In this document: in pieces, positions 1 through 64,000 of the stretch
Numbering within the stretch: position 1 is the stretch's first letter
How the letters are laid out: the number at the start of each line of letters is the position of its first letter
Assembly (NCBI RefSeq): GCF_001428895.1
Contig: NZ_LMJA01000022.1
Coordinates: 295,000-358,999, forward strand
DNA from: Mycobacterium sp. Root265
Lineage (GTDB): Bacteria > Actinomycetota > Actinomycetes > Mycobacteriales > Mycobacteriaceae
Reading direction: 5' to 3'
Length of the DNA: 64,000 bases
The notes under the pieces: model-generated
The model's input: only the letters and a program-made list of their open reading frames with translations
Database searches by the model: none
What the model was told of the DNA's origin: nothing
Position numbers and translations under genes: made by a program

Positions 1-1
1 A

Positions 2-2533
2 AACTGGTTCGCACATCTGGATGATTCTGGACTCCTCACGGACTGCCTACACAGCGACGACGAATCCCGAGTCAATCTTGCCCTTCGAGCGCTCGCATGT
101 GGCGATGGCAAGTTCCTAGACCGGGCTGTCGAGTTGCTCGAACCCCTTGTCCACGAGTCGGACCTGTGGTCGACACGTCTAATCTGGCTTCTCCAGCAAG
201 TAGACCTCACCTCCCACCGACCATCGTTCGATCTACTCCTTGAACTACTTGATTCCGGCAAGCTCGGCGCGACGGGATTTGCAGACCGCGAGTTCTGGCG
301 CCTACACGACAAACTTCCTGTGGCTAAACCTGATTGGGCCAACCAGCTGCTCGGTCGCTATCTGGCGGAACGTATAGCTGCCGCTGGTGCGTATGGACCG
401 CGTAGCCCTATTGACACGACTGCCGAACTAATACCCCGCCAGAACCAGCTTCGCGACTTCATCATTCTCGCTGCGACGAGGCGGCCGGATTCATTCATAC
501 GCAATGTGTGGCCTGAAATTGTGCGAATTGCAGAGTCAACCATGTTCGCTGAACGAGATGATGGTGGCCGTCTCCGCCCCGACCACATATGGCCATTCAA
601 CGGGTCGACCGACCATCGGGGCGACTTTCGACAGGAGTTGCTCGCGGGGGCTGAGATCGCTTTCGCGGAGCTAGGGCGTGAAAGCCCTGATCAGCTATTG
701 GATCTAGCTAATTCTATGTCTGCGACGCCATCGGAGACAGTCGTCCATGTGCTCTTCGCTGGGTTTGCGGCAAACCCAGCGACGCTCGCTGACCAAGTTA
801 TTCGCTTGCTGGGCGCGCATCCGAACTGGCTGCAGGTGAGCTGGTCTACTGGACATGCTTGGGGTGCCAGAAGGCTAATCGCAGCGATCACACCCTTTGC
901 ATCGTCCGGTGCGCTCGAGCAGCTCACTGCTCAGTTGCTCGACTACTACCCTTTGCTCGAGCGTTCACCCAAAGCCTACCGTGAATTCGGATTGACACAG
1001 TTCACCCTGCTCGGCGGTATCCCGCCTGAATACCGGAGCCCTGGCGTTACGAAGCGGTTCGCCGAATGGCAGCGCAAGTTTGGCGTTCAAGACTTGCTCG
1101 AACCTACGGGAGTGCACGGCGGATTTGTTCAGTCTCCGCTCGCATCAACGGCTATTGATCGAATGTCAGACACTAATTGGCGCGGCGCAATAGCTCGCTA
1201 CAACGGAGACGACACAACTTTCCAAAACAGCGAGGGAACCCTTGTCGGCGGAGCCCTCCAACTGGCCAACCAACTTGAGGCCGCCGCAAAAGCTTCGCCC
1301 CGACGATTTGCCAATCTCGCTCTCACGCTTCCCGATTCCACCGATGTCCGCTATTTTAACGCGATTCTTCGCGGCGTGGCGGGCTGCGAGACTCCGCTTC
1401 CTACGGGGCTCATTGAGGAACTCTTAACCCGATGCCACACCCTTCCCGACCGTCCCTGCGGCATGTACATCGCGACTCCACTGCTCCGATCCGAGGAACT
1501 GCAGATCTCGGAATCGATGTGCGATCTGATCATCGAGTACGCGATGAACGATCCCGATCCTGGTGATGATGGATTCAGAGTCGCGGCGGACAACATCGAT
1601 GAAAACCTGCTCTACCGTGGGCTCAACTCGGTCCGCGGGGCGATCTCCGAAGTTATCGCCCGATTGATCTCTCAGGACGCTAGGAACATTGATCCTCTCA
1701 TGCCAGCCGTGCTCAGCCTGGTCAGCGACAGAGACATGGGCGTGCGATCTCTCGCAGCACGTTGTGTGATATCGCTGGAGCACTGGGAATCTAGCAACGC
1801 TGTTCTGGCATTTGAGAAGCTGGTTGACGGTTGCACTGACCATCTTCTGGCGACGCGCTACGTGTACGAGATATTGCGTGCACGCATCGTCAGTAGACCT
1901 AGTTCGGCGCGAACAGTTATCGACCGAATGGCTCGATCCGAGGTCGGCGAAGTCCAGATGCACGGGGCAATGCTGAACACGTTGGCCGCCCTGTTGGATG
2001 GACGCGCAGCCGACCTCGCGACCGCGGGAGTAAGCGGTACTGAATACCAGCGCCTCGGCGCTGCAAAGGTTTACGCCGCAAATCGCATTGGGACACGGTT
2101 TGCCGAGCAGTGCGCAGAACCCCTTGTCCTGCTGCTTAATGACGGATCGCAACTGGTCCGTGATGCGGCAGCAGCAGTGATCACTGATTTCAGTGAAGTG
2201 GAGGTAGACGAGTACAGGTCAGTCGTCGAAGCCCTCATCAGTACCCGAGCTGCTGATGAACATTGGGACGATCTTATCCTCATGGTGGGTGAATCCATCG
2301 CATCTGCACCAGATCTCGCGCTCATGATCTGCGAGAAGATACTCCTCGACACGACTGACGACCTGAGATCTTTGCAGCACCCAGACCTCGTCAGCCTAAT
2401 TCTGCTACGGGTGTCCATTGATTTCACTGGCGATACACGAACTCGCGCACTGGATTTGATCGATCTACTTCTGCAGTATGAGATTCGCTCAACGGAGCGT
2501 GCTCTCGTACTCCACGATCGCGGATTGGAATAG
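2..2533 (+). CDS. C-terminal part of a large HEAT-repeat protein, STAND/NACHT-like (5' end outside window)
   Basis: The reading frame is open from base 2 to the TAG at 2531-2533, so the gene begins left of the window; a TTG at 134 is only an internal candidate. The visible 843 residues contain no ATPase motif. They are rich in helical repeats; around residues 540-600 an NSVRG-type helix, a block ending in SLAARCVISL and a RYVYEILRAR segment resemble the HEAT-rich C-termini of large bacterial STAND NTPases, some of which are antiphage sensors. That similarity is remembered rather than searched. Base composition is visibly less GC-rich than the neighbours, which suggests acquired DNA. Function is unknown. 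Confidence 0.75.
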   Translation, partial: NWFAHLDDSGLLTDCLHSDDESRVNLALRALACGDGKFLDRAVELLEPLVHESDLWSTRLIWLLQQVDLTSHRPSFDLLLELLDSGKLGATGFADREFWRLHDKLPVAKPDWANQLLGRYLAERIAAAGAYGPRSPIDTTAELIPRQNQLRDFIILAATRRPDSFIRNVWPEIVRIAESTMFAERDDGGRLRPDHIWPFNGSTDHRGDFRQELLAGAEIAFAELGRESPDQLLDLANSMSATPSETVVHVLFAGFAANPATLADQVIRLLGAHPNWLQVSWSTGHAWGARRLIAAITPFASSGALEQLTAQLLDYYPLLERSPKAYREFGLTQFTLLGGIPPEYRSPGVTKRFAEWQRKFGVQDLLEPTGVHGGFVQSPLASTAIDRMSDTNWRGAIARYNGDDTTFQNSEGTLVGGALQLANQLEAAAKASPRRFANLALTLPDSTDVRYFNAILRGVAGCETPLPTGLIEELLTRCHTLPDRPCGMYIATPLLRSEELQISESMCDLIIEYAMNDPDPGDDGFRVAADNIDENLLYRGLNSVRGAISEVIARLISQDARNIDPLMPAVLSLVSDRDMGVRSLAARCVISLEHWESSNAVLAFEKLVDGCTDHLLATRYVYEILRARIVSRPSSARTVIDRMARSEVGEVQMHGAMLNTLAALLDGRAADLATAGVSGTEYQRLGAAKVYAANRIGTRFAEQCAEPLVLLLNDGSQLVRDAAAAVITDFSEVEVDEYRSVVEALISTRAADEHWDDLILMVGESIASAPDLALMICEKILLDTTDDLRSLQHPDLVSLILLRVSIDFTGDTRTRALDLIDLLLQYEIRSTERALVLHDRGLE

Positions 2534-2785
2534 CCAGCCCCACGACTGATTTGATGGTCCGATCTGCAACACGGCTTCGACTTCGCGCGAGCTCGCCTTG
2601 GCATAGATCCTTCCATGCTGTCCGACCGGTCACGGATTGCGCCCCGGCAAACGTCAGTAACTGACTCGGTTAGGTCCGAGAGCAATTTCCGCATGATCGG
2701 CGAGATGCTGACGGAAAGTTCATCAATCACCTTATTCGCACTGGCATAGCACAAAACTCAGGACTTGATTAGCACTCGCCATTCC

Positions 2786-3571
2786 CTAGTACAACTCCGG
2801 GCGCCGGTCGGCGAACACATCATTGTTGGCGCCCAGGGTCTTGCTCGGGTCGATGCTCACCACCGCCGACGCGACACCATCCGAGTCGGGCGTCGCGACG
2901 ATCCAGCCGTCGCGGTCGATGACCGCCGTGCCGCCGGTCCACTGCACACCACGCTCGGTGCCATGCCGGTCGGCGATCGCGGTCGGCAGGCGCGAAGCGC
3001 GCGCGGCGGCCATGGCCTGGATGGTCTCGGGCGCATGCTCGCCGGCCGGCCGCTCCGCCCGCGGCCAGTTCACCGGTAGCGCAAGCACTTCGGCGCCGGC
3101 CAGCGCCAACCGCCGTGGCACTTCCGGGAATTCGATGTCATAGCAGATCGCGACGCCGAGCCGGCCGATCGGCGTGTCCAGTACCAGCCCCGCCTCGTCA
3201 CCGAGGCTGAAGAACCGGTACTCCTCGTCCCACAGATGCGCCTTGCGGTAGCAGCCCAGCGTGCCGGTGCGGTCGAACACCAACGCCGAGTTGAACAACT
3301 GCTCGCCCACCCGTTCGCAGAATCCGATCACCGCCACCGCGCCGTCGGGAACATCACCGGCCAGCGCCGTCAGCCGCGGATCGTCCACGGCCATCGACAG
3401 CGCACGGGCCTCGTCGATGTCGTGGAAGACGTACCCGCTGGTGGCCAACTCCGGCAGTACAATCAGCCCCGGCTCGGAGGCCCGTAGCGCGGCCCGCGTA
3501 GCGGCGAAATTGTGTTCCTCGTCGCCGAACTCGATCGGTAACGCGACAGATGACACCCGAAGAAGACTCAC
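2786..3571 (-). CDS. Nitrilase-superfamily carbon-nitrogen hydrolase
   Basis: 261 residues, a full single nitrilase domain. The catalytic triad is visible: Glu41 in LPELATSGY, Lys110 in CYRKAHLWDEE and Cys143 in AICYDIEFPE. Family members cleave amide or nitrile C-N bonds with a thioester intermediate; the substrate is not predictable here. The GTG start overlaps the stop of the upstream ABC gene by 4 bp (GTGA), so it is probably translationally coupled as the last gene of a three-gene leftward operon. No signal peptide is seen, so it should act in the cytoplasm. Confidence 0.85.
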   Translation of the reverse strand: MSLLRVSSVALPIEFGDEEHNFAATRAALRASEPGLIVLPELATSGYVFHDIDEARALSMAVDDPRLTALAGDVPDGAVAVIGFCERVGEQLFNSALVFDRTGTLGCYRKAHLWDEEYRFFSLGDEAGLVLDTPIGRLGVAICYDIEFPEVPRRLALAGAEVLALPVNWPRAERPAGEHAPETIQAMAAARASRLPTAIADRHGTERGVQWTGGTAVIDRDGWIVATPDSDGVASAVVSIDPSKTLGANNDVFADRRPELY

Positions 3572-5388
3572 GCCAGCGACTCGACCCAGGCTCGGTGCAG
3601 CGCGGCGAACCGGCCGTCCCTGCTGATCAATTCGGCCGGCGGCCCGTCCTCGACCACCTCGCCGTGTTCGAGCACCAGCACCCGGTCGGCGATCTGCACG
3701 GTGGACAGGCGGTGCGCGATCACCACGGCGGTGCGGTCGGCAAGGACGGTGGCCAGCGCGCGCTGCACCATCCGCTCGCTCGGGACGTCCAGCGATGAGG
3801 TCGCCTCGTCGAGGATCAGCACCGCCGGGTCGGCAAGGAACGCCCGGGCGAACGCGATGAGCTGACGCTGCCCGGCCGAGAGCCGGCCGCCACGCTTGGC
3901 GACGCTGGTCAGATACCCCTCGGGCAGCGCGTCGATGAACCGGTCCGCGCCGACCGCGATCGCCGCCTCGCGGACTTCCGCGTCGGTCGCCGACGGCCTG
4001 CCGAACCGGATGTTGTCGGCGACGGTGCCCTCGAACATGAAGTTCTCCTGCGTCACCATCACCACATGCGAGCGCAGATCGGCTTGGGCCATATCGCGAA
4101 GATCGGTGCCGTCCAGCGTCACCGACCCGCTGACCGGGTCGTAGAACCGGGCCAGCAGTTTGACGATGGTGGTCTTGCCCGCGCCGGTGGTGCCGACCAG
4201 CGCCACGGTCTGCCCGGCCGGGATGTCCAGTGTGAGCGACGGCAGCACAGGACGATCCGGCACATACGAGAAGTGCACATCATCGAAGGTGATGTGGCCC
4301 TTCACGTCCTGCAGCCGCACCGGATGCGCCGGGTCCTCGATGTCGGGATCCTCGTCGAGCACACCGGCGATCTTCTCCAGCGCCGCCGACGCGGACTGGA
4401 AGGTGTTGAAGAACTGCGAGATCTCCTGCATGGGTTCGAAGAAGATGCGCAGATACAGCAGGAAAGCGGTCAGGGTGCCCAGCGTCATCTGGTCTTCGAG
4501 CACCAGGTAGCCGCCGTAGAGCAGCACCGCGCCGGTGGTGAGGTTGCCGGTCAGCCGCACCGCCGGCATGAAGACCGCCAGCAGTTTGAAGGCCCGCTCG
4601 TTGATCGACTTGTACTGGTCGGCAACGTCTTCGAAGATCTCCTGGTTGCGGGGTTCGCGGCGGTAGGCCTGCACCGCCTTGATGCCCGTCATGGTCTCGA
4701 CGAACTGCACGATCACCAGCGCCGCGGCCTCACGCACCTTCAGGTAGGTGCGCGAGGACTCGCTGCGGAACCACAGCGTCAGACCCACCAGGATGGGGAA
4801 CGCGCACAGGCACGCCAGCCCGAGCCGCCAGTCCAGCACGATCAGCAGCACGGCGGTGCCGAACATGGTCAGCACCGCGGTGATCAGACCGTCGAACCCG
4901 GTGGCCAGCATGTCCTGGATGGCGTCGACATCGTTGGTGGACCGGGCCACCACCCGGCCCGAGGTGTAGCGGTCGTGGAAGGCCACGTCGAGGCGCTGGA
5001 AGTGGCGGAACAGCCTGCGGCGCAGCTCGATCAGGATCTCCTGGCCGATCCGTCCGGACCGGCGCAGGAAGTACAGCCGGCTGGTGGCCTGCAGCAACAC
5101 CACGCCGCACAGCACTGCCAGGATCAGGAACAGTTCCCGCGCGGTGCCGCCGGCGACGATCGGCGGGATGCCGTGGTCGATTCCGCGCTGCACCAGCAGC
5201 GGCACCGACAGCCGGGCCGCGTTCTCCAGCACGACGACCACGGCGAGCACCGCGACCACCGACTTGTAGGGCCGCAGCAGCGATCCCAGCAGGGTGCGGG
5301 CCTCCCGGCGTCGGGAGATCGACTCGTCGATGGGCAGGTTCTCGTCGTCGGCCGAGACGGCCTTGCCGCGCCAGTCCGTGGTGCTCAC
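3568..5388 (-). CDS. ABC exporter half-transporter, canonical NBD
   Basis: 606 residues: an N-terminal six-helix exporter domain (about 40-330) and a nucleotide-binding domain (about 365-600). Walker A GTTGAGKT lies at 399-406, the Q-loop Gln at 447, a variant signature LSAGQ at 503-507, Walker B with catalytic Glu (DEATSSLD) at 527-534 and the H-loop His at 559. The GTG start overlaps the preceding half-transporter by 4 bp, so the two very likely form a heterodimer. The pair resembles M. tuberculosis Rv1272c/Rv1273c in type. The exported substrate is unknown. Confidence 0.88.
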   Translation of the reverse strand: MSTTDWRGKAVSADDENLPIDESISRRREARTLLGSLLRPYKSVVAVLAVVVVLENAARLSVPLLVQRGIDHGIPPIVAGGTARELFLILAVLCGVVLLQATSRLYFLRRSGRIGQEILIELRRRLFRHFQRLDVAFHDRYTSGRVVARSTNDVDAIQDMLATGFDGLITAVLTMFGTAVLLIVLDWRLGLACLCAFPILVGLTLWFRSESSRTYLKVREAAALVIVQFVETMTGIKAVQAYRREPRNQEIFEDVADQYKSINERAFKLLAVFMPAVRLTGNLTTGAVLLYGGYLVLEDQMTLGTLTAFLLYLRIFFEPMQEISQFFNTFQSASAALEKIAGVLDEDPDIEDPAHPVRLQDVKGHITFDDVHFSYVPDRPVLPSLTLDIPAGQTVALVGTTGAGKTTIVKLLARFYDPVSGSVTLDGTDLRDMAQADLRSHVVMVTQENFMFEGTVADNIRFGRPSATDAEVREAAIAVGADRFIDALPEGYLTSVAKRGGRLSAGQRQLIAFARAFLADPAVLILDEATSSLDVPSERMVQRALATVLADRTAVVIAHRLSTVQIADRVLVLEHGEVVEDGPPAELISRDGRFAALHRAWVESLA

Positions 5389-7187
5389 TGGCCTGCCTCC
5401 GCCAACTCTTCGTCGGCGGCCAGCAGATACCGGTATTCCGGCGCGTCGGCCAGCAGCTCGGCGTGCGTACCCACCCGGGTGACGGTTGCCCCAGAAGAAC
5501 CAACCCTGTCGAGCAGGGCGACCCGGTCGGCGAGCAGCACCGTCGAGGCGCGGTGGGCCACCACGATGCCGGTGACATCACGCAGCACCCGGCCCAGCGC
5601 CTCGGTGACCTCGGCCTCGGTGTGCACGTCGAGCGCCGACAGGGTGTCGTCGAGCACCAGGATCCGCGGGTCGGCGATGATGGCGCGGGCCAGCGAAAGG
5701 CGTTGGCGCTGACCACCGGACAGGCTCATGCCCTGCTCGCCGATGCGGGTGTCCAGACCGAACGGCAGCTCGTAGACGAACTCGGCGGCGGCCACGCCGA
5801 TGGCCTCGGCCAGTTGCTCCTCGGTCGCGTCCGGATTGCCCAGGCGCAGGTTCTCCGCGACCGACATGGAGAACAGCGTCGGGTCCTCGAAGGCGGTGGC
5901 CACGGTGTGGCGCAACGCGGGCAGCGACAGCTCACGGATGTCGGTGCCGTCGACCAGGATCGCGCCCTCGCTGACATCGTGCAGCCGGGACAGCAGCGCC
6001 GCCAGCACGGATTTGCCGGATCCGGTCGCACCGACCAGGGCGACGGTCTCCCCGGACTCCACGGCGAGGTTCACGTGCCGCAGCGCCCAGTCGTCGCTGT
6101 CCGGGAAGCGGAACCCGACGTCGACGAGTTCCAGCCGGCCGCCGCGGGGCGCCTGGCCCTCCGGTCCGTCGCTGATCGTGCGGGGCTCGTCGAAGATCTC
6201 GACGACGCGGTTGGCCGCCGTCATCGACTCCTGCGTCATCGACAGCAGGAACCCCAGTGACGCGATCGGCCACACCAGCGACAGCATCATGGTGATGAAC
6301 GCGACCAGGGTGCCCATGGTGACCAGGCCGTGGCCGGCGGCATACGCACCGAATCCGAGCACGATGATCAGCGTGATGTTGGGGATGACCTCCAGCAGCG
6401 TCCAGAACTTGGCGGACACCCCGACCTTTCGGACCTCGGTGTCGAACAGGCCGGTGACCCGCTCGTCGAAGCCGCGGTAGGCATGGTCCTCGCGGCCGAA
6501 GGACTTGATGACCCGCAGCCCGAGCGCGGATTCCTCGACGTGGGTGGCGACGTTGCCCGCCTGGTCCTGGGACTGCCGGGACAGCAGGGTGAACTGCCGC
6601 TGGAAGTGCAGGATCGTCAGGGTGATCGGCACGATGGCCACCACCACGACGACGCCGAGTGGCCAGTACATCGCCAGCAGGATGGTCGTCACCACGATGA
6701 TCTGCACGATGTTGAGCATCAGGAACAGCAGCCCGAAGGACAGGAACTGCCGGATGGCGCTGAGATCGTTCATCACCCGCGACAGCAGCTGCCCGGACTG
6801 CCAGTTGCCGTGGAAAGACATGGGCAGGATCTGCAGCCGCGCGTAGAGATCCTTGCGGATGTCGGCCTCGACGCCCATCGTCGCGCGCGCCACCAGCCAG
6901 CGCCGGATGAACCACAGCACCGCTTCCATGACGAGCAGCGCGGTGGCCGCCAGACCCAGCGTCCACAGGCCCGCGGAGTCCTTCTCGCGCACCGGTCCGT
7001 CGATGACGGCCTTGGTGAGCAGCGGCACCGACACGGTGGCGGCCAGGCTGACGAACGCCGCCACCACCATCGCGATCCAGCGGACCCGGTAGGGCTTCAG
7101 GTACGGCAGCAGCCGCAGGATGTCCGAGGACGACCTGATGCGCCGCGGTGGCGGCGCGATCGCCGGCACCGATCGCAGTCCAGACAT
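5385..7187 (-). CDS. ABC exporter half-transporter, degenerate NBD
   Basis: 600 residues from the ATG at 7187, chosen because GGGGAGGTGG lies just upstream (7192-7203); a longer frame to 7304 lacks such a site and overlaps the divergent gene. An exporter membrane domain (about 35-325) is followed by an NBD with Walker A GATGSGKS (386-393) and signature LSGGQ (489-493). Walker B reads LDDTLSALD, so the catalytic Glu is Asp514, and the Q-loop position reads Glu434 (AFEDP). These changes mark a non-hydrolysing site typical of heterodimeric exporters, paired with the variant signature of the partner gene. Confidence 0.88.
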   Translation of the reverse strand: MSGLRSVPAIAPPPRRIRSSSDILRLLPYLKPYRVRWIAMVVAAFVSLAATVSVPLLTKAVIDGPVREKDSAGLWTLGLAATALLVMEAVLWFIRRWLVARATMGVEADIRKDLYARLQILPMSFHGNWQSGQLLSRVMNDLSAIRQFLSFGLLFLMLNIVQIIVVTTILLAMYWPLGVVVVVAIVPITLTILHFQRQFTLLSRQSQDQAGNVATHVEESALGLRVIKSFGREDHAYRGFDERVTGLFDTEVRKVGVSAKFWTLLEVIPNITLIIVLGFGAYAAGHGLVTMGTLVAFITMMLSLVWPIASLGFLLSMTQESMTAANRVVEIFDEPRTISDGPEGQAPRGGRLELVDVGFRFPDSDDWALRHVNLAVESGETVALVGATGSGKSVLAALLSRLHDVSEGAILVDGTDIRELSLPALRHTVATAFEDPTLFSMSVAENLRLGNPDATEEQLAEAIGVAAAEFVYELPFGLDTRIGEQGMSLSGGQRQRLSLARAIIADPRILVLDDTLSALDVHTEAEVTEALGRVLRDVTGIVVAHRASTVLLADRVALLDRVGSSGATVTRVGTHAELLADAPEYRYLLAADEELAEAGQ

Positions 7188-7290
7188 GCGCAACCACCTC
7201 CCCTTGATTTCTAGCGCATCACACCGACATCCCCCGACATCAAATGTTCCCACGGGCGCCAACCGATTAACTGACCGTAGAACCTCAACA

Positions 7291-8085
7291 ATGGATGAGG
7301 TCAAATGTTTCCCCTTCCGGCCGAGGGGCTACCTCGAAGGCGTGCAGGCCGAGGCGTTGGGAAACCTGGAAGTCTGGGAACGACGAGCCGAGTGGCCACT
7401 AGCTGCGGTGGCGCTGATCTTTCTCATCACTTACGCCGTCGACGTCCTCGCTCAGCCCAGCGGACCAGCGGCGGAGATCGTCATTTGGACGTCCTGGCTG
7501 GTGTTCGCCATCGACTACGCAGTCAGGCTGAGCCTGGCCCCCGACCGATGGCATTGGTTCCGCAGCCACCTGTTGGACCTGTCGATCGTCGCGCTGCCGC
7601 TGCTCAGGCCGCTACGGCTGGTGCGGTTGCTGATCCTGATCCAGGTGTTGCAGCGGGCTGCAGGCAGCGCGATCCGCGGCAAGGTGGTGCTCTACACGGT
7701 GTCAGGCGCCGTGTTGCTGGTGTTGGTGGCCTCGCTGGCCGTCCTGGACGCCGAACGCGCAGCGCCGGGGGCGCACGTCACCGACTTCGGCGAGGCGCTG
7801 TGGTGGTCGGTGACCACCATCACCACCGTCGGTTACGGCGATCTGACTCCGGTCACGACAACCGGCCGGGTGATAGCCGTGCTGTTGATGATCGGCGGCA
7901 TCACGCTGGTCGGCTCGATCACCGCGACCCTGGCCTCCTGGATCGTCGAGCGCGTCTCCGATGACCGGGCCGCCGACCACGCAGTGACGACCGGACACAT
8001 TCGTGAGGTCCTCGACGAGATCGAGAAGTTGCGGGCCGAAGTACGGCGGCTCAGTGCCGCGCCGCGCGACAACACCGACGCTTAA
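7291..8085 (+). CDS. Voltage-gated-type potassium channel
   Basis: 264 residues from the ATG at 7291; an in-frame extension to 7120 is antisense to the ABC gene and was rejected. Helices near 36-55, 62-80, 95-120 (S4-like, with arginines in RPLRLVRLL), 132-152 and 193-218 flank a pore loop with the selectivity filter TVGYGD at 179-184. The C-terminus (230-256) is a charged, probably coiled-coil tail. It should form a tetrameric K+ channel in the plasma membrane. It is divergent from the ABC operon, with about 100 bp between the starts. Confidence 0.88.
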
Positions 8086-8131
8086 CCCAGCATCCCCCAG
8101 CCTGCGACGGCTATCAGGCAGTATTGGCGTC

Positions 8132-8836
8132 ATGGAAAGTGGTGCCTCGGTCTCGCCTCGGGTTCTCGTCGTCGACGACGATCCCGACGTACTCGCCTCG
8201 CTAGAACGTGGCTTGCGGCTGTCCGGGTTCGAGGTGTCCACCGCCGTCGACGGCGCCGAAGCGTTGCGCAGCGCCACCGAGACCCGCCCGGACGCGATCG
8301 TCCTGGACATCAACATGCCGGTGCTGGACGGTGTCAGCGTGGTCACCGCGCTGCGCGCCATGGACAACGACGTGCCGGTCTGCGTGCTGTCGGCACGCAC
8401 CAGCGTCGACGACCGGGTCGCCGGCCTGGAGGCCGGCGCCGACGACTATCTGGTGAAGCCGTTCGTGCTGCAGGAGCTGGTGGCCCGGGTCAAGGCGCTG
8501 CTGCGGCGACGGGGTTCGACCGCGACGTTCTCCTCGGAGACCATTTCGGTGGGCCCGCTGGAGGTCGACATCCCCGGCCGTCGCGCCCGGGTCAACGGCA
8601 CCGACGTCGACCTGACCAAGCGTGAGTTCGACCTGCTGGCCGTGCTGGCCGAGCACAAGACCGCGGTGCTGTCCCGGGCTCAGCTGCTCGAGCTGGTCTG
8701 GGGCTACGACTTCGCCGCCGACACCAACGTGGTCGACGTGTTCATCGGCTACCTGCGCCGCAAGCTCGAAGCCAACGGCGCACCCCGGCTGCTGCACACC
8801 GTGCGCGGTGTGGGCTTCGTGCTGCGGACCCAGTAG
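8132..8836 (+). CDS. prrA: Response regulator PrrA (OmpR family)
   Basis: 234 residues, nearly identical in remembered sequence to M. tuberculosis PrrA (Rv0903c, 236 residues). The receiver domain has the acidic pocket DDD at 15-17, phospho-acceptor Asp59 (VLDINMP) and VKPF near 109; a winged-helix DNA-binding domain occupies about 140-232. The ATG at 8132 gives the family N-terminus; longer frames run into the channel gene. It is followed 14 bp later by its kinase gene. In mycobacteria PrrAB is essential or important for growth and for respiratory and nitrogen responses (known from the family). Confidence 0.96.
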
Positions 8837-8850
8837 TCCAGACTGTCGCC

Positions 8851-10209
8851 GTGGACCTGAACGACCGGCTGTACCGCGCGCTCGGCCTACCCAAGCGCAT
8901 CCTGTCGCTGCGCACCATCGTGGTGGCCGCGGCGCTCGGCGTGGTCGCCACCGTCATCATCATCGGCACCTGGGTGTGGATCGGCATCACCAACGAGCAG
9001 TACAGCCAGCTGGACCGCAGGCTCGATTCGATCAGCAGCCTCGGTGATGTCAGCTCGCTGCTCAGCAGCGCCATGAAAGTCGACGCCGACGCCCCGGAGG
9101 GCGATCCCGACCTGGTGCGGACCGCGCGCATCGGCGGCGCCACCGTGTCGATTCCGGCCGATGTGGTGCTGCCGGAGTTCCCGGACGGTTTCCAGACCAC
9201 CACCATCAACGGCACCGAGTACCGGGTCCGGACGTTCACCGCAGGCCAGGCCTCCATTGCGCTCGGCGCGACACTCACCGACACCGAACGCCAGATCAAC
9301 TCCCAGCACCGCCGGGTGCTGATCATCAGCGGCGGTGTCATCGGCGGCACCCTGGTGGTCGGCTGGGTCATCTCGGCGGTCATGATCACCCCGTTCCGCC
9401 GGCTCGCCCAGCAGGCCCGTGCCATCAACGCGCAGTCCAATCCGGACGAGGTCAATGTGCGCGGGGTGTGGGAGGCCAGCGAGATCGGCGAGGCCGTGGA
9501 AGGCATGCTGGCCCGCATCGGCGATGAGCAGCAGCGCACCAAGGCCGCGCTGGAGTCGGCACGCGATTTCGCCGCGGTCGCCTCCCATGAGCTGCGCACC
9601 CCGCTGACCGCGATGCGGACCAACCTCGAAGTGCTCGCCACCCTGGACATGCCCGACGAACAGCGCGTCGAGGTACTCGGCGATGTCATCCGCACCCAGT
9701 CCCGCATCGAGGCCACCCTCTCGGCCCTGGAACGGCTGGCCCAGGGCCAGCTGTCCACCTCCGATGACCACGCACCGGTCGATCTGACCGAACTGCTGGA
9801 CCGGGCGGCCCACGACGCCATGCGGGTGTATCCGGAGCTGGACGTCTCCCTGGTGCCCGCACCGACGGTGCTGATCCTCGGCCTGGCCGCCGGCCTGCGG
9901 TTGGCGGTCGACAATGCGATCGCCAATGCGGTCAAACACGGCGATGCGAGCCGGGTTCAGCTGTCGGCGGTGAGTTCGCGCGAAGGTGTGGAGATCGCGG
10001 TCGACGACGACGGCTGCGGGATACCCGAAGAGGAACGCACCAAGGTGTTCGAGCGGTTCTCCCGCGGTTCCACGGCGTCGCATTCCGGTTCGGGCCTCGG
10101 CCTCGCCCTGGTGGCCCAGCAGGCCGAACTCCACGGTGGCACAGCCTCGTTGGAGGCCAGTCCGCTGGGCGGGACACGCCTGCTACTGAAGCTGCCGGGC
10201 CCGCATTAG
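8851..10209 (+). CDS. prrB: Sensor histidine kinase PrrB
   Basis: 452 residues with a GTG start. TM1 is at about 22-45, a short extracytoplasmic domain at about 46-150, TM2 at about 152-176, a HAMP region at about 178-230, then the dimerisation/phosphoacceptor helix with His246 in SHELRTPLT and an HATPase domain with N-box DNAIANAVKHG and glycine boxes DDDGCGIP and GSGLGLALV. It is the cognate kinase of PrrA, in the same operon. Its TAG stop overlaps the stop of the convergent ArfC-like mini-gene by 4 bp. Confidence 0.95.
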   Translation: MDLNDRLYRALGLPKRILSLRTIVVAAALGVVATVIIIGTWVWIGITNEQYSQLDRRLDSISSLGDVSSLLSSAMKVDADAPEGDPDLVRTARIGGATVSIPADVVLPEFPDGFQTTTINGTEYRVRTFTAGQASIALGATLTDTERQINSQHRRVLIISGGVIGGTLVVGWVISAVMITPFRRLAQQARAINAQSNPDEVNVRGVWEASEIGEAVEGMLARIGDEQQRTKAALESARDFAAVASHELRTPLTAMRTNLEVLATLDMPDEQRVEVLGDVIRTQSRIEATLSALERLAQGQLSTSDDHAPVDLTELLDRAAHDAMRVYPELDVSLVPAPTVLILGLAAGLRLAVDNAIANAVKHGDASRVQLSAVSSREGVEIAVDDDGCGIPEEERTKVFERFSRGSTASHSGSGLGLALVAQQAELHGGTASLEASPLGGTRLLLKLPGPH

Positions 10210-10286
10210 GGCGTCCTGCGCAGGGTGAAGGCCAGCGTCACCACGACGCCGAGGAAGAACGACAGCGCCAGCAGGGTCAGGCTCAC
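10206..10286 (-). CDS. 26-residue ArfC-like membrane peptide
   Basis: A tiny frame: GTG at 10286, TAA at 10206. It encodes a single hydrophobic helix (MSLTLLALSFFLG...) ending in RRTP. AGGAG lies 6 bp upstream of the start, which overlaps the arfB stop by 4 bp (GTGA). Position and hydrophobic pattern match the N-terminal helix of M. tuberculosis ArfC (Rv0901, about 175 residues), but the long basic, proline-rich tail is absent. I infer a genuine minimal third gene of the arf operon. Confidence 0.6.
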   Translation of the reverse strand: MSLTLLALSFFLGVVVTLAFTLRRTP

Positions 10287-10399
10287 GACGTCTCCTCTTC
10301 AGCGGCCGGCTTGACCAGCAGCACGGTCGCTCCCCAGGCCACCGCCGATCCCAGCACGAACGCCAGCAGGTACCAGAACCACTGCATCACGAATTCCAC
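10283..10399 (-). CDS. arfB: ArfB-like small membrane protein
   Basis: 38 residues from the GTG at 10399 (VEFVMQWFWYLLAF start), preceded by GGGGA. One membrane helix with the QW..YLLAF..GSAVAW pattern also present in Rv0900 (ArfB) is followed by a short acidic tail. It lies 10 bp downstream of arfA. In M. tuberculosis the arfABC (ompATb) operon is linked to ammonia release and acid adaptation (known). The frame is open further upstream but would overlap arfA. Confidence 0.75.
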   Translation of the reverse strand: MEFVMQWFWYLLAFVLGSAVAWGATVLLVKPAAEEETS

Positions 10400-10409
10400 G
10401 CAGTCCCCC

Positions 10410-11369
10410 TCAGCTGACCGTGATCTCGATACGCCGGTTCTGCTCCCGGCCCGACTCGCTGTCATTGCTCGCGACCGGCTCGGCCGCACCGACCCCCTCA
10501 GAAGTCACCAGTCGCGGGCGCACCCCCCGCGAAATGAGGGCGTCGGCAACAGCTTTCGCCCGGCTGGCACTGACCGAGAGATTGACGGAATCCGAGCCCG
10601 CGTCATCGGAGTGACCGGTGACCGACACCCTGGCATCCGGGCACGCCTGCAACTCGTCGGCCAGTTGGGCGAGCAGCGGTGCCGAACTGTCGGACACCCG
10701 CAATCCGTTGGCGTCGAACTGGATCGGGGTACGGAGCAGACCGGAGACGCTCTGTTGCAGATCCGCGCAGTCACCGGTCAGGCCCGGACTCGTCGGTGCC
10801 TGCGGCGGCGCGAGACCGGGCGTGATGACCGCGATGTCATCGACCACCGCCAGGTCCGGCCACGCGGACTGCACCGCGTCCTCCACACCGGTGGCGACCG
10901 CCTCCGACGGGGCGGTCCCGGTGAGGACGATATCGCCGCCCTCGATGCTGAACCCGAAGTCCGGCAGCGCCGCGGCGGCGGTCAGCACCGGATCCAGCCC
11001 CGCAAGGTCGGTGGCGGTGATACCGCCGATGACGGTCAGCAGATCGATGACATCGGTGCCCGGTAACAGCGTCCGGGTCCGGTCCAGAGCAAACGTCCGG
11101 GACAGCTCGTCGGGCACCTGACCGCTGAGCACGACGTCATCGCCGCTGCGCTGCAACGACAGCGGCGCCATCAGCACGGTGGCACGCGCACCGTCGCTGC
11201 GGGCCAGGGTGGTCTGTGTGCTGATCTCGGTGAGCGGCAGCGAATCGTCGGCCTGATTCCACCCGCCCGACCCGATCAGCGCGAGGCCCAGCGGCACCGC
11301 GATGAGCGCCGCGAGCCAACCCGCGCCCGGCGGGCGCCGGTGGAAGCGGCTCGCGCCGGGCGTGGGCAT
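10410..11369 (-). CDS. arfA: ArfA / OmpATb, OmpA-domain membrane protein
   Basis: 319 residues against 326 in Rv0899. A cytoplasmic basic N-terminus and one TM helix (about 18-37) precede a central region of two BON-like repeats (about 55-190), then an OmpA-C peptidoglycan-binding domain (about 200-319) with the signature GHSDDAGSD..N..LS..RA and a terminal GREQNRRIEI. It is anchored in the plasma membrane and exposed toward the wall. It is the first gene of the arfA-arfB-arfC-like operon, 17 bp downstream of the FKBP gene, so co-transcription with the FKBP is possible. Confidence 0.92.
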   Translation of the reverse strand: MPTPGASRFHRRPPGAGWLAALIAVPLGLALIGSGGWNQADDSLPLTEISTQTTLARSDGARATVLMAPLSLQRSGDDVVLSGQVPDELSRTFALDRTRTLLPGTDVIDLLTVIGGITATDLAGLDPVLTAAAALPDFGFSIEGGDIVLTGTAPSEAVATGVEDAVQSAWPDLAVVDDIAVITPGLAPPQAPTSPGLTGDCADLQQSVSGLLRTPIQFDANGLRVSDSSAPLLAQLADELQACPDARVSVTGHSDDAGSDSVNLSVSASRAKAVADALISRGVRPRLVTSEGVGAAEPVASNDSESGREQNRRIEITVS

Positions 11370-11386
11370 CGTCAGGGTCGCCTGGC

Positions 11387-11749
11387 TCAGCGAGCTGCCA
11401 GCAGGTCGATCACGAATATGAGCGTCTTACCGGACAACTGGTGTCCGCCACCGGCCGGGCCGTAGGCCAGCTCCGGCGGGATGGTGAGCTTGCGGCGGCC
11501 GCCGACACGCATACCGGGGATACCGTCCTGCCAGCCCTGGATGAGACCGCGCAGCGGGAACGAGATCGCCTCACCGCGGTTCCACGAGCTGTCGAATTCT
11601 TCACCGGTGTCGTACTCGACGCCCAGGTAATGCACCTGCACGGTGCCGCCCGGCACCGCCTCGGTGCCGTCGCCGATCGTCACGTCTTCGATGACCAGTT
11701 CGCTGGGTGCGGGGCCATCGGGAAATTCAATCTCGGGTTTCGTTGCCAC
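11387..11749 (-). CDS. FKBP-type peptidyl-prolyl cis-trans isomerase
   Basis: 120 residues, one FKBP domain. Family motifs are VHYLG, FDSSWNRGE, the hinge LIQGWQDGIPGMRVGG, IPPELAYG and a C-terminal LIFVIDLL strand. The aromatic and aspartate residues that form the active pocket are present. There is no signal peptide, so it is cytoplasmic. The start is GTG at 11749; no clear ribosome-binding site is seen, so a leaderless transcript is possible. The divergent neighbour starts 33 bp away. Confidence 0.92.
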   Translation of the reverse strand: MATKPEIEFPDGPAPSELVIEDVTIGDGTEAVPGGTVQVHYLGVEYDTGEEFDSSWNRGEAISFPLRGLIQGWQDGIPGMRVGGRRKLTIPPELAYGPAGGGHQLSGKTLIFVIDLLAAR

Positions 11750-11781
11750 GGTTTCATACCGTAGTCGGGCAAACTGGTTTT

Positions 11782-13338
11782 GTGGCCCCAGACCAAGACA
11801 TCGTCATCGTCGGAGGTGGGCACAACGGTCTCGTCGCGGCGGCGTACCTGGCCCGAGCGGGCCGGCGGGTCACGCTGCTGGAGCGCCTGGACCATGTCGG
11901 CGGCGCCGCGGTGTCCGCGCATGCCTTCGACGGCGTGGACGCCCGGTTGTCCCGGTACTCCTACCTGGTGAGCCTGTTACCCCGCCGCATCATCGAGGAT
12001 CTCGGCGCCCGGTTCCGGTTGGCCCGTCGCCGCTACTCGTCCTACACGCCGGATCCGGCCAACCGCGGCGCCACCGGTTTGTTGATCGGCCCGCGAAACA
12101 CCTTCGCGGCCATCGGCGCGGCCGGTGACGAGGCACGGTTCAACGAGTTCTACCGGCGCGCCCGGGTGGTGACCGGCGCGGTGTGGCCGACGCTGATGGC
12201 GCCGCTGAGTACCCGCAACACCCTGCACAACCGGGTGCTGGCCGCCGGCGATCCGGCCGCGGCCGCCGCCTGGCAGGCGCTGATCGAGACACCCATCGGG
12301 CACACCGTGGCCGACGCGGTGCGCAGCGACCTGGTGCGCGGGGTGATGGCCACCGACGCGCTGATCGGGACCTTCGCCGCCACCGACGATCCGTCACTGG
12401 TGCAGAACATCTGCTTCCTGTATCACCTGCTGGGCGGGGGCACCGGCGACTGGGACGTGCCGGTCGGCGGGATGGGCGCGGTGACCGGTGCGTTGAGCGC
12501 GGCCGCCTGCGGTTTCGGCGCCGAGATCATCACCGGCGCCGAGGTATACGCCATCAGCCCGGACGGTGACGTCAGCTTCCGCACCCGCGACGGTGAGCAC
12601 ACCATCCACGGCAGGCACGTGCTGGCCGGCGTGACGCCCGCGGTGCTGGCCCGCCTGCTCGGTGAGCCGGAGCCGACGGTCGCGCCGGGCTCCCAGATCA
12701 AGGTCAACCTGATGCTGAAAAGGCTGCCCCGGCTGCGCGATCAGTGGGTCGGCGCGGAGCAGGCCTTTGCCGGGACCTTCCACATCAACGAGACGCTGCG
12801 CCAGCTGGACAGCGCCTATGCCGCCGCGGCATCGGGCGCGATTCCCGATCCGCTGCCGTGTGAGGTCTACTGCCACTCGCTGACCGATCCCAGCATCCTG
12901 TCCGAGCCGTTGCGCCGCAGTGGCGCCCATACGCTGACCGTGTTCGGGCTGCACACCCCGCATGGCCTGCTCGCGGATCTGGATCCGGACACCGCGCGCA
13001 TCAAACTCGCTGCGGCGGCGCTGCATTCGCTGAACTCGGTACTGGCCGAGCCGATCCAGGATGTCGTGATGCACGATCCGGACGGCAGGCCGTGTGTGGA
13101 GGCCAAGACCACCACCGATCTGGAGAATGCCCTGGGCATGACCGCAGGCAACATCTTCCACGGTGCGCTGGGCTGGCCGTTCGCCGAAGAGGACGAAGAA
13201 CTCGACACCCCGGCGCGACGCTGGGGTGTGGCCACCGACCACGACGCGATCATGTTGTGCGGTTCGGGAGCCCGCCGCGGCGGCGCGGTGTCCGGTATCG
13301 GCGGACACAATGCGGCGATGGCTGTGCTGGAGAGTTGA
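11782..13338 (+). CDS. FAD-dependent oxidoreductase, phytoene-dehydrogenase-like (Rv0897c type)
   Basis: 518 residues from the GTG at 11782; the upstream extension is antisense to the FKBP gene. The N-terminal dinucleotide fold begins IVIVGGGHNGLVAAAYLA, followed by LLERLDHVGG, the classic FAD site of the phytoene desaturase/PYROXD2 family. A C-terminal FAD contact CGSGARRGG..GIGGHNAA lies at about 496-512. It is the positional equivalent of Rv0897c (535 residues). Its substrate is unknown. It is followed convergently by the MarR gene after 34 bp. Confidence 0.88.
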   Translation: MAPDQDIVIVGGGHNGLVAAAYLARAGRRVTLLERLDHVGGAAVSAHAFDGVDARLSRYSYLVSLLPRRIIEDLGARFRLARRRYSSYTPDPANRGATGLLIGPRNTFAAIGAAGDEARFNEFYRRARVVTGAVWPTLMAPLSTRNTLHNRVLAAGDPAAAAAWQALIETPIGHTVADAVRSDLVRGVMATDALIGTFAATDDPSLVQNICFLYHLLGGGTGDWDVPVGGMGAVTGALSAAACGFGAEIITGAEVYAISPDGDVSFRTRDGEHTIHGRHVLAGVTPAVLARLLGEPEPTVAPGSQIKVNLMLKRLPRLRDQWVGAEQAFAGTFHINETLRQLDSAYAAAASGAIPDPLPCEVYCHSLTDPSILSEPLRRSGAHTLTVFGLHTPHGLLADLDPDTARIKLAAAALHSLNSVLAEPIQDVVMHDPDGRPCVEAKTTTDLENALGMTAGNIFHGALGWPFAEEDEELDTPARRWGVATDHDAIMLCGSGARRGGAVSGIGGHNAAMAVLES

Positions 13339-13372
13339 CGGCGGGGCGGAGCGCAGCGACTCGGGGAATGTC

Positions 13373-13783
13373 TCAGTTCAACTTGCGCAGAAGTTCTTGC
13401 AGCGCAATCAGTTCAGCCTCGCTCAGGGCAGCGACGGCAGCCGGCGCGGGATCCTCGACCGCGTCGATTCGGGCGACGAGTTCGCGGCCCAGGTCGGTGA
13501 TCGACACCGTCTTGGACCGCCGGTTGCTCGGGTCGATCTGGCGGACCACCAGACCGCGCTCCTCCAGATCGTTGACGGCGACGGTGGCGGCGGGGGCATC
13601 CATGGTGGCCGCGTCGGCCACGCCCTTGACCGTCATCGGCGCGGCCGCGAGCCGCTTCAGCACGCGGATGCGGCTGAACGGCAGACCGGACTGCTCGACA
13701 ACCGCACGCTTCCAGCCGTCACGGTTGCCGTGCACCACCGAGGCCATCAGCCGCCACACCTGACCGGCGAGATCATCGGACAT
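13373..13783 (-). CDS. MarR-family transcriptional regulator
   Basis: 136 residues with a winged-helix core: FSRIRVLKRLAAAPMTVKGVADAA, a recognition segment around DAPAATVAVNDLEERGLVVRQ, and a wing with DPSNRRSKTVSITDLG. The N- and C-terminal helices would form the dimer interface. Its first 11 bp overlap the end of the MFS efflux gene, so it is co-transcribed downstream of it and probably autoregulates the pair through the inverted repeat near 15228-15248. The ligand is unknown. Confidence 0.88.
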   Translation of the reverse strand: MSDDLAGQVWRLMASVVHGNRDGWKRAVVEQSGLPFSRIRVLKRLAAAPMTVKGVADAATMDAPAATVAVNDLEERGLVVRQIDPSNRRSKTVSITDLGRELVARIDAVEDPAPAAVAALSEAELIALQELLRKLN

Positions 13784-15218
13784 CGGCGGCCGCCTTCGGG
13801 CCTTCGATGAGCGGGGCGAGTCTGCGCGCGGACTCCACGGCCCGCGGTGATGTCGACACGAAGCCCAGCACCGCGATCACCACGCCGAGGACCACGCACA
13901 CCAGCCACAGCGGGCGCGCCGAGGCAGCGAAGTCCCCGGTGCCGGCCAGCGCCGCGCCGGCGACCGAACCGCACAGGGCCACACCGATACTGACGCCGAT
14001 CTGGCGGCTGGTGCTGGTCACCGCGGAGGCGGCGCCGGCCCGGTCCAGTGGCATCCCGCTGACCGCCGCGTTGGTGATGGGCGCATTGACCATCGAGAAG
14101 CCGATACCGAAGACGGCGAACACCGTCATCAGCGCCCACACCGGGGCGGACTCCGGCAGCAGCGCCAGCACCGTCGAGGCCACCGCGATCATCACCCCGG
14201 ACACCAGCAGCGACGGCCGGGCCCCGTAGCGGCCCACGAGCCGACCCGACAGCGGCGAGAACACCAGCGCGCCGACCGCGATGGGCAGGTAGATCAGTCC
14301 GGTCTGGACGGCCGAATATCCGCGCGCACCCTGCAGATACAGCGACATCATGAACAGCAGCGCACCCCAGGAGGCGAATGCGCAGATGGCGATCACGGTC
14401 GCCGAGGCAAACGGCACGCTGCGGAAGAATCGCAGGTCGATGAACGGATCGGCGCGCCGCGACTCGTAGCGCAGGAAGGCTGCGAAGGTCAGCACCGCCA
14501 CCGCGCCCGCGCCGATGACCCGCCCGTTGTCCCAGCCCAGCGCGGGGCCCTCGATGAGGGTGAAGACCGCACCGAACAGGAACACCACCGCCAGCATCTG
14601 GCCGACCGGGTCGATGTTGCGCATGGTCGCCGATCGGGTCTCCGGCACGAAGATCGCCGTCAGCACGATGGCCGCCAGGCAGATCGGGAGGTTGATCCAG
14701 AACACCGCCCGCCAGCTGATCAGGTGGATGAGCAGGCCGCCGACCGTGGGGCCGAGCGCCATGGAGATCCCGACGACCGCGCCCCAGATGCCGATGGCCC
14801 GGGCGCGTTCGACCGGTCCGGTGAACACCTGCGAGATGATGGACAGCGCCACCGGATTGAGCATCGAGCCGCCGATGGCCTGCAGGAACCGCGCCGCGAT
14901 CAGGGCATCGATACCCGGGGCGAGGCTGCACAACAGCGAGCCGATCGCGAAGATCAGCAGCCCGGCCTGGAACACCCGGCGCCGGCCGAAGCGGTCGCCC
15001 ATGGCGCCGGAGAGCATCAGCAGCGAGGCGAGCACCAGGGTGTAGACGTCGATGACCCATTGCAGCTGGGATGCCGTGGCACCCAGGTCGGTGCGGATCG
15101 ACGGGATCGCGACGTTGACGATGGTGGCGTCCATCGAGACGATCAGCAAACTCAGACAACAGGACGCGAGGACAATCGCCTTACGCCGTGGAGTCAGCGT
15201 GCTGATGGTGTCATTCAC
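13773..15218 (-). CDS. MFS drug-efflux transporter (DHA2/EmrB-like, 14 TM)
   Basis: 481 residues. The first helix carries [11 protein letters not shown]-type sequence ([13 protein letters not shown], about 29-41), typical of DHA2 proton-coupled multidrug exporters, and motif [11 protein letters not shown] is in loop 2-3. Hydrophobicity suggests 14 helices. The GTG start lies 7 nt after a -10-like element, so the mRNA may be leaderless. It is paired with an overlapping MarR gene. Substrate unknown; the exported molecule is presumably sensed by the regulator. Confidence 0.9.
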
Positions 15219-15224
15219 ACAACT

Positions 15225-15253
15225 ATTGTGAAACTACAACTGTTTCACGGCAA
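15225..15253 (-). promoter_or_regulatory. Promoter with MarR-type operator for the MFS/MarR operon
   Basis: Read leftward: TTGCCG (15253-15248), a 17-nt spacer and CACAAT (15230-15225), then 6 nt to the GTG start at 15218. A perfect inverted repeat GTGAAAC-N7-GTTTCAC (15228-15248) occupies the spacer between the two boxes, where a bound dimer would block RNA polymerase. The assignment to the downstream MarR protein is an inference. Confidence 0.55.
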
Positions 15254-15305
15254 TGCCGAGGGCAGTGAGATATCTCTCTGCTCCTGCCCGCCGTACCCCA
15301 AGGAG

Positions 15306-16607
15306 TCAGCGGCCGCCGAGGTCGACGTAGTCGCGCTCGGTGTAGCCGGTGTAGATCTGGCGCGGACGGCCGATCTTGCCGGGCTCGGAATGCATCTCCC
15401 GCCAGTGCGCGATCCAACCGGGCAGCCGGCCGAGCGCGAACAGCACGGTGAACATGCGGGTCGGGAAGCCCATCGCCCGGTAGATGACGCCGGTGTAGTA
15501 GTCGACGTTCGGGTAGAGCTTGCGCTCCACGAAGAAGTCGTCGGTCAGCGCGATCTCTTCGAGCTGCTTGGCGATGTCGAGCAGTTCGTCCTCGACGCCC
15601 AGCTTGGCCAGGATCTTGTCGGCCTGCTCCTTGACGATGCGCGCCCGCGGGTCGTAGTTCTTGTAGACCCGGTGCCCGAAGCCCATCAGCTTCACGCCGT
15701 CCTCGCGGTTCTTGACCTTGCGGACGAACTCCTTGACGTCACCGTCGGAGTCGCGGATCTTGGCCAGCATCTCCAGCACGGCCTGGTTGGCGCCGCCGTG
15801 CAGCGGGCCCCACAGCGCGTTGATGCCACCGGAGATCGAGGTGAACAGGTTGGCCTGCGAGGACCCGACCAGCCGCACCGTCGAGGTCGAGCAGTTCTGC
15901 TCGTGATCGGCGTGCAGGATGAGCAGCATGTCCAGGGCGCGGACGATCTCGGGGTCGACCTCGTAGGGCTCGGCCGGGAAGCCGAACGTCATGCGCAGGA
16001 AGTTCTCCACCAGCGTCAGCGAGTTGTCCGGGTACAGGAAGGGCTGGCCCTCGGACTTCTTGTAGGCATACGCGGCGATGGTGGGCAGCTTGGCCAGCAG
16101 CCGGATCGTCGACAGCTCGACCTGCTTGTTGTCCAGCGGGTCCAGCGAGTCCTGGTAGTAGGCGCTCAGCGCGTTGACCGCCGAGGACAGCACCGGCATG
16201 GGGTGCGCGTTGCGCGGGAACCCGTCGAAGAAGCGCTTGAGATCCTCGTGCAGCAGGGTGTGCCGCTGGATCTGGTTGGTGAACGAGGCGAGCTCATCGG
16301 AGGTCGGCAGCTCACCGTAAATCAGCAGGTAGCTGACCTCGATGAAGGTCGACTTCTCCGCGAGCTGCTCGATCGGGATGCCGCGGTAGCGCAGGATGCC
16401 GGCGTCACCGTCGATGTAGGTGATCGCACTCTTGGTCGACGAGGTGTTGACGAAACCGCCGTCGAACGTCGTGTAACCGGTCTTGGCCAGCAGAGGGCCG
16501 AGTGCGATGCCGTCCGATCCCTCGGTGGCGTGCACGATCTCCAGATCCAGGGAGCCGCCCGGATAGGACAGGGTGGCTTTCTCGTCAGGGCTGGAGTTGT
16601 CGGCCAC
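15306..16607 (-). CDS. gltA2: Citrate synthase GltA2
   Basis: 433 residues from the GTG at 16607 (VADNSSP start), preceded by AAGGGG and matching the N-terminus of Rv0896 (431 residues); an upstream ATG at 16634 would add nine residues. Active-site segments are [10 protein letters not shown] (His), [16 protein letters not shown] (His, Arg) and a C-terminal RPRQIYTG. It condenses oxaloacetate and acetyl-CoA, the entry to the TCA cycle. A second, shorter citrate synthase (citA) lies 2.2 kb to the right. Confidence 0.96.
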
Positions 16608-16679
16608 TGGAACCCCTTCTCTGGGCGTCGGCATGGGTGAGGCGACCGGAGGCCGTCTCTTGATACTGGACGGTAGTCG

Positions 16680-17375
16680 CTAACAATCCGGCGCGCTTGC
16701 GGGGGGTTCCCCGGCGGGCGGATCGGTCGCCTGCAGGGCCGAGGACCACGGCCGCCACGTCAGGGTCAACGTCTCATAGGCCGCCGAGATGCGCGCAGCA
16801 ACGATCTCCGGCTCGATGGCCGGGTGGCCGGGTGTGCCCAGCCCCCGGGTGGCGGCGTTCATGAGGGAGGTCCAGACCTCCAGCACCATGTGCACCGCGT
16901 CGTGGTCGCGGGGCAGACCCATCCGCTTGGCCACCGCGATGACCGTGGGGAACTGTTCGGCCTGCTGGCGGTACGGGATGTTGGTCACCGCGAGGCTCGC
17001 CGAGGAGTTCACGATCCGGATCAGCGCGGCCATCTGGTGAAAGATCGGCGTCGGCCTGCCGTCCCGGCCGGGCTGCACGGCCTTGAGGTGGGCCCGCAGC
17101 ATCGCCTCGTACTCGTTGATGTCGGTGGGCAGCCGTTCCAGCTCGTCGGCGACGAAGGCGGCGGTGCCCTCGATGATGGCGAAGATCACTGCTTCCTTGG
17201 TCGGGAAGTACCGGCTGAAGGTGCGCGGCGACACGTCCGCGGCGGCGGCGATCTGTTCGACGGTGGTGTTGTCGAACCCCTGCCGCTCGCACAGTTCGGC
17301 CGCGGTCTGGATCAGCGTGATGCGGGTCCGCAGCTTCTTGCGCTCCCGAAGGCCGCTCGGTGGGCGCTCAGACAT
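16680..17375 (-). CDS. TetR-family regulator (copy 2 of tandem pair)
   Basis: 231 residues. The N-terminal HTH begins GLRERKKLRTR and contains TTVEQIAAAADVSPRTFSRYFPTKE; the ligand domain follows. It overlaps the upstream TetR gene by 8 bp, and the two share the same N-terminal opening, so they are probably tandem paralogues in one transcript. A proline-rich C-terminal tail is unique to this copy. The regulated genes are not evident; gltA2 lies 72 bp downstream on the same strand. Confidence 0.88.
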   Translation of the reverse strand: MSERPPSGLRERKKLRTRITLIQTAAELCERQGFDNTTVEQIAAAADVSPRTFSRYFPTKEAVIFAIIEGTAAFVADELERLPTDINEYEAMLRAHLKAVQPGRDGRPTPIFHQMAALIRIVNSSASLAVTNIPYRQQAEQFPTVIAVAKRMGLPRDHDAVHMVLEVWTSLMNAATRGLGTPGHPAIEPEIVAARISAAYETLTLTWRPWSSALQATDPPAGEPPASAPDC

Positions 17376-18057
17376 TCGCCGGAATATCGTCGCCTGCTGT
17401 CTGTTGCCCGGGACTGGCGGCGAAGATCTGACCGGCGAAGCCGGCGACCTGTTCGCACGCTCCGTTGAGACGCTCGATCATCAACAGCGGACCCAGTGGC
17501 ATCCCGTCGGAGTCCTCCACCAGATCACCGCACGCGGCGATGATGATGGCGGAGAAGACCGAAAGTCCGAGCAATAATTGACGGTCATCCTGTTCGACGC
17601 CCATCAACTCGGCCATAGCGGCCAGCACGGCGGGTGATTTGAAATCAAACGCGCTCTGCCGCAGGGCATTTGCGCCATTGATCACGCGCAGGGTGAGCAC
17701 CACGCGATCACTGGTGAAGCCGCCGATCTGCCCGGCCGCGGACTTGGTGAGCACCGCGATATGGGCGGCCCGCAACGCCTCGATCGGGCCGATACCGCGC
17801 GGCAGACGAGCCACCTCGGCGGCGATCTCATGAGAGAGATCCTCCAGCAAGGTGAGGAAGACGGCCTCTTTGGTGGCGAAGTACCGGCTGTAGGTGCGCG
17901 GTGAGACTTCGGCCACCGCCGCGATCTGGTCGACGGTCGTCTGCTCGTACCCGTGACGCAGGCACAGTTCCAGCGCCGCGTCGATCAATATCGCCCGGGT
18001 GCGTAGCTTTTTTCGTTCGCGCAAACCGAGATCGGTTTCCCTGTTCGCTGCGCCCAC
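17368..18057 (-). CDS. TetR-family regulator (copy 1 of tandem pair)
   Basis: 229 residues from the GTG at 18057, with AGGA 7 nt upstream; a TTG at 18060 is the alternative. The HTH contains GLRERKKLRTR, TTVDQIAAVAEVSPRTYSRYFATKE. Its C-terminal ligand domain differs strongly from that of the following gene, as expected of paralogues that sense different ligands. The upstream neighbour pdxH ends 40 bp away on the same strand. Confidence 0.88.
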   Translation of the reverse strand: MGAANRETDLGLRERKKLRTRAILIDAALELCLRHGYEQTTVDQIAAVAEVSPRTYSRYFATKEAVFLTLLEDLSHEIAAEVARLPRGIGPIEALRAAHIAVLTKSAAGQIGGFTSDRVVLTLRVINGANALRQSAFDFKSPAVLAAMAELMGVEQDDRQLLLGLSVFSAIIIAACGDLVEDSDGMPLGPLLMIERLNGACEQVAGFAGQIFAASPGQQTAGDDIPANV

Positions 18058-18097
18058 CAAGGAATCCTAACCCGACCACCTGAGAGACCGCCGGAGG

Positions 18098-18757
18098 TTA
18101 CGGTTGAAGACGTTCCACCGCACCGTCCGCGGGGGTGACCCGAATCCTGTTATGTACGCGGTTTTCCCGGCCCTGCCAGAATTCGACGACCTCGGGGGCG
18201 ATCAGGTACCCACCCCAATTGGACGGCACCGGAACGGCTTCGACGTCGGCGAACCGGGCCGTGACGTCGGCGAGTTGGCCGAGTAGCGCGGCGCGGGACG
18301 CGATCGGCGCGGACTGCCGCGATGCCCACGCGCCAAGCTGTGACCCGCGCGGACGTTTGGACCAGTAGTCGGCGGTCGCCTCCGCCGGTACCCGGATCAC
18401 CGGGCCGCGTATATGAATCTGACGGCCCAGTCCGTACCAGGGGAAGGTCGCAGAGGCATACGGCCGTATTGCCAACTGCTCCCCCTTGGCGGAGTCGTAG
18501 TTCGTATAGAAGGTGATCCCCTCCTCGCCGGCGCTCTTGCACAAGACCGTGCGCGTCACCGGCCTGCCCTGCGCGTCGACGGTGCCGACCACCATCGCGT
18601 TGGGCTCGGACAGCCCGGCCGCATGGGCCTCGCCCATCCATCGGTTGAACAACGCCAGCCATCCGTCGGCCACCCAGTCGACGTCGAGATCCGCGCTGCC
18701 GTCCTTCTCGACCGACCCGTATTCGGCTCGCATCCGCGCGAGCTGTTCCGGTTCCAT
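18098..18757 (-). CDS. pdxH: Pyridoxamine 5'-phosphate oxidase
   Basis: 219 residues from the ATG at 18757 ([14 protein letters not shown]), close to the usual length; a longer frame to 18811 is less likely. FMN and substrate segments are visible: [29 protein letters not shown], and the C-terminal family signature [12 protein letters not shown]. It oxidises pyridoxine or pyridoxamine 5'-phosphate to pyridoxal 5'-phosphate in the cytoplasm. It is divergent from citA with 54 bp between starts. Some actinobacterial relatives use F420, so the electron acceptor should be kept open. Confidence 0.92.
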
Positions 18758-18811
18758 TGGCAGAACGGTACGCGCGCGGCGGCGGCTGCGGACGAGTGCG
18801 AGAATCGCCAT

Positions 18812-19939
18812 ATGACGGAGCTGTCATCGGTGCCGAAGGATTTCGTTCCCGGACTCGCAGGGGTGGTGGCGTTCACCACCGAGATCGCCGAGCCGGACAA
18901 GGACGGCGGCGCGCTGCGCTACCGCGGCGTCGACATCGAGGACCTGGTGGACCGCAGAGTCACGTTCGGCGAGGTCTGGGGATTGCTGGTCGACGGCGAC
19001 TTCGACCACGGGCTGCCACCGGCCGAACCGTTCCCGCTGCCGATCCACTCCGGGGATGTCCGGGTGGACGTCCAGGCCGGGCTGGCCATGCTGGCTCCCA
19101 TCTGGGGGTACGCGCCGATCCTCGACATCGACGACGCGACCGCCCGCGATCAGCTCGCCCGCGCGTCGGCGATGGCGCTGTCCTATGTGGCCCAATCCGC
19201 CCGCGGGATCTATCGGCCCGCCGTCCCGCAGCGCTCCATCGATGAATGCGCCACCGTGACGGCACGTTTCATGACCCGGTGGCAGGGCGACCCGGATCCC
19301 CGGCATGTCGAGGCCATCGACGCCTACTGGGTGACCGCCGCCGAGCACGGGATGAACGCCTCGACCTTCACCGCCCGCGTCATCGCCTCCACCGGCGCCG
19401 ATGTGGCGGCGGCACTGTCCGGCGCGGTCGGCGCGATGAGTGGGCCACTGCACGGTGGCGCGCCGGCCCGGGTGCTGCCGATGCTCGACGAAGCCGAACG
19501 CAGCGGTGACGCCCGGGCCGTGGTGAAGGGCATCCTCGATCGCAACGACAAGCTGATGGGCTTCGGCCACCGCGTGTACCGGTCCGAGGACCCCCGGGCC
19601 CGGGTGTTGCGCGCGACGGCGCAGCGCCTCGGGGTGCCCCGGTATGAGGTGGCGGCAGCCTTCGAGCAGGCCGCGCTCGCCGAACTGCGCGAGCGACGGC
19701 CCGACCGCGCCATCGAGACCAATGTGGAGTTCTGGGCCGCAGTCATCCTGGATTTCGCCCAGGTGCCGCCCAAGATGATGCCCGCCATGTTCACCTGCGG
19801 ACGGACCGCGGGCTGGTGTGCACACATCCTGGAGCAGAAACGACTGGGCAAGCTGGTGCGCCCGTCGGCCGTGTACGTCGGGCCGGAACCGCGCTCCCCG
19901 GAGTCGGTGACCGGTTGGGACCGCATCGCGACATCATGA
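18812..19939 (+). CDS. citA: Citrate synthase CitA (second isozyme)
   Basis: 375 residues from the ATG at 18812, matching Rv0889c (373). It has the short citrate synthase fold with [30 protein letters not shown] and an Arg-rich C-terminus. It catalyses the same condensation as GltA2, but such isozymes often serve 2-methylcitrate or regulated functions; which applies here is not visible. Its TGA overlaps the ATG of the next gene (ATGA), so the two are coupled. Confidence 0.92.
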
Positions 19940-20544
19940 CCGCCTCGGTATTCGCTTCGGCCGCTGCGGCTTTCGCGCGTCTGGTGCGGGCGATACCCGA
20001 AACGGCCTGGGACGGTCCGGGCTTGGGCGATTGGGATATGCGCGCGCTCGTCGGGCACACCTCACGCTCACTCATCACCGTCAGCGAGTATCTTCGCACA
20101 CCGGCCGACCACGAGGACGTAGACGACGCCGTGGCCTATTACGTGTGGGTTCGTGAGTTCACCACATCCGCCGGGGCCGAGGCCATCAACGAACGCGGCC
20201 GCCAGGCCGGGCGTGATCTCGGCGACGATCCGGTTGCCACCGTGGACCGCCTCGTCGCCCGGGCACTCGCCGACGTCGAGAATGCCGGCGACCCGGTGAT
20301 CAGCGTGATCGGCGGGCTGGGCATCCGGCTGTCGCACTACCTGCAGACCCGGGTCTTCGAGCTGACGGTGCACGGCCTGGACATCGCGCGGGCGGCCGGC
20401 CTCGAATTCGACCTGCCCACCGATGCCGTGGAGCAGGCCGCGGTGCTGGCCACCCGGGTCGCCGTCCAGCTGGGTCAGGGCGAAGCGGTGCTGACGGCGC
20501 TGACCGGCCGATCCGCCCTGCCGCCCGGATACTCGGTGGTCTGA
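19936..20544 (+). CDS. Maleylpyruvate isomerase family mycothiol-dependent protein
   Basis: 202 residues with the actinobacterial DinB-like four-helix fold: an N-terminal GDWDMRALVGHTSRS metal-ligand segment with His, later RLSHYLQTRVFELTVHGLDIA with two more candidate His/Glu ligands. Family members are mycothiol-dependent isomerases or transferases; the substrate here is unknown. The start overlaps citA by 4 bp. Its last 70 bp overlap the convergent P450 gene. Confidence 0.8.
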   Translation: MTASVFASAAAAFARLVRAIPETAWDGPGLGDWDMRALVGHTSRSLITVSEYLRTPADHEDVDDAVAYYVWVREFTTSAGAEAINERGRQAGRDLGDDPVATVDRLVARALADVENAGDPVISVIGGLGIRLSHYLQTRVFELTVHGLDIARAAGLEFDLPTDAVEQAAVLATRVAVQLGQGEAVLTALTGRSALPPGYSVV

Positions 20545-21878
20545 GCGCGCCGCCAGGTGACCGATGCCCAGATCGGTCCGCCCGCCACCATGGTGAACGG
20601 TGTGGCCACCGGGAATTCGGGTTCTTCGGAACGTATCTCGGCTCGGCGCACGATGGTGGCCAGCGCCAGTGTGGCCTCCAGCATCGCGAAGTGGTCACCG
20701 ATGCAGGACCGCGGCCCGGCACCGAAAGGCAGATACTGCCAACGGTTCAGGCGTTTGGCTGCCTCGGGCCGGAACCGGTCCGGGTCGAAGTCCAGGGGCC
20801 GGTCCCACAACTGCGGATCCCGGTGCAGCGCATAGATTCCGCACAGCAGCAGCGTGCCCGCCTTGACCCGGTGGCCGTCGACGACCATGTCGCGCATCGC
20901 GCGTCGCGCCGTTCCGGGCGCCGGTGGGCACAGCCGCAGTGACTCCTTCAACACCTGGACGGTGTAGCCCAGATCGGCGACATCGTCGGGCGTCAACTCA
21001 CGGTCCTCCAGTTCGGCCACCTCGGCGCGCACCGTCTCCTGGATCTGCGGGTTGCGACCCAGCTGCCACAGGGCATACGTCAGCGTGGTGGCGGTGGTGT
21101 CATGACCGGCGGCGATGAAGACGATGAGTTCATCGCGAATCTCAGCCTCGGTCAACCCTTTTCCGGTCTCCGGGTCCTTCGCCGCCAGCAGTGCACGCAC
21201 CAGCGGAGCATCCAGTCCGGGGTCGGCCCGGCAGGCGTCCAGCACGTCGGCGGCGAGCTTGCGCAGGGCCGCACTGGCGGCGCGGGCACGCGCGCGGGCC
21301 GGTGTCGGCAACCAGTGCGGGCTGCGGATCGGCGACGTCGCGCGATCGGCGACGTAGGTGAGTGCCACCCGCAGCGGTTCGTCGATGAGATCCGCCCGGT
21401 GGTCCAGGTCGATGCCCAGCACCGAACGGCCCAGCGCCCGCATCGTCAGGTGCCGGCATTCCACGTCGAGGTCGATGCGTTCGCCCTCTCGCCATGAGTC
21501 CACCACCGCATGCGCGGCCTGCGCCATGTGCCCGCCGAAGGTCTGCACATGTTTCTTGGTGAACACCGGCTGCAGGGCGCGACGGCGCGGCAGCCACTCG
21601 TCGTGCATGAGATCGAACAGGTTGCCGCCGAGGACATGCCGCATCTCGCTGTGCATCATCGTCTTGTCCACGCAGCTGTCCGGCTGACCGAGCACATCGT
21701 GTGCGCCCTGCGGTGAGGTGGCCACCACGATGTCGGGCATCAGCCAGCGCGGAGCGAGTCGCAGCCGGGTCAACGGACCGCCGGTGTCCCGGAAGACCTC
21801 GAAGCCGGTGTTGAAGGACCGCAGCGTCTTGACCTGATCGCGGTAGGACATCGGGTTGAGCGGCACCAAGGGGAGCAT
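20475..21878 (-). CDS. Cytochrome P450
   Basis: 467 residues. The I-helix reads AGHDTT, the K-helix ExxR is KESLRL, and the haem loop FGAGPRSCIG carries the proximal Cys392. The N-terminus (PLVPLNPMSYRDQ) lacks a membrane anchor, as in soluble bacterial P450s. The architecture recalls the CYP132/CYP4-like, fatty-acid-hydroxylase type, but the substrate is not predictable. The last 22 codons (about TTEYPGGRADR onward) lie antisense to the isomerase gene and may be a dispensable tail. No ribosome-binding site is obvious before the ATG at 21878. Confidence 0.9.
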   Translation of the reverse strand: MLPLVPLNPMSYRDQVKTLRSFNTGFEVFRDTGGPLTRLRLAPRWLMPDIVVATSPQGAHDVLGQPDSCVDKTMMHSEMRHVLGGNLFDLMHDEWLPRRRALQPVFTKKHVQTFGGHMAQAAHAVVDSWREGERIDLDVECRHLTMRALGRSVLGIDLDHRADLIDEPLRVALTYVADRATSPIRSPHWLPTPARARARAASAALRKLAADVLDACRADPGLDAPLVRALLAAKDPETGKGLTEAEIRDELIVFIAAGHDTTATTLTYALWQLGRNPQIQETVRAEVAELEDRELTPDDVADLGYTVQVLKESLRLCPPAPGTARRAMRDMVVDGHRVKAGTLLLCGIYALHRDPQLWDRPLDFDPDRFRPEAAKRLNRWQYLPFGAGPRSCIGDHFAMLEATLALATIVRRAEIRSEEPEFPVATPFTMVAGGPIWASVTWRRAQTTEYPGGRADRPVSAVSTASP

Positions 21879-21915
21879 GTAAGTAGCGTCGCCGCCCGGC
21901 CGGACCGGCCATAGC

Positions 21916-21971
21916 GTAGCCGGCTACCTGCATTCGCCGGTGACGCGATGAGAACCGGAGACTCTTCCGGT
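21916..21971. promoter_or_regulatory. Two inverted repeats between the P450 and VOC genes
   Basis: The 131-bp divergent spacer holds a perfect 12-bp palindrome GTAGCCGGCTAC (21916-21927), 38 bp before the P450 start, and ACCGGA-N6-TCCGGT (21954-21971), 39 bp before the VOC start. Both are plausible operators. No regulator is adjacent. Confidence 0.35.
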
Positions 21972-22009
21972 CTATAGATCGTCAGTTGCCCGAGATCAGG
22001 AGAAACATC

Positions 22010-22462
22010 ATGGCCATCGAAGTCACCCCCGCCGTCATCCCGCACCTCGTCGTCGACGACGGCGCCGGAGCCATCGATTTCTACGTCAAGGCTTTCGGCG
22101 CCACCGAACTGGGCCGGATGCCCGGGCCGGACGGCCGCCTGGTGCACGGCGCCGTGCAGATCAACGGATCCACCGTGATGCTGGCCGACGACTTCCCGGA
22201 GTACTGCGACGGGCAGTCGGAGAGCCCGAAGTCGCTCGGCGGGACGCCGGTCACCATTCACCTCGTCGTCACCGACGTCGACGCATCGTTCGCCCGAGCC
22301 GTCGAGGCCGGCGCCGAGGTGGTGATGGAGGTCGGGGACATGTTCTGGGGTGACCGCTACGGCGTCGTGCGTGACCCGTTCGGCCACAAGTGGTCACTGG
22401 GGCAGCCGGTTCGTGAGGTCAGCGACGAGGATCTGCAGAAGGCTATGCAGGAATTCCCGTGA
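22010..22462 (+). CDS. VOC/glyoxalase-fold protein (Rv0887c-like)
   Basis: 150 residues from the ATG at 22010, with AGGAGAA upstream (21999-22005). It is a single VOC module: a beta-alpha unit starting VIPHLVVDDGAGAIDFYVKAFG and a second starting VTIHLVVTDVDASFARAVEAGAEV, ending with DRYGVVRDPFGHKWSL, the pattern of PhnB-like proteins. Metal ligands are not complete enough to assign a reaction. The last 20 bp overlap the convergent glycosidase gene. Confidence 0.85.
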   Translation: MAIEVTPAVIPHLVVDDGAGAIDFYVKAFGATELGRMPGPDGRLVHGAVQINGSTVMLADDFPEYCDGQSESPKSLGGTPVTIHLVVTDVDASFARAVEAGAEVVMEVGDMFWGDRYGVVRDPFGHKWSLGQPVREVSDEDLQKAMQEFP

Positions 22463-24929
22463 CGGCCCCCGGCACATAGAGCTCCAACAAGTCCGTCGGC
22501 AGCGCGTTCGCGCCGGTGATCTGGCTGATCGCCGAGATGCTGGCGGGCTTGGGGGTGCGCTCCAGCTCGGGGGTGCTGGGGTCGGAGCCGTACAGGCCGA
22601 ACTGCAGGTGGTATCCCTCCGACCATTCCAGGTTGTCGACGAAGGACCAGTAGGTGTAGCCGCGGATGTCGGTGCCGTGCGCCAGCAGGTCCTGGACGAC
22701 CGCGACGTGGTTGACGATGTAGGACGGCCGCTTGGTGTCGTCGTCGTCGGCGACGCCGTTCTCGGTGATCCACAGCGGTTTGCCGTAGGACGCAGCGACT
22801 TCCAGCACCTCGCGGAAGCCGCCCGGGTCGATGGGCTGGTTGAAATCGCTGCACGTCTGCGAGGACGGCTCGCACCGGAACGGGATCCCCTGCAGGAAAT
22901 TGAAGCCCGGCAGCGGCGCGAAACCGAAGCCGCCCATGGGCTGCGTGCCGTAGTACTGCACGCCCAGGAAGTCGACCTTGTCGGCGAAGCCGGGACGGAT
23001 CTCGTCGGCGGTCTTCTTGCCGTCGAAGTTCGCGTCGATCCAGCCGTCGATGACCGCGTTGGGGAACCACTGGTTGAACACCTTGTTCCAGGCGTCCGCG
23101 GCAGCCACGTCCTGCGGGTTCAGCGGATTGGCCGGCCGCGCGGGAACCATGTTGTTGGCGAACCCGACAAAGGCGTCGTCGTCCCATGTGTGGATCGCGT
23201 CGTAGGCAGCGACGTGCCCCTTGGCCTCGTTGGTGACGAAGCGGGCGGCCAGATCGGGGCGCAGCACGCCCGGCGGCCAGCTCGGCACCAGCCCGGGAAT
23301 CGCCAGGAACTCCGTCATCACCGGCGGGAAGGGCTCGTTGAGCGTCACCCAGTTGTCCACCTGGTCGCCGTAGGTCCAGGCCAGGAACGCGGCGTACTTC
23401 TCGAACTCGACGGGGGTCTGCTCCGACAGCCAGCCCGCGGCGGGAGCGGGCAGCCCCAGCTGGATGAGCGGGCGTGCGGTGATCGGATCGTGCACCCACA
23501 GCGGCAGGGTGAAGTGGTTGACGGTGACCAACGGCTCCAGCCCGTGGGCGCGCAGCGCGTCGAAGACGGCACGGTAGTGCGCCACCTCGACCGGGTTCGC
23601 CAATGCCTGCAGGGCCTGCAGATCGGCCAGGCTCACCCCGCCACCCTCGTCCGTGATGTCGATGCCCGCAGTCGAATTCGGGAAGATCCGGCTCCACTCG
23701 ATGGACATCCGGAAGGTGTTCATGCCGAGTTCTTCCTTGGCCAGCGCGGCGTCGGAGTCGTAGGACACGTAGGTGCCGGGTCCGTTCTCCGGGACGCCGT
23801 TGGTCAAGCCGAGCAGCTGGTTGAGCGGGTGGTGCACCCACTTGTACCAATCGGAGTTCGGGTCGATCGGCGATCCGGGACCGCCTTCGGCCTGGAATCC
23901 GGCATGCGCGACACCCCAATGGAAATCGTCGGGGAAGGACAGGTCCACACCTTCCACCGGGTCGACGTTCACGGTGATGGTGCGGGCCACCCCGTGCCCG
24001 CCGCCGGGGCGGATCAGGTCGCCCAGGATGGGAACGTGCTGCAGGAAACCGAGCGGGCCGTGCCAGTGCACGCCGGCCCGTTGGTCGTCGACCACCACGG
24101 TGAAGCTGTCGGTGCCGCCCGTCGCGGCCATGGCGTTCGTCGGCCGGTAGATGAAATCGCCTGTGCTCTGGTCGATCTGAACCACGCCGCCGTTGAGTGG
24201 GCGGCCGATCACGGTGTACTTCAGCGGGTCGCCGTCGGGATCGAAGGCGCCGACATTGCCGAGCGCCTGACCGGTGGTGGTCTGCGTCGTCTCACCGGAG
24301 TACTCGATCTTCGGTGAGCCGTTGAACAATTCGCGGCGCACCCAGGCCAGCACCGCCCACACCGAGGGCGGGCCGACGGGCCCGGCGGGCAGGCCCGCGG
24401 CGAACGGGCTCAGCACCGCGCCGACCAGACTCTTGACCACATTGGCCACGTACCGGACCGCGGTGACCGGGTTGGGCAGGGTCGATGTCCATTTCACCGG
24501 AGCGGCCGCCGTGGCCGCCACCGGGGCGACGGCCGCGGCCACCGGCGCCGCGGTCTGCACCTGAGCCCGGGCCGGGGCGCTCGGGATGTCGGACGTGCCG
24601 TTGTCCTCGGGTCCGGTGTCGTCGGCGACGTCGGCCTCTTCGTTCTCCGGTACGTCCGGTGTGACGCCGGTCAGGCGCGGCGAGGTCAGTCCGCCGCGCG
24701 CGGTGGTCTGCGCCTGCCGGACGGTGCGGGGCGCGACGCGGCGTTCGGGTTTCGTGACCTCGGGCTTCGGCTCGGTCTCCGCCTCGGGTGCGGAGGCCTG
24801 CCCCGCGCCTTGTTCAGTGCCCTGTTCGGCGCCCGGCGTCTCGGCCAACGCCAGACCCGGATATCCCAACCCGGTCGCCGACCAGATGCCGACCACCACT
24901 GCCACGCCCGCGACCCGACCACTACGCAT
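22443..24929 (-). CDS. Secreted family 1 glycoside hydrolase with N-terminal cadherin-like module
   Basis: 828 residues. A signal peptide (about 1-29, ending LALA) leads to a low-complexity Glu/Pro/Ala stretch (30-150), an Ala-rich segment, a cadherin/VCBS-like beta module (about 200-290, GAFDPDGDPLKYTV, TDSFTVVVDD) and a full GH1 barrel (about 312-810). The acid/base Glu is E532 in TLNEP and the nucleophile E723 in ITENG; the barrel opens FPDDFHWGVAHAGFQAEG. It should hydrolyse beta-glycosides outside the membrane. GH1 enzymes are usually cytoplasmic, so the export and extension are notable. Confidence 0.9.
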   Translation of the reverse strand: MRSGRVAGVAVVVGIWSATGLGYPGLALAETPGAEQGTEQGAGQASAPEAETEPKPEVTKPERRVAPRTVRQAQTTARGGLTSPRLTGVTPDVPENEEADVADDTGPEDNGTSDIPSAPARAQVQTAAPVAAAVAPVAATAAAPVKWTSTLPNPVTAVRYVANVVKSLVGAVLSPFAAGLPAGPVGPPSVWAVLAWVRRELFNGSPKIEYSGETTQTTTGQALGNVGAFDPDGDPLKYTVIGRPLNGGVVQIDQSTGDFIYRPTNAMAATGGTDSFTVVVDDQRAGVHWHGPLGFLQHVPILGDLIRPGGGHGVARTITVNVDPVEGVDLSFPDDFHWGVAHAGFQAEGGPGSPIDPNSDWYKWVHHPLNQLLGLTNGVPENGPGTYVSYDSDAALAKEELGMNTFRMSIEWSRIFPNSTAGIDITDEGGGVSLADLQALQALANPVEVAHYRAVFDALRAHGLEPLVTVNHFTLPLWVHDPITARPLIQLGLPAPAAGWLSEQTPVEFEKYAAFLAWTYGDQVDNWVTLNEPFPPVMTEFLAIPGLVPSWPPGVLRPDLAARFVTNEAKGHVAAYDAIHTWDDDAFVGFANNMVPARPANPLNPQDVAAADAWNKVFNQWFPNAVIDGWIDANFDGKKTADEIRPGFADKVDFLGVQYYGTQPMGGFGFAPLPGFNFLQGIPFRCEPSSQTCSDFNQPIDPGGFREVLEVAASYGKPLWITENGVADDDDTKRPSYIVNHVAVVQDLLAHGTDIRGYTYWSFVDNLEWSEGYHLQFGLYGSDPSTPELERTPKPASISAISQITGANALPTDLLELYVPGAVTGIPA

Positions 24930-25010
24930 TCATTTCGTATACACGCTGCGCTGCGGCGATATCCCGGAATTCACATCTCACGTTCCGCACCCGATCGTCG
25001 TCTACCGGGT

Positions 25011-25436
25011 ATGACTGCAACCATCGAGACCGGGAATCTGTTGCGCGGGATGTACGCCGCCGAGCGCGACTATCTGGCCGCGGGCGGACCCGGAACGGGC
25101 AACTTCGGCATCCTGGCGCCGTTCTTCTCCCCGGACGTCGTCCTTCATCAGGCGCGGGCGCTCCCCTACGGCGGGGTGTGGCGCGGACACCGCGGTATGG
25201 AACGGTTCTTCATGGCGATGAGCCGCACCTGGTCCGATTTCGAGATGGTCGAGCAGAAGTTTCTCGCGACGACCGACACCGCCGTGGTCCTCACCCGGGT
25301 CGAGGCCCGCGCCCGATCGACCGGACGGAACGTGAGCTTCCCGATCCTGCAGACCCTGCGGATGGTTGACGGACGCATCGCCGAGGTGCGCCCGTTCTAC
25401 TGGGACACCGCGGCGATCGTCGCCGTCCTGGATTAG
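25011..25436 (+). CDS. SnoaL-like (NTF2-fold) protein
   Basis: 141 residues from the ATG at 25011. The NTF2-like cone fold is suggested by FFSPDVVLHQ, the WRGHRGMERFFMAM segment, strands with a Thr/Val pattern and the terminal DGRIAEVRPFYWD. Members are polyketide cyclases, isomerases or carriers; no catalytic assignment is possible. It is divergent from the glycosidase (81 bp). Its stop overlaps the fprB stop by 4 bp, tail to tail. Confidence 0.8.
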   Translation: MTATIETGNLLRGMYAAERDYLAAGGPGTGNFGILAPFFSPDVVLHQARALPYGGVWRGHRGMERFFMAMSRTWSDFEMVEQKFLATTDTAVVLTRVEARARSTGRNVSFPILQTLRMVDGRIAEVRPFYWDTAAIVAVLD

Positions 25437-27079
25437 CGGCGCAGGCCCGCCAGCAGCCGTTTGTGCGCGGGCGGTCGCGGCGCCGTCGCGGCAGCCGCGA
25501 GCATGTCCGCGATATCGACGAACTTGTCCCGCGGACGCTGTCCGCCACCGCGCGCGATCTCGGCGGCGTCGATAGCGCGCCAGCCCGCGGCGTCAACGAC
25601 CGCGGGCTGGCGGCTTCGGACCAGCTTGTCCAGCGCCGCCGGCTTGTGGGCCGGGTCGCCGAGCTGTCCTCGGTTGTAGTCCTCCACCAGATTGCGCACC
25701 GTCTCGGCCGCGCACGACTTGTTGGTGCCGATGAAACCGGTCGGGCCGCGTTTGATCCAGCCCGCCACATACGCACCGGCGGCGTCGAGCACCCGGCCAC
25801 CGTCATTGGGCACCACCGCCGCCACCTCGTCGAACGGCAGATCGGCAATTGCCTTGCCGCGGTAGCCGATCGAAGTGAGCACCATGCCGGCGTCCAGCGT
25901 CCCGGCGTCCGCGAACTCGATACCGGTGATCCGCTCGTCGCCGAGCAGACGCTGTGGGGTGAGCTGGTAGGCCAACCGGATGCGCGGCCGGGTGATCGGC
26001 GCGGAGGCGTCGCCCAGCTTGGTCAGGATCTCCAGCTTGTTGCGGGTGAGCCGATCCTCGACGGTGGCGAGATCGGCGACGACCCGCTGATGATCCGCGG
26101 CGTCGAGCACCACATCGCAGGTGGAGGTCAGTCCGATCAGCTCGGGCAGCGTGAACGCCGAGAACTCTGGGCCGCGCCGCGCCGCGATCACCACTTCCTG
26201 CACCTTCGAGTCCCTCAGCGCGGCAAGCGCGTGATCGGCGATATCCGTGCGCGCCAAGGTATCCGGATCCGAGGTGAGGATGCGCGCCACGTCGAAAGCG
26301 ACGTTGCCGTTGCCGATGATGACGACCCGCTCGTGGCCGAGGTCCACCGGCAGATCCACGAAATCGGGGTGCCCGTTGAACCAGGCCACCACCTCGGTCG
26401 CAGTGGCGCTGCCCGGCAGACCCATGCCCGCGATGTCGAGTCGACGGTCATTGGGCGCGCCGACTGCGTAGAGCACCGCGTGGTGATGTTCCAGCAGATC
26501 GGCATGGCTCAGGTGCTTGCCCACTTCGACGTTGAGGAAGGCCGTGAACCCGTCATGCTCGGACACCCGGTCGAAGAGACGCGTGACCCGCTTGGTGCTC
26601 TGATGATCGGGCGCCACCCCGGCACGGACCAAACCGTAAGGCGTGGGCAGCTTCTCGAAGACGCTCACCCGGACCCCTCGCTGGGTGAGCAGTTCGTCGG
26701 CGGCGTACATCGCCGCGGGCCCCGAGCCGACGATCGCGACCCGCAACGGTCCACCGGGGCGCGGTGACACCATCGGGGCGGGCAGCACGGGGGCCAGTTT
26801 GGAGGTCGGCGGCAGCTTGCCTTCCCGCTTCGGATAGAACGCCGCATTGAGTTCGACGAACGGCAGCTGTTTTTCGGTCAGCTTGGTATCCGCGGAGATC
26901 GCGCCCACCGGACAGGCGCTGACGCAGGCACCGCAGTCGACGCAGGCATCGGGATCGATGAACAGCATCTCGGCGGTGGCGAAGCCCGGCTCATCCGGTG
27001 AGGGATGAATGCAGTTGACCGGACACGCATAGACACAGGACCCGTCGCTGCAACACGACTGGGTGATGACGTGTGGCAT
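25433..27079 (-). CDS. fprB: Ferredoxin/ferredoxin-NADP reductase FprB
   Basis: 548 residues, homologue of Rv0886. An N-terminal 7Fe/8Fe-type ferredoxin domain (Cys motifs CCSDGSCVYACPVNC and CVDCGACVSACP) is fused to an adrenodoxin-reductase-like flavoprotein: FAD site VAIVGSGPAAMYAADELL, NADP site IIGNGNVAFDVARIL and AARRGP. It moves electrons between NADPH and ferredoxin. It is 4 bp downstream of the diiron protein gene, so it may supply that enzyme with electrons. The CRP-like site upstream of the pair suggests cAMP control. Confidence 0.93.
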   Translation of the reverse strand: MPHVITQSCCSDGSCVYACPVNCIHPSPDEPGFATAEMLFIDPDACVDCGACVSACPVGAISADTKLTEKQLPFVELNAAFYPKREGKLPPTSKLAPVLPAPMVSPRPGGPLRVAIVGSGPAAMYAADELLTQRGVRVSVFEKLPTPYGLVRAGVAPDHQSTKRVTRLFDRVSEHDGFTAFLNVEVGKHLSHADLLEHHHAVLYAVGAPNDRRLDIAGMGLPGSATATEVVAWFNGHPDFVDLPVDLGHERVVIIGNGNVAFDVARILTSDPDTLARTDIADHALAALRDSKVQEVVIAARRGPEFSAFTLPELIGLTSTCDVVLDAADHQRVVADLATVEDRLTRNKLEILTKLGDASAPITRPRIRLAYQLTPQRLLGDERITGIEFADAGTLDAGMVLTSIGYRGKAIADLPFDEVAAVVPNDGGRVLDAAGAYVAGWIKRGPTGFIGTNKSCAAETVRNLVEDYNRGQLGDPAHKPAALDKLVRSRQPAVVDAAGWRAIDAAEIARGGGQRPRDKFVDIADMLAAAATAPRPPAHKRLLAGLRR

Positions 27080-27083
27080 GGCC

Positions 27084-28115
27084 TTACGACGCGACCGACA
27101 CCAGGTGCTCGCGCTGCGGCTCGCTGCGGTAGCGGGCCGGCGGGCCGTCGATCTTGCAGATCTTCCACACCAGCTTGGCGATCGGGTTCATCAGGCCGGT
27201 GTCGTAGCTCAGCATGCGCACATCGGAGAACATGTTGCGCAGGAACATCTGTGACTCGGGAGCCTTGAAGAAGATCTCCTTGCGCACCGAACGCGGGATG
27301 TCGAATTCCTTCCAGAACTCGCGCGGGGGCACCACGATCGCCGAACACAGGATGCGCATGGTCAACGGCACGAAGATCGAGAGCATCCAGCGCTGGCGAC
27401 GGCGCAGGGTCGGCACCCGCTTGTGCAGGTACTGGTGCGCGAACGAGATGTGCCGCGCTTCCTCGGCGACGTGAATCGCCATGACCCGCTCCATGATCGG
27501 GTGCAGGGCCTTGCCCTCGCGGAGCACGTTCTTCTGGGTGTGGTCGATGGGCTCCTCGCCGGCGAGTACGCCGAAGAAGAACGGGATCGGGAACGGTCCG
27601 GCGGCCAGCGGGATGATCGGCTGCACCCACTTGAGCATCTTGGGCATGCCGGGGACGTCCACGCCCATCCGGTTGACCATCTCCTGGAACATCAGGGTGT
27701 GGTTGCACTCTTCGACCGACTCGTGCAGGCAGTACCGGTATTCCGGTGAGCCGTTCGGTACCCAGAACGAGTACTCCATGAGGCCGCGGATCAGGATGTT
27801 CTCGAAGTGCAGGCCCACCTTGGCGACGTTGGCCTGGCGCCACATGCCGATTTCGATCTGACGCTCGACCGGCTGCGCCTGGTACCAGGCGTGGCCACCG
27901 ATCGGGTCGGTGTCCGGAAGGATCCAGCGCTCATCGTTGGGGGTCACGGCGAACTCCGGGGAATCCCACTCGATGTCCTGGTACGGGTTGAAACTGCGCC
28001 GCACGGACCCCTCCGACAGCGTTGTCAGCATGTCTGTGTACTGAGCGTCGTCGCGAACTTCCATATTGCGACGCCAACGTCGGATCACACGTGTCTTGGC
28101 TTCTTTGACAGCCAT
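27084..28115 (-). CDS. AurF-type diiron oxygenase-like protein (Rv0885 family)
   Basis: 343 residues from the ATG at 28115, with GGAGG just upstream; a second ATG at 28130 is less well placed. Diiron ligand motifs are visible along the helices: ENILIRGLMEYSFW, ESVEECNHTLMFQEM and HVAEEARHISFAH, the E/ExxH/E/ExxH arrangement of ferritin-like N-oxygenases. A hydrophobic stretch follows (WMLSIFVPLTMRILCSAIVV). It is operonic with fprB. The substrate is unknown in any mycobacterium as far as I know. Confidence 0.85.
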   Translation of the reverse strand: MAVKEAKTRVIRRWRRNMEVRDDAQYTDMLTTLSEGSVRRSFNPYQDIEWDSPEFAVTPNDERWILPDTDPIGGHAWYQAQPVERQIEIGMWRQANVAKVGLHFENILIRGLMEYSFWVPNGSPEYRYCLHESVEECNHTLMFQEMVNRMGVDVPGMPKMLKWVQPIIPLAAGPFPIPFFFGVLAGEEPIDHTQKNVLREGKALHPIMERVMAIHVAEEARHISFAHQYLHKRVPTLRRRQRWMLSIFVPLTMRILCSAIVVPPREFWKEFDIPRSVRKEIFFKAPESQMFLRNMFSDVRMLSYDTGLMNPIAKLVWKICKIDGPPARYRSEPQREHLVSVAS

Positions 28116-28244
28116 TCGGGGGGCCTCCATGCCTACCGTGAGATTTACATTCGGTTGCTCGATGTCTAAGGACAGTACCCGCGGTACCAGATTCTAACCA
28201 GGGCCTTTTCCGAGGTGTGGCCCAGCGGCGTTATCCAGGTCACA

Positions 28245-28260
28245 TGTGACTCAGGTCACG
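28245..28260. promoter_or_regulatory. CRP-like binding site between the diiron operon and SPFH-serC
   Basis: TGTGA-CTCAGG-TCACG matches the mycobacterial CRP consensus TGTGA-N6-TCACA at nine of ten positions; it is preceded by GGTCACA, making an extended palindromic cluster. In M. tuberculosis CRP (Rv3676) is known to act in the Rv0885/serC intergenic region and to activate serC. The site here lies 129 bp upstream of the diiron start and 99 bp upstream of the SPFH start. Confidence 0.7.
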
Positions 28261-28318
28261 CAAGAATGTGGCTCAGTCGGCAAAAGTGACATCTATCTGG
28301 CTAAAATCTGGCCGTCAC

Positions 28319-28341
28319 TGTCAGCGACGTCATCGCTGACA
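28319..28341. promoter_or_regulatory. Perfect 9-bp inverted repeat in the SPFH leader
   Basis: TGTCAGCGA-CGTCA-TCGCTGACA, a perfect repeat with a 5-nt centre, sits 18 bp before the SPFH start and 12 bp downstream of a TAAAAT -10-like box (28302-28307). It ends a few bases before the GGAGGCGGGGAG ribosome-binding site. It could be an operator or an RNA hairpin that shades the ribosome-binding site. Confidence 0.55.
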
Positions 28342-28359
28342 GCTCGGAGGCGGGGAGCC

Positions 28360-30487
<2,128 letters not shown>

Positions 30488-30549
30488 GTCCTGCGTGTCT
30501 GCACGGTAACGGGCGGATAACAAAGTAGGGTGCGCGGTGGAGGTGCACT

Positions 30550-31491
30550 ATGCGGGAACTCAAGGTCGTCGGGCTCGACGTGGACGGCAAGCGGCTCATC
30601 TGCGAGGCCCCCGACTCCGGTGACAATTTCGCCATTCGTGTCGACAACCGTCTGCGGGCCGCCGTGCGCGGCGACAAGGCCACCTCCAATCAAACCGAGA
30701 TCGAGGTCGAGGTGAGCTCAGGCTTGCGTCCCAAGGAGATCCAGTCCCGCATTCGTGCGGGCGCTTCGGTGGAGCAGGTCGCCGCACTGGCCGGTGAGGA
30801 CATCGACCGGATCCGGCGGTTCGCCAGCCCGGTGCTGCTGGAGCGTTCCCGCGCGGCCGAGCTGGCCACCGCGGCGCATCCGGTGCTTGCCGACGGCCCG
30901 TCGGTACTGACGCTGCTGGAGACGATCACCACCGCCCTGATCTCCCGCGGCCTGGACCCGAGCGCGACCAACTGGGATGCCTGGCGCAATGAGGATGGCC
31001 GCTGGACGGTCCAGCTGGCCTGGAAGGCCGGCAAGTCCGATCTGCAGGCCCACTTCCGGTTCACGCCCGGCTCGCATGGCGGCACGGTCGTCGCGTTCGA
31101 TGACAGTGCGTCCGAGCTGATCGACCCGAGCTTCGCCCGGCCGCTGCGCCCGGTGGCCGCGGTCGCTCAACTCGACTTCGAAGTGGCGCCGGTCGCCGTT
31201 CATGCCCCCGTTTACCCGTCCCAGGTCCCGGTCCACCCGTCCCAGGTGGTGCTGCCGCCGCAGGCCCCTGCGCCGGTGGCCGCCGCACCGGTAACCGCCC
31301 CGGTCGCTCCCCCGGCCCCGCCATCTCCCGCGCCCGCACCTCAGGCCACTCCCGCTCCGGCTACCGCCGGCGCCGAAGCCGAGGCGGACGAGGAGCCGGC
31401 ACCGAAGCCGCGCCGCGCCCGTAAGGCCAAGCCGTCTGTCCCCGCGTGGGAAGACGTCCTGCTGGGCGTGCGTTCCGGCACCCAGCGCTGA
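30550..31491 (+). CDS. sepH: SepH, FtsZ-interacting cell division protein (Rv0883c)
   Basis: 313 residues. An N-terminal DUF3071 domain contains a helix-turn-helix-like segment (LRPKEIQSRIRAGASVEQVAALAGE, about 58-82). A middle domain follows (about 100-190), then a long Pro/Ala linker (210-280) and a conserved basic-to-acidic C-terminus ending VPAWEDVLLGVR. SepH is known in Streptomyces and mycobacteria to bind FtsZ and promote its assembly. The ribosome-binding site is GGTGGAGGTG before the ATG. Confidence 0.9.
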   Translation: MRELKVVGLDVDGKRLICEAPDSGDNFAIRVDNRLRAAVRGDKATSNQTEIEVEVSSGLRPKEIQSRIRAGASVEQVAALAGEDIDRIRRFASPVLLERSRAAELATAAHPVLADGPSVLTLLETITTALISRGLDPSATNWDAWRNEDGRWTVQLAWKAGKSDLQAHFRFTPGSHGGTVVAFDDSASELIDPSFARPLRPVAAVAQLDFEVAPVAVHAPVYPSQVPVHPSQVVLPPQAPAPVAAAPVTAPVAPPAPPSPAPAPQATPAPATAGAEAEADEEPAPKPRRARKAKPSVPAWEDVLLGVRSGTQR

Positions 31492-31504
31492 GCCGCTCTT
31501 AGCG

Positions 31505-31523
31505 CCGCCCTTCAAAAGGGCGG
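31505..31523. terminator. Bidirectional hairpin between sepH and the HNH gene
   Basis: CCGCCCTT-CAA-AAGGGCGG, a perfect 8-bp stem, lies 14 bp after the sepH stop and contains the stop codon of the convergent HNH gene (31512-31514). No strong T-run follows on the plus strand. The tail-to-tail position supports a shared terminator. Confidence 0.55.
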
Positions 31524-33032
31524 GTCGCTGTTGTTCTCAATGAGTTCTGCTGCGTTGCGCTGCCGCTCGGCTTTGATCCTTTGTGCACGATCCTGCGCGC
31601 GGGTGCGTTTTCTGACCGGCATCCTGCTATCGCGGTTGGTGTCGTTGATGAGGGTGATGGCGCGTTTTCGTGGGATGGGGGTCTCGATGTTCCAGTGCGG
31701 GAACATGATTGCTGCGCCGGGGGCCTTGGTGTAGGTGTGCCCGGTGGGTGCTGACCATTGGATGCGGCCATCGGGTTTCGCTGCCGGTTCCCAACCACAG
31801 AACGTCTTGATCAGATGGTGCAGACGGCACAGTGGTGCCAGGTTGCCCGGGTGGGTGGCCCCGGCGGGCCACGGAGTCAGATGGTCGAGGTCACAGCGGT
31901 GCGCGGCCCGGTTGCAGCCCGGGAAGCTGCACGTCATGGCGCGCATCCGGACGAACGCGGTCAGTGCGGTCGAGGGCCGGTATTGGCGTTCGGCCGGCAG
32001 ATCCGCGCACTCGGAGAGCGGCTTCACTTTGGCGCCGGTCGCGACGAGTTCGGCCAGCATGGCGGCGGGGATGATGGCGCCGTCGAGCATCACCCCGGGG
32101 CTGGGATTGCAGGCCGCGGGTGGGGTGTTGGCCGCGGGTTCGGCGCGGGCCGCAGGTTCGGCGGGCTCGTCGGGTTCGGATTCGGCTGCCGGAGTCTGCT
32201 GCTCTTTCTCCGGCGCAGTCTCGGTCTCGGCGGGCGCCGTTTCCGGGGTGGCCGCGGTGCCCGGGCTGGTGTGCCGCGGAGACTCTTGACCGGCGGAGGG
32301 CACCTGGTCGGTCAGCACATAGATGGTCACTGCGCCCGAGCGCGGATCTTTCCCGCCGCCCTCACAACCAGCACCCCCACACGCGCACGCCAGCCGCTCC
32401 AGTTGCGGACCCACCGCACCCAACGCGGCCAACGCCGCAGCACGCAGCTCGCCCCGCGCACGGGGATCATTCGGGCAGACGGTGTCGGCCAGGTCGTTGA
32501 GGCGCTGTTCGAGGATCTTCTTGTCGGTGACACGCAGCCGACCCCAGAACGAGGACACCCCATTGGGGTCGTCCTTGTCGTCGAACTCCACGTGAAGATC
32601 TTTCGCGTTGCGCTTGGAGCGCACGACGGCTTCGGGGTCGAATTTCTCCACCCACAGATCGATCGCGCCGATCAACTGTTTCTCCGAATGCGCCCCGTAC
32701 TCGCCCGCTTCGCCGGCGATGGCGGTATCGATCAGCACGAGCGCGTCGTCGTCGACGACCTGGTGGGTGCGCCAGGTGATCGCATCGATCACCGCCATCG
32801 AGATCGCACCCTTCCCAAATAGTGCGGCGGTGCGGGGCAGCCGGTCGCGTAGGGCCTGGGCGATGCGCATCTGCTTGGACGCCGCGTGGGTGTTCAGATT
32901 GCAAGCCGCCGCCACCGCGGCCTGAGCCCACGCCCAACCATCGATGACCTGATGGGCGATCACGTCGTCCTCGTCATCGCACTGGCGGGCCACCACCTCA
33001 CCGATGAACGCCAACCGCGCCGCGGCAGCCAT
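31512..33032 (-). CDS. 13E12-repeat family HNH endonuclease (DUF222), N-terminus frameshifted
   Basis: 506 residues from the ATG at 33032. A DUF222 domain (about 5-235), an acidic Glu/Pro/Ala linker (about 240-310) and a C-terminal HNH domain (about 370-425) with CSFPGCN, CDLDHLTPWPAG, NLAPLCRLHH. This is the REP13E12 family, present in many copies in mycobacteria and used as phage integration targets in M. tuberculosis (known). A 24-codon piece starting at the ATG at 33111 encodes the usual family start MFEVLDRAAL but lies one base out of frame, so the protein either starts late or has lost its N-terminus. Confidence 0.8.
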   Translation of the reverse strand: MAAAARLAFIGEVVARQCDDEDDVIAHQVIDGWAWAQAAVAAACNLNTHAASKQMRIAQALRDRLPRTAALFGKGAISMAVIDAITWRTHQVVDDDALVLIDTAIAGEAGEYGAHSEKQLIGAIDLWVEKFDPEAVVRSKRNAKDLHVEFDDKDDPNGVSSFWGRLRVTDKKILEQRLNDLADTVCPNDPRARGELRAAALAALGAVGPQLERLACACGGAGCEGGGKDPRSGAVTIYVLTDQVPSAGQESPRHTSPGTAATPETAPAETETAPEKEQQTPAAESEPDEPAEPAARAEPAANTPPAACNPSPGVMLDGAIIPAAMLAELVATGAKVKPLSECADLPAERQYRPSTALTAFVRMRAMTCSFPGCNRAAHRCDLDHLTPWPAGATHPGNLAPLCRLHHLIKTFCGWEPAAKPDGRIQWSAPTGHTYTKAPGAAIMFPHWNIETPIPRKRAITLINDTNRDSRMPVRKRTRAQDRAQRIKAERQRNAAELIENNSDPPF

Positions 33033-33172
33033 CGCCTCCAGCAGTCACCGCCGAGATGAGCGCCTCATCGCTCAACCCGGCGAGTGCGGCCCGATCCAAG
33101 ACTTCGAACATACGTGCGAGTGTAATGAAGGGGTACGACAAGTCCCCCGAACCGACATCCGGGCACGAAAAA

Positions 33173-33192
33173 GGGAAGGCCTTCGCCTTCCC
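33173..33192 (-). terminator. Hairpin with U-tract on the minus strand
   Basis: GGGAAGGC-CTTC-GCCTTCCC is a perfect 8-bp stem. Read leftward it is followed by TTTTT (33172-33168), the layout of an intrinsic terminator facing the HNH gene. No minus-strand gene lies immediately to its right. It may insulate the HNH gene from leftward transcripts or attenuate a distal promoter. Confidence 0.45.
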
Positions 33193-33201
33193 ACTCTCAA
33201 T

Positions 33202-33235
33202 TTATAGCGCACCCCGGGGCTTGCGGCAAGACCCG
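33202..33235 (+). promoter_or_regulatory. Rifamycin-associated element (RAE) with adjacent -10 box
   Basis: The 19-mer GGGGCTTGCGGCAAGACCC (33216-33234) matches the published RAE consensus, as I recall it, at all but one position. It is the core of an inverted repeat CGGGGCTTGC-G-GCAAGACCCG (33215-33235) with one mismatch. TTATAG (33202-33207) just upstream is a plausible -10, so the element would span the first transcribed bases. RAEs are known upstream of rifamycin-inactivating and helR genes in actinomycetes and are needed for rifamycin induction. The element is 59 bp before the glycosyltransferase start. Confidence 0.8.
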
Positions 33236-33293
33236 GGTCATGCCGCAAAATCGCTCGCCTGAAAGAAAATTCACCACACCAGGGGGCCACACA

Positions 33294-34475
33294 ATGCGAG
33301 TTCTGCTGTACACGTTCGGGTCGCGCGGGGACGTCGAGCCACTGCTGGCGCTGGCGCTCGAACTGCACAAGCACGGCGCCGACGCCCTTATCTGCGCGCC
33401 GCCGGACTTCACCGATCTGCTCGAGGCGGCGGGGGTGCCGATGGTGCCGACCGGACCCTCGGTGCGCGAGCTGGTGCACGTCCAGAAGGCCACCCATAAG
33501 GACGCGCCTGCACTCGCCGCAGCATTGGTGGCCGGCCAGTTCGAGTTGCTCGATACCGCCACGGAATGCGACGCCATCGTCGCGACCGGTTTGATGCCTG
33601 CCGGGATGCGCTCCATCGCCGAACTGCTCCACGTGCCCTACCGATGCGTCATGTTCACCCCGCAGGTGCTGCCGTCTCCGGACTACCGCCCGCTGCCGCG
33701 GCCGGGGAAACCGTTTCCCGATGGTGAGACCGACAACCGGGTGCTGTGGGATCTGGACGCCGAGAAGATCCAGGTGCTCTACGGCCCCGCGCTGAACGAC
33801 AATCGGACAGCGAGAGGCCTGGAACCGGTGGACAACGTCCGAGACCACACGTTCACCGAATCCCCCTGGCTCGCGTCCGACCCGGTGCTGAGCCCGCTAC
33901 ACGCCCACCCCGGCTTCGACGTCGTGCAGACCGGCGCCTGGATCGTGCCCGATGAGCGCCCGCTACCACCCGATCTGCAGGCGTTCCTCGACGCCGGCCC
34001 GCCGCCGGTGTTCGTCGGCTTCGGCAGCGTGACCGCACCCGAGGAGGCCGCCCAGGTGGCCATCGAGGCGATCCGGGCCCATGGCCACCGGGTGCTGATC
34101 GGCAGCGGATGGGCGGGCCTGAGCACGGCCGATCCCGACAGTTTCGTCATTGGCGAGGTCAACCAGCAGGCACTTTTCCCGCGGGTGGCGGCGGTGATAC
34201 ACCACGGCGGCGCGGGCACCACGACAACCGCGGCGCGGGCCGGAGCACCGCAGGTGGTGGTTCCGCAGATCGTCGATCAGCCCTACTGGGCGGGCCGGGT
34301 CGCCGACCTGGGCATCGGGGTGGCGCACTACGACCCGACGCCGACCGTCCATTCACTCGCGGAGGCGCTTAGGCTGGTACTGACCCCCGAGACCCACACC
34401 AGAGCGATCGCCGTGGCCGGCACCATTCGCACCGACGGGGCGGCAAGGGCCGCAAAGATGCTGCTGAACGCGTGA
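33294..34475 (+). CDS. GT1-family glycosyltransferase, candidate rifamycin glycosyltransferase
   Basis: 393 residues from the ATG at 33294 with AGGGGG upstream. GT-B fold: an N-terminal acceptor domain starting MRVLLYTFGSRGDVEPLLAL, and a C-terminal donor domain with FVGFGSV, then HHGGAGTTTTAARAGAPQVVVPQIVDQPYWAGRV, the nucleotide-sugar signature of macrolide and glycopeptide glycosyltransferases. As the first gene behind an RAE and before helR, it is best explained as inactivating rifamycin by glycosylation, as Rgt does in Streptomyces; that role is inferred. Without the context it would be called a lipid or glycopeptidolipid glycosyltransferase. Confidence 0.85.
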   Translation: MRVLLYTFGSRGDVEPLLALALELHKHGADALICAPPDFTDLLEAAGVPMVPTGPSVRELVHVQKATHKDAPALAAALVAGQFELLDTATECDAIVATGLMPAGMRSIAELLHVPYRCVMFTPQVLPSPDYRPLPRPGKPFPDGETDNRVLWDLDAEKIQVLYGPALNDNRTARGLEPVDNVRDHTFTESPWLASDPVLSPLHAHPGFDVVQTGAWIVPDERPLPPDLQAFLDAGPPPVFVGFGSVTAPEEAAQVAIEAIRAHGHRVLIGSGWAGLSTADPDSFVIGEVNQQALFPRVAAVIHHGGAGTTTTAARAGAPQVVVPQIVDQPYWAGRVADLGIGVAHYDPTPTVHSLAEALRLVLTPETHTRAIAVAGTIRTDGAARAAKMLLNA

Positions 34476-34504
34476 ACCAGAACTTACGAAACAACAAGGG
34501 GCAC

Positions 34505-36688
34505 ATGACAACCCAGGACTACCAGGCAGAACTAGAGGCCGAGCGCGGGTACGTGGCCGCGCTGTATGACCGGCTGGATGGCGAACGGGCGCGCGCCAAG
34601 GACCGCTATTCCGCGGCGCTCAAGGGCGATATCGACAAACAGGACGGGTCCACCCTGGTCAACCGCGACGCCGACGTGCGTGCGCTGGGCAAAGAGGTCA
34701 GCAGGCTCGACGTGGCCGACAGTGGACTGTGCTTCGGCCAACTCGAGAGCATCGAAGGTGAGCGGTCCTACATCGGGCGGCTCGGGTTGTTCGACAACGA
34801 GAACGACTACGAGCCGCTGCTACTGGACTGGCGGGCACCGGCGGCCCGGGCGTTCTATGTGGCCACCGCCGCCAGCCCGGAGAACATGCGGCGCAGGCGC
34901 CAGTTCCACACCCGCGGGCGCAAGGTCCTCGACTTCACTGATGAGGTGCTGGGCCGTCCCGACGCCGGTGAGCGCGGCGACGCCGCCCTGCTGGCGGCCG
35001 TCAACGCACCGCGCACCGAGGGCATGAGCGATATCGTCGCGACGATCCAGGCCGAGCAGGACGAGATCATCCGGCTCGATCAATCCGGGGTGCTCGTCAT
35101 CGAGGGCGGCCCGGGCACCGGCAAGACAGTGGTGGCGCTGCACCGGGTGGCCTACCTGCTGTACACCCAGCGCGAGCGGATGGAGCGGCACGGCGTGCTG
35201 GTCATCGGCCCCAGCCCGGCGTTTCTCAACCACGTCGGCCGGGTGCTGCCCTCACTCGGTGAGACCAATGTCGTGTTCATGACCACCGGCGACCTCGTGC
35301 CGGGGCTGCACACCACCGCCGAGGATGCCCCGGATGCCGCGCGGGCCAAGGGTTCCCTGAAGATGCTCGACGTCCTCAAGGCCGCCGTCGCCGACCGTCA
35401 GCGCACCCCGGAGGATCCGCTGCCGATCAAGCTGGCCGACGTCACCGTGGAGATCAACGCCGAGGCCGCCGCCTGGGCGATCCAGGAGGCACGCGAGGCG
35501 GGGCTGCCGCACAACGACGCCCGGGCGGTGTTCACCGATGTCATCACCTGGGTGCTCACCGAACGCGCGATCGCGCGAATCGGCAAGGGCTGGTTGACCC
35601 GTGACGACAAGCAGGCCTGGGAGCATCTGCGCGCCGAACTGCTCGATGAGCTCGAAGATCACGATGCCTTCAAGGCTGCGCTGGACGAACTGTGGCCGGA
35701 ACTGACACCGGAATCGCTGCTGGGTGCCCTCTACGAATCCCCCGAACGACTCAAGGCCGCCGGTGCCGACGAGTCGTTGTGGCGACAGGACGGGCGGGCC
35801 TGGACGGTGTCGGACGTCCCGCTGCTCGACGAGCTGGTGGATCTGCTCGGCGGGATCAAACCCGATGCGAACGCCGAGAAGGAACGCCAGGAGGAAGCCG
35901 CGTACGCCGCGGGCGTGCTGGATCTGATGGTGGCCCGCGAGGACCTGATGGACGATGAGGACCATCTGATCGCCGCGGATCTCATCGACGCCGAGGAGCT
36001 GGCCGACAGGTTCATCGAGCAGGACAACCGCGAACTGGCCGAACGCGCAGCCGCGGACCGGGATTGGACCTACCGCCACGTGGTGGTCGACGAGGCCCAG
36101 GAACTCTCGGAGATGGATTGGCGGGTGTTGATGCGGCGCTGCCCTGCGCGATCCTTCACCATCGTCGGCGACCTGGCGCAACGTCGTTCCGAAGCGGGTG
36201 CACGGTCCTGGGACACCATGCTGGCGCCGTATGTGAAGAAGCGCTGGGTGTATCGGCCGCTGACGGTGAACTACCGCACCCCGGCGGAGATCATGGCCGT
36301 CGCCGCCGCGGTGCTCGCCGAGTTCGCGCCAGGTATCCAGCCACCGGAATCGGTACGCTCGTGCGGCGTGCAGCCGTGGTCGAGGAAGGTGAGCGAAGAC
36401 GAACTCGACACGGCGATCAAGGAATTCGTCGAGGACGAGGCGACCCGCGAGGGCACCAGCGTGGTGATCGGCCCGCCCGGGGTGCCCGGCACGGTGCCGG
36501 CCGCACTGACCAAGGGACTGGAGTTCGACGCCGTGCTGGTGGTTGCCCCGGAGCGGATCATCGCCGACGGCCCACGCGGGGCGGCCGAACTCTATGTCGC
36601 CCTGACCCGCGCCACCCAGCGTCTGGGCGTGTTGCACCACGGTGATCTGCCGCCGTCACTGAAAGGGCTTGACCTGAATGAAGGTTGA
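34505..36688 (+). CDS. helR: HelR, RNA polymerase-binding UvrD-like helicase (rifamycin protection)
   Basis: 727 residues from the ATG at 34505 with AAGGGG upstream; a GTG at 34472 overlapping the glycosyltransferase stop (GTGA) is the alternative. An N-terminal helical arm (about 1-60), SF1 motor with Walker A GGPGTGKT near 201-208, Walker B VVVDEAQE near 525, C-terminal motif ELYVALTRA near 700, and an acidic loop DLMDDEDH near 480 like the primary-channel loop of the HelD/HelR family. HelR proteins bind RNA polymerase and displace rifamycins (known from M. abscessus and Streptomyces). The RAE two genes upstream strongly supports this identity. Confidence 0.85.
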   Translation: MTTQDYQAELEAERGYVAALYDRLDGERARAKDRYSAALKGDIDKQDGSTLVNRDADVRALGKEVSRLDVADSGLCFGQLESIEGERSYIGRLGLFDNENDYEPLLLDWRAPAARAFYVATAASPENMRRRRQFHTRGRKVLDFTDEVLGRPDAGERGDAALLAAVNAPRTEGMSDIVATIQAEQDEIIRLDQSGVLVIEGGPGTGKTVVALHRVAYLLYTQRERMERHGVLVIGPSPAFLNHVGRVLPSLGETNVVFMTTGDLVPGLHTTAEDAPDAARAKGSLKMLDVLKAAVADRQRTPEDPLPIKLADVTVEINAEAAAWAIQEAREAGLPHNDARAVFTDVITWVLTERAIARIGKGWLTRDDKQAWEHLRAELLDELEDHDAFKAALDELWPELTPESLLGALYESPERLKAAGADESLWRQDGRAWTVSDVPLLDELVDLLGGIKPDANAEKERQEEAAYAAGVLDLMVAREDLMDDEDHLIAADLIDAEELADRFIEQDNRELAERAAADRDWTYRHVVVDEAQELSEMDWRVLMRRCPARSFTIVGDLAQRRSEAGARSWDTMLAPYVKKRWVYRPLTVNYRTPAEIMAVAAAVLAEFAPGIQPPESVRSCGVQPWSRKVSEDELDTAIKEFVEDEATREGTSVVIGPPGVPGTVPAALTKGLEFDAVLVVAPERIIADGPRGAAELYVALTRATQRLGVLHHGDLPPSLKGLDLNEG

Positions 36689-36706
36689 GGTTCTACCGTC
36701 CGACCC

Positions 36707-37492
36707 ATGAGTGCGATCGGGCTGGCCAGCAGCAATCCGTACACCGATGACGCGGCCGTCGTCGCCGAGGAGGCGCGGCAGGCGCAGGACCTCGGGTACG
36801 CCACCTTGTGGCGGTCCGGCGACCTGCCGATGATCGCGGCGGCGGTGCGCGCCACCAGCACCATTCCGGTTGCCACCGGGATCATCTCGGTATCGCGGGT
36901 GCCGGCCGCCGACGTCATCGCCCTGCACGGCGACCTGGAACCGGGCCGGTTCGTGGTGGGAATCGGTGGTGCGCACGGTCCGCGGCCACTGGAGACCATC
37001 GGCGGTTATCTGGACGAACTGGATGCGGCCGGCATCCGCGCCGGAGTACTGGCCGCGCTCGGGCCGAACATGCTGGCGCTGGCACGTGAGCGTGCCGGCG
37101 GCGCGTACCCCTACTTGGTGACGCCCGAGTATGTGGCGCAGGCCCGAGAACAACTCGGGGCAGACCGCACCCTGGCGGTGCTGCAGATGGTGATCCCGCT
37201 GACCGATCGCGACGATGTGCGCCGGGCGGCATCCGGGCCACTGGAGTTCCTGGCCTGGAAACCGGGCGGGTACCGCCGAAACCTGTTGCGCCAGGGCTTC
37301 ACCGAGGCCGATATCGATCAGGTGAGTGACCGGCTGCTCGACGGCATCACCGCCTGGGGTGAACCGCAGCGCATCGCCGAACGTGTCGCCGAATACCACG
37401 CGGCCGGTGCCGATCAGGTCGTGCTGCGCATCGTCGGTGCGGACGATATCGCCTTGTGGCGGACGAAAATCGCTGCGATGCTGCTGAATTAA
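36707..37492 (+). CDS. Luciferase-like F420-dependent oxidoreductase
   Basis: 261 residues, shorter than the usual 330. A TIM-barrel luciferase-like fold is indicated by EEARQAQDLGYATLWRSGD, IPVATGIISV, GRFVVGIGGAHGPRP and the final ADQVVLRIVG. Short members of this type (TIGR03620-like) are common in mycobacteria and use F420 or flavin. It begins 18 bp after helR without an obvious promoter, so it probably belongs to the RAE operon; whether it acts on rifamycin is unknown. Confidence 0.8.
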   Translation: MSAIGLASSNPYTDDAAVVAEEARQAQDLGYATLWRSGDLPMIAAAVRATSTIPVATGIISVSRVPAADVIALHGDLEPGRFVVGIGGAHGPRPLETIGGYLDELDAAGIRAGVLAALGPNMLALARERAGGAYPYLVTPEYVAQAREQLGADRTLAVLQMVIPLTDRDDVRRAASGPLEFLAWKPGGYRRNLLRQGFTEADIDQVSDRLLDGITAWGEPQRIAERVAEYHAAGADQVVLRIVGADDIALWRTKIAAMLLN

Positions 37493-37758
37493 GAAAAAGC
37501 GAGGGCCAGCGCGACCACCCAGCCGACCGCCACACCGACCCCGGATCCCCACACGAACCACCGCCAGACCGGTAACTTGCGCCAGCCCCACACTGTGGGC
37601 GCCAGCCCTCCGACGGCGACCAGGTTCAGGCCCACCGCCAGCAGCGGGTGGATACTGATCAACCCGCGGCTGAGCACCACGATCGCCACGCCCACCACCG
37701 CGGCCACGAAGGCCGCGACCGTCAGGCCGGTGCCCCAGGGTGTGTCGGCTTCGGTCAC
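37489..37758 (-). CDS. DUF2537 membrane protein (Rv0882)
   Basis: 89 residues from a GTG start, with three predicted helices (about 11-30, 38-56, 66-87). It matches the conserved small protein Rv0882 in position and pattern. The GTG overlaps the rRNA methyltransferase stop by 4 bp, so the two are coupled. Its stop overlaps the end of the luciferase-like gene by 4 bp, tail to tail. Function unknown. Confidence 0.82.
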   Translation of the reverse strand: MTEADTPWGTGLTVAAFVAAVVGVAIVVLSRGLISIHPLLAVGLNLVAVGGLAPTVWGWRKLPVWRWFVWGSGVGVAVGWVVALALAFS

Positions 37759-38570
37759 GGGTCCAACCTAGCGCGCTCATAGAACGCGAGTGCGGCGGCG
37801 GTCGCGACGTTCAGCGAATCGGTGCCCCGCGACATCGGGATGCGCACCCGCACATCGGCGGACCGCATGGTGTGCTCCTTCAGGCCCGGCCCCTCGGCAC
37901 CGACCATCATCGCCACCTTGTCCCCCGCCAGGTCGGCCATCGCCGACGCCAGCGTCGGCGCCTCCGGATTGGGCGTCATCGCCAACACCCGGAAGCCCTT
38001 GCCGCGCAACACCACAAGATCCTCGGGCCAGGATGTCGCCCACGCGTAGGGCACCAGCAGGGCGTGCCCCATCGAGACCCGCACCGCGCGCCGGTACAGC
38101 GGGTCCGCGCAACCGACACCGAACAGCACGCCGTCCACGCCCAGCCCGGCGGCATTGCGGAAGATCGACCCGAGGTTCTCGTGGTCGTTGACGCCCTCGA
38201 GCACCGCGACGGTGCGCGCATCCGCAATCACCTCGTCGACGGTCAACTCGCCCGGTCGCGGCGCGGCCGCCAGCACGCCGCGGTTGAGGTGAAATCCCAC
38301 CGCGGCGGCCATCACCTCCGCAGTGGCCCGGTAGAACGAGACGTCGACGCCGGCCAGGTCCTCGGTCAGCTCCGCCAGCCTGCGGTCGGTGCCCAGCAGT
38401 GCGCGCGGACGGAACCGGGAGGCCAGCATGCGCTGCACCACCAGCACCCCCTCGGCGATCACCAGGCCCTTGCCGCTCGGCAGATCGGGACGTCGGTCGA
38501 CGCTGTTGAGATCGCGGAAATCGTCGAGGCGCGGGTCGGCGGGATCCTCGATATCGACTATGTGGGCCAG
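37755..38570 (-). CDS. SpoU/TrmH-family RNA 2'-O-methyltransferase (Rv0881), non-canonical start
   Basis: The C-terminal SPOUT domain shows motif 1 NDHENLGSIFRNAAG, motif 2 VGAEGPGL and motif 3 IPMSRGTDSLNVATAAALAFYE, with an N-terminal RNA-binding substrate domain. The first ATG/GTG/TTG is GTG at 38462 (235 residues), but the frame upstream encodes the conserved family N-terminus HIVDIEDPADPRLDDF and on to SGKGLVIAEGV. No standard start lies between the in-frame stop and this segment; CTG at 38570, 1 nt after the MarR stop, is the likely start (271 residues; 288 in Rv0881). It methylates a ribose in rRNA or tRNA. Confidence 0.8.
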   Translation of the reverse strand: MAHIVDIEDPADPRLDDFRDLNSVDRRPDLPSGKGLVIAEGVLVVQRMLASRFRPRALLGTDRRLAELTEDLAGVDVSFYRATAEVMAAAVGFHLNRGVLAAAPRPGELTVDEVIADARTVAVLEGVNDHENLGSIFRNAAGLGVDGVLFGVGCADPLYRRAVRVSMGHALLVPYAWATSWPEDLVVLRGKGFRVLAMTPNPEAPTLASAMADLAGDKVAMMVGAEGPGLKEHTMRSADVRVRIPMSRGTDSLNVATAAALAFYERARLDP

Positions 38571-38571
38571 T

Positions 38572-39006
38572 TCAGGCGCCTTCGTCCACGATGGCCAGCA
38601 TCAGGTCCGCGGCGGCAACCAGGGTGGCTCGCTCCTCGGCGGTCAGCTGGGCCAGCCGCTGGGACAGCCACTCCCGGCTGGCCCGGCGCTCGGCCTCGAT
38701 CAGATCGACGCCGGCAGCAGACACCGACACCAGCACCTGCCGGCCGTCATCGGGATGCGCGGTGCGGTCGACGAACCCGAGATCCACCAGCGAGGCGATC
38801 ACCCTGGTCATCGACGGCGGACGCACCCGCTCGCGCGCGGCCAGCGCGCCGGGGGTCATCGGACCCTCCTTGAACACCGTGGCCAGCGCCGACAGCTGGG
38901 TCAGCGAGACGGGCGAATCGGGGCGACGGAACCGCAGCTGACGGGCCAGCCGCACCACGGCCAACGACAGATCGCTCGGTAACCGGGCATCCACGTCGTC
39001 AGTCAC
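38572..39006 (-). CDS. MarR-family regulator (Rv0880)
   Basis: 144 residues from the GTG at 39006, aligning end to end with Rv0880 (143). Conserved segments are [31 protein letters not shown], the recognition helix [24 protein letters not shown] and the wing [13 protein letters not shown]. Rv0880 is known to sense pH and affect lysosome-trafficking phenotypes. It precedes the methyltransferase on the same transcript and is divergent from the DUF2530 gene (44 bp). Confidence 0.9.
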
Positions 39007-39050
39007 AGGTCCGAACAATACCCAGCGGCCATCGGCTAGGTTGACATGCG

Positions 39051-39302
39051 ATGACCGCGAACCCGTCGCCCGAGCCGCCTGCGCTGCCCGCGCGGCTGCT
39101 CGAACCGGCACCGGTGATCGTCGTGATCGCCATCGGCTGGCTGATCGCCGTGGTGCTGGCGTTCACCGTTCCCGGCCTGCACGACTGGCGGCCGATCACG
39201 CTGGCCGGACTGGGCGTCGGGCTGCTCGGCACCTCCATTTTCCTGCTGCAGCGCCGCTCCGCCCGTCGCGGTGATCGCGGTGCCCAGCAGGGTCTGACCT
39301 GA
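39051..39302 (+). CDS. DUF2530 membrane protein (Rv0879c)
   Basis: 83 residues. Two helices (about 20-40 and 48-66) follow a proline-rich N-terminus and precede a basic C-terminus ([10 protein letters not shown]). It corresponds to Rv0879c in order and size. Short spacer (16 bp) to the SRPBCC gene, so probably co-transcribed. Function unknown. Confidence 0.82.
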
Positions 39303-39318
39303 AGACCTGAGGAGAACC

Positions 39319-39774
39319 ATGGGAGCCCCGCTACTGCAGGCGAAGATCGATATCGCCGCCCCGCCCGCCGAAGTCTGGGCGCTGATCTCGGATCTGACGA
39401 AGATGCCGCAGTGGAGCCCGCAGTGCCGGTCCATGAAGGTGCTCGGCCCGATGCGGGTGGGCGCCAAGACACTGAACTTCAACCGGCGCGGCCGGATGTT
39501 CTGGCCGACGACGTCCACCGTCACCGAGATCGATCCGGAGCGCGCGCTCACCTTCCGGGTGGCGGCCAACGGCACCGAATGGAGCTTCGAACTGGAGCCG
39601 ATCGAGGGTGGCACCCGGGTGGTGGAGAGCCGCCGCGCCCCCAACGGGGTCAAGAAGATGTCCAGCGCGGTGGTGAACGTGGCGTTCGGCGGGGTGCCCA
39701 GCTTCGAGGACGAACTCGTCGACGGCATGAACGAGACGCTCAGCCGTATCAAGGCCGCCGCTGAGCGCGGCTAG
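39319..39774 (+). CDS. SRPBCC-family protein (polyketide cyclase-like)
   Basis: 151 residues with AGGAG before the ATG. A START/Bet v1-like fold is indicated by the opening strand ...QAKIDIAAPPAEVWALISDLTKMPQWSPQCR and the final helix FEDELVDGMNETLSRIKAAAE. Members bind hydrophobic ligands in a cavity; no catalytic residue can be named. Its stop overlaps the convergent DUF3027 stop by 4 bp. Confidence 0.85.
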   Translation: MGAPLLQAKIDIAAPPAEVWALISDLTKMPQWSPQCRSMKVLGPMRVGAKTLNFNRRGRMFWPTTSTVTEIDPERALTFRVAANGTEWSFELEPIEGGTRVVESRRAPNGVKKMSSAVVNVAFGGVPSFEDELVDGMNETLSRIKAAAERG

Positions 39775-40556
39775 GTGTTCAGGTCGAGCACGCCGTCGTC
39801 ATACGGCACGTAGAGCGGCGAACCGGTGCCCGCGGGCACCGGGGTGTCCGAATGGGCGCCACAACCGTAATCGCATTCCACGACGTGCCCGTCGGCGGAC
39901 AATTCGTTGCAGCAGACCCCGAACAGGGTGCCCAGCGATCCGGACAGCGGAACGTAGAAACCGCAATCGCGGCACGTCCGGCGGGTGGCACGGGCCATGG
40001 CCGAGGCCGGACCGAACTCACTCTCGTGCCAGCGTTCGGCGGCGTCGAGGCGGCCTTCCAGACTGAGCACCCGGCGGCGGCCCAGCCCGACCTCACCGGC
40101 CAGCTCGTCGAGTTCGGGATCGCCGCTGGACATGTGACCCGGCACCAGGCGCGGGTCATCCGGCGGGGTGGCCAGCAGGTCACCGGGGCCGAGGTCACCC
40201 GGCTGGACACGCTCATCCCAGGGCACCCACTGCGGCGCCAGCAGCGCCGTCGGGCCCGGGACCAGCACTGCTTCGCTGACGGTCACATGGTCGGTACCTG
40301 GATAGCCGGCCACCACGACCGCCCACTGCCAGCCTTGATAACCGGGCAGCACGGCCAGGAAGCGGTGGGTGGCCGCGGTCTGATCGTCGAACACCGCACC
40401 GAGGTACTCGCCGACGCTGTCGGGGCCGCTGAGTTCCTCGACAGCGCTGCGGGCGGTATCGACGGCGCCCATCAACAGGGCCTCCAGTGCCGGCGGCCGC
40501 TCTTGCGGCAGCTCGATATCCGGGGCCTGCTCGGTCACTTCCGTCATGCTGTCCAT
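39771..40556 (-). CDS. DUF3027 protein (Rv0877)
   Basis: 261 residues from the ATG at 40556 (262 in Rv0877); a second ATG at 40547 is possible. Near the C-terminus a cysteine cluster CRDCGF...GVCCNELS...VECDYGCGAHSD suggests a metal site. Long actinobacterial proteins of this family surround the Rv0875c-Rv0877 block. Function unknown. Confidence 0.82.
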   Translation of the reverse strand: MDSMTEVTEQAPDIELPQERPPALEALLMGAVDTARSAVEELSGPDSVGEYLGAVFDDQTAATHRFLAVLPGYQGWQWAVVVAGYPGTDHVTVSEAVLVPGPTALLAPQWVPWDERVQPGDLGPGDLLATPPDDPRLVPGHMSSGDPELDELAGEVGLGRRRVLSLEGRLDAAERWHESEFGPASAMARATRRTCRDCGFYVPLSGSLGTLFGVCCNELSADGHVVECDYGCGAHSDTPVPAGTGSPLYVPYDDGVLDLNT

Positions 40557-40643
40557 CGGTGTCCATATTGCCTGACCATGCGCGCCAGAGCCACACCGGA
40601 GGCCTGCACACCGTGGCCGCCGGTTTGAGGGACAATCGACAAC

Positions 40644-42293
40644 GTGTCTTCCCGGGATCCCCGCTACTACCCGCCGCGGCCTCCGTCCGGCGATGAGCAC
40701 CCCGGCATGGCCAACTATCCGAGCGACGGTGAGATGCCCCGACGGGGGCCGCACCGGGAGCAGACCCCGAGCGCGAACCGCTGGTTGCCGCCCCTGGACG
40801 ACAACGACGCGAACCGGCGCCGCACCGATCCCCCACCCCGGGCCGGCGCGGCCGCGGGTGAGCGTGTCACCGTCACCCGCGCGGCTGCCCAGCGCAGCCG
40901 GGAGATGGGTTCCAAGATGTACGGGCTGGTGCACCGGGCGGCCACGGCCGACGGTGCCGACAAGTCCGGGCTCACCGCGCTGACGTGGCCGGTGGTCGCG
41001 AACTTCGCGGTCGACGCCGCCATGGCGGTCGCACTGGCCAACACCTTGTTCTTCGCGGCGGCCTCCGGGGAGAGCAAGAGCAAGGTCGCGCTGTATCTGC
41101 TCATCACCATCGCCCCGTTCGCGGTGATCGCGCCGCTGATCGGTCCCGCGCTGGACCGGCTGCAGCACGGTCGGCGCATCGCGCTGGCGATGTCCTTCGT
41201 GGCGCGCACGGTGCTGGCGGTGGTGCTGATCGCCAACTACGACGGCGCGAACGGTAGCTTCCCGTCCTGGGTGCTCTACCCGTGTGCGCTCGGAATGATG
41301 GTGCTGTCCAAGTCATTCAGCGTGCTGCGCAGTGCGGTGACGCCGCGGGTGCTGCCACCGACCATCGATCTGGTGCGGGTGAATTCGCGGTTGACGACGT
41401 TCGGCCTGCTGTTCGGGACGGTGGTCGGCGGCGGCCTCGCGGCGGGCGCGGAGTACCTGTTCAACATGTTCGAGCTGCCCGGGGCGCTCTATGTGCTGGT
41501 GGCCGCGACCGTCGGTGGCGCCGTGCTGGCGATGCGCATCCCGAAGTGGGTCGAGGTGACCACCGGCGAGGTGCCGACCACCCTGAGCTATCACGGCGGC
41601 ACCGACCAACTGCGCCGTCATCCGGAGCGTTCGGCGGCGCGGCAGCCGATGGGCCGCAACATCATCACCTCGCTCTGGGGTAACTGCACCATCAAGGTGA
41701 TGGTCGGATTCCTGTTCCTCTATCCGGCGTTCGTCGCGAAGGCCCATGGCGACGGCGGCTGGGAACAGCTGCGCATCCTGGGGCTGATCGGTGCTGCCGC
41801 GGCGATCGGCAACTTCACCGGCAACTTCACCGCGGCGCGGCTGAAACTGGGCCGCCCGGCGCTGCTGGTGGTCCGCGCGGCGATCGCGGTGGCGCTGGCG
41901 GCGCTGGCCGCCGCGCTCACCGGCAACCTGATCGTCGTCGCGGTGGCCACGCTCATCACCTCCGGCGCCAGTGCCATCGCGAAGGCATCCCTGGATGCCT
42001 CACTGCAGGATGACCTTCCCGAGGAGTCGCGGGCCTCGGCGTTCGGCCGTTCCGAGTCGGTGTTGCAGCTGGCCTGGGTGATCGGCGGGGCGACCGGAGT
42101 GCTGATCTACACCGAGCTGTGGTCGGGATTCACCGTCATCACGGCGATCCTCATCCTGGGGCTGGCGCAGACACTGGTCAGCTACAACGGCGCATCACTC
42201 ATCCCGGGATTCGGCGGTAACCGCCCGGTCCTGGCCGAAACCGAAGGCGGACCCCTGAACTCCTCCGAAAGCACCGCGGCGGGCCGACGATGA
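40644..42293 (+). CDS. MFS-like transmembrane protein (Rv0876c)
   Basis: 549 residues (548 in Rv0876c). A long Pro/Arg-rich cytoplasmic N-terminus (1-110) leads into about 12 helices of MFS type; a cytoplasmic loop (about 300-340) carries RRHPERSAARQPMG. A GTG start is used. It overlaps the next gene by ATGA. Transport substrate unknown. Confidence 0.87.
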   Translation: MSSRDPRYYPPRPPSGDEHPGMANYPSDGEMPRRGPHREQTPSANRWLPPLDDNDANRRRTDPPPRAGAAAGERVTVTRAAAQRSREMGSKMYGLVHRAATADGADKSGLTALTWPVVANFAVDAAMAVALANTLFFAAASGESKSKVALYLLITIAPFAVIAPLIGPALDRLQHGRRIALAMSFVARTVLAVVLIANYDGANGSFPSWVLYPCALGMMVLSKSFSVLRSAVTPRVLPPTIDLVRVNSRLTTFGLLFGTVVGGGLAAGAEYLFNMFELPGALYVLVAATVGGAVLAMRIPKWVEVTTGEVPTTLSYHGGTDQLRRHPERSAARQPMGRNIITSLWGNCTIKVMVGFLFLYPAFVAKAHGDGGWEQLRILGLIGAAAAIGNFTGNFTAARLKLGRPALLVVRAAIAVALAALAAALTGNLIVVAVATLITSGASAIAKASLDASLQDDLPEESRASAFGRSESVLQLAWVIGGATGVLIYTELWSGFTVITAILILGLAQTLVSYNGASLIPGFGGNRPVLAETEGGPLNSSESTAAGRR

Positions 42294-42823
42294 AGCGGGC
42301 GGTGGCACTGCTCGCGGTGGTCGTCCTGCTCTCCACTGCGGGAACCGGCGTGCTGGTGTGGCAGCTGAGCAAGGACCACGGCCCGCGTTATCCGGAGATC
42401 AGCGCCTTCTCGCACGGCAAGACGGTGCGGGTGGGGCCGTACTTCTACTGCGATGTGGTGAACCTCGACGCCTGTGAAAACCCGGAAACCACCGGCGAAC
42501 TCAGGATCACGTCGCGGGGCCCGGTGCAGCTGGCGGTGGATCCGCCGATCGCCGACGCCCCCTGGCTGCTGTTGCGCACCTATGAGGACGCCGATGCTCC
42601 CGTCGCACAGGAATTCCGGCCCGGCGCCGCGCAGGCCATCACCGTGCCCAGCGTCGACGCGCTGTACGGCAAGCTGACCGGCATCGTGGTGCAGCTGCCG
42701 ACGCTGGTGCGCGATGAGGCCGGCAACGAGTTTCCGCTGCCGCACGCCGAGTGGTCGGTGCGCACGGTCTGGGAACCGTCCGAGGAGTACTCGGAGTCGG
42801 TTTCGGATTACCCCGCGGAGTGA
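42290..42823 (+). CDS. DUF2771 exported protein (Rv0875c)
   Basis: 177 residues. An N-terminal membrane anchor or signal peptide (about 4-25) is followed by a beta-rich domain with two cysteines (FYCDVVNLDACEN) that may pair. Coupled by ATGA overlap to the MFS-like gene upstream, so likely a functional partner. The last 16 bp overlap the convergent GST-like gene. Function unknown. Confidence 0.84.
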   Translation: MKRAVALLAVVVLLSTAGTGVLVWQLSKDHGPRYPEISAFSHGKTVRVGPYFYCDVVNLDACENPETTGELRITSRGPVQLAVDPPIADAPWLLLRTYEDADAPVAQEFRPGAAQAITVPSVDALYGKLTGIVVQLPTLVRDEAGNEFPLPHAEWSVRTVWEPSEEYSESVSDYPAE

Positions 42824-43812
42824 CCCGCCGGGACCTCCTCGCCGGCTTTCGTCGGACCGGGCGGGGTGCCGTCACCGAATGGTCTGCCGCCCAACGCTTC
42901 CCGGCCGTGCGGGGTCAGCCAGTTGGACAGGTCGGGACCCTTCGGTACGACCTGGGTGGGATTGATGTCGGCGTGCACGATGTAGTAGTGCTGCTTGATC
43001 TGCACGAAGTCGGTGGTGTCCCCGAAACCCGGAGTCTGGAACAGGTCGCGGGCGTAGGCCCACAGCACGGGTAGCTCGGCAAGCTTGGACCGGTTGCATT
43101 TGAAGTGCCCGTGGTAGACCGGATCGAACCGGGCCAGCGTGGTGAACAACCGGACATCGGCCTCGGTGATGGTGTCACCCACGAGATACCGCTGGGTGGA
43201 CAGTCTTTCGGTCAGCCAGTCCAGCGCGGTGAACAGCCGGTCGTAGGCCTTGTCGTAGGCGTCCTGCGAGCCGGCGAACCCGCACCGGTACACGCCGTTG
43301 TTCACCTCGGTGTAGATGCGCTTGGCGACCTCGTCGATCTCGTCGCGCAGATTCTCCGGATAGAGCTGAGGTGCGCCCTCGCGGTGGTACTGGGTCCACT
43401 CGGCGGAGAAGTCCAGGGTGATCTGTGCGAAATCATTGGTGACGACCTTGCCGGTGAGCACGTCCACGATCGCGGGCACGGTGATGCCCTTCGGGTAGTC
43501 CGGGTCACGCTTGAAGTAGGCATCCTGGATGCGTGGGATCTTCAGCACCGGGTCGACGCCACCGGGGTCGAGGTCGAAGGTCCAGCTGCGCTCGTCATGG
43601 GTGGGTCCGCAAAAACCGATGGACAGCACGTCTTCCAGGCCGAGCAGACGCCGGACGATGATGGTCCGGTTGGCCCACGGGCAGGCTCGCGCGACGACGA
43701 GCCGGTAGCGACCGGACTCGACCGGATAGCCGTCGCGACCGTCGGCGGTGATGCGGGTGGTGATGTAGTTGGTGTCCCGATTGAACTCGCCCTGCTTGTT
43801 GACGTAGGTCAT
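42808..43812 (-). CDS. Xi-class glutathione-S-transferase-like (ECM4/GS-hydroquinone reductase family)
   Basis: 334 residues from the ATG at 43812. A thioredoxin-like N-terminal domain has the active-site Cys in RACPWANR, then an all-helical C-terminal domain with YRCGFAGSQDAYDKAYDRL and GDTITEADVRLFTTLARFD. Xi-class enzymes reduce glutathionyl-hydroquinones. Mycobacteria make mycothiol rather than glutathione, so the physiological thiol is an open question. Confidence 0.88.
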   Translation of the reverse strand: MTYVNKQGEFNRDTNYITTRITADGRDGYPVESGRYRLVVARACPWANRTIIVRRLLGLEDVLSIGFCGPTHDERSWTFDLDPGGVDPVLKIPRIQDAYFKRDPDYPKGITVPAIVDVLTGKVVTNDFAQITLDFSAEWTQYHREGAPQLYPENLRDEIDEVAKRIYTEVNNGVYRCGFAGSQDAYDKAYDRLFTALDWLTERLSTQRYLVGDTITEADVRLFTTLARFDPVYHGHFKCNRSKLAELPVLWAYARDLFQTPGFGDTTDFVQIKQHYYIVHADINPTQVVPKGPDLSNWLTPHGREALGGRPFGDGTPPGPTKAGEEVPAGHSAG

Positions 43813-43830
43813 GGGGACCAGTGTTCCCGC

Positions 43831-43892
43831 CGAACGTCGAGTTGTCGTCGAGAAGTCAGCCGGACGCCGACGAAAAGTCGACGCTGGGCGAA
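43831..43892. repeat. Direct repeat, left copy (62 bp)
   Basis: Shares 56 of 62 bases with 44774-44835 in the same orientation, 943 bp apart. The most conserved part runs from TTGTCGTCGAGAA to the GACGCCGACGAAAAGTCGACGCT segment. It lies upstream of the probable start of the DUF559 gene. Confidence 0.85.
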
Positions 43893-43931
43893 ACGTGGAA
43901 CGCCCCGAGGCCGCGCGGAGTCCAACTACAC

Positions 43932-44807
43932 ATGGGCAATCCCAGGTGGCCGTTCCTCGGGACGGAGGCACGCGCCCAAGGACTCGTCACCGATCACCGT
44001 CTGCGCACCGCCTACGTTGCGGTGCACCGCAACGTCTACGTGCCGCGCGGAGTAGAACTCGACGCCACGGACAAGGCGGTGGCTGCGTGGTTGCGATCGG
44101 GACGTCGCGGGGTGTTGGCCGGGCTTTCGGCCGGCGCGCTCCACAACATGCGCTGGATCGACGCGAACCTGCCTGCGGAGCTGAACCGACAGTCCCGAGA
44201 CAAGGTCAGCGGCATCGTGCTGCACAGCGATGTTCTCGCGGCAGACGAGATCTGTCAGCGGCGCGGCATGCCCACCACCACCGCCGCGCGCACCGCGTTC
44301 GACATCGGCCGCATCCGCGACGTGCAGACCGCCGTCATCCGCCTCGACGCCCTCCGTAACGCCACCCGCGTCAGCGTGGATCAGATCGACGGCATCGTTG
44401 CGCGCTACCCGGGTGCGCGAAGGATCCGCGTACTCCGAGAAGCCGTCGCCCTCTCCGACAGCGGCGCCGAGTCCCCGCAGGAAACACGAACGCGCCTGCT
44501 TCTCCTCAAGGACAAGCTCCCCACACCACGAACTCAGATCGAGGTCTACGACGACGACGCCTTCGTCGCCCGGCTCGATATGGGTTGGCCCGAATACAAG
44601 GTGGCGGTGGAATTCGACGGCGCCCAGCACTGGACCGACGCACGGCAACGCAGCCGCGATATCGACCGCATCGCCGAACTCGAACGGTTGGGCTGGATCG
44701 TCATCAGGGTCAGTGCCGAAATGCTGCGCGCACGGCCGCACGTCATCCTGCGACGGGTACGACAAGCACTCATCCAACGTGGACTTGTCGTCGAGAAATC
44801 AGCCTGA
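43932..44807 (+). CDS. DUF559/Vsr-like endonuclease-fold protein with AbiEi-like N-terminus
   Basis: 291 residues from the ATG at 43932 with GGAG upstream; the frame is open back to 43821 through the left direct repeat. The N-terminal part (TEARAQGLVTDHRLRTAYVAVHRNVYVPRGV) resembles the winged-helix/AbiEi-like start of this family. The C-terminal part has the Vsr/restriction-endonuclease core: DMGWPEYKVAVEFDGAQHW and a final ELERLGWIVIRVSAEML. The last codons fall in the right direct repeat. Many mycobacteria carry several such genes; role unknown. Confidence 0.82.
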   Translation: MGNPRWPFLGTEARAQGLVTDHRLRTAYVAVHRNVYVPRGVELDATDKAVAAWLRSGRRGVLAGLSAGALHNMRWIDANLPAELNRQSRDKVSGIVLHSDVLAADEICQRRGMPTTTAARTAFDIGRIRDVQTAVIRLDALRNATRVSVDQIDGIVARYPGARRIRVLREAVALSDSGAESPQETRTRLLLLKDKLPTPRTQIEVYDDDAFVARLDMGWPEYKVAVEFDGAQHWTDARQRSRDIDRIAELERLGWIVIRVSAEMLRARPHVILRRVRQALIQRGLVVEKSA

Positions 44808-44835
44808 CGCCGACGAAAAGTCGACGCTCGGCGAA
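44774..44835. repeat. Direct repeat, right copy (62 bp)
   Basis: Right partner of 43831-43892, about 90 percent identical. It includes the last 11 codons and stop of the DUF559 gene and ends 8 bp before the cspB stop. The two copies are read in different frames relative to the gene. Confidence 0.85.
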
Positions 44836-44842
44836 GAGAGCC

Positions 44843-45253
44843 CTAGGCGTCGAGTTCGGCGGCGACGGCCTTGACGACCTCGGACACCCGGCGGGCGACC
44901 TTGCGGTCGGGGTACTTGCCCTTGCGCAGATCGGGCTGGATGGTGTTCTCCAGCAGGGTGATCAGATCGCCGACCATGCCGTGCAGCTCGTCGGGGGTGT
45001 GCTTGTGCTCGACGGTCACCGCTTCGCGGCGCGTCTTGGCCAGGCTGGGCGGCGGGTCGATCAGCTTGACCTGCAGCGCCTGCGGACCGCGCCGCCCGGC
45101 AGCCAGTCCGAACTCGACCTTCTGTCCGGCCTTGAGTCCTTCAACACCCGAGGGCAGCGCCGACGAACGCACGTAGACGTCCTCGCCTTCCTCCTGAGAG
45201 AGGAAGCCGAAGCCCTTCTCGGAGTCGTACCACTTCACCTTGCCGGTCGGCAC
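44843..45253 (-). CDS. cspB: Cold-shock-domain protein CspB (Rv0871)
   Basis: 136 residues from the GTG at 45253, which gives the family start [10 protein letters not shown] and has GGGTGA 5 nt upstream; GTG at 45262 is the alternative. The cold-shock domain with RNP motifs KGFGFLSQ and DVYVRSS occupies 1-66, followed by a mycobacterial C-terminal helical domain ([19 protein letters not shown]). It binds single-stranded RNA or DNA. Divergent from yccF. Confidence 0.92.
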
Positions 45254-45376
45254 TGCTGTCACCCGTTCGTCTCTTTGATAGAACACATAAGTAATGCGTC
45301 CCGCCTGCGCAGGACGCAATGGGAGGCATCTTACTAGCCTCTCGGTAGGCTGGGAGCGACAGCCTCGGAGGAGACC

Positions 45377-45775
45377 ATGCGCCTGATCCTGAACATCATC
45401 TGGTTGATCTTCGGTGGCCTGTGGCTGGCGCTCGGATATTTCCTGGCCGGAATCATCTGCTTCATCCTCATCATCACGATCCCGTTCGGGTTCGCGGCGT
45501 TCCGGATCGGCGTCTACGCGCTCTGGCCGTTCGGCTACACCGTCGTCGACAAACCCGGCCCACGGCCCGGCGCCGCCGTCGGCAACGTCATCTGGCTCAT
45601 CGTCGCCGGTATCTGGCTGGCCATCGGGCATGTGCTGACGGCCATCGCCATGGCCGTCACCATCATCGGTATCCCGCTGGCCATCGCGAACATCAAGCTC
45701 ATCCCGGTGTCGTTGCTGCCGCTCGGCAAGGAGATCGTCCCCTCGGACCAGCCGTTTGCCGGGGTGTCGCGGTGA
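45377..45775 (+). CDS. YccF-domain membrane protein (Rv0870c)
   Basis: 132 residues made of two YccF repeats: [21 protein letters not shown]...[11 protein letters not shown] and [21 protein letters not shown]...[10 protein letters not shown]. Each gives a pair of membrane helices. GGAGGAG precedes the ATG. Its TGA overlaps the moaA GTG start by 3 bp. Function unknown. Confidence 0.9.
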
Positions 45776-46827
45776 CCTTGACCGATCTCGGGTTGCCGAT
45801 GCCGGCCCGCCCGGTGGTCGCGGGCATGCCGGCCAGCGGCCCGCTGCTGGACACCTACGGCCGTGCCGCCACCGATCTGCGGGTGTCGCTGACCGACCGG
45901 TGCAATCTGCGCTGCACCTATTGCATGCCGGCCGAGGGCCTGGACTGGTTGCCCGACAGCCAGCTGCTCAGCGCCGACGAGCTGGCCCGGCTGCTGCGCA
46001 TCGCGGTCACCCGGCTCGGCATCACCAGCGTGCGGTTCACCGGCGGTGAGCCACTGGTCTCCCCGCACCTGGAGCAGACCATCGCCGCGGCGGCCGCGCT
46101 GCGGCCCCGCCCGGAGATCGCGGTGACCACCAACGGGCTGGGCCTGGCCAAGCGTGCCGCGAGGCTCAAGGCGGCCGGGCTGAACCGGGTCAACGTCTCC
46201 CTGGACACCGTGAACGCCGAGCACTTCGCGCAGATCACCCGCCGCGACCGGTTGGCCGACGTGCTGGCCGGCCTCGCCGCAGCGGCCGATGCCGGGCTGG
46301 GCCCGATCAAGGTCAATGCCGTGCTGGACCCGCGCACCGGGCTCGACGATGCCGTGCCGCTGCTGCGGTTCTGCCTGGAGCACGGCTATCAGCTGCGCAT
46401 CATCGAGCAGATGCCGCTGGACGCCGGGCACGAGTGGACCCGCGACAAGACGATCGACGCCGATATCGTGCTGACCACGCTGCGCAGGCATTTCGATCTG
46501 CGTCCCGATTCGGCTCCGCGCGGATCGGCCCCGGCGCAGTTGTGGCGGGTCGACGGCGGCGAGGGCACCGTCGGCGTCATCGCGTCGGTCTCCGAGTCGT
46601 TCTGCGGGGCGTGTGACCGCACCCGCCTGACCGCCGACGGTCAGATCCGCAGCTGCCTGTTCTCCTCGACCGAGACCGACCTGCGGGCGCTGCTGCGCGA
46701 CGGTGCCGACGATGACGCGCTCGAGGCGGCCTGGCGGACGGCCATGTGGGCCAAACCGGCCGGGCACGGCATCAACGATCCGAGCTTCATCCAGCCGGAC
46801 CGGCCGATGAGCGCCATCGGCGGCTGA
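45772..46827 (+). CDS. moaA2: GTP 3',8-cyclase MoaA
   Basis: 351 residues from a GTG overlapping the yccF stop. Radical-SAM cluster CNLRCTYC (Cys 44, 48, 51), SAM-binding FTGGEP, a C-terminal second 4Fe-4S site [18 protein letters not shown] and the essential double-glycine C-terminus (SAIGG). With MoaC it converts GTP to cyclic pyranopterin monophosphate, the first step of molybdenum cofactor synthesis. Confidence 0.94.
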
Positions 46828-46829
46828 GC

Positions 46830-47087
46830 ATGTCCGAAGTACAGATCACCGTCCGATATTTCGCCGCCGCACGGGCTGCTGCCGGAATCGAGACCGAAAC
46901 GTTGTCGGTCCCGGCGGGCACCACCGTCGACGGGCTGGTCACCGGTCTGGCGGGTCGTGGACCCGAGCTGAAGAAAGTGCTCGCACGCTGCTCGTACCTG
47001 CGCGACGGCGTCGCGGTGCGAGATAAAAACGTCGTGCTTCAAACGCGCGAAACCGTCGATGTGTTACCCCCGTTCGCCGGCGGATAG
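46830..47087 (+). CDS. moaD2: Molybdopterin synthase small subunit MoaD
   Basis: 85 residues, ubiquitin-like fold, ending FAGG, the double-glycine that carries the thiocarboxylate. The ATG at 46830 is 2 bp after the moaA stop. It donates sulfur to precursor Z within the MoaD-MoaE complex; the large subunit gene lies on the other side of rpfA. Confidence 0.92.
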   Translation: MSEVQITVRYFAAARAAAGIETETLSVPAGTTVDGLVTGLAGRGPELKKVLARCSYLRDGVAVRDKNVVLQTRETVDVLPPFAGG

Positions 47088-47088
47088 T

Positions 47089-47104
47089 CGTGATTTGTGT
47101 CACA
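47089..47104 (+). promoter_or_regulatory. CRP-like site upstream of rpfA
   Basis: CGTGA-TTTGTG-TCACA matches TGTGA-N6-TCACA at nine of ten positions. It begins 1 bp after the moaD stop and is about 68 bp upstream of the predicted rpfA -35 box. CRP (Rv3676) is known to activate rpfA in M. tuberculosis. Confidence 0.65.
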
Positions 47105-47171
47105 TAACGAAATGGTCACAATGCGGCCACCTGCGGTTTGAGTCGTGAAAACACCTGCGGAAACGCCCGGA

Positions 47172-48804
<1,633 letters not shown>

Positions 48805-48815
48805 GACCGCAGATA

Positions 48816-48852
48816 ACCGAAGCCGCATTCCCGGTGGGAGTGCGGCTTCGGT
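48816..48852. terminator. Bidirectional terminator between rpfA and moaE
   Basis: ACCGAAGCCGCA (48816-48827) pairs perfectly with TGCGGCTTCGGT (48841-48852) across a 13-nt loop. It stands 11 bp after the rpfA stop and 5 bp before the moaE stop, in a convergent gap. Confidence 0.75.
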
Positions 48853-48857
48853 GCTTG

Positions 48858-49289
48858 CTAGGCGGAGTTGACCCATTCGTCGGAGCCATCGCCGAAGTGC
48901 TGGTGCTTCCACACCGGCAGCCGGTCCTTGACGGTGTCGACGAGCAGCGCGCAGGTCTCGAAGGCCGCGCGCCGGTGATCGGCGGCCACCGCGACGACGA
49001 GGGCGGCGTCACCGATGTGCAGGTCGCCGATGCGGTGGCTGACGGCGACGGCACGCACGCCCTGACTGTTCCGGGCCACCTCGTGCACCACCTCGGTCAG
49101 TGTCTGCAGCGCCGACGGATGCGCGGAGTACTCCAGCCGCGTCACCGCACGGCCGCCGTCGTGGTCGCGGACGACCCCGGAGAAGCCGACGACCGCGCCG
49201 GCCGCCTCGTGGGCCACGAGGTCTTCGTGCTCGGTCAGTGAGATCGGTTCCGCGCAGAGGCCGACGCGGAGGACTTCAGCGCCGCTCAT
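48858..49289 (-). CDS. moaE2: Molybdopterin synthase large subunit MoaE
   Basis: 143 residues. MoaE signatures: [51 protein letters not shown] and the catalytic-lysine region [13 protein letters not shown]. With MoaD it inserts the dithiolene sulfurs to make molybdopterin. The first 14 bp overlap the mog gene upstream in a moaC-mog-moaE operon. Confidence 0.94.
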
Positions 49290-49755
49290 GATCGCCTCCG
49301 GCCAGTTGGTCCAGCGCGTGCTCCAGCACGTCGGCGAGCACGCCCAGTCCGTCTTTGACGCCGCCGGTGGACCCCGGCAGGTTGATGATCAGCACCCCGT
49401 CGCGCACCCCGCACACCCCGCGGGACAGCACCGAGGTGGGCACATGGGGCAGGCCGGAACGGCGGATCGCGTCGGCCAGGCCCGGAATCTGATAGTCGAC
49501 GATGTCCGCGGTGGCGTCGGCGGTCCGGTCGGTGGGCGATATCCCGGTGCCCCCGGAGGTGATGACGACGTTCACGCGGGCGTCGACGGCGGCGAACAGT
49601 GCCCGGCTGACCTCGGCGCCGTCGGCCACCACCACGGGCGCTCCGACATCGAACCCGCGCCCGGTCAGCCACTCCACGATGACGGGGCCGGTGCGGTCCT
49701 CGTAGACGCCCGCGGCCGCGCGGGTGGAGGCGATGATGACGCGCGCCGAGCGCAT
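49276..49755 (-). CDS. mog: Molybdopterin adenylyltransferase Mog
   Basis: 159 residues from the ATG at 49755, which overlaps the moaC stop by one base (TGATG). It has the MoCF fold with [13 protein letters not shown] and [11 protein letters not shown]. It adenylylates molybdopterin to prepare metal insertion. A longer frame to 50001 is a shadow of moaC. Confidence 0.93.
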
Positions 49756-50225
49756 CAGGCGGGCGTCCAGGTCCCGGTCTTGCCGCCCTCTTTGCGCACC
49801 ACGTGCACGTCCTCGATGTGGGCGGCCGGATCGACGGCCTTGATCATGTCGTAGACCGTCAGCGCCGCCACGCTCACGGCGGTCAGCGCCTCCATCTCGA
49901 CGCCGGTGCGGTCGGTGGTGCGCACCGTGGCGGTGATGGTGACTTCGGTTGTGCCGATGGCGAATTCGACGTCGACACCGGTGAGCGCCAACTGGTGGCA
50001 CAGCGGGATCAGATCGCTGGTGCGCTTGGCCGCCATGATCCCGGCGACGCGGGCAGTGGGCAGTGCGTCACCCTTGGGCAGCCCGCCGCCGGCGATCAGT
50101 TCGATGACATCGGCGCGGGTGTGCACCGCACCTTGGGCGACCGCGGTCCGTTTGGTGGCGGTCTTGGCCGTGACGTCGACCATGTGGGCCGCGCCCGATT
50201 CGTCGAGGTGCGAGAGCCCGCTCAC
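49755..50225 (-). CDS. moaC2: Cyclic pyranopterin monophosphate synthase MoaC
   Basis: 156 residues with a GTG start. Family motifs HMVDVTAKTATKRTAVAQG, KRTSDLIPLCHQLAL and TGVEMEALTAVSVAALTVYDMIKA, including the KxxxxxPxCH active-site region. It acts after MoaA. Starts 3 nt after the Rv0863-like stop, so likely in the same transcript. Confidence 0.95.
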   Translation of the reverse strand: MSGLSHLDESGAAHMVDVTAKTATKRTAVAQGAVHTRADVIELIAGGGLPKGDALPTARVAGIMAAKRTSDLIPLCHQLALTGVDVEFAIGTTEVTITATVRTTDRTGVEMEALTAVSVAALTVYDMIKAVDPAAHIEDVHVVRKEGGKTGTWTPA

Positions 50226-50228
50226 CGG

Positions 50229-50408
50229 TTACTTGTTGACGACGGTGACCGGGTGGATGTAGGGCAGTTCCTCTGCGGGCAACGGGAAGCTCACGTCACC
50301 GAACGGGGACAACGAGCCGGTGCGATCGCTGACGAGCTCGCTCACCGCGTGATCACCGTCGGCCACCTCGGGCCAGCCATTATCGACGTACTGCTTCTTG
50401 TCTGCCAC
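50229..50408 (-). CDS. Small conserved protein (Rv0863-like)
   Basis: 59 residues from the GTG at 50408 ([15 protein letters not shown]); a GTG at 50414 would add two residues. Acidic N-terminal half, ending [18 protein letters not shown]. First gene of the leftward moaC-mog-moaE transcript, as Rv0863 is in M. tuberculosis. No known domain. Confidence 0.7.
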
Positions 50409-50424
50409 ACCCACATTGTGGCAG
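50402..50424. promoter_or_regulatory. Perfect 8-bp inverted repeat over the Rv0863/Rv0862c divergent start
   Basis: CTGCCACA-N7-TGTGGCAG covers the GTG start of the leftward gene and lies 50 bp before the rightward ATG. It could be an operator for either transcript, or a leader hairpin if the leftward gene starts upstream. Confidence 0.5.
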
Positions 50425-50473
50425 GTACCGCGAGCGGTGGCGAGGGCGGGACGCTGGCTTAGGCTGGTCGGCA

Positions 50474-52750
50474 ATGACCAAAACAGGTGGGGCCGGCGTG
50501 CCGCTCGGCGTCTGGCTGGCCGACCTGCCCGACGAGAGCCTGGTCCGGCTGCTCGAATGCAGGCCCGACCTCACCCAACCGCCGCCCGGGACGATCGCCG
50601 CGCTGGCGGCCCGGGCGCAGGCCCGGCAGTCGGTCAAGGCCGCCACCGACGGCCTGAACTTCCTGCACCTGGCGGTGCTGGACGCCCTGCTCGTGCTGCA
50701 CGCCGACACCGCGCCGGTACCCCGGGACATGCTGCTGGAGTACCTCGGCAGCCGCGCCGACAGCGCCCAGCTGAAGGCGGCGCTCGACGAGTTGGCCGAA
50801 CGCGCCCTGGTCTGGGGCGAGGATGCGCTGCGGGTGGTGGCCGAGACGGCGGCGGGGCTGCCCTGGTACCCGGGACAGGCCGTGCCCGACGTGCCCGATC
50901 TGCCCGCCGACCAGATCCCGGCCCTGCTGGAGGATCTCGACGAGCCCTCGCGCGAACTGCTGACCCGGCTGGTCGAGGGCTCGCCGGTCGGCCGCACCCG
51001 CGACGCGCTGCCCGGCACGCCCGCCGACCGGCCGGTGCAGCGGCTGCTGGCCACCGGGCTGCTGCACCACATCGGCAGTGACACCGGGGACACCGTGATC
51101 CTGCCTCGCGTCGTCGCCCAGGTGATGCGCGGTGACCTGCCCGGACCGACCGGGCTGCGGACACCGGACCCGACGATGCACACCACGACCCAGGCCGATG
51201 TGGACTCGGTCGCCGCGGGCGCCGCCATCGATCTGCTGCGCGAGTTCGACGTGCTGATCCAGACGTTGTCGTCGACGCCGGTGCCCGAACTGCGCAGCGG
51301 CGGGCTCGGCGTCCGCGAGGTCAAGAAGCTGACCAAGCTGACCGGCATCGACGAGCAGCGGCTCGGCCTGATCCTGGAGGTGGCCGCGGCGGCGGGACTG
51401 ATCGCGCCGGGCCAACCGGACCCCGAACCTGCCGACGGCACCGCCCCCTACTGGGCGCCGACGGTCGCCGCGGACCGGTTCATCGAGATCTCGACCGCCG
51501 CGCGCTGGCACCAGGTGGCCTGGACCTGGCTGAACCTGCCCGCACGGCCGAGCCTGGTGGGCAGCCGCGGTCCTGACGGCAAGCCGTTCGGCGTGCTGTC
51601 GGATGCGCTGTACTCGACGGCCGCCCCGCTGGACCGCCGCCTGCTGCTGACGGTGCTCGACGATCTGCCCGCCGGCGCGGGTGTGGAACCCGAATCGGCG
51701 GCGCAGGCGATGGTGTGGCAGCGGCCGCGCTGGGCGGCCCGGCTGCAGCTCGACCCGGTGACCAACCTGCTGCGCGAGGCGCATGCGGTCGGACTGGTCG
51801 GGCGTGGCGCGATCGCCGGCCCGGCCCGGCTGCTGCTTGCCCAGCGCAGCGAGGACGACGCCGAGGCCGTGATCAATGCGATGGCCAAGGTGCTGCCCGC
51901 GCCGCTGGACCATTTCCTGCTGCAGGCCGATCTCACCGTGGTGGTGCCCGGCCCGCTGCTGCGTGAGCTCGCCGAACAGCTGGACGCGGTGGCCACCGTG
52001 GAATCGGCCGGCGCCGCGATGGTCTACCGGATCAGCGAACCGTCGATCCGCCGGGCGCTCGACGCCGGGCACACCGCGGGCGGCCTGCACGCCTTCTTCG
52101 AGAAGCACTCGAAAACTCCTGTGCCGCAAGGCTTGACGTATCTGATCGACGATGTCGCACGCAGGCACGGGCAGCTGCGGGTCGGCATGGCGGCATCGTT
52201 CGTGCGCTGCGAGGACCCCGCATTGCTGGCCCAGGCGGTGTCCACACCGGCCGCCGAACCCCTGGAATTGCGCATCCTGGCACCCACCGTCGCGGTGTCG
52301 CAGGCCTCCATCGGCGATGTGCTGGCCGCGCTGCGTGCCGGCGGGTTCGTGCCCGCGGCCGAGGACTCCACCGGTGCCGTCGTCGATATCCGCGCCCGCG
52401 GCGCCCGGGTGCCGGCACCGGGTCGGCGCCGGGTGTTCCGGCCGCTGACCGCTCCCCCGGCCCAGACCCTGGGCGCGATCGTCGCGGTGATGCGCAGCGT
52501 GGCGGCCTCACCGCGCTCCGGTGAGCGTCTGGACCCGGCGGTGCTCATCGCGTTGCTGCAGCAGGCGGCCATGGAGCAGACCTCGGTGGTCATGGGTTAC
52601 GTCGACCCGGCGGGGGTGGCCACCCAGCGCGTGGTGGCGCCGATCAACATCCGCGGCGGACAGTTGACGGCCTTCGACCCGGCCTCGGGGCGGGTCCGGG
52701 AGTTTGCCATCCACCGCGTGACGTCCGTGGTGTCGGCCGACTCTGGATAA
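50474..52750 (+). CDS. XPB/Ssl2-associated helicase-accessory protein (Rv0862c)
   Basis: 758 residues (756 in Rv0862c). A helicase-associated N-terminal architecture with several winged-helix segments; the middle part has [27 protein letters not shown] and a WYL-like C-terminal end ([45 protein letters not shown]). It shares a TAATG stop/start junction with the XPB gene, pointing to a working partnership. Motor motifs are absent. Confidence 0.87.
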
Positions 52751-54408
52751 TGGACGGAATGACCGACGGCCCCCTGATCGTGCAGTCCGATAAAACCGTG
52801 CTGCTCGAAGTCGACCACGAACTCGCCGGTGCGGCGCGGGCGGCGATCGCCCCGTTCGCCGAGCTCGAGCGTGCCCCCGAACACATCCACACCTACCGCA
52901 TCACGCCACTGGCCCTGTGGAACGCCCGCGCCGCCGGCCACGACGCCGAGCAGGTGGTGGACGCCCTGGTGAGCTTCTCCCGGTACGCGGTGCCGCAGCC
53001 GTTGCTGGTCGACATCGTGGACACCATGGCCCGCTACGGCCGGCTGCAACTGGTCAAGAGCCCGGTGCACGGGCTGGTGCTGGTGAGCCTGGATCGCGCG
53101 GTCCTCGAAGAGGTGCTGCGCAACAAGAAGATCGCCCCGATGCTGGGCGCCCGCATCGACGACGACACGGTGATCGTGCACGCCAGCGAGCGTGGGCGCA
53201 TCAAGCAGATGTTGCTGAAGATCGGCTGGCCCGCCGAGGACCTGGCCGGTTACGTCAACGGTGAGGCGCACCCGATCACCCTCGCCCAGGACGGCTGGGT
53301 GCTGCGCGACTACCAGGAGATGGCCGCCGACTCGTTCTGGGCCGGTGGGTCCGGGGTCGTGGTGCTGCCCTGCGGTGCGGGCAAGACCCTGGTCGGTGCG
53401 GCCGCGATGGCCAAGGCCGGGGCGACCACGCTGATCCTGGTCACCAACACCGTCGCCGGCAGGCAGTGGAAGCGTGAGCTGATCGCCCGGACCTCGCTGA
53501 CCGAGGAGGAGATCGGCGAGTACTCCGGTGAACGCAAGGAGATCCGCCCGGTCACCATCGCGACATATCAGGTGATCACCCGCCGCACCAAGGGCGAGTA
53601 CAAGCATCTGGAGCTGTTCGACAGCCGCGACTGGGGCCTGATCATCTACGACGAGGTGCATCTGCTGCCCGCCCCGGTGTTCCGGATGACCGCGGATCTG
53701 CAGTCGCGGCGCCGGCTCGGGCTGACCGCGACGCTGATCCGCGAGGACGGCCGCGAAGGTGACGTGTTCTCCCTCATCGGCCCGAAGCGTTACGACGCGC
53801 CGTGGAAGGACATCGAGGCGCAGGGCTGGATCGCGCCGGCCGAGTGCATCGAGGTCCGGGTGACCATGACCGACAACGAGCGGATGCTCTACGCGGTCGC
53901 CGAACCCGAGGAGCGCTACAAGTTGTGCTCCACCGCGCATTCCAAGATCGCGGTGGTGAAGTCGATCCTGGAGCGCCACCCCAAGGAGCCGACGCTGGTG
54001 ATCGGCGCCTACCTCGATCAGCTCGACGAGCTGGGCCAGGAGCTGGACGCCCCGGTGATCCAGGGGTCGACGAAGAACGCCGAACGCGAGCTGCTCTTCG
54101 ATCAGTTCCGCCGCGGTGAGATCCGCACCCTGGTGGTGTCCAAGGTGGCGAACTTCTCCATTGACCTTCCAGAAGCTTCTGTGGCCGTTCAGGTTTCGGG
54201 TACTTTCGGGTCACGCCAGGAAGAAGCGCAGCGGCTGGGCCGGCTGTTGCGGCCCAAGGCCGACGGCGGCGGTGCGGTGTTCTATTCGGTGGTCTCCCGC
54301 GACAGCCTGGACGCCGAGTACGCCGCGCACCGGCAGCGTTTCCTGGCCGAACAGGGCTACGGATACATCATCAAGGATGCGGACGACCTGCTCGGTCCGG
54401 CGATATGA
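52750..54408 (+). CDS. ercc3: DNA helicase XPB (ERCC3-like)
   Basis: 552 residues (542 in Rv0861c). An N-terminal damage-recognition-like domain (about 1-175), SF2 motor with Walker A CGAGKT near 208-213, DEVH box near 301-304, the RED motif in LIREDGREGD and motif VI QRLGRLLR. M. tuberculosis XPB has 3'-5' helicase and annealing activity and is linked to repair. The start codon overlaps the upstream stop (TAATG), and the stop overlaps the following VOC gene. Confidence 0.94.
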   Translation: MDGMTDGPLIVQSDKTVLLEVDHELAGAARAAIAPFAELERAPEHIHTYRITPLALWNARAAGHDAEQVVDALVSFSRYAVPQPLLVDIVDTMARYGRLQLVKSPVHGLVLVSLDRAVLEEVLRNKKIAPMLGARIDDDTVIVHASERGRIKQMLLKIGWPAEDLAGYVNGEAHPITLAQDGWVLRDYQEMAADSFWAGGSGVVVLPCGAGKTLVGAAAMAKAGATTLILVTNTVAGRQWKRELIARTSLTEEEIGEYSGERKEIRPVTIATYQVITRRTKGEYKHLELFDSRDWGLIIYDEVHLLPAPVFRMTADLQSRRRLGLTATLIREDGREGDVFSLIGPKRYDAPWKDIEAQGWIAPAECIEVRVTMTDNERMLYAVAEPEERYKLCSTAHSKIAVVKSILERHPKEPTLVIGAYLDQLDELGQELDAPVIQGSTKNAERELLFDQFRRGEIRTLVVSKVANFSIDLPEASVAVQVSGTFGSRQEEAQRLGRLLRPKADGGGAVFYSVVSRDSLDAEYAAHRQRFLAEQGYGYIIKDADDLLGPAI

Positions 54409-54752
54409 CCGTCGAGCGGGTGGTGCCGATCCTCACCGTCACCGACATCGAAGCCACTCGCGACGCCTACGTCGCCACGCTCGGCCTGGCGGAGGTGATG
54501 AACCACGGGTGGATCGTCACCCTCGCCGACGCCGGGCACCGGCACCAGCTCAGCCTGATGACAAAGGACCAGAGCGCACCGGTCAATCCGACAGTCTCGA
54601 TCGAGGTCGACGATGTCGACGCCGCGTACGCCGCCGCCGTCGCGGCCGGCTTGCAGATCGTGCACCCACTGTCCGACGAGGAATGGGGCGTGCGGCGGTT
54701 CTTCTTCGCCGATGGTTCGGGCAACGTCGTCAACGTGCTGTCGCACCGCTGA
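54405..54752 (+). CDS. VOC/glyoxalase-fold protein
   Basis: 115 residues, one VOC module: VVPILTVTDIEATRDAYVATLGL, a middle strand VSIEVDDVDAAYAAAVAAG and RRFFFADGSGNVVNVLSH. The ATG overlaps the XPB stop (ATGA), so it is co-translated, though a role in repair is not implied. Relatives include bleomycin-resistance-type binding proteins. Confidence 0.84.
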   Translation: MTVERVVPILTVTDIEATRDAYVATLGLAEVMNHGWIVTLADAGHRHQLSLMTKDQSAPVNPTVSIEVDDVDAAYAAAVAAGLQIVHPLSDEEWGVRRFFFADGSGNVVNVLSHR

Positions 54753-54843
54753 TCCTTGACACCGCATCGTCACGCAAAGATGCGGTCAAGCCACTGCGGC
54801 CCTCGTCTTAGACTGAAAGGACCCTTACGCAAGGAGTTCGACG

Positions 54844-55365
54844 GTGACGAGTAACGACGGGGGCTACTACCCGCCACCAGGTGGGCAGCCATGGGGCGGA
54901 CCGCAGGGACCGCCGCCCGGCTACCCCGTCCATCCCGGGTATCCGCAACAGCCGCCGCCCAAGGGAAAGAGCCGGTGGCCGTGGATCATCGGAATCGGGG
55001 CCGCCCTGGTAGTTGTCGCTGTCGTGGTCGCCGTGGGATTTGTCGTGATCGGTTCCGGCGGCGATGACGGTCGCTACGATTCCCACCGAACCGTGGTGAC
55101 CTATTCGGTGACCGGTGCTGCAGAGTCGGTGGAACTCATCTATCAGAGTGCTGAAGGTGAGGTCCATGTGGAAACCGTCCCTCTCCCGTGGGGTGAGACC
55201 GTGACACTTGAGGGTGAGGACGCCTACTTCGAGGTCTCGGCGCAGACGATGGATGGGTCCGACCAAGAACTTGCGTGCCGGGTGATCACCTACGGGACAA
55301 CGCTTGTCGAGGATCGAACCGTCGGCGGGTCCGTAAGCTGCGACGGCCGCGTGAACGGGCAGTGA
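54844..55365 (+). CDS. MmpS-like proline-rich membrane protein
   Basis: 173 residues from a GTG with AAGGAG upstream. A Gly/Pro/Tyr-rich cytoplasmic N-terminus (1-40) leads to one TM helix (about 46-70) and an extracytoplasmic domain with the MmpS pattern: VTYSVTGAAESVELIYQ, LPWGETV, VSAQT, two cysteines (CRVITYG and SVSCDG). MmpS proteins assist MmpL lipid exporters; no mmpL gene is adjacent. Convergent with the esp-like operon. Confidence 0.78.
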   Translation: MTSNDGGYYPPPGGQPWGGPQGPPPGYPVHPGYPQQPPPKGKSRWPWIIGIGAALVVVAVVVAVGFVVIGSGGDDGRYDSHRTVVTYSVTGAAESVELIYQSAEGEVHVETVPLPWGETVTLEGEDAYFEVSAQTMDGSDQELACRVITYGTTLVEDRTVGGSVSCDGRVNGQ

Positions 55366-55379
55366 CCCGTACCGAAATC

Positions 55380-55874
55380 TCAGTGCGCATCCTCGCCGTA
55401 CCTGGCGGCGAAGACCTCGGCCAGATTCTCAGCGGCCTGCTCCGGTGACGGCAACTGGATGGCGGTGCTCAGGATGGAACTCCATTCAGCGCGGTCATTC
55501 CCCATCCGGGCCAACCCCTCAAGCAGGAACCCATGCATCACGGACCGTGCCTTGAGCTGCGCCAGCTCAGCAATCACCCGGATCTCCTCCGCCAGTTCAC
55601 GTTCGGTCATCTTCACCACACTCGGATCCAGGTCCACGCGCTGAACCGGTCCGGTGAGATACGCCGAAACCGACACGGTGCCCGCCGGATTCGTCACGGT
55701 GAAGACGGGAACCTCCGATTCGTCGTCTTGGCTCGGCCCCGCGGACGGGGTCTCTCGCGACTCGTCGTCCTCATGCGGGGAGAAACCCGAAAAATCCAGG
55801 GCCGCGAGTTCCCCACCTTGCTGCTCGGCGTCGTAGTCGTCCTCGGTGTCGTCGTCCCACCCAACGCCACTCAC
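55380..55874 (-). CDS. EspD/EspH-family protein (ESX-1 accessory type)
   Basis: 164 residues. An acidic N-terminus with LAALDFSGF precedes a conserved core VFTVTNPAGTVSVSAYLTG..QRVDLDP.....MTERELAEEIRVIAELAQLKARS and a C-terminal LPSPEQAAENLAEVFAARY. The pattern matches EspH (Rv3867) and its paralogue EspD. EspD stabilises EspA and EspC in M. tuberculosis (known). Third gene of an espA-C-D-ordered operon, 18 bp after the EspC-like gene. Confidence 0.78.
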   Translation of the reverse strand: MSGVGWDDDTEDDYDAEQQGGELAALDFSGFSPHEDDESRETPSAGPSQDDESEVPVFTVTNPAGTVSVSAYLTGPVQRVDLDPSVVKMTERELAEEIRVIAELAQLKARSVMHGFLLEGLARMGNDRAEWSSILSTAIQLPSPEQAAENLAEVFAARYGEDAH

Positions 55875-55892
55875 CGGCGGGCTACCTTCGGT

Positions 55893-56228
55893 TCAGCCAC
55901 CGGGCTGCATCTGTCCATCGATGTTGCTCTTTTCCTGAGCGTCGATGGCGTCGTATCTCTCGGCCGCGTGCTCGAGCTTGACGGCGAGATCGTCGGACTG
56001 CGCTCGCACCATGTTGGTTGCTTGCTTGCGTACTTCCTCCGCCCGCTTGAGCGCCTTGGCAGTGTCATCGCAGACGGTTCCGTGCGTCTTCTCCACCCCC
56101 GTGTGGACGTCGACGGCCTTGAGTCGCGCGTCCCATATCGCCCGTGAAGCCTGGTTCTGTTGGTCGGCCAGCACGCGAATGTGGCCGGCGGTGATCTGCA
56201 GTGGGCTCAAAGGTGCGCTCATCGTCAT
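55893..56228 (-). CDS. EspC-family protein (DUF2580, ESX secretion substrate type)
   Basis: 111 residues, alpha-helical hairpin size. The opening LQITAGHIRVLADQQNQASRAI, the central THGTVCDD and the tail KLEHAAERYDAIDAQEKSNID follow the EspC/Rv3615c layout; the final YxxxD-like segment (YDAID) is comparable to the type VII secretion signal YxxxD/E. The start overlaps the EspA-like stop (ATGA). A start at the second Met is possible. Confidence 0.78.
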   Translation of the reverse strand: MTMSAPLSPLQITAGHIRVLADQQNQASRAIWDARLKAVDVHTGVEKTHGTVCDDTAKALKRAEEVRKQATNMVRAQSDDLAVKLEHAAERYDAIDAQEKSNIDGQMQPGG

Positions 56229-56983
56229 CTCCCTGCCGGCGGGGGCATCCGCGGATCGTAGTCATTGGCGGAATCCGAGATGGTGACGCCGTCCGCGATA
56301 TTCTGGTACTCGTCACCCACCTTGGCGACGGACCGAGCGATCGCATCCGCTTCGTCCTGCATGCTTTCGTACTCCGGAATGGCCTGGGCCAGGGTGGTAG
56401 CGACCATCGCAACCTCCATCGCGTACTGCGCCGCCTTGCCGTACGCCCCCATCCTTCCGACGTACTGGGTGAAATTGCCGAAGTCGGCGAGGTCGTTGTG
56501 GTGGATCTCCAGGGACCTGCGAACCGGCGGGAGCAGGTCCGCCTCGTTACTGATCAATCGGTGGATCTCGCGGTCCAGATCGGCAAGGGTCACCACGCGA
56601 TTGTGTTGCTCTCTGTTCCGCTCCGAGTAGCGGTCGGCCGCGGTGCCACCGGACCATTGATCGCTGGGATACGCGCCGGCCAGCGGGAGCTCAGCGGCAT
56701 CGAAAGCCTGGGCGGAATCCGTGAATTCGTTGGCATGGTCCGGGTCGCCCTCACCGCAGGACTTCAGCATCCGGTCGATCTGCTTCTGCCCCTCCTGAAG
56801 CACGACCGTCGGGGCGATGATGAGTTTACCGGCCTGATGCTCGATCGTCCTTGCCGTCTCGCCCAGGCTGGGCATGCCGAGTTTCTCCGCGGTTTCGGCG
56901 ACCCATTCGGCGGCCTTCTTGGCCTTTTCTGCCACCTCGGACACACCATCGACCACGTCGTCGACAAAGCCCCAGAATCCCAC
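56225..56983 (-). CDS. EspA-like ESX secretion-associated protein
   Basis: 252 residues, shorter than EspA (392). An amphipathic N-terminal helix region with KAKKAAEWVAETAEKLG, then the EspA-type segment YPSDQWSGGTAADRYSERNREQHNRV..LADLDREIHRLISNEAD, which parallels W-G-AA-Y and the NHVNFFQELADLDR motif of EspA. A C-terminal helical part replaces EspA's long glycine-rich tail. First gene of the leftward esp-like operon; no ESX core genes are in the window. Confidence 0.75.
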   Translation of the reverse strand: MGFWGFVDDVVDGVSEVAEKAKKAAEWVAETAEKLGMPSLGETARTIEHQAGKLIIAPTVVLQEGQKQIDRMLKSCGEGDPDHANEFTDSAQAFDAAELPLAGAYPSDQWSGGTAADRYSERNREQHNRVVTLADLDREIHRLISNEADLLPPVRRSLEIHHNDLADFGNFTQYVGRMGAYGKAAQYAMEVAMVATTLAQAIPEYESMQDEADAIARSVAKVGDEYQNIADGVTISDSANDYDPRMPPPAGR

Positions 56984-57062
56984 GCTGCCATCACCTCCGC
57001 CGAAATCGAGGCTAACATCGCCCCAACAGGCTCAGGCGCACCAAATTCGCGCGGCTTCGGGG

Positions 57063-57542
57063 TTAGACGTCCAGTGCCCCGGCGGCCACCGCGGCCGCAT
57101 TGATCCGGGTCAGTACCGAGTGCAGATTCTCCAGTTCGGCGAGGTCCACGCCGAGGCGGGCCACCACGGTGGGCGGGATGTCCAGCGCCTTGCGACGCAG
57201 CGCCGCACCCCCGGCGGTCAGGGAGATGTGGGTGGTGCGCTCGTCGGCCGCGCTGCGGGTGCGGGTGATGAAACCGAGCGTCTCCAGCCGCTTGAGCATG
57301 GGTGAGGTGGTGGCCGGGTCCAGCTGCAGCAGCGTGGCAATCTGCTTGACGGATAAGGGTTCTCCGTCGGCGTTGGCGTTGTCCCACAGCGCCAGCATCA
57401 CCAGGTACTGCGGGTGGGTGAGCCCGAGCGGCTCCAGCAGCGGCCGGTACACCGCCAGCACGGCGCGGTTGGTCACCGCGAGCGCGAAACACACCTGCCG
57501 CTCCAGTGCGAGCGGATCGACTTCGTGGGACACCGTGGTCAT
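57063..57542 (-). CDS. OhrR-type MarR regulator (redox-sensing)
   Basis: 159 residues from the ATG at 57542 (GTG at 57548 alternative). The N-terminal segment QVCFALAVTNRAVLAVYRPLLEPLGLTHPQYLVMLALW is typical of OhrR, with the peroxide-sensing Cys18 conserved; winged helix around ATTSPMLKRLETLGFITRTRS and DERTTHISLT. No ohr gene is adjacent. Divergent from the DUF5313 gene; an inverted repeat lies between the two starts. Confidence 0.87.
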   Translation of the reverse strand: MTTVSHEVDPLALERQVCFALAVTNRAVLAVYRPLLEPLGLTHPQYLVMLALWDNANADGEPLSVKQIATLLQLDPATTSPMLKRLETLGFITRTRSAADERTTHISLTAGGAALRRKALDIPPTVVARLGVDLAELENLHSVLTRINAAAVAAGALDV

Positions 57543-57563
57543 GCTCACAATGGTAGCCCACTA

Positions 57564-57579
57564 ATAGTTAGGGTACTAT
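57564..57579. promoter_or_regulatory. Inverted repeat operator candidate with -10 box for the DUF5313 gene
   Basis: ATAGT-TAGGGT-ACTAT lies between the OhrR-type and DUF5313 starts. TACTAT (57574-57579) is a -10-like box 7 nt before the ATG at 57587, suggesting a leaderless transcript blocked by regulator binding. Confidence 0.5.
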
Positions 57580-57586
57580 CTAAATC

Positions 57587-58000
57587 ATGGCCGACACTCC
57601 CACCTTCGTTCAGCGGGTTCTCTACGCGTACGGGCGGCGTCTGCCCGATTCCATGCGGGACTGGGTCGCCGCAGACCTTTCCGGCCCGGGCGCGATCCGC
57701 CGGCACATGATCCGCTACGCGATCCCGCCGGCGCTGATCCTGGCCCCGTTGTGGCTGCTGCCGGCCTCGCTGTACGTGCACCTGGAGATGACGGTGCCGA
57801 TCTACACCTGGGCGCTGGTGATGGGTTACGTGCTGAACAAGGTGTGGCGACGGCATCGCCTGGCCCAGCACGGCCTGGACCCCAACCTCGTCGACGCCAT
57901 CAACCGTGAGAAGAACGCCCGCCTGCACGAGGACTATGCCCGGCGCTACGGCGACCGCCCGGAAGAGGCGCGCTGGCAGTCCAACTCAAGCCCCTTCTGA
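57587..58000 (+). CDS. DUF5313 membrane protein
   Basis: 137 residues. An amphipathic N-terminus (FVQRVLYAYGRRLPDSMRDWVAADLSG) leads to two TM helices (about 42-62 and 65-86), then a basic cytoplasmic tail. The family is restricted to actinobacteria, as far as I know, and has no assigned function. Its placement opposite an OhrR-type regulator suggests control by oxidants (inference). Confidence 0.82.
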   Translation: MADTPTFVQRVLYAYGRRLPDSMRDWVAADLSGPGAIRRHMIRYAIPPALILAPLWLLPASLYVHLEMTVPIYTWALVMGYVLNKVWRRHRLAQHGLDPNLVDAINREKNARLHEDYARRYGDRPEEARWQSNSSPF

Positions 58001-58014
58001 AGCGGAAGCCCGTC

Positions 58015-58359
58015 CTAGACGTGCGGGCCGACCTGTTTGGCCACGGTCAGTAGCACCACCGAATCCTCGATCGCGGCCAGCGCGTGCCGGGTGCGCGGCA
58101 GCACCAGGTGATCACCGGCGGAACCTTCCCAGCCGGCGTCGGCGGTGCTCACCCGGACCCGGCCGTGCAGCACCTGCACCGTCGCCTCCCCCGGACTCTC
58201 GTGATCGTCGAGACCGTTGCCCGCGGTCAGCGCCATCAGGGTCTGCCGCAGGCTGTGCTCATGGCCGCCGTACACCGTGTGCGCACTGCGACCGCTGGTG
58301 GCGGCGCGGGCGGTTTCCAGATGCTCACGCGCGAGGGCAGTGAGCGAGATCTTTTCCAT
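58015..58359 (-). CDS. Cupin-domain protein
   Basis: 114 residues, single cupin barrel: LDDHESPGEATVQVLHGRV and GDHLVLPRTRHALAAIEDSVVLLTV supply the two cupin motifs with His/Glu metal ligands. Stop convergent with DUF5313 (14 bp). It is 8 bp after the SDR gene on the same strand, so likely the second gene of that transcript. Ligand unknown. Confidence 0.85.
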   Translation of the reverse strand: MEKISLTALAREHLETARAATSGRSAHTVYGGHEHSLRQTLMALTAGNGLDDHESPGEATVQVLHGRVRVSTADAGWEGSAGDHLVLPRTRHALAAIEDSVVLLTVAKQVGPHV

Positions 58360-58367
58360 GACCTCAA

Positions 58368-59042
58368 CTATCGCACCTCTGACAAGGCCGCCTTCGCCCG
58401 TCGCGCCCAGTCGTCGGCCAGGATCTCGGTGGCCCCGCTGAGCACACCGTCGACGGCCAGCCGGGCCACCACGGCGGGATCCGTTTTCTGTTCCGCCGGA
58501 ATGTAACTGACCATATCGGTGTCCATGTACCCGACGTGCAGTGCCGAAACCCCGATCCCGCGCGGGGCGAGTTCATCGCGCACCGCATCGGTGAGCGCCC
58601 AGGCGGCCGCCTTCGCCGAGGCGTAGGCGCCCGAGGTGGCCGGATGCATCCAGGACAGCACCGACAGCACATTCAGGATGGCTCCCCCGCCGTTGCGCTC
58701 GATGACGGGAGCGAACTCCCGGATGACGTTGAGGGTGCCGAAGTAATGCGTCTCCATCTCGGCGCGCACATCCTCGATCGGCCCGGTCAACAGCCCGGCG
58801 CGGGTCGAGATACCGGCGTTGTTCACCAGAACGGTGACGTCGGAGGCGATCTCGGCGGCCCGGCGCACCGACTCGGGATCGGTGATGTCCAGCTGTACCG
58901 GGATGACACCGGCGGTGTCGACGGTCTCGGGGCGCCGCGCGGCCGCATAGACCTTGGCGCCGCGCGCGACGAACTCTTCGGCGATCTTCTTGCCCAGCCC
59001 GCGGTTGCCACCGGTGACCAGTACGGTGATGTTCTCGTTCAT
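58368..59042 (-). CDS. Short-chain dehydrogenase/reductase
   Basis: 224 residues from the ATG at 59042 with AAGGAG upstream. Cofactor motif TGGNRGLG, NNAG, and the catalytic pair in Ser..YASAK (GAYASAKAAAWAL). A classical SDR that should use NADP(H), given arginines after the second strand (AARRPE). Divergent from the MFS gene, 142 bp between starts. Substrate unknown. Confidence 0.88.
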   Translation of the reverse strand: MNENITVLVTGGNRGLGKKIAEEFVARGAKVYAAARRPETVDTAGVIPVQLDITDPESVRRAAEIASDVTVLVNNAGISTRAGLLTGPIEDVRAEMETHYFGTLNVIREFAPVIERNGGGAILNVLSVLSWMHPATSGAYASAKAAAWALTDAVRDELAPRGIGVSALHVGYMDTDMVSYIPAEQKTDPAVVARLAVDGVLSGATEILADDWARRAKAALSEVR

Positions 59043-59184
59043 GATCCGCTCCTTGTCGTGTCTTGCCTGTTCGGTCTCAACGGGTTTCGCTGCGGGCGCC
59101 ATCCCCGGCACTGATAGGTTCCGGCTCGTAGCTGAGAGCGTCCGGGTCGTGGTGCGACCGACCGGGTGTTCGCATCCTGGAGCA

Positions 59185-60396
59185 ATGCAGCACCACACGT
59201 ATGGACCCGTCATCCGGACCACGGCGGCGCTGGCCGCCGCGATGGGGATCGGCCGTTTCGTCTACACCCCGATCCTGCCGTTGATGACGGCCCAGGCCGG
59301 ACTGGGACCGCACGCCGCCGGACACATCGCGACCGCCAATTACGCCGGGTATCTGGCCGGCGCGGTGGCAGCCGCACTGTCCCCGCGGATCGCCCGCTCG
59401 CACAAAGTGTTTCAGGCATGCCTCGTCGCGGTCACACTCAGCCTGCTGTGCATGCCACTGACCGTCGCGGTGCCGGGCTGGCTGCTGCTGCGCGCGGTGG
59501 CCGGGGTGGGCAGCGCGCTGGCCTTCGTCATCGCGGTCAATGCCCTGCTGGACTCGTCCCCGCGGCACTCCGGATGGGGTTTCAGCGGTGTCGGCATCGG
59601 GATCGCGCTGTCCGCCGCGCTGGTGCTCGCGCTGCCCATCGGCACCGACTGGCGGGTGTCCTGGTGGGCGGCCGGCGGGCTGGCCGGTGCGCTCACGGTG
59701 CTGGCATGGCGGCTACCGTCGCCGTCCGCACCTGCACCGGCCGCGGCCCCGGCCGGGAAGGCGGGCCGCGGACAGTTCGGGCTGCTGTTCGCGGGTTACA
59801 CACTGGAAGGTGTGGGCTACATCGTCGCCGGAACCTTCCTGGTGGCCGCGGTGGCGCAGCACTCCCCCGGACGCCTCGGCGGGGCGGCCTGGCTGGTGGT
59901 GGGCCTGGCGGTGATTCCCTCGGCCATGCTGTGGGACCGGCTCAGCGAACGCTTCAGCAGGCCCGCGCTGCTCACCGTGGCCCTGATGCTGCAGGCCGGC
60001 GGGATCGCGCTGGCCTGCGCGAGCGGCGCCGTCGCCGCGCTGGTGGGTGCGGTCCTGTTCGGCGGCACGTTCATCGGGGTGAGCACGCTGGCGCTCGCCG
60101 AGGGCCGGGTGCTGGGTGTGCCCGCTGCGGTCGCGTTGCTGACGGCGGGCTACTCGGCGGGCCAGATCGCCGGGCCGCTGCTGGTGACCCCGTTGCTGGA
60201 CAACGGTTTTCACCACGCCCTGATGGCGGGCGCGATCGTGGTGTCAGTGGCTGGGCTGGTCTGCGCGGCGATATGGGTCATCGGCAGGCAGCCAGACACC
60301 GGGGGTGTCGACACCGAGGTCACCGATGTCGCGGGTGAAGGCGTCGACGACGGAGAGCACCGACGCACGGTCCTCATCCCGCCGCCACACCAGTGA
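59185..60396 (+). CDS. YbfB/YjiJ-type MFS transporter
   Basis: 403 residues from the ATG at 59185 with GGAGC upstream. Opens with AALAAAMGIGRFVYTPILPLM, the DUF1228/YbfB signature, and has about 12 helices ending near residue 370. The remaining 35 residues are polar and are encoded antisense to the LysR C-terminus, so they may be recent read-through. Substrate unknown. Confidence 0.86.
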   Translation: MQHHTYGPVIRTTAALAAAMGIGRFVYTPILPLMTAQAGLGPHAAGHIATANYAGYLAGAVAAALSPRIARSHKVFQACLVAVTLSLLCMPLTVAVPGWLLLRAVAGVGSALAFVIAVNALLDSSPRHSGWGFSGVGIGIALSAALVLALPIGTDWRVSWWAAGGLAGALTVLAWRLPSPSAPAPAAAPAGKAGRGQFGLLFAGYTLEGVGYIVAGTFLVAAVAQHSPGRLGGAAWLVVGLAVIPSAMLWDRLSERFSRPALLTVALMLQAGGIALACASGAVAALVGAVLFGGTFIGVSTLALAEGRVLGVPAAVALLTAGYSAGQIAGPLLVTPLLDNGFHHALMAGAIVVSVAGLVCAAIWVIGRQPDTGGVDTEVTDVAGEGVDDGEHRRTVLIPPPHQ

Positions 60397-61176
60397 CCAC
60401 GTCCACAACGGCACCGGGCCGGTCACCGGGCGGCGCACCAGATCGCTGGACTCGGTGTCGTTCTGCCCCTTCGGATTGTTGAGGACGGGCCGGCCGAGCC
60501 GGCGCACGTGCTCGAAGAATGTCGGGCCGGTGACCCCGCCGTCATCGGTGCGCATGACCCGCGCGCCGGTATCGGCGGCGAACTGCTCGGCGTAGCGGTT
60601 CCACGACGACCAGCTCGCGGTGTCGGTATCGACCAACACCACGGTGTCTTTCGCGGGCACCGGCGCGTCATCGGTGCCCGGACAGACGGCATAGAGCCGG
60701 TCCACCCCGACCAGACGCGCCTCGAGCTCCAGTTCGTGCAGGTCCTCGTTCTGCACCCAGCAGATCGCCAGATCGAGGCTGCCGTCGGCGACCCGGGCGG
60801 CCTGCGCGTGCGAGGGCATCACCCAGGTGTCCACCCGCAGGGTGGCGACGCCGGCGGCCCGCTCGGACCAGTCGACCGGGCACCAGTTCACACAGCCGAT
60901 TCGCACCGGATCGTCGGTCGCCAGATTCATTGCCCGCCTGCGTAACTCGTCGGCGTGGCGGACCAGCGAGCGGGCATCGGGCAGCAGCGCGGTGCCGGCC
61001 GGGGTGAGCGCGACCGATCGGCGGTCCCGGTCGAACAGCTGGACCTTCAGGTCGCGTTCCAGCGCCTTGATCTGCTGGGACAGCGACGGTCCCGCGATGC
61101 GCAGCCGCTCGGCCGCCCTGCCGAAGTTCAGTTCCTCGGCGACCGTCACGAAATACCGCAGCTGCCGCAGTTCCAC
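60244..61176 (-). CDS. LysR-family transcriptional regulator
   Basis: 310 residues. The N-terminal winged helix is classical: MELRQLRYFVTVAEELNFGRAAERLRIAGPSLSQQIKALE, followed by the periplasmic-binding-like effector domain. It is divergent from an SDR/SnoaL gene pair, which it most likely controls. Its 3' end overlaps the MFS gene by 153 bp tail to tail. Confidence 0.92.
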   Translation of the reverse strand: MELRQLRYFVTVAEELNFGRAAERLRIAGPSLSQQIKALERDLKVQLFDRDRRSVALTPAGTALLPDARSLVRHADELRRRAMNLATDDPVRIGCVNWCPVDWSERAAGVATLRVDTWVMPSHAQAARVADGSLDLAICWVQNEDLHELELEARLVGVDRLYAVCPGTDDAPVPAKDTVVLVDTDTASWSSWNRYAEQFAADTGARVMRTDDGGVTGPTFFEHVRRLGRPVLNNPKGQNDTESSDLVRRPVTGPVPLWTWSLVWRRDEDRASVLSVVDAFTRDIGDLGVDTPGVWLPADDPYRRADQPSH

Positions 61177-61189
61177 CCGGTGCAGCCTA

Positions 61190-61204
61190 ATAGGCCCGCC
61201 CTAT
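61190..61204. promoter_or_regulatory. LysR-box candidate
   Basis: ATAGG-CCCGC-CCTAT is a perfect T-N11-A palindrome 14 bp upstream of the LysR start. A further CCTAT half-site lies about 20 bp on, toward the divergent SDR gene. This is the usual autoregulatory layout. Confidence 0.5.
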
Positions 61205-61296
61205 CACCAGCGAGTTTTCCGGTCCTATCGACCAGGCATGGGCCCCGCCTTGAATGCGGTTGAGGCGAACAGATCACCCCTAGAAAGGCTCAGCTC

Positions 61297-62004
61297 ATGA
61301 ACAACACCACCCGCGTCGCGATCATCACCGGCGCATCCCAGGGAATCGGCGCGGCACTGGTCGAGGGCTACCGCAAGCTCGGTTACGCCGTCGTCGCCAA
61401 CTCACGCACCATCGCCGCGAGCGATGACCCGATGGTGCTCGCGGTACCCGGCGATATCGGCGAACCCGGTGTCGGCCAGCGCATCATCGATGCCGCACTG
61501 GAGCACTTCGGCCGCGTCGACACCGTCGTCAACAACGCAGGCATCTTCATCGCCAAACCGTTCACCGAGTACACCGACGCCGACTACGACGCCATCACCG
61601 GGGTGAACCTGCGCGGCTTCTTCGAGGTGTCCCGCGCCGCGGTCGCCGCGATGCAGGACCACGGCGGCCACCTGATCAACGTGTCGACCAGCCTGGTCGA
61701 TCAGGCCACCACCGCGGCACCATCGGTGCTCGCCTCGCTGACCAAGGGCGGTCTGAACGCGGCCACCAAATCGCTGGCCGTCGAGTACGCCACCCGCGGT
61801 ATTCGAGTCAACGCGGTGGCGCTCGGCATCATCCGCACCCCGATGCACTCCGACGAGGAGTACGCGGGCCTGGCCCAGCTGAACCCGCAGAAGCGCATCG
61901 GTGAGCAGTCCGATGTGGTGGACGCGGTGCTCTACCTGGAGAACGCCGGCTTCGTCACCGGTGAGATCCTGCACGTCGACGGCGGCCAGGCAGCGGGGTA
62001 CTGA
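61297..62004 (+). CDS. SDR-family protein lacking the catalytic tyrosine
   Basis: 235 residues. Cofactor motif TGASQGIG, NNAG and Ser in NVSTS are present, but the YxxxK position reads A-S-L-T-K (PSVLASLTKGGL), so Ala stands where Tyr normally is. The rest, including RVNAVALGIIRTPMH and FVTGEILHVDGGQ, is a normal SDR. I recall other SDRs with the same ASLTKGG segment. Reaction unknown. Co-transcribed with the SnoaL gene 2 bp downstream. Confidence 0.87.
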   Translation: MNNTTRVAIITGASQGIGAALVEGYRKLGYAVVANSRTIAASDDPMVLAVPGDIGEPGVGQRIIDAALEHFGRVDTVVNNAGIFIAKPFTEYTDADYDAITGVNLRGFFEVSRAAVAAMQDHGGHLINVSTSLVDQATTAAPSVLASLTKGGLNAATKSLAVEYATRGIRVNAVALGIIRTPMHSDEEYAGLAQLNPQKRIGEQSDVVDAVLYLENAGFVTGEILHVDGGQAAGY

Positions 62005-62006
62005 AA

Positions 62007-62366
62007 ATGAGCGACGACGTGATTCGCGAGGTCCTGGACATCTGGCAGGCGGGCATCGACGCCCACGAACCCGACCGGGTGGCGCAGGTGTTCACCACCG
62101 ACGCGATCTTCCAGGGGCTGCGGCCCTACAGCGTGGGCCGCGCGGGCGTCCGCGACTACTACGCGTCACAGCCGCTCGGGCTGACGGTGCGGTACCGGAT
62201 CCTGCAGACCCGCACTCCCGCCGACGGTGTGGTGCTCGGCTACACGCAGGCCGATTTCACCTTCGCCGACGGGACCGGTGTCAGCCTGAACCTGAGCGTG
62301 CTCGTCACCCGCACACCGGACGGCTGGCAGATCGCGCACTACCAGGTGTCGCCGCTCCCTAACTGA
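62007..62366 (+). CDS. SnoaL-like (NTF2-fold) protein
   Basis: 119 residues. Cone-fold pattern: VLDIWQAGIDAHEPDRVAQVFTTDAIFQGLRPYSVGRAGVRDYYASQ and a final DGWQIAHYQVSPLP. It starts 2 bp after the SDR stop, so it is very likely co-translated, possibly acting on the same substrate. The last 8 bp overlap the convergent luciferase-like gene. Confidence 0.84.
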   Translation: MSDDVIREVLDIWQAGIDAHEPDRVAQVFTTDAIFQGLRPYSVGRAGVRDYYASQPLGLTVRYRILQTRTPADGVVLGYTQADFTFADGTGVSLNLSVLVTRTPDGWQIAHYQVSPLPN

Positions 62367-63348
62367 GGGCGGGGATGACCTCACGCTCGAACAATTCGAT
62401 ACCGGAGCGGTCGTACGCGGCCTCGGGGAAGTACAGGATGGCGTACTCACACCCGAGGTCGCGTAGCCGTGTCAGCCGTTCGACGACCTGTTCCGGGGTG
62501 CCGGTGGCGGAGTCCGGTGAGGCGACATTGGACAGCATGGCGTCGACCGCGTCCTCGCCGGACTTGGGGACCTGCCGGTCCCGGATGGCCTTCAGCCGGT
62601 CCTTGACCTCGGACTCGGAGCCGGCGATGACGGAGTTGAAGTTCGCCGACCGGACGATCGCGTCGTAGTCGGTGCCGACCTCACCGCAGTGCCCGGCCAG
62701 GATCTGCGATTTACGCTCGAACTCCTCGGGCGCGCTGCTGAAGTTGGTGTACTGCGCGTACTTGGCGGCGATGCGCAGGGTGACCTTCTCGCCGCCGCCG
62801 GCGATCCACAGCGGCAGCCCACCCTCCTGTGGCGGTGTGGGGGCGACGATGGCGCCGTCCACCTGGTAGTACTTGCCGTCGAAGGTGACCCGGCCGTCGC
62901 GCCAGGCGTCCCGCATGATCTGCACGCCCTCGTCGAGGCGGCCCAGTCGCTCACCCGCGGAGGGGAAGCCGTACCCGTATGCGCGCCACTCGTGCTCGTA
63001 CCAGCCGCCGCCGATACCCATCTGGGTGCGGCCGCCGGAGATGACGTCGACGGTTGCTGCGACTTTTGCCAGGTAAGCCGGATTCCGGTAACTCATGGCG
63101 GTACACATCTGGCCGAGTTTGACTCGCTCGGTGGTTGCTGCGAAGGCCGACATCAGGGTCCAGGCCTCGTGGGTTGCCTCGTCGGTGGGCACCGGGACGG
63201 TGTGGAAGTGGTCATAGACCCACACCGAGTCCCACGTGCTGTTATCGGCGTAGGTAGCCAGGTCACGCATCACTGACCAGTGCTTATCGGTGGGAATGTC
63301 GACGAGGTCGAGTCGCCAACCCTGCGGGATGAAGAGTCCGAAGCGCAT
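62359..63348 (-). CDS. LLM-class F420-dependent oxidoreductase
   Basis: 329 residues from the ATG at 63348 (MRFGLFIPQGW); the longer frame to 63405 lacks support. Luciferase-like barrel with VWVYDHFH, LGQMCTAMSYRNPAYLAKVAATVDVISGGR, GIGGGWYEHEWRAYGYGFPS and IAGGGEKVTLRIAAKYA. Such enzymes use reduced F420 in mycobacteria. Substrate unknown. Confidence 0.9.
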   Translation of the reverse strand: MRFGLFIPQGWRLDLVDIPTDKHWSVMRDLATYADNSTWDSVWVYDHFHTVPVPTDEATHEAWTLMSAFAATTERVKLGQMCTAMSYRNPAYLAKVAATVDVISGGRTQMGIGGGWYEHEWRAYGYGFPSAGERLGRLDEGVQIMRDAWRDGRVTFDGKYYQVDGAIVAPTPPQEGGLPLWIAGGGEKVTLRIAAKYAQYTNFSSAPEEFERKSQILAGHCGEVGTDYDAIVRSANFNSVIAGSESEVKDRLKAIRDRQVPKSGEDAVDAMLSNVASPDSATGTPEQVVERLTRLRDLGCEYAILYFPEAAYDRSGIELFEREVIPALS

Positions 63349-63461
63349 AACCTCAAACTCTAGGCCCATACGTTCCGTTGTTGAATCGTCTACACTCTGT
63401 AACAATCGTTCGCTGGAACAGATATACCAGTCGTTCGCGCACCCGATCCCGAGGACTGATC

Positions 63462-64000
63462 ATGACTGCCAAACCACGCCGTATCGCGGCCGCATCGCTG
63501 GCAGCCTTCATGCCGTTGGCCGCGGTAGCGATTGCCGCCGCAACTCCCAGCGCGGCCCAGAGCTGCTCACGCGGCCAAGTCTCGTACAACGGCAACTGCG
63601 TCGACACCTGCAACGATTCGCAGGTCCGCAACGCGCAAAGTGGCGAATGCCAGTCACTGCTGTCCGCTGCGCTTCAAAAGGCTCAGACCCCCGCGGTTGC
63701 CAAGCTCACGCCGGATCAGTTGGGCGGCGTGGTGGAGCTGGCGCGAAGCGTCAACGCCCTGCCGGAGATCAATGCGACGATCGGTACCACCTTCGGCATC
63801 GCCAATACCGTCATTGGCTGGCCTGCCGTAATTGCCGCAGCGAGCGCTGACACCGCCGCCACACTTGCTTTCCTAGGACTGCTACCCGGCGCCGCCGGTA
63901 GCCCGTTAGCAGCGACAGGCCAAACGTTCGCGGCGGCATCAAACGTCGCGAGTCTCATGCCAGCTGTGGGCCTGCCGCAGCTTCCCCCGCCGCCCCCGCT
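63462..64000 (+). CDS. Secreted cysteine-containing protein (3' end outside window)
   Basis: The frame is open from the ATG at 63462 to the right edge (179 codons, no stop). A signal peptide with basic start (MTAKPRRIAAASLA) ends near TPSAAQ, residue 34. The mature N-terminus has four closely spaced cysteines (SCSRG, NCVDTCND, GECQS) that could form two disulfides, then hydrophobic Ala/Gly/Val segments, and a proline run begins at the edge (LPQLPPPPP). No known domain recognised. Confidence 0.72.
   Translation, partial: MTAKPRRIAAASLAAFMPLAAVAIAAATPSAAQSCSRGQVSYNGNCVDTCNDSQVRNAQSGECQSLLSAALQKAQTPAVAKLTPDQLGGVVELARSVNALPEINATIGTTFGIANTVIGWPAVIAAASADTAATLAFLGLLPGAAGSPLAATGQTFAAASNVASLMPAVGLPQLPPPPP

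Follow-up and report, generated by a model that had tools for sequence, protein, structure and literature searches.

Within the window, by which we mean the whole 64,000-nucleotide stretch of a Mycobacterium sp. Root265 contig that was analysed, genes for an Rgt-like glycosyltransferase and for HelR lie behind an exact copy of the rifamycin-associated element (RAE). These genes probably constitute a rifamycin-inducible two-gene operon, with the RAE serving as a bidirectional promoter module in which an outward promoter competes with a sense promoter. The parts of the module, their spacings and conservation, the gene families involved, the rarity of the gene pair and its chromosomal location were observed directly. 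The new part, judged from sequence, appears to be the embedding of the RAE in a longer module that carries two back-to-back predicted promoters.

An exact RAE precedes the predicted operon

33216..33234, plus strand: rifamycin-associated element (RAE), 19 bp, an exact match that is genome-unique at up to two mismatches
33294..34475, plus strand: Rgt-like GT-B glycosyltransferase, 393 aa, predicted to inactivate rifamycins (family scan, RAE linkage and tree)
34505..36688, plus strand: helR (class II HelD, RNA polymerase protection), 727 aa, 29-bp gap after the glycosyltransferase gene
36707..37492, plus strand: LLM-class F420-type oxidoreductase, accessory, 261 aa, 18-bp gap after helR, not conserved with the operon

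An earlier note on this DNA had placed a near-consensus RAE before three genes, and this reading holds. Positions 33216-33234 (GGGGCTTGCGGCAAGACCC) show no mismatch to GGGGCTTGCGGCAAGNCCC, the RAE consensus. This is the sole site at up to two mismatches in the 6.67-Mb genome, its own reverse reading being counted as the same site, and shuffles of the window yield 0.15 chance matches at up to three mismatches. The inverted repeat reported around the element is likewise present, at 12+1+12 (92%) rather than the slightly shorter 10+1+10 bp originally claimed, and the three genes do lie on the same strand, separated by 29 and 18 bp. The element is situated 78 bp upstream of the glycosyltransferase gene, and the operon has the 19-bp RAE close upstream that marks the RAE regulon. 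A 19-bp palindrome named RAE is reported to occur upstream of helD/helR (PMC10719064, PMC8655204). The same genome also has an arr gene (L259, on contig 2), for which no recognisable RAE was found in the 400 bp upstream, the best candidate having 7 mismatches.

Two predicted promoters share the RAE

33221..33226, plus strand: predicted sense -35-like box TTGCGG (RAE positions 6-11); TTGCGG in 72/82 modules
33246..33251, plus strand: predicted sense -10 CAAAAT, 19 bp from its -35-like box; xANNNT in 102/105 modules
33224..33229, minus strand: predicted outward -35-like box TTGCCG (RAE positions 14 to 9), overlapping the sense box; TTGCCG in 71/82 modules
33199..33204, minus strand: predicted outward -10 TAAATT, 19 bp from its -35-like box; TANNNT in 97/105 modules

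Alignment of RAE-bearing modules on the element itself reveals conservation reaching far past its 19 bp. Two hexamers are placed symmetrically about the element, each separated by 19 bp from a TTGCNG box within it; when the positions are shifted by 1-6 bp, the outward TANNNT is found in at most 3 and the sense xANNNT in at most 11 of 105 modules. The underlying 82-module set comprises loci having an RAE with at most two mismatches and enough flank, drawn from 12/12 mycobacterial glycosyltransferase loci, 14/30 mycobacterial helR loci and 56/77 named glycosyltransferase loci, the last being taken from the best 80 of 577 confirmed matches. The 105-module set adds 23 modules from L101-L130, four reverse readings of the palindrome having been skipped.

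A strict box rule, requiring a first base other than T on the gene side and TANNNT on the outward side, describes 73 of the 82 modules. Among the nine that miss it are all three from Pseudomonadota (L178, L197 and L206), and three others (L054, L143 and L186) look by eye to be shifted by one base. Taken separately, the gene-side base differs from T in 78 of 82 modules, with T occurring in L178, L182, L197 and L206. A candidate outward -10 at 17-bp spacing (TATA, 69/82) was dropped because TANNNT at 19 bp is better conserved (74/82; 97/105).

The module was then read in a later, phylum-wide set of 296 genomes, 24 of which had a match, at 32 places. One place is the window's own RAE and two gave no locus, leaving 29 loci; 28 of these were read, the remaining one (L274) having been dropped by a position filter and found on later reading to have both boxes. 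For 27 of the 28 a gene could be assigned, L270 being the one left unassigned. All 27 carry [C/G]ANNNT on the gene side and TANNNT on the outward side, including those whose RAE reads the other way round, and the genes concerned encode 10 Rox, 7 HelR, 6 Rph and 3 Arr proteins and 1 glycosyltransferase. The Rph query was taken from L271, which therefore matches itself, and the 27 include two loci from the window's genus (L264, L265) and one from its family (L266). This set is separate from the first in place, not in ancestry, because its gene families are common to both. Positions, spacing and the TANNNT and xANNNT patterns were fixed beforehand; the rule excluding T on the gene side was worded after the later set had been seen.

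A strict sigma-70 scan found no promoter in the region, given a 19-bp spacer on either side and -35-like boxes that conform only to TTGCNG. Because these boxes share three base positions, polymerase bound at one should exclude polymerase from the other.

A terminator-like hairpin lies behind the predicted outward promoter

33168..33192, minus strand: terminator-like hairpin with stem 8 and loop 4 (33192-33173) and T5 tract (33172-33168), 6 nt past the outward -10

The arms of this hairpin, GGGAAGGC and GCCTTCCC (33192-33173), fold at -16.7 kcal/mol with a z-score of -3.49. A terminator scan of the 301-bp region returned one site against a shuffle mean of 0.6, so the window's hairpin by itself proves little. 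Across the modules, a perfect stem of at least 6 occurs at this position in 34 of 82, compared with an average of 13% in swapped controls, and 24 of those 34 have at least four A in the eight bases of the would-be U tract, for which the background is 5%. The full terminator-like test is passed by 42 of 82 modules, the window's among them, versus 8-15 in ten rounds of base shuffling; the other 40 fail. Stem sequences vary between lineages. No Rfam family was found at gathering scores in positions 32500-38000.

At two helR loci (L105 in G007 and L104 in G108), an open reading frame read as an MFS transporter begins ~90 bp outward from the RAE; the G007 copy, the only one scanned, is of the EmrB type. 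The outward promoter may serve this gene there, and a single RAE may thus serve two divergent genes.

A promoter-competition model and its alternatives

From the arrangement of these parts we infer that the two genes are co-transcribed, that both promoters are active and differ in strength, that rifamycins induce the operon, that the enzyme acts on these drugs, and that the drug tips the balance between the promoters. A single RAE promoter would drive the glycosyltransferase, which is expected to glycosylate and thereby inactivate rifamycin, together with helR, the product of which is expected to displace the drug from RNA polymerase. The near-palindromic RAE would supply overlapping -35-like boxes on opposite strands. 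From these, a weaker-looking sense promoter (TTGCGG-19-CAAAAT) would read into the operon, and a more consensus-like outward promoter (TTGCCG-19-TAAATT) would read away from it, with transcription predicted to stop after ~25 nt at the terminator. Polymerase should be unable to occupy both at once, so that without drug the outward promoter would hold the sense promoter down; the action of rifamycin on RNA polymerase would shift the balance toward the sense promoter. This suggests that promoter competition could itself be the sensor, instead of or beside a regulator protein.

In its broadest form, the proposal is that across Actinobacteria, before five kinds of resistance gene, the RAE is not primarily an operator and serves as the common centre of a bidirectional promoter that is asymmetric, strong outward and weak toward the gene, so that RNA polymerase itself senses rifamycins. 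We advance this generalization tentatively, as one more apt to fail than to hold. The competition model lacks one step, namely how drug-bound polymerase would free the gene-ward promoter despite the overlap. For Bacillus subtilis, PMC12802891 relates that a 17-bp shortening made both promoters interfere and abolished induction.

A 19-bp spacer is characteristic of activator-dependent promoters, and the spacing found here would also suit an RAE that is the operator for a rifamycin-responsive regulator activating the sense promoter, with the outward promoter being either a by-product of the palindrome or under the same regulator. We consider this a strong alternative that falls just short of being probable. 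The outer GGG/CCC arms are kept beyond the limits of any -35 box, and the whole 19-bp palindrome is conserved to a degree that -35 boxes would not require and an operator would. An unknown factor acting on the 19-bp palindrome has been suggested (PMC10719064, PMC12802891), and deletion of half of the RAE is reported to result in loss of induction (PMC10719064). An operator alone, however, gives no account of the outward TANNNT, which is kept on the far side from the gene in all 27 assigned modules of the later set, before five gene families, or of the terminator-like hairpin just behind the outward -10 in 42 of 82 modules.

A further possibility, which we regard as unlikely, is that the conserved block to the left of the RAE serves the sense strand, as a -10 box (TATAGC) or as a further regulator site, rather than forming an outward promoter. 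The sense strand does read TATAGC in 66 of 105 modules, and a sense P1 start of M. smegmatis helD is reported ~20 bp upstream of the RAE (PMC10719064). Yet the outward TANNNT is kept in 31 of the 39 modules that have no TATAGC, and in L055, an M. smegmatis-like helD locus, a candidate P1 -10 (TACCCT) is seen by eye further upstream, matching the reported start. The window has its hairpin at the place where L055 has TACCCT.

The glycosyltransferase belongs to an RAE-linked clade

The top family match of the glycosyltransferase is the Rgt model (NF000354), aligned over its full length with 460.9 bits, short of the curated equivalog cut-off of 800. No protein in the 249 genomes of the order exceeds this cut-off, the best reaching 714 bits, and the highest scores among eight glycosyltransferases scanned belong to L136 and L201 (663 and 681 bits). 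Two mycobacterial homologues that have no RAE score 441 and 448 bits, so close to the window's protein that the Rgt score was abandoned as a discriminator between RAE-linked and other homologues.

Linkage to the RAE divides the family more sharply. Homologues at E <= 1e-60 occur in 28 of 148 genomes of the genus. The 12 with at least 61% identity are all preceded by an RAE (0-2 mismatches) at a distance of 50-79 bp, and none of the 16 with at most 57% identity has one within 500 bp upstream (at least 6 mismatches; for one, 457 bp were available). In a tree of 105 sequences built by a quick method, from which L131, L133 and L208 were omitted as repeats of mycobacterial loci already present, the 12 RAE-linked mycobacterial proteins form one clade (support 99). 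This clade is nested in a group of 39 rows, 37 of them with an RAE (support 98), that also holds L136 and L201; the 16 mycobacterial homologues without an RAE group apart, in a clade of 19 rows that all lack one (support 99). Across the full tree, at least 10 changes of the RAE label are needed, compared with 28 in shuffles. By sequence, then, the glycosyltransferase is a member of an RAE-linked, Rgt-like clade, and in this respect the earlier reading is supported by RAE linkage and clade membership, in a tree that excludes mycobacterial lipid glycosyltransferases and Rgt1438.

It is very unlikely that the substrate of the enzyme is a lipid or some other small molecule in place of a rifamycin. 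Its score below the Rgt cut-off and its closest solved structure, GtfB (421 bits), would be compatible with such a substrate; the RAE linkage (12/12 versus 0/16), the position in the clade and the neighbouring helR all speak against it.

Beyond the phylum, glycosyltransferase genes with an RAE at one mismatch occur in the Pseudomonadota genera Bosea and Mesorhizobium (L178, L197, L206), and one with an RAE at three mismatches was seen in a Chloroflexi MAG (L203). The glycosyltransferase of L189, a record titled Mycobacterium sp. KBS0706, clusters with those of Bosea and Mesorhizobium, and the record may be misnamed.

HelR and the glycosyltransferase-helR pair

The assignment of the second gene as a HelR-type helicase is supported, as the protein exceeds two curated cut-offs (HelD_MYCSM, 1362.1 against 1051; HelR_2, 1353.6 against 1100) and is collinear with M. 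smegmatis HelD (6yxu; 1173 bits, alignment 1-723). The aligned stretch includes the presumed primary channel loop.

A helR gene is present in all 12 genomes of the genus that have an RAE-linked glycosyltransferase, versus 86 of 148 overall. The two genes adjoin each other in five of the 148 mycobacterial genomes (G000, which is the window's own, G096, G034, G121 and G070) and lie apart in the other seven with an RAE-linked glycosyltransferase. Among these seven, helR has its own RAE at up to two mismatches in G065, G081, G144, G039 and G033; an RAE lies just upstream of helR in G079, and in G066, where helR is at a contig end, no RAE of its own was seen there. Of 25 solo mycobacterial helR genes fetched, 10 have no RAE.

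An RAE at up to two mismatches occurs in 59 of the best 80 of 577 glycosyltransferase loci. In 21 of the 80, the next gene after the glycosyltransferase belongs to the HelD family, at a distance ranging from a 4-bp overlap to a 215-bp gap, and no RAE separates the two. Nineteen of these 21 pairs lie outside the genus, L131 and L133 being mycobacterial, and in two the RAE has three mismatches. The pair is found in Streptomyces, Nonomuraea, Nocardia and Kutzneria among these best 80 of 577 loci; the one Streptomyces protein scanned is HelR NF041254, and the one Nocardia protein is of the mycobacterial type. Hence the suggestion that the combination is unusual stands within mycobacteria (5/148 genomes) but not elsewhere (21 of the best 80 of 577 loci). 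In a tree of HelR proteins, the paired members of the window's clade sit beside solo mycobacterial HelRs (94/89), and the label "paired" takes three changes; several origins of the pair, or a single origin plus losses, are possible.

Chromosomal site and the oxidoreductase

30550..31491, plus strand: DUF3071 gene, presumably sepH, left flank with conserved synteny
31512..33032, minus strand: DUF222 gene, beside the operon in 4/4 syntenic species
37489..37758, minus strand: DUF2537 gene, right flank with conserved synteny

In four species, the operon and the DUF222 gene lie between the DUF3071 and DUF2537 genes. Across 15 sampled relatives, matches to these flanks are at most 50 bp apart in 8 and at most ~360 bp apart in 11. 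The distance is ~0.94 kb in G065 and ~0.76 kb in G070, and the right flank was not found within a 6-kb stretch in G122 and G107. An origin of the pair by insertion of the glycosyltransferase gene behind an RAE that already preceded helR, at the site where helR usually lies, is unsupported, because the location of the pair, between DUF3071 and DUF2537, is a different one. In two genomes, G039 (L221) and G081 (L226), a solo RAE-glycosyltransferase unit occurs in the opposite orientation at the site where other species (G122, G107, G065, G011 and G079) have a solo helR.

Before the DUF222 gene, positions 33104-33119 (TCGAACATACGTGCGA) carry an SOS-box-like site with one mismatch to the SOS-box consensus. 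Of 20 RAE-gene regions (L211-L230), 11 by raw count have a similar candidate site (at most one mismatch) no more than ~240 bp from the gene for the glycosyltransferase or HelR; by scan, the neighbouring gene is of the radical-SAM type in L214 and L221, and DUF222 in the window.

The third gene had been counted as part of the system, a view that the comparisons do not sustain. The protein exceeds the TIGR03620 LLM F420 cut-off (242 against 219.8), and the search of solved structures found no relative. Its gene is present in two of the four species with the syntenic operon (G000 and G096) and, among the best 80 of 577 glycosyltransferase loci, in a single one, the close mycobacterial relative L131. 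In G034 and G121, which do not have it, DUF2537 lies directly behind helR. Despite its position on the same strand 18 bp behind helR and its presence in G000 and G096, it is thus highly improbable as a third resistance enzyme of the operon, given its absence from G034 and G121 and its occurrence in 1 of the best 80 of 577 loci.

Significance and relation to known systems

RAE-based sensing of rifamycins in actinomycetes, including mycobacteria, is called unresolved in PMC10719064 and PMC12802891, and the module described here makes this question accessible to a reporter experiment whose outcome can be clearly predicted. In the operon, a single switch would control two predicted functions, modification of the drug and protection of its target, and the arrangement arose, or was kept, repeatedly. 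In the passages of the literature searched (PMC12802891, PMC10719064, PMC8655204, PMC13246000, PMC11464796, PMC13214531, PMC7283461, PMC10194278), neither an outward RAE promoter nor a mycobacterial operon of glycosyltransferase and helR was seen described; the primary HelR papers may mention either.

Like Rgt (Rgt1438, NF000354), the glycosyltransferase has an RAE upstream, aligns with the model over its full length and shares a clade with two higher-scoring homologues; it differs in its score (460.9 bits against a cut-off of 800), in that its substrate is predicted, and in having helR next under the same RAE. The window's HelR resembles the class II HelD proteins of M. abscessus, S. venezuelae and M. 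smegmatis in passing the family cut-offs and in its collinearity with the solved M. smegmatis structure, whereas its gene has no RAE of its own and stands second, behind the glycosyltransferase. With the RAE-linked actinomycete genes in general (rgt, rox, rph, arr and helR), the operon shares the 19-bp element and the same surrounding module, to which the present description adds the symmetric -10 boxes and, in about half of the cases, an outward terminator-like hairpin.

The closest parallel is the dual-promoter rifampicin alarm of B. subtilis helD/pps, in which, as described in PMC12802891, genes for HelD and a drug-modifying enzyme are preceded by a sense promoter that is countered by an antisense one. 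The box sequences of the window fit such a pair of opposed promoters, and the strict scan recognizes neither. In the B. subtilis alarm, the promoters are convergent and 39 bp apart, with no RAE; those predicted in the window diverge, with overlapping -35-like boxes, and their strengths are predicted from the boxes. The competition model would be related to the B. subtilis alarm in its logic and distinct from it in its geometry.
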